Source of the DNA: a virus
Virus record (IMG/VR): IMGVR_UViG_3300042373_001275
Location: 1-27,835 of that record
Length of the DNA: 27,835 nt
Reading direction: 5' to 3' (one strand)
The notes below the pieces were generated by a model. That model saw nothing but the letters and a program-made list of their open reading frames with translations. It did no database searches and was not told the DNA's origin. The position numbers and the translations under genes were made by a program. Below, one piece after another: positions 1-27,835 of this stretch; the stretch's first letter is position 1, and every line of letters starts with the position of its first letter.

Positions 1-524
1 TGAAAATAGGTTTAGCAGGTACAATGTCTGTAGGTAAAACTACATTGGTTAAAGCATTATTAGAATTAGATGAGTTTAAGGATTATACTGGGTGTGTTGA
101 ACGATCTAAATACTTGAGTGATTTAGGTATCCCATTAAATACTGACTCTAGTGTTAAAGGTCAGTTGGTTTTCATTGCTGAGCGTGCGAGTGAATTATTT
201 AATGATAATCTATTAACTGACAGAACAGTATATGATGTTTGCGCATTTACTAAAGAAGCTAGGTCGATTAAGTCTAATGAAAAGGAGATATTATTTGACG
301 CAGCTATGTTGTTGGCTAAGCAATACGATATTATCTTTTATGTATCGCCAGAAGGTGTAGAAATTGAAGATAATGGTATTAGAGAAACTAATGCTGAATA
401 TCGGCATAAGATTGATTTATCTATTAAATGGTTTTTAAAAACATATCCTGCTAAACGTGTAGTTGAAATTAAAGGTAGTACTGAGGAGAGAATTGCTATC
501 ATATTAAATGAGTTAAAAAAATAA
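1..524 (+). CDS. Small P-loop nucleotide/nucleoside kinase-like protein (5' end cut by 1 base)
   Basis: The first in-frame ATG lies at 24, but the frame is open to base 1. The window begins with TG AAA ATA GGT TTA GCA GGT ACA, which with one missing A would give ATG and the N-terminus MKIGLAGT. This restores a complete Walker A motif, GTMSVGKT, which the internal ATG would cut through, so the real start is almost certainly one base outside the window and the protein is about 174 aa. After the P-loop come a DR-type motif (LLTDRTVYDV) typical of small nucleoside or nucleotide kinases and an arginine-bearing lid-like stretch (GIRETNAEYRHK). The family resembles AAA_28/NadR or dNMP-kinase-like phage proteins, presumably cytosolic and acting on nucleotides. 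The exact substrate cannot be read from the sequence. The gene ends TAA, 41 bases before the next start. Confidence 0.75.
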   Translation, partial: KIGLAGTMSVGKTTLVKALLELDEFKDYTGCVERSKYLSDLGIPLNTDSSVKGQLVFIAERASELFNDNLLTDRTVYDVCAFTKEARSIKSNEKEILFDAAMLLAKQYDIIFYVSPEGVEIEDNGIRETNAEYRHKIDLSIKWFLKTYPAKRVVEIKGSTEERIAIILNELKK

Positions 525-527
525 TAA

Positions 528-538
528 TATTTATAATA
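528..538 (+). promoter_or_regulatory. Candidate late promoter motif TATTTATAATA
   Basis: TATTTATAATA matches the recurrent TATTTATAACA box at 9 of 11 positions or better. It lies in the 41-base gap after the kinase-like gene, about 28 bases before the ATG at 566. Inferred from recurrence; the transcription start is not known. Confidence 0.5.
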
Positions 539-565
539 GACAATTTCTATTCAAAAAACAAAATA

Positions 566-1516
566 ATGGAAGATAAATTAAAAGAAATAATTAATAAAAT
601 AGTACGTGAGGAGATCATGGGTGAAGCTACTAAACCAATGACTATTGATTACGCTGATGCTAATAAAGGGGACAAAATAATAAATGTAGATCCTAGTGAT
701 AAAGAAACAATAGATGCTATAAAAAAAGACCCAACAGTTAAAGCTGCTACACTTGGAAATACATCAATTAAAGAAATGGCTCGTGCTGCTGAAGTAAAAT
801 ACTCACTGAAACCAGATTTTCGTGGTGAATTAGAAAGTGTACAAGGTAAATTATCAAAATCAGAATTTAGAAGTTTAGTTGATATAGTTAAAGTATTAAA
901 AGATAAAGGCGAAGCATTAACAGCTACAGATATTTTAAAGTTTCATAACGAAGCTAATCCTGATCGTCAATATGCATCACAACAATCTTTTATTCGTCCA
1001 CTAGTAATTGGTGCGATTGGAAAGAAAAAAATATCATATGATGAACTGCCGTTTAGTGCCTCACAAAAAGATGTGTCAACAGGATTTGAAAAAGCAACTG
1101 GTGTGGTTACTCCATCTCAAGACCGCGGTTCAAAATTCGGTCGTGATATTGAGTATACTGCTGCTACTCAAGCTAATCCAGATTACATGCTTCCTGCAGA
1201 TCGCGCAGCATTAGCTGCTAAAACATTAGATTACAAACGTGCTCGTGAAGCTTATCGTAAGGCTGATAACGCTGCTGGAAAACAACAATATGTTGATAAA
1301 ATGCAATCTATGGTAGCTAACGATGATGAATTAGGACAAGAAATTGCTCAACAATATGCTGATGGATTAATTCAAACACAAGATCCAGTTACTTTAGAAT
1401 TAGCTAAAAAATTCCGTATCACTAAAAAGAAATACGGTATACCTAAAATTTCTGATAAAGAAACTAGAGATGCTGCCGCTATCGTTGGCGCTGAAGACGC
1501 TGAAGCAGAAGTATAA
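566..1516 (+). CDS. Unrecognised 316-aa phage protein, possible head-core/virion protein
   Basis: I do not recognise this family. It starts at an ATG after an A-rich leader (AACAAAATAATGG) with no Shine-Dalgarno. The N-terminus MEDKLKEIINKIVREEIMG is an amphipathic helix very like those of the proteins starting at 6690 and 8306, which lie in the head-core cluster. That suggests a common sorting signal and perhaps incorporation into the prohead. The rest is charged, soluble and mainly helical, with no membrane segment. A central region (about residues 85-150) resembles a small helical domain, and the C-terminus is Lys/Glu/Ala-rich. It sits alone between a promoter-like box and a strong intrinsic terminator, so it may be transcribed as a monocistron. 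It occupies the position where T4 has gp16 (small terminase), but I see no feature that supports that identity. Confidence 0.85.
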   Translation: MEDKLKEIINKIVREEIMGEATKPMTIDYADANKGDKIINVDPSDKETIDAIKKDPTVKAATLGNTSIKEMARAAEVKYSLKPDFRGELESVQGKLSKSEFRSLVDIVKVLKDKGEALTATDILKFHNEANPDRQYASQQSFIRPLVIGAIGKKKISYDELPFSASQKDVSTGFEKATGVVTPSQDRGSKFGRDIEYTAATQANPDYMLPADRAALAAKTLDYKRAREAYRKADNAAGKQQYVDKMQSMVANDDELGQEIAQQYADGLIQTQDPVTLELAKKFRITKKKYGIPKISDKETRDAAAIVGAEDAEAEV

Positions 1517-1548
1517 GATTTTTCATAATAATGTTTGTTTATTTAGAG

Positions 1549-1571
1549 AGTCCGCTTTTAGCGGACTTTTC
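1549..1571 (+). terminator. Rho-independent terminator
   Basis: AGTCCGCT (1549-1556), loop TTT, AGCGGACT (1560-1567): a perfect 8-bp GC-rich stem followed by TTTTCTTTTTC. It lies 32 bases after the stop of the 316-aa gene and just before the promoter-like box of the lipase gene. Confidence 0.9.
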
Positions 1572-1581
1572 TTTTTCTATA

Positions 1582-1592
1582 TATTTATATAC
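1582..1592 (+). promoter_or_regulatory. Candidate late promoter motif TATTTATATAC
   Basis: TATTTATATAC is a variant of the recurrent box. It sits between the terminator at 1549-1571 and the lipase ATG at 1604. A promoter is expected here because the terminator should isolate the lipase-terminase unit from the upstream gene. Confidence 0.5.
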
Positions 1593-1603
1593 AAAAATAT
1601 ATT

Positions 1604-2341
1604 ATGACAAGAAACGAAGCATTATATAACGCTAAATTAGCAGTGTTAGCTTATTCCAACCAAGATCAAATCATATGGGATGATTATGGATTAGAATTAG
1701 TAAAATGGATCGAACATAAAAAATCAGACACACAAGGATTTGTAGCAGTAAAAGATAAAACTATATATGTTGTGTGGAGAGGCAGCGAATCAAAGAAGGA
1801 TTTTCAAAACGATGCTTCAATTGATAAAGTACCATTTATAAACGAAGGTGAGAAAGTACATATTGGATTCAAGAGTTCCTGGGAATCAGTAGTAGGTGAT
1901 ACATATGATGCAATCGATACTGCATTAGAAAATCTACAAGGTGAAGCTACAGATATTGTAGTTTGTGGGCATAGTTTAGGTGGAGCAGTAGCAACATTGT
2001 ATGCACACTCAATTAAAAAACATTACCCACATTATAACGTTAAATCAACAACTATTGGTAGTCCTAGAGTTGGTAATAAAGTATTCAAAGAAAATTACGA
2101 TAATAGTGGTATAGATACTCTACGAATCGTACATAAAAACGATTTAGTAACTCATGTACCATATATTAGATTTCATCACGTAAACTACCAAGTAAGATTA
2201 GATACAGATGGTAATATATTAAAAAAAGAATCATCATTAAGATCACTTTGGTTATATCTTAAAGCATTATTTTCAGGCAAAACTGTCAAAGACCATATGG
2301 GTGATGGATATTTAAAAGCATTAGAAAACTGGATTAAATGA
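1604..2341 (+). CDS. Class 3 lipase-like alpha/beta hydrolase
   Basis: A 245-aa protein of the Lipase_3 (fungal triacylglycerol lipase-like) alpha/beta-hydrolase family, predicted to hydrolyse ester bonds in lipids. Visible family marks in order: the oxyanion-loop motif VVWRGSES (about 56-63), the nucleophile elbow GHSLGG (122-127, Ser124), the strand motif TTIGSPRVGN (149-158), the acid HKNDLVTHVP (Asp180), and a C-terminal DHMGDGYL in which His231 fits the catalytic His. The triad is therefore complete and the enzyme is probably active. There is no signal peptide or transmembrane segment, so it is cytosolic unless released by lysis or carried in the virion. Its TGA overlaps the terminase ATG (ATGA, 2338-2341), implying translational coupling and late expression with the packaging genes. 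A role in lysis, envelope disruption or entry is inference only. It is the only gene here with a TGA stop. Confidence 0.92.
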   Translation: MTRNEALYNAKLAVLAYSNQDQIIWDDYGLELVKWIEHKKSDTQGFVAVKDKTIYVVWRGSESKKDFQNDASIDKVPFINEGEKVHIGFKSSWESVVGDTYDAIDTALENLQGEATDIVVCGHSLGGAVATLYAHSIKKHYPHYNVKSTTIGSPRVGNKVFKENYDNSGIDTLRIVHKNDLVTHVPYIRFHHVNYQVRLDTDGNILKKESSLRSLWLYLKALFSGKTVKDHMGDGYLKALENWIK

Positions 2342-3909
2342 GCGAACAAAGTATAAAGGATATAATGCGGCAGGAGTATGTTAAATGTTTAACAGATCCT
2401 ATCCACTTTATGCGTAAGTACTGTATGGTACAACACCCAACTAGGGGACGTGTAAATTTTAATCTATACCCATTTCAAGAGCAAGTATTGAAGTTATGGT
2501 TAAAGAATGATTATACAATCATTAATAAATCACGTCAATTAGGTATATCAACGTTAGCTGCTGGTTTTTCATTATGGACAATGTTGTTTCATAAAGATAA
2601 AACAGTATTATGTATTGCAACTAAGCAATCAACAGCTGTAAACATGGTAGATAAGGTACAATTTATGTACCAACAATTACCAGCTTGGCTTAAAGGTAAA
2701 GAAAAACCCGATTCAAATAACAAATTATCATTAAAATTATCTAATGGATCCCAAATCGTTGCATCATCAGCTGCTTCCGATGCTGGTCGTTCATACGCTG
2801 TATCGTTACTACTAATTGATGAGGCTGCATTTATTGACGGGATTGATCGGATCTATACCGCAATTAAACCTACAATTTCATCTGGTGGTGGATGCATAGC
2901 ATTATCATCTCCAAATGGTATTGGTAACTGGTTCCATAAAACTTGGGTTGGTGCTATCAATAACGAAAATTCATTTTTACCAATCAAATTACCTTGGGAT
3001 GTACATCCTGAACGTGATGCTCAATGGTTCGAGAATGAAAAGGCAAATATGGGCACTCAAGAAATTGCCCAAGAATATGAATGTGACTTTTTAGCTTCTG
3101 GTAATAACGTTGTAACAAACGATATTCTAGAATACTATGAGCAGAATCACATTATGGATCCTGTTGAAAGACGTGGTATGGGTGGTGATTATTGGATTTG
3201 GGAATATCCAGATCCGTCTGAAACATATGTTGTATGTGCTGACGTTGCTCGTGGTGACGGAAGTGATTATTCAACATTTCATATTATAGCAACTAAAGCA
3301 TATAAACAAGTAGCTGAATTTAAATCTAAAATTGGTACTCGTGAATTTGCAAATAATTTAATTACAGCCGCTATTGAATATAATTCAGCATTATTAGTAA
3401 TTGAAAATGCAAATATTGGATGGGACGTTATTAATTCAATTATTGAACGTGGTTATTCAAATTTGTATCACTCTCCTAAAGGTGGTGATATGTCGATTGA
3501 TAATTTTGTGTACAAGATGGAAAATGATCAGACCGTTCCTGGATTGACTAACTCATCTAAAACACGCCCATTATTTATTTCTAAATTAGAATCTTCATTA
3601 CGCGATAAGCAATTTGTATTTTATTCTAAACGCCAATTAGAAGAACTAAGAACATTTATTTGGGATCATGGCAAAGCACAAGCCCAAGGAGGATATAATG
3701 ACGATTTAACAATGGCATTATCATTTGGTTTATATATTAGAGATACAGCATTAGTATATCACCAAAATGGACTAGAAATGACTAAAGCATCACTAAATGG
3801 AATCAATATAGCATCTTCAGGTATTAGTTCAGGAACTTATATGAGTGATAATCCTTGGCAAATGAGAGACACTCATGGCAATACAGAATCATTAAATTGG
3901 CTCCTTTAA
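2338..3909 (+). CDS. Terminase large subunit (gp17-like packaging ATPase/nuclease)
   Basis: The 523-aa DNA packaging motor and headful nuclease, which docks on the portal. N-terminal ATPase: the Walker A position reads NKSRQLGIST (63-72). It keeps the terminase SRQ hallmark, but the usual GKT lysine is replaced by Ile70. Walker B is LLLIDEAAF (157-165; Asp161, Glu162) and the coupling motif SSPNG is at 190-194. The C-terminal RNase H-like nuclease has the three expected acidic positions: ADVARGDGSD (Asp302), VIENANIGWD (Glu356) and GGYNDDLTMA (Asp455/Asp456). Length is shorter than T4 gp17 (610 aa) but covers both domains. The start overlaps the lipase stop by 4 bases. No gp16-like small subunit is recognised nearby, and the next gene is the portal rather than the sheath and tube genes seen in T4. 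Confidence 0.96.
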   Translation: MSEQSIKDIMRQEYVKCLTDPIHFMRKYCMVQHPTRGRVNFNLYPFQEQVLKLWLKNDYTIINKSRQLGISTLAAGFSLWTMLFHKDKTVLCIATKQSTAVNMVDKVQFMYQQLPAWLKGKEKPDSNNKLSLKLSNGSQIVASSAASDAGRSYAVSLLLIDEAAFIDGIDRIYTAIKPTISSGGGCIALSSPNGIGNWFHKTWVGAINNENSFLPIKLPWDVHPERDAQWFENEKANMGTQEIAQEYECDFLASGNNVVTNDILEYYEQNHIMDPVERRGMGGDYWIWEYPDPSETYVVCADVARGDGSDYSTFHIIATKAYKQVAEFKSKIGTREFANNLITAAIEYNSALLVIENANIGWDVINSIIERGYSNLYHSPKGGDMSIDNFVYKMENDQTVPGLTNSSKTRPLFISKLESSLRDKQFVFYSKRQLEELRTFIWDHGKAQAQGGYNDDLTMALSFGLYIRDTALVYHQNGLEMTKASLNGINIASSGISSGTYMSDNPWQMRDTHGNTESLNWLL

Positions 3910-3929
3910 ATTTCTTTATTATGTTTGTA

Positions 3930-3940
3930 TATTTATAACA
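3930..3940 (+). promoter_or_regulatory. Candidate late promoter TATTTATAACA (portal)
   Basis: A perfect copy of the recurrent box, followed by TATACTACAT, in the 61-base gap between the terminase stop and the portal ATG (3971). The TACTA-like element downstream also follows the boxes at 5810, 14737 and 18417. Confidence 0.6.
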
Positions 3941-3970
3941 TATACTACATATTGAGTAACACAAAATAAT

Positions 3971-5800
3971 ATGGCAATAGATACTAGTCTATTCGGACGA
4001 CTAAGAAGATTATTCTCCACTGATGTAATAATTAGAAATGTAGGAGGTAATCAATTACGTACGATTGATGTTGACCGACTACAGACTTACGGTAATATTC
4101 AAACCAATTCATTAATAGATAGATTCAATCGGATTCATGCTGGCAATTCAAAATTGTCATATACTCCATTAATGAATTACCAAACATTACGTACTTCACT
4201 TTACACGGACTATGAGGCAATGGATACAGATGCTATCATTGCTTCAGCGTTAGATATCATAGCTGATGAAGCTACTCTAAAAAACGAGCAGGGTGAAGTA
4301 CTACATATAAAATCTCCAAACGAGAAAACACAACGTGTACTTTATAATTTATTTTATGAAGTTCTAAACGTAGAATTTAATCTATGGTCATGGATTAGAA
4401 CGATGTGTAAGTATGGTGATTTTTATTTGCATTTAGATATTGCAGAAAAATTTGGTGTGTATAATGCACTCCCATTTTCTGTATATGATGTGCAACGCGA
4501 AGAAGGATCTAATCCAAACAATCCATCATATGTGCGTTTTAAGATTAACTTAAATCAATCATACGGATACGCTACAAACACAAATAAAGATGATTATTTT
4601 GAAAATTACGAAATAGCTCACTTTAGATTAATATCAGACCCATCATATTTGCCTTATGGCCGTTCATATCTTGAACCAGGTCGTAAAATATTCAAGCAAT
4701 TAACTTTAATGGAAGATGCGATGTTGATACATCGTATTATGCGTGCACCTGAAAAACGTATTTTCTATACAAACATTGGAAATATAGCTCCAAATGAAGT
4801 AGATGGATACATGGAGAAAATGAAGCAACGTATTAAGAAAACTCCATATATTGATCCTCAAACAGGCGATTATAACTTAAAGTACAATATGATGAATTTA
4901 ACTGAAGATTTCTATCTTCCAGTTAGAGGAAATGATACAACTACTAAAATCGATACTTTAAAAGGATTAGAGTATACAGCAATCGAAGACGTATCTTACT
5001 TACGTGATAAATTATTTGCTGCACTACGCGTTCCAAAAGCGTTCTTAGGATACGAAAAAGATTTAACTGGTAAAGCTACTTTAGCATCTGAAGATATTCG
5101 TTTTGCTCGTACAATAGAACGTGTACAACGTATTGTTGTATCTGAATTAACTAAAATCGCTTTAGTTCACTTATACACTCAAGGATTTGATGATGCTGAA
5201 TTAACGAATTTTGAATTATCGTTAACTACTCCATCTATCATTTATGAGCAAGAAAAAATTGCTCTATGGAAGGAAAAAGTTGAATTAGCTGGAAATATAA
5301 TGGATAAATCATTATTACCTACTGATTGGATTTACCAAAACATATTCCACTTCTCAGAAGATCAATACGCTGAGTTCCGTAACCAAACAATTGAAGATAA
5401 AAAACGTTCATTCCGTATTTCACAAATTGAAAATGAAGGTAATGATCCAGTTGATTCAGGTACATCATTTGGTACGCCACATGATTTAGCATCATTATAC
5501 GGTAAAGGCCGTTATGGCGAGGTACCTATTGGATACGATGAAAAAGAAGCAGGACGCCCTGAAGAAAAAGTATCTGATTATGGAACACAAAATCATGCAT
5601 TAGGTAAAGATCCAATCGGCGCTAAAGGTATGCACGAGCCATTAAAAGCAGCTGCAGGTACTGGTGCTACTTGGACGTTAGAGAATGCTAGAGTTGAATA
5701 CTTAAAAAACAAAAAAATGTTAGAAAGTATAAACGTAAAGAAAACCAACGTATTCGAAGAGCCTTCCATACTAAATGAATCAAATATTCAAGATATATAA
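3971..5800 (+). CDS. Portal vertex protein (gp20-like)
   Basis: A 609-aa homologue of the T4 portal protein gp20 (524 aa), which forms the dodecameric ring at the unique vertex through which DNA is packaged and to which the neck attaches. The N-terminal third carries the family pattern of a helical stretch with YEAMDTDAIIASALDIIADE followed by wing strands. The middle holds the RKIFKQLTLMEDAMLIHRI-type stem segment, RAPEKRIFYTNIGN and YLRDKLFAALRVPKAFLGYE, all characteristic of gp20-type portals. The C-terminal ~110 residues (from about 490) are Gly/Lys/Glu-rich and low in predicted structure, which accounts for the extra length over T4. The start is an ATG after AACACAAAATAAT with no Shine-Dalgarno. 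It follows its own promoter-like box and precedes the head-core cluster. Confidence 0.95.
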   Translation: MAIDTSLFGRLRRLFSTDVIIRNVGGNQLRTIDVDRLQTYGNIQTNSLIDRFNRIHAGNSKLSYTPLMNYQTLRTSLYTDYEAMDTDAIIASALDIIADEATLKNEQGEVLHIKSPNEKTQRVLYNLFYEVLNVEFNLWSWIRTMCKYGDFYLHLDIAEKFGVYNALPFSVYDVQREEGSNPNNPSYVRFKINLNQSYGYATNTNKDDYFENYEIAHFRLISDPSYLPYGRSYLEPGRKIFKQLTLMEDAMLIHRIMRAPEKRIFYTNIGNIAPNEVDGYMEKMKQRIKKTPYIDPQTGDYNLKYNMMNLTEDFYLPVRGNDTTTKIDTLKGLEYTAIEDVSYLRDKLFAALRVPKAFLGYEKDLTGKATLASEDIRFARTIERVQRIVVSELTKIALVHLYTQGFDDAELTNFELSLTTPSIIYEQEKIALWKEKVELAGNIMDKSLLPTDWIYQNIFHFSEDQYAEFRNQTIEDKKRSFRISQIENEGNDPVDSGTSFGTPHDLASLYGKGRYGEVPIGYDEKEAGRPEEKVSDYGTQNHALGKDPIGAKGMHEPLKAAAGTGATWTLENARVEYLKNKKMLESINVKKTNVFEEPSILNESNIQDI

Positions 5801-5809
5801 ACTAATCGA

Positions 5810-5820
5810 TATTTATAACA
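5810..5820 (+). promoter_or_regulatory. Candidate late promoter TATTTATAACA (head-core operon)
   Basis: A perfect copy of the box, followed by GAGTAATACTAAG, 16 bases before the ATG at 5836. It would drive the run of tightly overlapping genes 5836-9277. Confidence 0.6.
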
Positions 5821-5835
5821 GAGTAATACTAAGAC

Positions 5836-6690
5836 ATGTCTAAATTAAAAAATTCTAAATACAAAAACACTGGCATATTATTTGAGCTATTAGTGCGCCA
5901 AATTGCTAGTGATATTTTGTCTAATAAAGAACCACACGCGGCTACTTTAGTTAAAAAATATTTTTCAAATACGGAAATAGCTAAAGAACACAAATTATAT
6001 CAAACATTAATTAATGTACAATCATTAGCCGAATCAAAAGCAGATAGCTTAGTTGAAACTATCTTAAAATTATCTGAAAAATTAAATAAAACTGCATTAC
6101 GTAAGGAAAAATATAACTTGATTAAAGACATCAAGGAAAATTATAACTTAGAAGATTTTTTTAAAGCTAAGATTCAAAACTATAAAATTAATGCTGCCAT
6201 TTTTAATTTAATGGAAGCACATACTTCAGCTGAATTTACTGATCCTAAAATCGTTATTGATAACCGAGTAACTTTACTTGAGTTTTTAACTAATAAATCA
6301 ATAGATAAAGCAGTAGTAAAGGATCAAGTGATGGAAGAATACGCTAAGCAAGATAAAAGCACACGTATGATGATCTATAAAATGGTAGTTGAAAACTTCA
6401 ACTCAAAATATACAGATCTACTACCAGAACAAAAAACATTATTGTCTGAATTCATTAAGAACATATCCAATACTGTATCATTAAAAGAATACGTTAATAA
6501 TCAAATTCAAAACGTTAAGTTAGAATTAGAAGTATTAACATCTAAAATTACAGATAAAAAAATACAAATCAAATTATCAGAAGTAAATAATATACTAAAT
6601 ATGATCCCTAAATCGGAAAATATATCTGATGATGATGTATTGAATTTAATGAATTATTACGAATTATTACACGAGTTAAGAACAGCATAA
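5836..6690 (+). CDS. Unassigned 284-aa helical protein in head-core cluster
   Basis: The family is not identified with certainty. The protein is Lys/Leu/Asn-rich and almost wholly helical, without membrane segments. It opens with MSKLKNSKYKNTGILFELL and a predicted helix (VRQIASDILSN), and has coiled-coil-like stretches near 60-85 and 215-245. It lies directly downstream of the portal and upstream of the protease, where T4 encodes the prohead-core proteins gp67 and gp68. That makes a prohead-core or portal-associated assembly role plausible, but it is inferred from position only. Its TAA overlaps the next ATG by one base (TAATG at 6688-6692), so translation is probably coupled. Confidence 0.85.
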   Translation: MSKLKNSKYKNTGILFELLVRQIASDILSNKEPHAATLVKKYFSNTEIAKEHKLYQTLINVQSLAESKADSLVETILKLSEKLNKTALRKEKYNLIKDIKENYNLEDFFKAKIQNYKINAAIFNLMEAHTSAEFTDPKIVIDNRVTLLEFLTNKSIDKAVVKDQVMEEYAKQDKSTRMMIYKMVVENFNSKYTDLLPEQKTLLSEFIKNISNTVSLKEYVNNQIQNVKLELEVLTSKITDKKIQIKLSEVNNILNMIPKSENISDDDVLNLMNYYELLHELRTA

Positions 6691-7166
6691 TGGAAAAATT
6701 ACGTGAATTGATACGTCAAGCAATAGCTGAAATTTTAGATGAAGAAAATGCTACATCTGGAGGAGAAGCATACATGACTAAATTTGCATTTTCTAAAGGT
6801 GGTAAAAACAGAGCCACTAAAACAGCTGAAAAATTAGGATATAAAGTAGTAGGTAAAGTACCTAAATCAGGTAAAACATTCGAATTCGTTAAATACGAAG
6901 GACAAGATCCGATTAATGAAGTATCATATCGTTCATTTAATAAAACAATATCAGAAGTTACTCCTGAACGTAAAATTTCAAAAGCAATATTAGGTATTAA
7001 AAAACGTTTACGTGAAGTTAATCAAATCGTTGATTACAGTATTCGTTTACGTAACGAAAATAGCCTAACCACTGAAAATTATTTAACTAATTCCATTCGT
7101 GGATTAGAAGAAATATCAACACGATTAACTGAATTAGACAAGAAAATTAAAAATTTAAAAGAATAA
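6690..7166 (+). CDS. Small head-core-like protein (158 aa) with N-terminal sorting-like helix
   Basis: No family recognised. The N-terminus MEKLRELIRQAIAEILDEEN is an amphipathic acidic helix closely resembling the N-termini of the proteins at 566 and 8306, and it contains (L/I)xE tripeptides (LRE, IAE) of the kind cut by the T4 prohead protease. A small basic module follows (about residues 28-70: FAFSKGGKNRATKTAEKLGY and a V-rich strand), probably beta-alpha-beta. An INEV site (about 76-79) and a long helical C-terminal half complete the protein. Position and features suggest a prohead-core protein analogous to T4 gp67/gp68. It is joined by one-base stop/start overlaps to both neighbours. 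Confidence 0.85.
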   Translation: MEKLRELIRQAIAEILDEENATSGGEAYMTKFAFSKGGKNRATKTAEKLGYKVVGKVPKSGKTFEFVKYEGQDPINEVSYRSFNKTISEVTPERKISKAILGIKKRLREVNQIVDYSIRLRNENSLTTENYLTNSIRGLEEISTRLTELDKKIKNLKE

Positions 7167-7684
7167 TGAAAAGCATATTCGATCAATATAAAGCATTAAA
7201 TGAAGGAACATTGGGTCAAGCTCAATTTTTGCGTAATGTAAAAATGGCATTACCTAAATTTATTTCTAATACAACATCATTTGGTGATGCTGTTAAAATC
7301 TTAAAAAACAAAGGTATCATTACTGAAGAAAAATCATCTCCAATGGAGTATGGTATGCCAAATGAGTGGTGCAATCCTCAAGAATATAATTTAGGAATGC
7401 GCTATGAATTAGATAAAGGTACTGAAGAATTAAAAGCTGATAAGATCGTTTGTAAAAACTTAAAAGATAATGCTGCTTATTATTCTCAACTTCATTTAGC
7501 TGGATATGATGAATCAGCAATGAAAGTTGATCGTAAAAAACGTACTGATTTACCTATTGAAGTTAAAAAAGATAACTTTGTAGACGCTGCAAACGGTGTT
7601 AAAAAAGTTAAAATGGATAAATTGACTGAAGATGAAATGATCATTTTAGTTGGTCGTATCTTGAATGAAAGATCTAATGGATAA
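7166..7684 (+). CDS. Unassigned 172-aa head-core cluster protein
   Basis: Not recognised at the family level. The N-terminus MKSIFDQYKALNEG is followed by AQFLRNVKMALPKFISNTTS and FGDAVKILKNKGII, a short helical domain. Then come a central CNPQEYNLGMRYEL segment with two cysteines near each other in linear sequence (WCNP and VCKN) and a charged C-terminal half ending DEMIILVGRILNERSNG. No membrane segment or catalytic motif is seen. It starts with a one-base overlap (TAATG) to the previous gene and runs 20 bases into the protease gene, so it belongs to the same head-assembly operon. It may be another prohead-core component; that is inference from its position. Confidence 0.83.
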   Translation: MKSIFDQYKALNEGTLGQAQFLRNVKMALPKFISNTTSFGDAVKILKNKGIITEEKSSPMEYGMPNEWCNPQEYNLGMRYELDKGTEELKADKIVCKNLKDNAAYYSQLHLAGYDESAMKVDRKKRTDLPIEVKKDNFVDAANGVKKVKMDKLTEDEMIILVGRILNERSNG

Positions 7685-8306
7685 GCAATTATTAATAGAA
7701 ACAGCCTTATTTACCGCTACTCCTCAATCATTGAAGGAGTCGATGATGAATCCAAACGGTAAAATGTTTGTAGAAGGATTAATACAAATGGCTGAAACCA
7801 AAAATGGTAATGGACGTGTTTATCCATATGAAGTATTAAAGCGTGAAGCTGATAAATACCTACAAGGACCAGTTAAAGAACGTCGTGCATTAGGTGAATT
7901 AGACCATCCAGATTCTCCAATCATTAACTTAAAAAATGTATCACACAACATTGTAAGTTTATATTGGAAGGGGCGCGAACTTCATGGTAAAATTGAAATA
8001 TTACCTACACCATCGGGCAATATATTGAAAGAATTATTTAATAACAATATCACCGTAGGTATCTCGTCTCGTGGAATGGGCTCTGTACGTCAAATTGGTG
8101 AAACAATTGAGGTACAAGACGATTTTGAATTAATGTGTTGGGATTTTGTTTCAACTCCATCTACACCAGGTGCGTATATGGAAGTAGTAAATGAATCTAT
8201 TTCATATTCAAAACCATCAAAAGACTATTCTAAAATAGATAGCTTAATTACTGAAATTATTTGTAACCGCACAGGATTCTGTACCTGTGATTTTGATAAT
8301 ATATAA
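7665..8306 (+). CDS. Prohead core protease (gp21-like)
   Basis: A 213-aa serine protease of the T4 gp21 type (T4: 212 aa), which matures the prohead by cutting scaffold, core and capsid proteins after (L/I)xE. The motif block RRALGELDHP places the catalytic His at 81, and ITVGISSRGMGS gives the catalytic Ser at 134 or 135, both spaced as in gp21. WDFVSTPSTPGA near 159-170 is the conserved C-terminal segment. The last 20 residues (CNRTGFCTCD) are Cys-rich and look like a lineage-specific tail. The start at 7665 overlaps the upstream gene by 20 bases. An ATG at 7677 (MDKQLLIETA) would shorten the overlap to 8 bases and is an equally good start. The stop overlaps the next ATG by one base. Confidence 0.95.
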   Translation: MKDLMDKQLLIETALFTATPQSLKESMMNPNGKMFVEGLIQMAETKNGNGRVYPYEVLKREADKYLQGPVKERRALGELDHPDSPIINLKNVSHNIVSLYWKGRELHGKIEILPTPSGNILKELFNNNITVGISSRGMGSVRQIGETIEVQDDFELMCWDFVSTPSTPGAYMEVVNESISYSKPSKDYSKIDSLITEIICNRTGFCTCDFDNI

Positions 8307-9277
8307 TGAACTTAGAACAAATCGTAAAAGAAACTGTAGCTAAAATTGTTGCTGAAAAAGAATTAACAGCTGCTGAAGAAAAAAAACGTGAAGAGATTGT
8401 TAAAGCAATGAAGAAGGATTTTAAAGGTCCTGCTCCTGCTATGTATGCAATTGCAACTGATAAAGCTAAAAAATTAGCTGAAGAAGAAGACCACGAAGTA
8501 TCGATGGCACAACGTTCATTAAATTCAATTCTTCGTTCAGCAATGGAATTGAAAGCTAAAATTGGTAATCAAGAAATTAACATTCCAGCTTGGATACAAG
8601 ATCATATTACCAATTCAGAAAACTTTATCGATCAAGCATCTCAAGGATATCACGAATATAGTAATGGTGGTGAGCATGGAGAAATGGATGAAGCTAATTT
8701 AGGACATAACGAAACATCTAGTATTGAACAAGAAGGTCGTTTCTGGATTGTTACGTACAGCACAGCAGATGGTACTAAAGAAAAATCATTTGAATCTGAA
8801 GACGAAGCAAGAAAATTCTATAACGGATTAGACGAAGCATTTCAACCAAAATCATCATTTGATGATTATTCAATCGGAGACAACGTTACAGTAGCAGGTA
8901 AAAAAGCAAAAATCACATCTATGAAAATGGATGATGAAACTGGCGAACGTAGAGCTCGAGTTAGATTTGAAGATAATTCAGTTAAGGATGTAAATATCAA
9001 TTCATTAGATGAAGCACAAGAATCAAATGATGATAAAATAGCAAAATACGAAAAGTATACTTATACTTTAGACGGTGAGACGGTAAAACCAGAAATTACG
9101 TTCCTTAATAACATCCTTAAAGCTATGTTAGGTAATAAAATATATAACATAGGTGCTCCAGAAAACGGTAAAGTAGAATTAACACCGGAATCAGGTAAAA
9201 AAGGAACATACAGTGAATCAAAAGAATTAGACGAATGGACAATCAGCAGATGGCAACATTACGCTGGAATTAAATAA
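8306..9277 (+). CDS. Multi-domain head-core-like protein with repeated (L/M)DE-A sites
   Basis: A 323-aa acidic protein, family not certain. The N-terminus MNLEQIVKETVAKIVAEKEL is the same kind of helix as in the proteins at 566 and 6690. A helical domain spans about 25-118 (AMKKDFKG, AWIQDHITNSENFIDQASQ), a small beta-beta-alpha domain about 140-175 (FWIVTYSTADG ... EARKFYNG), and a beta-barrel-like domain about 186-232 (DNVTVAGKKAKITSMKMDDE). A final domain follows (about 245-323). The joints carry MDEA (127-130), LDEA (175-178), LDEA (234-237) and LDEW (308-311), which resemble prohead-protease sites. Directly after gp21 and before the scaffold, it is probably a prohead-core or internal protein, possibly cut into several pieces. 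The function is inferred. It ends just before a strong terminator. Confidence 0.82.
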   Translation: MNLEQIVKETVAKIVAEKELTAAEEKKREEIVKAMKKDFKGPAPAMYAIATDKAKKLAEEEDHEVSMAQRSLNSILRSAMELKAKIGNQEINIPAWIQDHITNSENFIDQASQGYHEYSNGGEHGEMDEANLGHNETSSIEQEGRFWIVTYSTADGTKEKSFESEDEARKFYNGLDEAFQPKSSFDDYSIGDNVTVAGKKAKITSMKMDDETGERRARVRFEDNSVKDVNINSLDEAQESNDDKIAKYEKYTYTLDGETVKPEITFLNNILKAMLGNKIYNIGAPENGKVELTPESGKKGTYSESKELDEWTISRWQHYAGIK

Positions 9278-9313
9278 TTCCGACCCCACTATAGTCTCAG
9301 TATTATAGTTCTG

Positions 9314-9346
9314 GTGCCTTTTCTGCAAAGAGAAGGCACTTTTTTT
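9314..9346 (+). terminator. Rho-independent terminator with GNRA tetraloop
   Basis: GTGCCTTTTCT (9314-9324), loop GCAA, AGAGAAGGCAC (9329-9339): an 11-bp stem with one G-T pair closed by a GCAA tetraloop, followed by seven T. It closes the portal-to-core unit 37 bases after the stop of the 323-aa gene. A weaker inverted repeat (ACTATA ... TATAGT) lies just upstream near 9290-9311. Confidence 0.93.
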
Positions 9347-9367
9347 CGCTTTAAATATATCCACATA

Positions 9368-9378
9368 TATTTATGGCA
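9368..9378 (+). promoter_or_regulatory. Candidate late promoter TATTTATGGCA (scaffold-capsid)
   Basis: TATTTATGGCA matches TATTTATAACA at 9 of 11 positions and follows the terminator directly, so it should start the scaffold-capsid transcript. An ATG embedded in it (9373) opens the scaffold frame but is unlikely to be used. The implied leader to the ATG at 9478 is about 100 bases, longer than for other units here. Confidence 0.5.
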
Positions 9379-9477
9379 GACTCAAATATACCATGTCTAT
9401 ATGGTATCACAAAAACAAGTACAACCCCCATTAAGATTCATAATAATCTTATTTCCAAAAACAAAATTAAGGATAAA

Positions 9478-10515
9478 ATGAGTAACACAAAGCAAATTTT
9501 AAAAGATGCTATTGCTGATGCTAAAGCCGTTCGTGAAACTGCTCTTGCTAATGCTAAACTTGCTCTTGAAGAAGCTTTCACTCCACAATTACAATCTATG
9601 TTAGCTGCAAAGTTAAACGAGATGGAGGAAGAAGACGAAGACAAGATGGAAGAAGCTAAAAAAGCAGACGATCAAATGGAAGAAACTCTTGACTTAGAAG
9701 CATTATTAGCTGAGGCTGATGATGAAGAAGAAAAAGAAGCAGAAGAAAAAGCATCTGAAGAAGCACCTGAAGCAGGTGAAGAAAAAGAAGGCGAAAAAGA
9801 AGAAGATAAAGATATCACTGAAATGTCGCCTGAAGAAGTTGAAGAATATATTCGCCAAATTGCGGCTGAAGAATTCGAAAAATTAGAAACTGAACAAGGC
9901 GAGGAAATTCCTGGCAAAGACGGTGGAGAAGAAATCGATTTAGATGCTGAATTAGGAGCTGATGCTGCCGGTGAAGAAGAAGAAATCAACTTAGACGAAA
10001 TGATCGACGAAATGTATGATGATAAAGACGAAGATAAAATGGATGAAAATGACATTAATATCGACGAATTATTAGCTGAATTCGGTCTATCAGAAGAAGA
10101 AGAAGTAGAAGAAGGATATGGCAAAGACGAAGATGATTCTAAATCTAAAATGGAAGAAGAATTAGCTCAAGCTTTAGCTACAATCGATGAACTTCGTTCT
10201 TCAATTCAAGAAGTTAATTTGCTAAACGCAAAATTACTTTACATGAATAAAGTATTCAAAGGTACTAACTTAACTGAATCACAAAAGATCGACGTAGTTA
10301 AAACTTTTGACAAAGCTGAATCAGCGAAAGAAGCTAAATTGGTTTACGAATCAATAATTACTTCATTCTCTAAGAAAGCTGAAACAAAATCTGCGATTAA
10401 AGAATCAGTTGGTTTTGCTTCAAAAGCAGTAGGAATGATTACTAATAGCGGTGCTAAAGTAATCGAAACTGATGCTCAATACAACCGTTGGGAAAAATTA
10501 GCCTTCGGTAAATAA
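9478..10515 (+). CDS. Prohead scaffolding core protein (gp22-like)
   Basis: A major scaffold protein that nucleates capsid assembly and is later degraded by the prohead protease. The C-terminal ~75 residues carry the family signature, NAKLLYMNKVFKGTNLTESQ followed by KIDVVKTFDKAESAKEAKLV, as in gp22. The middle (about residues 45-220) is extremely acidic, with long Glu/Asp runs and helical coiled-coil character, plus many (L/I)xE sites such as LLAEA that suit gp21 cleavage. I place the start at ATG 9478 (MSNTKQILKDAIADAK) after AAGGATAAA, giving 345 aa. The frame is open from ATG 9373, but that ATG lies inside the promoter-like box and the extra 35 residues look non-coding. It is followed by the capsid gene after 25 bases, without a separate promoter. 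Confidence 0.93.
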   Translation: MSNTKQILKDAIADAKAVRETALANAKLALEEAFTPQLQSMLAAKLNEMEEEDEDKMEEAKKADDQMEETLDLEALLAEADDEEEKEAEEKASEEAPEAGEEKEGEKEEDKDITEMSPEEVEEYIRQIAAEEFEKLETEQGEEIPGKDGGEEIDLDAELGADAAGEEEEINLDEMIDEMYDDKDEDKMDENDINIDELLAEFGLSEEEEVEEGYGKDEDDSKSKMEEELAQALATIDELRSSIQEVNLLNAKLLYMNKVFKGTNLTESQKIDVVKTFDKAESAKEAKLVYESIITSFSKKAETKSAIKESVGFASKAVGMITNSGAKVIETDAQYNRWEKLAFGK

Positions 10516-10540
10516 TTTTAAAAAATTTAATTTAAAAAAA

Positions 10541-12214
10541 ATGAACGTACAAAGTCTTTTAGAAAGCGCAAATCCGTTCCAAGATCGTCAAGCAGAAGCT
10601 GGCAAATTAGTTGGAAAATGGGAAAAAACAGGTTTATTGAAAAACCTTAACAGTGAGTATGACCGCAATAATATGGCGGTAATTTTGGAAAACCAAGCTA
10701 AAGCATTGGTTCAAGAAGCAAACGTAACTGGTGGTACTACTTCTATGTCAGGTGGGTCTGGCGAGAACTGGGCTGGTGTTGCTTTGCCTTTAGTTCGCCG
10801 TGTATTCGGTGAAATCGTTGCTAAAGAATTCGTTTCTGTACAACCAATGTCTTTACCTTCAGGTCTAGTATTCTATTTGGATTTCAAATATTCAAACTTA
10901 GGAATGGCATCTACAGCTGGTAAAGCTGGTTTTGGAACTGCTTCTTTATATGGTAATCAAGCAGAAAATCATCCAAACGTTAAAAACTTAGACGTAGCTG
11001 GTGGTTTATATGGTGAGGGACGTTTCGGATATTCAATCAATACTACTGCATCTGCAGGTATTGCTGGTACTTCTGGATCAACTTCTATTGCTACATTTAA
11101 TTATAACTCAGCTGCTTCATCTTCAATTGGATCTTCAGCTCGTACAATTACTTTAGGTTCAGGTTCATTAGTTGGTTTAGATGATAACGCGGTTAAAGCT
11201 ATTGAAATTTCTTCAGGCTCAGGTGCTGGTTCAGTATCAGCTGCTAACGTAATCAATGAATTTACTACTTTGAATGCTAACGGTACAATTACTTTAGTTG
11301 TTTCTGGTTCAGTAGTTGGTCTTGGTAGCCAAAACTACTCAGTAACTTACCCTAAAGCAACTACTGTAGATGCTCGTGGTGATTTTGAAGATGCTTCAGG
11401 TGCTGGTTATCCAAACTCTGAGTCTTCTTCTCAAATAGCTATCCCTTCAATTGATATTAAATTGAAATCAGAAGCTATCGTTGCTAAGACTCGTAAATTG
11501 AAAGCACAATGGACACCAGAATTCTCTCAAGATTTGAACGCATACCACTCGGTAGATGCTGAATCTGAAGTTACTTCTATGTTGTCTAACTACATTGCAA
11601 TGGAAGTTGACTTAGAATTGTTATCTATGTTGATCGACAATGCTGCAACTACTGGTTACTGGTCAGCTGCTAACAATACATTCTGGAACGGTTCAGGTTT
11701 CACAACTGTATCTGCTAACTCAGCTTCAGGTAATATCTCAGGATACTACAACTCTCAAGGCGAATGGTTCCAAACTATCGGAACTGTATTGCAACAAGTT
11801 TCTAACAAAATTCACCAAAAGACATTGCGTGGTGGTGCTAACTTCTTAGTTTGTTCTCCAGCAGTTGCTACAGTATTAGAATCTATTCCAGGATTTGCTA
11901 CTGACGGTGATGGTGAGAAATCAGAATTCGGATTTGGTATCCAGAAAATCGGTTCATTAAATTCTCGTTACAAAGTTTACAAGAATCCATACTTGACTTC
12001 TAACCAAATCTTGATGGGTTATAAAGGATCTCAATTCCTTGAAACTGGTGCTGTTTATGCTCCATACATTCCATTGATCATGACTCCATTAGTTTACGAT
12101 CCAGAAACATTTACTCCACGTAAAGGTTTGATGACTCGTTACGCTAAGAAAATGGTTCGTCCTGAATTCTACGGTAAGGTGTTTGTACACGGATTAGAAA
12201 CATTAGGATTTTAA
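10541..12214 (+). CDS. Major capsid protein (gp23-like)
   Basis: A 557-aa homologue of T4 gp23 (521 aa), the HK97-fold shell protein. Recognisable stretches: LVGKWEKTGLLKNLNSEYDR and MAVILENQAKALVQEA in the propeptide, WAGVALPLVRRVFGEIVAKE with QPMSLPSGLVFYLDF, the conserved core IDIKLKSEAIVAKTRKLKAQ WTPEFSQDL, and the C-terminal AYAPYIPLI-type P-domain strand with MTRYAKKMVRPEFYG. Prohead cleavage most likely falls after Glu59 (VQE-A), equivalent to the T4 propeptide removal. A Ser/Gly/Thr-rich insertion (about 165-295) has a beta-sandwich look. The start is ATG after an all-A/T leader without Shine-Dalgarno. It shares the promoter of the scaffold gene and ends before a bidirectional terminator. 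No gp24 vertex paralogue is seen in the window. Confidence 0.96.
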   Translation: MNVQSLLESANPFQDRQAEAGKLVGKWEKTGLLKNLNSEYDRNNMAVILENQAKALVQEANVTGGTTSMSGGSGENWAGVALPLVRRVFGEIVAKEFVSVQPMSLPSGLVFYLDFKYSNLGMASTAGKAGFGTASLYGNQAENHPNVKNLDVAGGLYGEGRFGYSINTTASAGIAGTSGSTSIATFNYNSAASSSIGSSARTITLGSGSLVGLDDNAVKAIEISSGSGAGSVSAANVINEFTTLNANGTITLVVSGSVVGLGSQNYSVTYPKATTVDARGDFEDASGAGYPNSESSSQIAIPSIDIKLKSEAIVAKTRKLKAQWTPEFSQDLNAYHSVDAESEVTSMLSNYIAMEVDLELLSMLIDNAATTGYWSAANNTFWNGSGFTTVSANSASGNISGYYNSQGEWFQTIGTVLQQVSNKIHQKTLRGGANFLVCSPAVATVLESIPGFATDGDGEKSEFGFGIQKIGSLNSRYKVYKNPYLTSNQILMGYKGSQFLETGAVYAPYIPLIMTPLVYDPETFTPRKGLMTRYAKKMVRPEFYGKVFVHGLETLGF

Positions 12215-12235
12215 TATTTCTAATTTTTAGAATAA

Positions 12236-12267
12236 AAGAATGGCCGACGCAAAACGTCGGCCTTCTT
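12236..12267. terminator. Bidirectional intrinsic terminator between capsid gene and minus-strand pair
   Basis: GGCCGACG (12242-12249), loop CAAAA, CGTCGGCC (12255-12262), extended by AAGAA upstream and TTCTT downstream around one unpaired T. Both strands give a GC stem followed by a T-rich tract. It lies between the convergent ends of the capsid gene (12214) and the DUF932-like gene (12292) and probably stops transcription from both sides. Confidence 0.9.
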
Positions 12268-12291
12268 TAACTCTAAAACAAATAATAATTA

Positions 12292-13071
12292 TCAAATATA
12301 TTCTTCAACTAATTGAAATAATTGTTTATTAATTTCAATATCTTCTTTTATATTATTAACACCTAATAATGGTTTACCTTGTAGATTAATTAATATATTA
12401 TTTTTGGTTAATCCTTCTTGAACGCGATTATACACAGTGTATAAATCATTATCAGCATCTTCTTTACGACGAACATCTAATAATTGATTAATAATATGAC
12501 GCTCAACATCATCACCAAAACGTAAACGAGCAGCACGTTCAGCTAAATCATTCATCTCATCTTCATTTAAATCAACATTAGCCATTTGATTTAACTTTTT
12601 CATAAATTCATTAACATTATTTACAGTTGATTGAATAATATTAGGTAGATTATCGAATGAGCGTTTAGTATGTGATATATTGTTTTCCCACGCGGTATCC
12701 ATCGCCCACATTCCATTACTGCATACTTGACGATATACTCCTAAATCTATATTGAGTGGTGAACTGCCGCATACTTTATTAGAGATTAATAACTGCGATT
12801 TACCTTCATTATTTGATTTAACGTTCAGATTCAGATCAGGATGTGTTAGTTTAATAAAATGTTGATTTACTTGGCCATTCTTACCTTTGCGTTTTTCAGC
12901 TACACCGTCAATATTCCATCCTGAATCCATTAATGGGTTTAAAATATCTTGTGTATTAATAGTATATGGTTTACTTTTAATTAGTTGATCATCTCTAAAA
13001 TTTAGATGCATGGACGGAGCAAAAGCTAATGCTTTATCAAATGAATTTACTGGAATAAAATTGTGTCGCAT
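12292..13071 (-). CDS. DUF932-like phage/plasmid protein
   Basis: A 259-aa minus-strand protein that looks like the DUF932 family, common on phages and plasmids and of unproven biochemical role. Supporting marks: the central PLNIDLGVYRQVCSNGMWAM block, where the family has a lineage-specific 'R-x-VCSNG' core (CSNG at 117-120), the preceding HFIKLTHPDLNLNVKSNN strand pair, and the C-terminal NNIKEDIEINKQLFQLVEEY ending typical of the family. No signal peptide or membrane segment. It lies 11 bases downstream of the RadA-like ATPase gene on the same strand and is almost certainly co-transcribed, hinting at a shared role in DNA metabolism. That link is inference. It faces the capsid gene and lies in an island of non-structural genes. 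Confidence 0.75.
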   Translation of the reverse strand: MRHNFIPVNSFDKALAFAPSMHLNFRDDQLIKSKPYTINTQDILNPLMDSGWNIDGVAEKRKGKNGQVNQHFIKLTHPDLNLNVKSNNEGKSQLLISNKVCGSSPLNIDLGVYRQVCSNGMWAMDTAWENNISHTKRSFDNLPNIIQSTVNNVNEFMKKLNQMANVDLNEDEMNDLAERAARLRFGDDVERHIINQLLDVRRKEDADNDLYTVYNRVQEGLTKNNILINLQGKPLLGVNNIKEDIEINKQLFQLVEEYI

Positions 13072-13082
13072 ATTATAGTTAT

Positions 13083-13877
13083 TTATTGTTTTTCTTCTTC
13101 TTCAAATGTATAAAATACTTTATCTTTATAAAACGAAAAATACATTTTAAAATCTTTATCGCAATCTCTATTTTTAGAAAAATAAATAGTACGCTGTAAT
13201 CTATCTCTAGAACGTTCAATATGCGCCATCGAATCAGTCATGTGTTTGATTCTGTTTGATCCAACAAAATCATCTCCTTTAGTTACTTGTTGTACATTAA
13301 TAAATGATGTATAATAACTACCCTGATTATTACCCTTTTTAATACGATCTTCTAAACCTAATAACCAACGTTCAGCAAAATATTCAGTTGTTTTATATTG
13401 TTCTTTATACATTCCAACCAATTCAGCTAACGAGTCAACAACTACTACATCCCAACCTTGATCGAATGTGTATTCGATTGTTGATTTAATATTTGTAGCA
13501 TAATTTTTAGCAAATAATACAGGAATATTTTCAAATTGAGGTAATCGCTTACAGTACTTATAATAACCAATTTCATCCATTTCAGCAGATACAAATAAAC
13601 ATTTATATCCTTGATTAATCAATTTAGAAATCATATCTAATGCTATAGTTGTTTTACCAGTACCTGGCCCACCAACAATAACCATATTAACAGCAGGCAT
13701 TATACCACCATCAGTAGATAAAATCATATCTAGTTCTGATTCTGTTTTTAATGGTTCAAATAATGTATTACTGAAATTTAATTGTTTGTTATAAACAATT
13801 TTAATTGATTGTGGATCGAATGTTTCAACCACGTCTCTTTCTTTAGCCGGACGGCCTCTTTTAATTTGATTATTCAT
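13083..13877 (-). CDS. RadA/KaiC-type RecA-fold ATPase with N-terminal AT-hook-like motif
   Basis: A 264-aa minus-strand RecA-fold ATPase. Walker A is GGPGTGKTT (69-77), SAEM at 97-100 is the usual post-strand acidic position, and Walker B is VVVVDSLAEL (144-153). The block NVQQVTKGDDFVGSNRIKHM, then TDSMAHIERSRDRLQRTIYF and SKNRD, follows the RadA/Sms order (TK, G-x-x-x-leu/ile-x-H-M-x-D, ... R ... KNR). It lacks the RadA zinc finger and the Lon-like C-terminal domain, so it is a core-only version. In a phage it would be expected to act in recombination, branch migration or replication. The N-terminus has KRGRPAKE (6-13), an AT-hook-like GRP motif that may add AT-rich DNA binding. It is first in a two-gene operon with the DUF932-like gene and divergent from the PhoH-like gene. 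Confidence 0.8.
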   Translation of the reverse strand: MNNQIKRGRPAKERDVVETFDPQSIKIVYNKQLNFSNTLFEPLKTESELDMILSTDGGIMPAVNMVIVGGPGTGKTTIALDMISKLINQGYKCLFVSAEMDEIGYYKYCKRLPQFENIPVLFAKNYATNIKSTIEYTFDQGWDVVVVDSLAELVGMYKEQYKTTEYFAERWLLGLEDRIKKGNNQGSYYTSFINVQQVTKGDDFVGSNRIKHMTDSMAHIERSRDRLQRTIYFSKNRDCDKDFKMYFSFYKDKVFYTFEEEEKQ

Positions 13878-13894
13878 AATATTATTTGTTTTTA

Positions 13895-13905
13895 GTTATA
13901 AATTA
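13895..13905 (-). promoter_or_regulatory. Candidate promoter, minus strand (ATTTATAAC)
   Basis: On the minus strand the leader of the ATPase gene reads AATTTATAACTAAAAAC, containing ATTTATAAC in the same orientation relative to its gene as the plus-strand boxes, about 18 bases before the ATG at 13877. It supports the directionality of the motif. Confidence 0.45.
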
Positions 13906-13992
13906 AAGATAATTGGGAAATAAATTAATTTCAACAATATTTTAAATTATATTTTTATATTATGAATATAATTAGGAAATGTTATTTTTTTA

Positions 13993-14003
13993 TATTTATT
14001 GCT
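13993..14003 (+). promoter_or_regulatory. Candidate promoter TATTTATTGCT (phoH-like gene)
   Basis: TATTTATTGCT matches the recurrent box over its first seven bases and lies 20 bases before the ATG at 14023, in the 145-base divergent intergenic region. That region is extremely A/T-rich and otherwise shows no gene. A TTG at 13999 that extends the downstream frame lies inside this box. Confidence 0.45.
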
Positions 14004-14022
14004 GATAACTAAAATAAGTTTT

Positions 14023-14718
14023 ATGGCTTCAAATCACCACACGGATCCAATGTTTACTGAAAAACGTAAACCGAAAAGTCCAATTAAGTTCCAACTTCAA
14101 TTAAATGAAGAACAAAAAGAAACAAAAGCAAAAATTCTAGAAAATGATATAACAATCATTACAGGGCAGGCAGGAAGCGGTAAGACATTAGTAGCAGTCC
14201 AAACAGCATTGGATCAGCTATTTAACAAGGAAGTTGAAAAAATTATTATAGCAAGACCAGTAGTAACAGCTAAAGAAGAAATTGGCTTTTTACCTGGCGG
14301 AATTAAAGAGAAATTAGATCCATTTGTTGCTCCAATATACGATAATGCATATCGTTTATACGATAAAGTAAAGGTGGATAAGTATTTTGAAGAGGGGGAT
14401 ATTGAAATCGTTCCATTCGCATTTATGCGTGGACGTAACTTTTCAAATGCATTTATTATTGTAGACGAGGCACAAAACGTTACTGATTCCCAAATGGAAA
14501 TGGTAATATCTCGTTTATGTAAAGGAAGTAAAATGGTGATTGTAGGCGATACTACTCAGATAGATCTAAAATCTAAAAAAGATTCTGGTATGTATTTTCT
14601 ATCAAAGCAAGTAGCAGGATCTGTAAAAGGAGTAGCTGCTATTACATTAAAAACAAATCATAGACATCCAATTGTGGAGTCAGTTTTAAATATGTATAAA
14701 GAATTAAGAGATTTATAG
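14023..14718 (+). CDS. phoH: PhoH-like P-loop ATPase
   Basis: A 231-aa cytosolic ATPase of the PhoH family, which is widespread in phages and whose role in infection remains uncertain (RNA or phosphate-stress functions have been suggested). Motifs in order: Walker A GQAGSGKT (48-55), the PhoH signature IIIARPVVTAKEEIGFLPGG (74-93), Walker B FIIVDEAQN (144-152) and the sensor-like VIVGDTTQIDL (173-182), with a C-terminal arginine motif KTNHRHPIVESVL. I chose ATG 14023 (MASNHHTDPM). The frame extends to a TTG at 13999, but that lies inside the promoter-like box. The stop is TAG, unlike the TAA used by nearly all neighbours. It is divergent from the RadA-like/DUF932 pair and precedes the neck genes. 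Confidence 0.95.
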   Translation: MASNHHTDPMFTEKRKPKSPIKFQLQLNEEQKETKAKILENDITIITGQAGSGKTLVAVQTALDQLFNKEVEKIIIARPVVTAKEEIGFLPGGIKEKLDPFVAPIYDNAYRLYDKVKVDKYFEEGDIEIVPFAFMRGRNFSNAFIIVDEAQNVTDSQMEMVISRLCKGSKMVIVGDTTQIDLKSKKDSGMYFLSKQVAGSVKGVAAITLKTNHRHPIVESVLNMYKELRDL

Positions 14719-14736
14719 TATAGTGTACTAAGTCAA

Positions 14737-14747
14737 TATTTATAACA
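14737..14747 (+). promoter_or_regulatory. Candidate late promoter TATTTATAACA (neck operon)
   Basis: A perfect copy of the box, followed by AACACTACAT, 19 bases before the ATG at 14767. It would drive the compact neck and first fibre genes (14767-18411), which have gaps of only 0-4 bases or one-base overlaps. Confidence 0.6.
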
Positions 14748-14766
14748 AACACTACATATCTGATTA

Positions 14767-15921
14767 ATGGCTAACATAGCAATATATACTGGTTCAACTT
14801 TTTTTACTACTGGATCTACTCCGTTTGGTTTTTATGATGCCGATTCTACATTTAGAACCGATGCTGATAAAGTAGTAAAGTGGTGTGCACAACGTTTAGG
14901 ATATCCAATCGAAAATATTGAATTACAAGATATTCAATTCTATGCTGCATTCGAAGAAGCAGTTACAATATACGGAAACGAAGTATATCAATGGAAAATT
15001 AGAGAAAATTATATTTCGATGGAAGGATCCTCAACTGGATCTGCTCTAAATAACCAAGTAATCACTCCTAATTTATCATCTACAATCAAAATTGCTTCAA
15101 CATACGGTTCTGAAGCTGGTGTTGGTGGTACTACAACTTGGTATACAGCCTCAATTCCGATAACAGCAGGTAATCAAAATTACAATTTAAATACTTGGGC
15201 GGCACAATCAGCATCATTACAACCAGGCGATTCGATTGAAGTTAAAACAGTATTCCAACAAACACCTCCAGCAATTGTTCGTTATTTTGATCCATATGCT
15301 GGTACAGGTACAGGTATACAATCATTACTTGAAACATTTAACTTCGGATCATATTCTCCAGGTATTAACTTTATGTTAATGCCATTGAATTTTGATATGC
15401 TAAAATTACAAGCAATCGAATTAAACGACCAAGTTAGAAAATCAGCATATTCGTTTGATTTGATAAACAATCAATTAAGATTATTTCCAATACCAGTAAC
15501 AGATACTACTTTATTATTTCATTATATTAAGAAATCAGAACGTAATCAATCATTTATAAGTGGATCAGCTACCAATTTGGTTACAAATGTATCTAACGTA
15601 CCTTACAATAACCCAGTATATTCTCAGATTAACTCAGTAGGTAAAATGTGGGTATTCCAATACACACTAGCATTGGTGAAAGAAATGTTAGCATATGTTC
15701 GTGGTAAGTACGGTACCATACCAATCCCAGGATCTGAAGTAACATTAAATCAAGCTGATTTAATTACTGATGCTCGTTCTGAAAAAATAGCATTGTTAGA
15801 ACAATTACGTGGTACACTAGAAGATTCTTCTAGAACAAAACAATTAGAAAAACGTTCAATGGATGAAGGATTTGTAAACCAAACTTTACAACAAGTTCCA
15901 TTACCGATTTATATATTTTAA
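14767..15921 (+). CDS. Neck/head-tail connector protein (gp13-like)
   Basis: A 384-aa probable neck protein. Residues about 30-75 carry the pattern typical of T4-like gp13 and related connector proteins: a helix with DADKVVKWCAQRLGYP, an acidic IELQDIQFYAAFEEAVTIYG and an aromatic W/Y-rich turn (NEVYQWKIRENY). A long beta-rich middle follows, with a conserved-looking LINNQLRLFPIPVTDTTLLF strand pair near 235-255. The C-terminal third is helical (WVFQYTLALVKEMLAYVRGK, then a charged helix). The protein is longer than T4 gp13 (309 aa). It lies immediately upstream of gp14- and gp15-like genes, the T4 order 13-14-15, which strengthens the call. It would join the portal to the tail after DNA packaging. 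Confidence 0.65.
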   Translation: MANIAIYTGSTFFTTGSTPFGFYDADSTFRTDADKVVKWCAQRLGYPIENIELQDIQFYAAFEEAVTIYGNEVYQWKIRENYISMEGSSTGSALNNQVITPNLSSTIKIASTYGSEAGVGGTTTWYTASIPITAGNQNYNLNTWAAQSASLQPGDSIEVKTVFQQTPPAIVRYFDPYAGTGTGIQSLLETFNFGSYSPGINFMLMPLNFDMLKLQAIELNDQVRKSAYSFDLINNQLRLFPIPVTDTTLLFHYIKKSERNQSFISGSATNLVTNVSNVPYNNPVYSQINSVGKMWVFQYTLALVKEMLAYVRGKYGTIPIPGSEVTLNQADLITDARSEKIALLEQLRGTLEDSSRTKQLEKRSMDEGFVNQTLQQVPLPIYIF

Positions 15922-15922
15922 T

Positions 15923-16252
15923 ATGAAATTAGTAGATTTACTTTTAGAGGCATTTGAAACTTACTTTATGCAAGCCATAATTAAGGTAGAAAAAGCTAAA
16001 GCAAACCAGACCGAAATTTATAATCAAGTTAGAGCAATTAAAGATATTGTTGTAATTAAAGTTATTTCAAATGATAAATTAGAATCATTATCTGATGCTA
16101 ATTACGATTATGCACTACTTGAAATTAAATTTATTAACGAAGGTACACCTGAAGAGACAATTAGAATGATTAAAGATTCTGCTTTAGGTATTAATGGATT
16201 AGTCAAATTTTTCCCACGTGAAAAATCATTAGTCAAAATTAGAAACTACTAA
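15923..16252 (+). CDS. Unrecognised 109-aa protein in the neck operon
   Basis: No family recognised. The protein starts one base after the gp13-like stop and ends one base before the gp14-like ATG, so it is a genuine member of the neck operon. The N-terminus MKLVDLLLEAFE is a hydrophobic-acidic helix. The remainder alternates helix and strand (EIYNQVRAIKDIVVIKVISN ... YDYALLEIKFIN ... EETIRMIKDSA ... LVKFFPREKSLVKI), suggesting a small ferredoxin-like alpha/beta fold. A structural or assembly-factor role in the head-tail connector is possible from position, but nothing in the sequence shows a biochemical activity. Confidence 0.8.
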   Translation: MKLVDLLLEAFETYFMQAIIKVEKAKANQTEIYNQVRAIKDIVVIKVISNDKLESLSDANYDYALLEIKFINEGTPEETIRMIKDSALGINGLVKFFPREKSLVKIRNY

Positions 16253-16253
16253 T

Positions 16254-16742
16254 ATGGCGTTGTTTGGAGGCTCTAGAGACATATCATTATTTCGTCACAT
16301 CAATAAAGAATTGATTAATAATATCATCCAGCAATCAGTTGGATATTATACTATTAATCTAGAAAAAACAACATCTAACATATACGGAGAATCATCTAAT
16401 AAAACATATAATGACCCTATTTTAGTAAATTGTCTAATTGAACGTAATGCTCAAGCATGGACTGAAACTGAATTTGGTACTGATGTTACTCGTGAAATTA
16501 ATGTACGGTTTTTACGCGATATTCTTGTGGATATTAACTTAGTTCCTCAAGTTGGTGATGTTGTATTATGGCAAGAAAACTATTATGAGTTATCGGGGAT
16601 TGTTGAAAATCAATTTGTAGTAGGTAAAGATCCAGTATACGCGTATGATGATACTACTGATTTTGGTTCTAGTATTTCAATTATTGTAACTGCTCAGTAC
16701 ATACGTCCTGAAAAGTTAGGTTTATCTAAAGAACGATTATAA
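16254..16742 (+). CDS. Neck protein (gp14-like head completion)
   Basis: A 162-aa protein resembling the conserved core of T4 gp14 (256 aa), one of the neck proteins that seal the filled head and accept the tail. The supporting pattern is INKELINNIIQQSVGYYTIN at the N-terminus, then YNDPILVNCLIERN, a REINVRFLRDILVDINLVPQ VGDVVLW strand-helix-strand block, and YYELSGIVENQFVVGK. The C-terminal portion of T4 gp14 is absent. It is flanked by the gp13-like and gp15-like genes and overlaps the latter by one base (TAATG, 16740-16744). I am fairly confident of the neck assignment from pattern plus order; the exact gp14 equivalence needs a profile comparison. Confidence 0.62.
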   Translation: MALFGGSRDISLFRHINKELINNIIQQSVGYYTINLEKTTSNIYGESSNKTYNDPILVNCLIERNAQAWTETEFGTDVTREINVRFLRDILVDINLVPQVGDVVLWQENYYELSGIVENQFVVGKDPVYAYDDTTDFGSSISIIVTAQYIRPEKLGLSKERL

Positions 16743-17989
16743 TGGCTAGAGATTTAAAACCACTTCCTAAAAACCAATCACAAGTCGTTCAAGAAGCGTT
16801 TGTTCCTTATATCAATACGATAAGTAAAACACCTACTGATACTGTATTTTCTAAAAATAGAGGTAGAGAAATATCTTTTAAAGATAAAACAATAAAAGAC
16901 TTTTCAGTATCATTAAAAGATCATGATGAAGTAATTAAGTATTATTTTGAAAATACAATTAAACCATCAGTAATACAGAATGGGGAACGAGTAATGGTAC
17001 CTATCGTTTATGGATCTCCAGAACGATGGAAGTCAGTCCAATCTGATGGAGTTTATCGTGATAAAGATGGTAAAATAATGGCTCCGATTATCATGTACAA
17101 ACGTGATACGTTGGAAAAAAATCGCTCATTAGGTAATAAATTAGATGGAAATAAAGTACATAATTATCAAGTATTTGAACAACGATTTAATCCTAAAAAC
17201 CAATACGATAAATTTTCAATTTTAACTAACAGACAACCTTCAAAAGAGGTATACATGTCTGTTATACCTGATTATGTTACTTTAACATATTCATGTGCTA
17301 TATTTACTGATTATATAGAACAAATTAATCCAATTATTGAAGCTATTAATTTTGCTTCTGACTCGTATTGGGGTGATTTTTCTCGTTTTAAGTTTAGAGC
17401 ACGAATTGACCAATTCACTAATACAACTGAAGTAAATACTACGGATGGTAGAACCGTTCGTACTAATTTTAATATCGTATTACAAGGATATATTATACCG
17501 GATGTTATTAATAAACAAATAGCTAACGCTGATATTTATTACTCGACATCGCAGTTGGTTTTTAATTTTGAAACTACTACAGATGATTTGACCGGTCAAG
17601 ACATATCTACATTAAGTGCTTTAACTATGGGATCTACAAATTCCACAACTATATTTGAAGGTGGAAGTAATGTAACAATAAATACATCTATTGCATCTGA
17701 TCAATTAACATATTTAAATAGATCACTTGTAAAAGTAGCAGATTCTGTTACAGTAAATACAGCTACATTTAATGCAGAATTTTTACCTGCTCCATTATCA
17801 TCAGCATTCCCTCCAACATCTAAAGATAATTTTACTTTCTACATTAATGGTATTTATATACGATTTAGTGTTGTTTCAACATTTGTAGACAACGGAAATG
17901 GAACATGTACTGTAACTTTTGATACTAATGCTTTAGGGTATAATTTAGAAACAAGTGACGAAGTTATAGCAATCGGTAAATTCTTATAA
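16742..17989 (+). CDS. Tail terminator/sheath stabiliser (gp15-like) with C-terminal extension
   Basis: A 415-aa protein whose first ~275 residues follow the T4 gp15 plan (272 aa), the ring that caps the tail tube and sheath and binds the neck. Visible family marks are VMVPIVYGSPERWKSVQ, the IMAPIIMYKRDTLEKNRSL segment, and IPDYVTLTYSCAIFTDYIEQ followed by INPIIEAINF, then a strand pair ending in LQGYIIPD. Residues about 280-415 form an extra beta-rich, Thr/Ser-rich domain (from GSTNSTTIFEGGSNV to the end) not found in T4 gp15. That domain may decorate the neck or contact the fibre proteins encoded next. It starts in a one-base overlap with the gp14-like gene and ends 2 bases before the first fibre-like gene. 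Confidence 0.55.
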   Translation: MARDLKPLPKNQSQVVQEAFVPYINTISKTPTDTVFSKNRGREISFKDKTIKDFSVSLKDHDEVIKYYFENTIKPSVIQNGERVMVPIVYGSPERWKSVQSDGVYRDKDGKIMAPIIMYKRDTLEKNRSLGNKLDGNKVHNYQVFEQRFNPKNQYDKFSILTNRQPSKEVYMSVIPDYVTLTYSCAIFTDYIEQINPIIEAINFASDSYWGDFSRFKFRARIDQFTNTTEVNTTDGRTVRTNFNIVLQGYIIPDVINKQIANADIYYSTSQLVFNFETTTDDLTGQDISTLSALTMGSTNSTTIFEGGSNVTINTSIASDQLTYLNRSLVKVADSVTVNTATFNAEFLPAPLSSAFPPTSKDNFTFYINGIYIRFSVVSTFVDNGNGTCTVTFDTNALGYNLETSDEVIAIGKFL

Positions 17990-17991
17990 GA

Positions 17992-18411
17992 ATGGCATTA
18001 GTAAACAGTAAACAACTACGTAAACCAATATCAGGATCTTTTACCGGTTCCTTTGCTGGTGACGGTAGTGGATTAACAAGTGTAGTAGCATTAATAGCAC
18101 CTCGTATTGCTAGTGGTAGTGCAACTGCATCAATTTCTCCTGTTGATGGATTTGTTGTTAATATTAGTACTTTAATTTCTGGATCACTAACAATTACCGG
18201 ATCTGTATTTACTAAAGGTACTTTATTTATTACTGGTTCAAATAATAATACATTATTTTTAATTAAAAACAATTCTAATCAAAATATATTCGAAGTAAAA
18301 CAAAATGGAATAATAAATGTAGCTACACAATCTGTAAATCCATTTACTATTTCTGCTAGTGCTGGTGATATTTATTTCACCTCGTCTTCAATGTATGTGG
18401 GTTTAGAATAA
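17992..18411 (+). CDS. Small fibre-like protein with SGSFTGSFAGDGSGLT module
   Basis: A 139-aa Ser/Gly/Thr-rich beta protein. Residues about 13-30 hold GSFTGSFAGDGSGLTSV, the module that recurs in the next fibre genes. Then comes an alternating strand pattern with SGSLTITGSVFTKGTLFITG, typical of trimeric fibre shafts or beta-helices, and a C-terminal ASAGDIYFTSSSMYVGLE. No signal peptide. It starts 2 bases after the gp15-like stop, so it belongs to the neck transcript, but its composition places it with the fibre proteins. It may be a short neck or whisker-like fibre, or a collar decoration; this is inferred. The partner and precise function are unknown. Confidence 0.8.
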   Translation: MALVNSKQLRKPISGSFTGSFAGDGSGLTSVVALIAPRIASGSATASISPVDGFVVNISTLISGSLTITGSVFTKGTLFITGSNNNTLFLIKNNSNQNIFEVKQNGIINVATQSVNPFTISASAGDIYFTSSSMYVGLE

Positions 18412-18416
18412 TTATA

Positions 18417-18427
18417 TATTTATAACG
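18417..18427 (+). promoter_or_regulatory. Candidate late promoter TATTTATAACG (fibre genes)
   Basis: TATTTATAACG, one mismatch to the recurrent box, followed by GAATAATACTAAA, 26 bases before the ATG at 18454. Confidence 0.57.
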
Positions 18428-18453
18428 GAATAATACTAAAAAAACAATAAAAA

Positions 18454-19416
18454 ATGGCAGTTTGGAAAAAAGTCATTGTATCAGGTAGTGTAGCTGAACT
18501 ATCCGCAGTATCAGCAAGTGCCTTTTACGTACAGAATGGTCAATTAATAACAACATCTCCTTCATCAACAATACTATCTGGTTCATTTTCAGGATCATTT
18601 AGAGGAAATGGAAGCGGATTAACTAATGTAGCTCTAGACTCAGCTATTACTAATGGTACTGGAGTCTCAGCATTTTCATATAATGGTACTGGTTCAGCTA
18701 CAGTAGCAGTTTCTGGTTCATCCGCTTTATCTTCAAATAGAATTTCGAAATGGACTGGAGATGCATTTGCAGATACTACTTTAACAGATAATGGAACTGT
18801 AGTTTCAGGTGCTAGTTCAATTCAGTTAACTGGAGCTAGTTCACAATTAACCGGTTCATTTACTGGATCGTTTGCTGGTGATGGTGCTAATTTAACTGGC
18901 TTAGTTAGTACATTATTCATTAGTGCATCTACTGCAGGTGGAGTTTTATCATCTGGTTCAATCGATCTAAAAACAGAAACATTAAAAATTAATGGTACTG
19001 CTAATGAAATCGATACTGATTATAATGATACTACAAATACATTAACTGTTGGTTTACCTAATAGTGTAAGTATTACTACTGATTTAACAGTTGGAGGCAA
19101 TTTAACTGTAAATGGTGATTTAACTTATTTAAATGTAGCTAATTTAGCAGTTGAAGATAAATTCATATTATTAAATTCTGGCTCAACAAATCCAGACGAA
19201 GCTGGTTTAATAGTAGATGAAGGAAATGGTATTGGACACGCATTTGCATTTGATGGTGGTACTACTCGTTGGGGTTTTACAGCATCTTTAAATTCTACAG
19301 CAAGTTCTTTCGTTCCAGATGCTTTTGCGGCCGCAGTAGTAACTTCAGACATAGTTGAGTATCAAAAAGTAGGTAATATTAGAGTAGAAAGCGGAGAAAT
19401 TTATATTTACGTTTAA
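18454..19416 (+). CDS. Modular tail fibre/structural protein (320 aa)
   Basis: A Ser/Gly/Thr-rich fibre-like protein of 320 aa. It opens with MAVWKKVIVSGSVAELSAVS, closely matching the start of the protein at 19760 (MPNWKKLIVSGSDASLNSLN), so both probably dock by the same N-terminal module. Two FxGxGxxLT modules follow: GSFSGSFRGNGSGLTNV (about 46-62) and GSFTGSFAGDGANLTGL (about 133-149). Near 207-240 a regular strand repeat, TTDLTVGGNLTVNGDLTYLN, leads into VANLAVEDKFILLNSGS, then a terminal globular part (AGLIVDEGNGIGHAFAFDGG ... WGFTAS). This is typical of phage fibre proteins with a triple-stranded shaft and a C-terminal head. No intramolecular chaperone domain is recognised. It has its own promoter-like box upstream. 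Confidence 0.82.
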   Translation: MAVWKKVIVSGSVAELSAVSASAFYVQNGQLITTSPSSTILSGSFSGSFRGNGSGLTNVALDSAITNGTGVSAFSYNGTGSATVAVSGSSALSSNRISKWTGDAFADTTLTDNGTVVSGASSIQLTGASSQLTGSFTGSFAGDGANLTGLVSTLFISASTAGGVLSSGSIDLKTETLKINGTANEIDTDYNDTTNTLTVGLPNSVSITTDLTVGGNLTVNGDLTYLNVANLAVEDKFILLNSGSTNPDEAGLIVDEGNGIGHAFAFDGGTTRWGFTASLNSTASSFVPDAFAAAVVTSDIVEYQKVGNIRVESGEIYIYV

Positions 19417-19445
19417 AATTAAAGATATAGTTACATAAAATCGTT

Positions 19446-19652
19446 ATGGGAATTACAGCAAAGAATGTTAGAGTAAATACTCTTGAGAATAATAATGTTC
19501 CAACTTCACCTGATGAAAATAAATTATCAAAGGAGGAGTTGGAACTTTTAATTAATCTAATCAAAAAATCTAGTTTTTTAGGAGAACATATTGAAATTAT
19601 ATATAATTTAGTTCTCAAACTTCAGAATCAATTTCTAGAAGAAACTAGATAA
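19446..19652 (+). CDS. Small 68-aa helical protein between fibre genes
   Basis: A short gene on the plus strand with an ATG after AAAATCGTT. The N-terminal part (ITAKNVRVNTLENNNVPTSP) is extended. Residues about 26-66 form two helices (SKEELELLINLIKKS and GEHIEIIYNLVLKLQNQFLEE), with a regular hydrophobic pattern that argues for a real protein. The charged, non-Ser-rich composition differs sharply from the flanking fibre proteins. It could be a chaperone-like or regulatory subunit for fibre assembly; this is position-based inference. A 79-aa reading frame on the opposite strand overlaps it and is judged a shadow. Confidence 0.72.
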   Translation: MGITAKNVRVNTLENNNVPTSPDENKLSKEELELLINLIKKSSFLGEHIEIIYNLVLKLQNQFLEETR

Positions 19653-19658
19653 ATCGTA

Positions 19659-19669
19659 TATTTATTGTA
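19659..19669 (+). promoter_or_regulatory. Candidate promoter TATTTATTGTA (beta-helix gene)
   Basis: TATTTATTGTA resembles the recurrent box over its first seven bases. It is 91 bases before the ATG at 19760. The leader between them contains the palindrome GTTGGCCCAAC (19681-19691) and imperfect inverted repeats around GCATATATGC, so it may be structured. Confidence 0.4.
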
Positions 19670-19759
19670 AATAGTTAATTGTTGGCCCAACGGAAGTAGG
19701 CATATATGCTAGGCATAGTATATGTATCTAACCACACTTAACATAAAGTTTACTAAGAT

Positions 19760-21484
19760 ATGCCAAATTGGAAAAAACTGATTGTATCCGGATCGGATGC
19801 TAGCCTGAATTCACTGAATGTAACCACATTCATAAGCGCTTCCTCATTTAATGGTTCTGGAGCTGGATTAACAGATATAGATACTATTGATAAAGTATTC
19901 TATGTTGCCGAAGACGGATCAGATACAAATAATGGTAAATCACTTTCATTCCCATTTCGCACAATTAAAGCAGCTACAATTGCAGCATCTGCTTCAAGAG
20001 CTGCTAATCCAGGACTTCCAGTATACAGACAAAGTATTCAAGTTAAGAGTGGATACTATACAGAAATAGCACCTATTACAGTTCCATCAAATGTATCTAT
20101 ATTAGGTGATGATTTAAGATCAGTAGTAGTATCACCAACAACTGCAACATCAGGTTCGAATTTATTCTTAATGAATAATGGAACCTATTGTTACGGATTA
20201 CGTTTAGAAGGATGCAAAATTGATAATTTAGAAGATCCAAGAAATGGTTTCTTCTTTGCATTTGCTCCAAGTGCATCAATCGTTACTTCACCCTATGTTC
20301 AGAACTGTTCTGCTATTGCAACACCAGCAGATAAATTTTATTCTCCATTAGATTCAGGCTCAGCTAATCCATTAATTGGAAACGGTCCAGGTGGTATGAT
20401 AGTAGATGATTCTGTTTTAGATGGATATTCACCTCTAAAATCAATGATTGTAGATGCATACACACAGGTAGCATTTAACGGAATTGGTATATGTGTTAGA
20501 GGTAGAGGATATGCTCAATTAGTATCATTTTTTACTAACTTTTCACGTGTAGGTGTTTATTGCATAGATGGAGGACACGCATCATTACTAAACTCAAATA
20601 CTACATTTGGTGATTTTGGATTACGATCTAAAGGATTAAGAATGCTAGTTAAACCAGATATAAGTGCTGTAAGTACTTCTATTGATGTTTCGGGTTCATT
20701 ATTGATTAGTGCAAATAAAGCAAACATTCAAGAATACATGACCCAACAGTTATTAATATCGGGTAGCTATAAAGAAAATTATTATTCTGGTTCAACATAT
20801 TGTTATAAAGATAGTGGAATAATAGTTGATTCGCTTGCTGATGATTTATTATCACCAGGAGCAGCTCGTATATCTCAATTCACTTCAGGTATGTTTAAAG
20901 GACAAGATGTATCATCAGGTAGTATTTTTACTTTACCTATAGCATCTGGTTCTTTATTTACTAAAGGAGCAGTATCTGTTGTTCCTAGAGCATCGAATGC
21001 AAGTGGATCATTAATTGGGGATTTTATTTTAGGATGGCAATTTATTAGAAAATATATTGTAGATGATCCGTCAGGTAATTTTTCTACACTTTCAACACCA
21101 GCTAGAAATAAAGTCAATCAATTAATGACTGTATTAATAGATACAGTTACTGCAGTTGATGTAAATGGAGCTGGCGCTCAATATTTACAAGAATTTGGTT
21201 CATTAATTACATCAACATCGCATGATTTTTCATATGCTGGTGCTGGTGTTAACTTTTTAGCACTACCAATAAATCAAGGGGGTGTTGGAGAAACAAATGT
21301 AGCATTACGTATTGTAGAAGAAACTGGTGGAAGGGTATTCCATACATCAGGAGATGAAACAGGTGATTTTTATGCGGGTAATGATTTTGTAATTAGACAA
21401 GAAACAGGTACAATTGAAGGTAGAACATTCAACAAAGCAATATCAGCACAAATAACACCATTAAACTTAGCATTAGAAGGATAA
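19760..21484 (+). CDS. Right-handed beta-helix tail protein (fibre/tailspike-like)
   Basis: A 574-aa protein. Residues 1-40 hold the shared docking module (MPNWKKLIVSGSDASLNSLN) and an FNGSGAGLT element. From about 46 a parallel beta-helix begins with the classic VFYVAEDGSDTNNGKSLSFP FRTI entry (YV..DGSD.N.G...PF.TI), as in pectate-lyase-fold and DUF1565-type proteins. Short turns with Asn/Gly and stacked hydrophobics follow (SNVSILGDDLRSVVVSP, GLRLEGCKIDNLED and similar). The helix continues to about 330 and is followed by alpha/beta C-terminal regions. This fold is common in phage tailspikes that bind or cut surface polysaccharide, but no catalytic acid triad can be assigned by eye, so enzymatic activity is open. 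It sits in the fibre locus with a ~100-base leader. Confidence 0.8.
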   Translation: MPNWKKLIVSGSDASLNSLNVTTFISASSFNGSGAGLTDIDTIDKVFYVAEDGSDTNNGKSLSFPFRTIKAATIAASASRAANPGLPVYRQSIQVKSGYYTEIAPITVPSNVSILGDDLRSVVVSPTTATSGSNLFLMNNGTYCYGLRLEGCKIDNLEDPRNGFFFAFAPSASIVTSPYVQNCSAIATPADKFYSPLDSGSANPLIGNGPGGMIVDDSVLDGYSPLKSMIVDAYTQVAFNGIGICVRGRGYAQLVSFFTNFSRVGVYCIDGGHASLLNSNTTFGDFGLRSKGLRMLVKPDISAVSTSIDVSGSLLISANKANIQEYMTQQLLISGSYKENYYSGSTYCYKDSGIIVDSLADDLLSPGAARISQFTSGMFKGQDVSSGSIFTLPIASGSLFTKGAVSVVPRASNASGSLIGDFILGWQFIRKYIVDDPSGNFSTLSTPARNKVNQLMTVLIDTVTAVDVNGAGAQYLQEFGSLITSTSHDFSYAGAGVNFLALPINQGGVGETNVALRIVEETGGRVFHTSGDETGDFYAGNDFVIRQETGTIEGRTFNKAISAQITPLNLALEG

Positions 21485-21499
21485 ATAAATAATAAAAAT

Positions 21500-21838
21500 A
21501 TGGCATTAGCTTTAAATAAATTTCGATTATTAACCAAAAACTTAGTTTCTGGTAGTAATACTATATACCAAGAAAATATAGATGTAGCAACTATTATTTT
21601 ATCTTGCCAAATTACAAACATAACAAGTTCTATTCAATCTTGTGATGTAGCAATTCAAAAAAGTGGTTCATTATCCCAAATTACCTTATTAAGAAATGCT
21701 GTAATACCTGTAGATGAATCTTTAAACCCACTAGCCGGTAAAATTGTATTAGAAAGAAATGATGCATTTGTTATTAAAACATCTGTTAGTGGCAGTTTAG
21801 ATGTGATATTATCTGTTCTTGAGAACGCAATTAATTAA
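21500..21838 (+). CDS. Small beta-rich structural protein (112 aa)
   Basis: A 112-aa protein with an ATG after AATAATAAAAAT. It has an alternating beta pattern: RLLTKNLVSGSNTIYQENID, then ATIILSCQITNITSSIQSCD, SLSQITLLRNAVIPVDE and KIVLERNDAFVIKTSVSG, ending LDVILSVLENAIN. It has no ASY repeats and is compact, like a single jelly-roll or Ig-like domain. It is wedged between the beta-helix gene (15 bases) and the giant fibre gene (13 bases), so it is likely a virion component linked to fibre attachment or to the baseplate. The function is inferred from context only; similar small proteins are often seen next to marine T4-like fibres. Confidence 0.8.
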   Translation: MALALNKFRLLTKNLVSGSNTIYQENIDVATIILSCQITNITSSIQSCDVAIQKSGSLSQITLLRNAVIPVDESLNPLAGKIVLERNDAFVIKTSVSGSLDVILSVLENAIN

Positions 21839-21851
21839 AAATAATTAAATA

Positions 21852-24800
21852 ATGGCAAAATTAGTAGGTAGAAAACCAGTAGAAATAAAACTTTACGATC
21901 AACAAAACGGAAGGGTACCATTATTTGATAGTGCTTCTAAATCATGGATTACTGTAGATAGATCTGTTTTAACATCTGGTAGTGCTTTTATTAGTGGTTC
22001 TCAAACATTCATAGGTAATCAAACAGTATCTGGTTCGCTTACAGTCACTCAAGGCATTACAGGTAGTTTATTCGGTACTGCTTCTTATGCTGATAATGCT
22101 TGGGCACTCGGAGGTAATACTTTTACTGGTGGTGCAGCAGATAGAGTATTAGGTACATTATCTAATCATCATTTATCAATTTATGCTAGTGGTTCTAGAG
22201 TAGCTACATTTACTAATTCTGGTAGCTTATTTATTGCTCCATACCTTCCAGGTATTTTAAATGATGAGAAATTTTTAGTTGATGCGGGTGTAACAACATC
22301 ACCTGACTTAATACGAGCTTTATCTGATATCAACAGTTATTCTCAAATTAATATTCAAAATTTCAATTCAGGATCATCAGCATCCTCTGATATAATTGCA
22401 ACTGCCAATAATGGAAGTGAATTTAATCAGTATGTTAATATGGGTATTAATAGTAGCACATTTTCAGGATCTATTGGTGCTGCAAACGATGCTTATTTAT
22501 ATTCTACTGGTAATGATTTACATATTGGTAATGCATCTAACAAGCCAATCCAATTCTTTGCAGGTGGGATCGATACAGATACTAATAGAAAATTACAATT
22601 AAATCCAAACAATCTACACCAGATGACTGGTAGTTTAGATGTTAGTGGAAGCATTGTAGCACGTTCATTTACTGGTTCCTTATTTGGAACCGCATCAAAT
22701 GCTACTACAGCATCTTACTGGTCTGGATCTATTATAAATGCAGCAACTGCTTCATATGTACTCCAAGCCGAATCAGCTTCATATTGGTCTGGTTCAATTA
22801 TAAATGCTGCTACTGCATCTTATGTTTTACAAGCTATAAGTGCTAGTTATGCTACACTTGCTTTAACTGCATCAAATGCAAATACTGCTAGCTATATTGA
22901 AAATGCACAAAGTGCGTCATATTGGTCTGGTTCAATTACAAACGCGGCAACTGCATCATATGTAGAAAATGCTCAGACAGCTAGTTATGTGCAAAATTCA
23001 CAAACAGCTTCATATGTTTTAAATGCTGTAAGTGCATCATATGCTCAAACTGCATCATCATCTGATGATTTTACAGTAAGAGGTACATTAACTGCTCAAA
23101 CTATAGTAGCTCAAACTATAACTTCATCGATTGAATTTGTTACTGGTAGTACTAGAAATGGATCATTACTAACCAATACTCACCAATTTACTGGTAGTGT
23201 CGGAATAACAGGTTCATTAGGTATAAATGGAGTTGATTATGCTACTATATCAGGTAGTGCATCAACACGATTAACTGCTTTAGAAGTATTTAGTGGATCA
23301 TATAGTACAGGATCATTTACTGGTTCATTCATTGGACGTGTAACAGGCTCATTCTCAGGTTCATTACATAATTTACAAAATACTGTTTTAGGTCACATTC
23401 CGTTCTTTACATCATCGCAAGTACTAGCAGATAGTGTTATACGACAATTAGATAATGGAACTGGAAGTTACAGTATAGTAATTAATCAAGATGATATCAC
23501 TACTGCGGCTCCTGAAGCATTGTATGTATATCAACCATCTTCAGCATCGTATAACGTAATATCAGGTAAAGGTAATTTAAATAACTACCTACAATTAAAC
23601 ATTCAGAATACCAATACAGGTGAAAATGCATCATCTGATGTAGTTGCTACCGCAAATAATGGTAATGAATCAGTTAATTTTATTAATATGGGTATCAATA
23701 GTGAAGGATTTACCGGATCTATTGGTGATGCAAATGATGCATATTTGTACTCTACTGGTAATGAGTTGCATATTGGTAATGCTTCAAACTTTCCAGTTCA
23801 ATTCTTTGCTGGTGGATTAGATAATAATGCAAATAAAAAATTCCAATTAAATCCAAATAATAGTCATCAAATGACGGGTAGTTTGGATGTAAGCGGAAGT
23901 ATAGTTGCTCGTTCATTTACTGGATCGTTACAAGGTACTGCTAGTTGGGCTAATAATGCAATAAACACTACTTCTGCTTCATATGCATTAACATCATCAT
24001 ATGTTTTAAATGCACAATCAGCATCATATGTACTACAAGCTGAATCTGCTTCATATTGGTCAGGATCAATTATAAACGCTGCTACTGCTTCTTATGTTAA
24101 GAATGCAGAAACTGCTAGTTATATTTTAAATGCTGTTAGTGCATCATATGCTGCAAATGCTGATTTATTAGATGGTAAAGATAGTACTATATTTGCTACT
24201 ACTGGTTCAAACGTATTTGTTGGAAATCAAATAATAACAGGATCATTTACTGTATCTGGTTCTACTATACAAATTGGAAATACAACATTAACAGGATCAA
24301 TTACAGTTTCAGGTCCATTACGATTAGATCCGACATTAGATCCTGGCCAAATCAGTAATACATCATCATTTTTATACACCTCAGCATCAAATACTGCTAC
24401 TGGATATGATTTATATTACAGACAAGGTGAAAATAAGGTCAAATTTAAATGGTTCGAAGGAGTATTAAATACTGGAATATTATATGGTGGTATTTTAACA
24501 TATTCAGCTAGTAACTTCTATGTATCATCAGGTTCAGGTATTATAGTAAATCATAATGCTACTACAGGTTCAGAAATATCACCAACAATAACTTACGTTA
24601 ATTGGGCGGCTTCAACACATAGTATTGCCACTCCAAGTGCTCAAAATACATATGTTTTTATTGATGCTGATGGTGATTTACAACAACAAACTTCATTTTT
24701 CACCCCAGAACAATACCATGAAGCTTTACCAATAGGTAGAATATCACATTATGGAGCTACAGGTTCATTAGTTACTGGTGTAGGAAATAATATGCTAACA

Positions 24801-26765
24801 ACATATGATGTTCCTCAACAATTAGGAGAATTTACACGTGCGTTTGGTCCATTAAAAGTAAGTGGATTTACAATAACGCCACAAGTTGGAAGTTTAAGTC
24901 TTAATATTGGATCCGGAACTGCATTTAATTTAGGTGGATATTATCAAAATTCACCTGATTTACCAAGTACATATAATTCTAATACATATGTAACATCAAG
25001 TATCATCAGAATACACCGTTCAGGTTCTGGATTTTTATTCGATAATAATGGAGGAGCATATTATACTACTGTAAATCCATTAGTTTATGATGATGGAGAT
25101 GGAACGTTAGCTACAGTAGGTAGTGGAAACTGGTCTATTCAACGTGTATTTGTAAACCCAGTAACAGGCAGATCACACGTTTATTATGGACAAGCAATTT
25201 ATTCTACTTATTTAAATGCTGTTCAATCTGTATCAGTAGATGATTTTGTTGAAAGTGAAGTAACTAAAAACGCATATGTGTTTGCTGGTTATTTAGTAAT
25301 GAAAGGAGGAGCAGCTAACGATGATTTATCAGTTGGTGATACAACAAATGCTATTATTCAAGCTGGCCTATTTAGAAATTCAGTTGGGGGCTCTGGTGGA
25401 GCTGGTGCTGCTGTATCTAACATAAATGATTTATCTGATGTAAATATTACATCTCCATCAAACGGCCAAGCATTAATTTATAATAGTGGAAATTGGGTAA
25501 ATGGTAACCCAATATCTGCATCATTTGCTCTAACCGCATCCTACATTTCAGGATCAGGTGGTGGAGTTGGTTTTCCATTTAGTGGATCTGCTGTAATAAC
25601 TGGCTCATTCTTAGTATCATCATCATTTGTTGATTTCACAAAAGCAACGTATGTGACTGGATCATTTACTGGTTCACTACAAGGTACATCATCATTTGCG
25701 ACAACATCATCACATGCTTTATATGCAGCATATGCGGGTAATTCTCCGGGTTTAACGGTTGCCTTTACTCAATCAGTAGCTGCTACGACTTGGTCATTTA
25801 CGCATAATCTCAACACGAGAAATCCACTATTACAAGTATACGATTCAACATACCACCAAATAGTACCATTAGAAATTATTGGATCAGATCCAAACCAAGC
25901 AACAATTTATTTTGATGCTCCTGAATCTGGATTTGCAATAGCTTCAAATGGTGGTACTTTAACAGTAAATGGATCAACTGCTAGATTAGATCAAACATCA
26001 ACAGCAGTTACTTGGTCATTCCAACATAATTTAGCTACTAGATATCCAAACTTTATCATATATGATTCAACAGATAATGTAGTTATACCAGCTGGAATAC
26101 ACGCTATAAGCGATATGGAAGCTGAGATTTACTTTGCCTTCCCATCTACTGGTGTAGCAATTGCTAACTTTTCGGGTATAAGTGGATCTATAAATATAGC
26201 TACATCATCATTTGCTACAACAGCATCATTTGCTTCGTTTGCTTTAAATGCAACTTCAGCATCACATGCTGTAACAGCATCATATTTGTTAGGCCAATCC
26301 CCAACATCATCATATGCTCTAACAGCATCATATGTTGAGTTATCATTAGCAGCAGTTTCAGCATCATATGCTCTAACTTCATCATATGCTGTAAATGCTA
26401 CTACTGCATCATATGGTAATAACTTTATAGTAGGAAATACACTTACGATTGACCAAACATTAACTGATTACCATACAGTACCATCAAGTATTGTAGGTAG
26501 TAATAATATGTTTAATTTAGCAACAGGATCATATTCGTCTGCATTCTTTAAATATACTGTAGCAAATGGTGCTAATGCTCGAACAGGCGAAGTAATGGCT
26601 GTTTGGAATGGTGGGTCGATTCAATTCACTGATAATTCAACGGTAGATATTGGTGATACTTCAACAGTAATTGCGGAAGCAGCAATTGCGGCGAGCTCAA
26701 TTCAATTCAATATTACTACCGCAACTTCCGGGTGGAAGTTAAAGTCACTAGGAACATTTATGTAA
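21852..26765 (+). CDS. Giant modular tail fibre (1637 aa)
   Basis: The largest gene in the window, a Ser/Thr/Ala/Gly-rich fibre. Modules in order: an N-terminal segment (MAKLVGRKPVEIKLYDQQNG); beta-shaft repeats with SGSxTGS motifs; a ~120-residue domain (about 164-282: SQINIQNFNSG ... RSFTGSLFGTAS) duplicated at about 580-698; ASY-repeat arrays (about 284-403, 695-770); LLDGKD (772-777), seen in many fibre proteins; a globular region about 800-1210 with LSDVNITSPSNGQALIYNSG near its end; two WSFxHNL domains (Trp1314 and Trp1388); another ASY array (about 1452-1522); and a C-terminal domain (about 1524-1637) ending LKSLGTFM. It probably forms a long trimeric fibre that recognises the host surface, with the C-terminal domain at the tip or as trimerisation cap. 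The receptor is unknown. It shares modules with the partial gene at 26787. Confidence 0.88.
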   Translation: MAKLVGRKPVEIKLYDQQNGRVPLFDSASKSWITVDRSVLTSGSAFISGSQTFIGNQTVSGSLTVTQGITGSLFGTASYADNAWALGGNTFTGGAADRVLGTLSNHHLSIYASGSRVATFTNSGSLFIAPYLPGILNDEKFLVDAGVTTSPDLIRALSDINSYSQINIQNFNSGSSASSDIIATANNGSEFNQYVNMGINSSTFSGSIGAANDAYLYSTGNDLHIGNASNKPIQFFAGGIDTDTNRKLQLNPNNLHQMTGSLDVSGSIVARSFTGSLFGTASNATTASYWSGSIINAATASYVLQAESASYWSGSIINAATASYVLQAISASYATLALTASNANTASYIENAQSASYWSGSITNAATASYVENAQTASYVQNSQTASYVLNAVSASYAQTASSSDDFTVRGTLTAQTIVAQTITSSIEFVTGSTRNGSLLTNTHQFTGSVGITGSLGINGVDYATISGSASTRLTALEVFSGSYSTGSFTGSFIGRVTGSFSGSLHNLQNTVLGHIPFFTSSQVLADSVIRQLDNGTGSYSIVINQDDITTAAPEALYVYQPSSASYNVISGKGNLNNYLQLNIQNTNTGENASSDVVATANNGNESVNFINMGINSEGFTGSIGDANDAYLYSTGNELHIGNASNFPVQFFAGGLDNNANKKFQLNPNNSHQMTGSLDVSGSIVARSFTGSLQGTASWANNAINTTSASYALTSSYVLNAQSASYVLQAESASYWSGSIINAATASYVKNAETASYILNAVSASYAANADLLDGKDSTIFATTGSNVFVGNQIITGSFTVSGSTIQIGNTTLTGSITVSGPLRLDPTLDPGQISNTSSFLYTSASNTATGYDLYYRQGENKVKFKWFEGVLNTGILYGGILTYSASNFYVSSGSGIIVNHNATTGSEISPTITYVNWAASTHSIATPSAQNTYVFIDADGDLQQQTSFFTPEQYHEALPIGRISHYGATGSLVTGVGNNMLTTYDVPQQLGEFTRAFGPLKVSGFTITPQVGSLSLNIGSGTAFNLGGYYQNSPDLPSTYNSNTYVTSSIIRIHRSGSGFLFDNNGGAYYTTVNPLVYDDGDGTLATVGSGNWSIQRVFVNPVTGRSHVYYGQAIYSTYLNAVQSVSVDDFVESEVTKNAYVFAGYLVMKGGAANDDLSVGDTTNAIIQAGLFRNSVGGSGGAGAAVSNINDLSDVNITSPSNGQALIYNSGNWVNGNPISASFALTASYISGSGGGVGFPFSGSAVITGSFLVSSSFVDFTKATYVTGSFTGSLQGTSSFATTSSHALYAAYAGNSPGLTVAFTQSVAATTWSFTHNLNTRNPLLQVYDSTYHQIVPLEIIGSDPNQATIYFDAPESGFAIASNGGTLTVNGSTARLDQTSTAVTWSFQHNLATRYPNFIIYDSTDNVVIPAGIHAISDMEAEIYFAFPSTGVAIANFSGISGSINIATSSFATTASFASFALNATSASHAVTASYLLGQSPTSSYALTASYVELSLAAVSASYALTSSYAVNATTASYGNNFIVGNTLTIDQTLTDYHTVPSSIVGSNNMFNLATGSYSSAFFKYTVANGANARTGEVMAVWNGGSIQFTDNSTVDIGDTSTVIAEAAIAASSIQFNITTATSGWKLKSLGTFM
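22341..22697 (+). repeat. Fibre domain duplication, copy 1
   Basis: Encodes SQINIQNFNSG to RSFTGSLFGTAS. Most residues match the copy at 23589-23945, including ATANNGSE/ATANNGNE, YLYSTGND/YLYSTGNE, LHIGNASN and HQMTGSLDVSGSIVARSFTG. DNA differs at many third positions. Confidence 0.9.
22702..23060 (+). repeat. ASY repeat array 1
   Basis: In-frame repeats of the type (S/T)ASYxxxA, with 9-residue units such as TASYVLQAE, SASYVENAQ and TASYVQNSQ interrupted by 13-residue units SASYWSGSIINAA. Codons for Ala-Ser-Tyr vary widely between units. Confidence 0.9.
23589..23945 (+). repeat. Fibre domain duplication, copy 2
   Basis: Encodes LQLNIQNTNTG to RSFTGSLQGTAS. Paralogous to 22341-22697 in the same gene, same length, and like copy 1 followed by an ASY array, so the duplicated unit is the domain plus its shaft. 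Confidence 0.9.
23960..24160 (+). repeat. ASY repeat array 2
   Basis: Units TSASYALTS, SSYVLNAQ, SASYVLQAE, SASYWSGSIINAA, TASYVKNAE, TASYILNAV and SASYAANAD lead directly into the LLDGKD motif. Confidence 0.88.
26205..26415 (+). repeat. ASY/ASF repeat array 3
   Basis: ASF, ASH and ASY units (TSSFATTASFASFALNATSA, SHAVTASYLLGQSPTSSYAL and following) precede the C-terminal domain of the giant fibre. The SYLLGQSPTSSYALTAS element recurs in the partial fibre at about 26945-26990 with SH replacing SY. Confidence 0.85.
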
Positions 26766-26770
26766 TTAAA

Positions 26771-26781
26771 TATTTATAGAT
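26771..26781 (+). promoter_or_regulatory. Candidate late promoter TATTTATAGAT (second long fibre)
   Basis: TATTTATAGAT lies in the 21-base gap between the giant fibre stop and the ATG at 26787. The first eight bases match the recurrent box. The spacing to the ATG is the shortest seen in the window. Confidence 0.4.
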
Positions 26782-26786
26782 AAACA

Positions 26787-27835
26787 ATGAGAATACATTC
26801 CCCCCAAATTACCGGTTCTGCAGCTAATACAAATATAGTATTAACAACTATAACTTCATCTATATCTGTTTTAAGTGCATCATTTGCTGCTACGGCATCA
26901 TTTGTTCAAAATGCCCAAAGTGCCTCATTTGCTATAACTGCATCTCATTTATTAGGACAATCTCCAACTTCATCATATGCATTAACTGCATCATTTGTTT
27001 TAGATGCTGTTAGCTCATCATTTGCAGCAACAGCTTCGTCCGCCGATAATTTAACTGTACGTGGTACTTTAACCGCACAAACAATTAATGTACAAACGAT
27101 TACATCATCAATTGATTATGTAACTGGCTCTTCTATTAATGGATCGCTATTAGCAAACACACATCAATTTACAGGATCAGTTAGTGTAACTGGATCGCTT
27201 CAAGTAAATGAATCGAATGTAATTCTAACGAATCAGACATCATCAATGTCTGTTGCTACAGCTTCATACTGGTCTGGTTCAATCATAAACTCAGCTACAG
27301 CATCATATGTTGAAAATGCACAGTCCGCTTCATATGTGCAAAATGCACAAACAGCATCTTATGTTGTTCAAGCTCAAAGCGCATCATATTGGTCAGGTAG
27401 TATCATAAACTCAGCTACAGCATCATATGTTGAAAATGCACAATCTGCTTCTTATGTACTGAATGCACAAAGCGCTTCATACTGGTCTGGTAGTATAACA
27501 AATGCTGCTACTGCATCTTATGTAGTTACAGCACAAACAGCATCGTATGTACTAAACGCAGTATCAGCATCATTTGCTTTAACCGCATCCTACATTTCAG
27601 GATCAGGAGCCGGTGTTGGCTTTCCATTTAGTGGATCCGCTATTATAACCGGATCATTATTTGTATCCGGCTCTACCATATCCGGCTCATTTGTTGGTGA
27701 TGGCTCTGGTATTACAGGTCTAACCGCAGGTGGTAAAATACATACACAATCATCAGCAGCATCAACGTGGACAGTTTCACACAATTTAGGTGTACAATAT
27801 CCGAATGTAACGGTATATAACTCTTCAAACGAAAT
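26787..27835 (+). CDS. Second modular tail fibre, paralogue of the giant fibre (3' end beyond window)
   Basis: An open frame from ATG 26787 (MRIHSPQITGSAANTNIVLT) to the window edge, 349 complete codons with no stop. ASF/ASY repeats occupy about residues 30-93. A strand module follows (DNLTVRGTLTAQTINVQTIT, then HQFTGSVSVTGSLQVN), nearly identical to residues about 408-465 of the giant fibre. Next come a long ASY/ASYWSGSI array (about 156-266), a GFPFSGSAIITGS module, an FVGDGSGITGL element and the start of a WTVSHNLGVQYPNV domain (Trp328). It is clearly a paralogue sharing modules with the upstream gene and likely forms another long fibre or a fibre segment. It starts only 21 bases after the giant fibre stop. 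Confidence 0.88.
   Translation, partial: MRIHSPQITGSAANTNIVLTTITSSISVLSASFAATASFVQNAQSASFAITASHLLGQSPTSSYALTASFVLDAVSSSFAATASSADNLTVRGTLTAQTINVQTITSSIDYVTGSSINGSLLANTHQFTGSVSVTGSLQVNESNVILTNQTSSMSVATASYWSGSIINSATASYVENAQSASYVQNAQTASYVVQAQSASYWSGSIINSATASYVENAQSASYVLNAQSASYWSGSITNAATASYVVTAQTASYVLNAVSASFALTASYISGSGAGVGFPFSGSAIITGSLFVSGSTISGSFVGDGSGITGLTAGGKIHTQSSAASTWTVSHNLGVQYPNVTVYNSSNE
27253..27585 (+). repeat. ASY repeat array in second fibre
   Basis: Alternating SASYWSGSIINSA and TASYVENAQ/SASYVQNAQ units. A stretch containing ATCATAAACTCAGCTACAGC is identical at about 27281 and 27401, showing recent unit duplication here, unlike the more scrambled codons elsewhere. Confidence 0.88.

Follow-up and report, generated by a model that had tools for sequence, protein, structure and literature searches.

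A class 3 lipase gene inserted between terL and its leader in uncultured phages probably of Bacteroidota, and its proposed role in lysis

The stretch of viral DNA analysed here (the window; 27,835 nucleotides) carries, directly ahead of the gene for the terminase large subunit (terL), a class 3 lipase gene that is, by comparison with related phages, an optional insertion between terL and the leader of terL, with its stop coupled to the terL start. Since related phages keep the lipase among cell-bursting and envelope genes, it probably helps to break host membranes, and we propose, at a probability of roughly 0.55, that it is a late cytoplasmic enzyme that would attack envelope lipids at lysis; its activity, its late timing and its part in lysis are each predicted. 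The Lipase_3 enzyme family and phage lipases are already known. What is new is the optional insertion into the terL leader, the other genomic homes of the gene and its recurrent pairing with a small gene of lysis type, in uncultured phages probably of Bacteroidota.

Results

Gene neighbourhood and probable host

In the window, a virus record of 27.8 kb, T4-type head genes were recognized, namely those for terL, the portal protein, the prohead protease and the major capsid protein (Table 1). Because the closest named terL belongs to Flavobacterium phage immuto (51%), the host is likely to be a member of the Bacteroidota. The N-terminus of orf316 (MEDKLKEIINKIVREEI) resembles the N-termini of the ORFs at 6690 and 8306, and is perhaps a capsid-targeting or scaffold signal. 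Two genes on the reverse strand (DUF932 and a KaiC/RecA-like ATPase; window 12292-13877) break up the forward late region.

Table 1. Features at and around the lipase gene of the window
Feature	Position	Strand	Remarks
AAA_28 / thymidylate-kinase-like gene	24..524	+	conserved upstream neighbour
orf316, upstream gene	566..1516	+	no known family; neutral probe for full versus empty sites
intrinsic-terminator-like hairpin after orf316	stem 1546..1570	+	leader fold z -4.0; kept before terL in lipase-free relatives
ATATTTATA box, late-promoter-like	1581..1589	+	23 nt before lipase; 23-25 nt before terL in lipase-free relatives
class 3 lipase gene	1604..2341	+	ATG start; 245 aa; S124, D180, H231; WRGSES oxyanion region; DHMxxxY His motif
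terL, terminase large subunit	2338..3909	+	start overlaps lipase stop (AAATGA)
portal protein (gp20-like)	3971..5800	+	own ATATTTATA box at 3929

The gene encodes a complete class 3 lipase

The initial annotation of this DNA had described a complete class 3 lipase without a signal peptide, whose stop overlaps the terminase start, and each of these points was borne out. The Lipase_3 profile search that it had proposed matched the ORF at 1604-2341 to Pfam PF01764 with an E-value of 3.6e-31 and 108 bits, well above the gathering score of 22, and all residues were found where the annotation had placed them (S124 within GHSLGG, D180, H231 and WRGS at 58-61). The TGA stop overlaps the ATG of terL at 2338, and neither a signal peptide nor a propeptide was seen in the 245-aa product. 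The PHROGs profile phrog_21992 'esterase/lipase' matched residues 53-201 (E 8.7e-13). When solved structures were searched with phmmer, the top matches were the triacylglycerol lipases of Rhizopus and Rhizomucor (1e-22), and a profile of 41 relatives aligned with these enzymes (E 5e-25) over a span that takes in the catalytic Ser, Asp and His. In this alignment S124 pairs with the catalytic Ser of the Rhizopus and Rhizomucor lipases, D180 with their Asp (HKRDIVPHVP) and H231 with their His (DHL). None of the three residues varies, down to 53% identity, either among the 41 relatives or in a further set of 27 sequences, which adds five more distant relatives.

An AlphaFold model of the protein had a pLDDT of 82-84, with low confidence at residues 225-231, the loop before His231, and its best Foldseek matches in the PDB were class 3 lipases and feruloyl esterases (E down to 2e-14). 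The dN/dS of 0.08-0.19 points to clear purifying selection. The product can therefore be described, by alignment, as a complete class 3 (Lipase_3) protein with a Ser-Asp-His triad, and it is presumably an intact and active serine (phospho)lipase. A derivation of the gene from a host was considered and set aside: a pattern scan of genome_contigs (84,980 species), which reaches close relatives only, found no relative of the lipase.

The lipase lies between terL and the leader of terL

According to the initial annotation, a terminator and a promoter-like box precede the lipase and imply its late expression with the packaging genes. Both elements are present, but they belong to terL, as they also stand before terL in lipase-free relatives. 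This was seen when contigs were fetched with orf316, a probe that is independent of the lipase: of 26 informative contigs, 20 have the order orf316-lipase-terL and 6 have orf316-terL with no lipase, counts that include some near-identical contigs and are hence not all independent. At the empty sites the terminator and the box run directly into the terL ATG (...TATATATTTATATACAAAACTACATT-ATGAGTGAAGCA), where the window reads ...TATATATTTATATACAAAAATATATT-ATG(lipase)...AAATGAGCGAACAA. The box together with a hairpin-like stretch was also found before terL in several lipase-free relatives with 61-64% terL, and the box before terL in Flavobacterium phage immuto. Because both elements directly precede terL in empty relatives, and the box does so in distant ones as well, sequence comparison assigns the leader to terL, and therefore the lipase was inserted between the leader and its gene. 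No gene was replaced by the insertion, and about a quarter of the sampled close relatives do without the lipase. Clean full and empty sites of this kind show that a late gene was added without a new promoter. Some sites vary further: two contigs (L006 and L021) have one additional gene between the box and the lipase, four (L009, L010, L031 and L032) have no close orf316, and in L031 and L009 a 391-aa protein replaces it.

The exact 9-mer ATATTTATA occurs seven times on the + strand of the window (at 527, 1581, 3929, 5809, 14736, 18416 and 26770). Upstream of 26765 there are 834 intergenic bases, which contain six of these copies; the seventh lies just past the fibre gene, at 26770. The first six stand 23-42 nt ahead of orf316, the lipase, the portal gene, orf284, a 384-aa gene and the gene at 18454. 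This intergenic DNA would be expected to contain 0.27 copies and has 6, the observed count being set at 6 with one extra copy attributed to the joining of intergenic pieces, and the maximum in 500 dinucleotide-preserving shuffles of intergenic DNA was 2, so the enrichment of the box exceeds chance. It is limited to the exact 9-mer in intergenic DNA: TATATTTATA with one mismatch was at chance level over the whole window, and a sigma-70 promoter scan gave nothing above chance. These data make ATATTTATA a candidate for the late promoter used by this group of phages. Within the box lies the reverse complement, without a mismatch, of TATAAATA, the late promoter of T4, yet the box sits ahead of + strand genes.

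Most lipases of related phages are found away from terL

The annotation had regarded the lipase as tied to the terminase and had suggested a survey of related phages for the gene pair. In IMG/VR we found 67 lipase contigs. The pair does recur: apart from the window, 30 contigs have a lipase gene that overlaps terL; the other 37 hold the lipase elsewhere, mostly among membrane and secreted proteins. Together with the 6 empty sites, this contradicts a fixed tie, and the gene does not track packaging as such; nor does it resemble a component of a T4-type packaging operon, whose presence with terL would be obligate. We therefore rejected a packaging-specific lipase. An accessory of packaging that acts specifically with TerL could account for the 30 gene overlaps, but the retention of terL without the lipase in close relatives and the position of the lipase far from terL in other phages leave it a negligible prospect. 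In the lipase tree, the terL-linked copies are nested in a larger diversity. Since the deepest branches all sit outside terL, the terL site is a derived home of the gene. A single clade of terL-linked lipases was neither rejected nor established (p-AU 0.17), which leaves one move or several. A literature search turned up no paper on a class 3 lipase gene next to that of a terminase.

Away from terL, the usual home of the lipase is a cluster of genes for small proteins of membrane or secreted type. At least two of the cluster genes TM108, TM111, TM95/98 and sec239 are present in 29 of the 37 loci, and all of the 37 but one (L040) have at least one marker of the cluster set or of its usual neighbour genes. 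Two long contigs with a terL-linked lipase (G042 and G045) keep the same cluster without the lipase; in these two, a GH19 endolysin that has a peptidoglycan-binding domain (phrog_181, 2e-71) and an ORF of lipoprotein type are part of it. In cultured flavophages, GH19 proteins encoded close to candidate holins and spanins have been interpreted as endolysins (PMC8776804). We rejected GH19 as a constant neighbour of the lipase, as it lies elsewhere in lipase-cluster phages and far from the lipase in several genomes. A secreted protein of 237-239 aa is encoded in the lipase/lysis-like cluster (for example L187:16833-17546, reverse strand, and L041:4275-4994); one of the eight members of this family matches Pfam CsgG (E 8.5e-5), and a search for a PDB match gave none. 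A phage-encoded protein resembling an outer-membrane channel would be odd.

In four contigs (L046, L048, L062 and L460) the lipase adjoins a 78-aa ORF that looks tail-collar-like by eye. This neighbour, and the GDSL lipase domains that a Bacteroidetes phage is reported to carry in a tail-fibre gene (PMC7468147), would suit a hydrolase carried in the virion or on the tail, serving entry or the cutting of surface polymers. We consider this improbable, as the lipase of the window lies some 20 kb away from the fibre gene and is coupled to that of an enzyme absent from the virion, terL, and no relative examined has a lipase fused to tail domains.

A small gene beside the lipase also borders unrelated endolysins

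The additional gene of L006 and L021 encodes 88 aa, in which KLKEQSFTIILLVGILYYQN leads into a charged stretch of coiled-coil-like character; its short hydrophobic segment scores below the TM cut-off used. In four contigs (L006, L021, L044 and L064) the same gene directly precedes the lipase, overlapping or touching its start. Their lipases share 53-94% identity with that of the window; the first two are terL-linked, and the other two encode far lipases (53-63%). A search with the 88-aa protein found 124 loci, of which 80 were kept. A GH19 gene lies within about 4 kb in 26 of the 80, in several cases directly adjacent, and other neighbours are Amidase_2 (L293, 1.2e-12), a phage lysozyme of GH24 (L324, 8.5e-35) and a CHAP endolysin (L064, 1.2e-9), so that the gene borders four unrelated endolysin families. 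In L064 the CHAP endolysin stands beside the lipase. Because this small gene stays beside unrelated wall enzymes, the best explanation is that it encodes a lysis protein, a reading drawn from context, since the match to the spanin profile phrog_739 is weak (E 0.057). The lipase occupies the same kind of place next to the 88-aa gene as the wall enzymes do.

The family of 80-90 aa to which this protein belongs (L249-L327) is widespread beside the four endolysin families and is a candidate i-spanin or holin, so far unannotated, probably from phages of Bacteroidota. Five loci (L262, L265, L266, L277 and L318) have a gene of the 88-aa family directly before a prohead-core-like gene resembling window 9373-10515, and in the same five it overlaps another small gene, of TM/coiled-coil type.

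These neighbours bear on two further explanations. As an auxiliary metabolic enzyme, the lipase would cut host membrane lipids within the cell, freeing fatty acids or remodelling the envelope during virion production, independently of lysis. Its lack of a signal peptide, its optional presence and cargo-like movement between sites, and the common occurrence of lipases with this fold in unrelated large DNA viruses would all fit, but the late-type box ahead of the gene and the kind of neighbours that recur, which are membrane or secreted proteins and, by way of the 88-aa partner, endolysins, and not genes of metabolism, make this explanation unlikely, if the strongest of the alternatives. Alternatively, a mobile and optional ORF with coupled ends might be moron cargo that excludes or harms competing phages or cells and came to lie near lysis genes by chance; with the 88-aa/lipase pair retained in L044 and L064, where the lipases have diverged so far from that of the window, we hold this to be very improbable.

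Discussion

The role in lysis that had been suggested for this lipase is plausible, and for the lysis reading we count the fold, the aligned triad, the dN/dS, the empty sites with a conserved leader, the box before late genes, the cluster homes and the 88-aa partner beside endolysins. Against it, the cluster also holds the CsgG-like protein and non-lysis genes, GH19 is far from the lipase in several genomes, and some lipases have the tail-collar-like ORF beside them; in the window, no lysis gene was found near the lipase. The absence of the lipase from some close relatives, the weak spanin match of the 88-aa protein and the low TM score of its hydrophobic segment also count against this reading. 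As we picture it, the gene was transferred into the terL transcript, where it would borrow the terL promoter in the leader and be coupled to terL in translation. The lipase would then be made late, on one transcript with the terminase, and, having no signal peptide, would accumulate in the cytoplasm. Opening of the membrane would give it access to membrane lipids, and it would hydrolyse the acyl esters of envelope lipids, thereby assisting endolysin and spanin- or holin-like proteins to complete envelope disruption and release the virions.

In phages of Gram-negative hosts, the breaching of the outer membrane is generally ascribed to spanins or disruptins, and the lysis of Bacteroidota by phages is little studied. 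A lipase that belonged to such a module would offer an enzymatic route, much as LysB does in mycobacteriophages. More tentatively, a cytoplasmic class 3 (phospho)lipase and a small hydrophobic/coiled-coil protein could form, in Bacteroidota phages, an enzymatic envelope-disruption step that complements or replaces spanin-type fusion, as a module whose position shifts between the region of lysis genes and late promoters elsewhere.

Among known systems, the Lipase_3 enzymes of Rhizomucor and Rhizopus (1tgl, 1lgy, 6a0w) share with the phage protein the fold, the GHSLGG elbow, the Asp, a DH-type His motif and an RGxxS oxyanion motif; the phage lipase differs in its length of 245 aa, in the lack of a visible secretion signal or propeptide, and in being a predicted phage late gene. 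Flavobacterium phage immuto has the same terL-portal-protease order and the box before terL, and no lipase relative was found anywhere in its genome. In a phage of Pseudomonas syringae pv. actinidiae, thus of a Gram-negative host, a lipase adjoins holin and endolysin in the lysis cassette and had esterase activity in a chimera (PMC12173070); unlike the window lipase, it has a carbohydrate-binding domain as well as a helix. The LysB proteins of mycobacteriophages, alpha/beta-hydrolase esterases as the window lipase is predicted to be, are used in lysis. LysB is described as active in the third lysis step, like spanins, and phage Ms6 without LysB still lyses its host while the virions stay trapped (PMC5707550). 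LysB is a mycolyl-arabinogalactan esterase, whereas the window lipase belongs to a different family, with Lipase_3 as its best profile and a weak match to the endolysin phrog_102 (E 0.001) as its only lysis-class PHROG match. By analogy, the window lipase is best read as having a LysB-like role, performed by an enzyme of another family.
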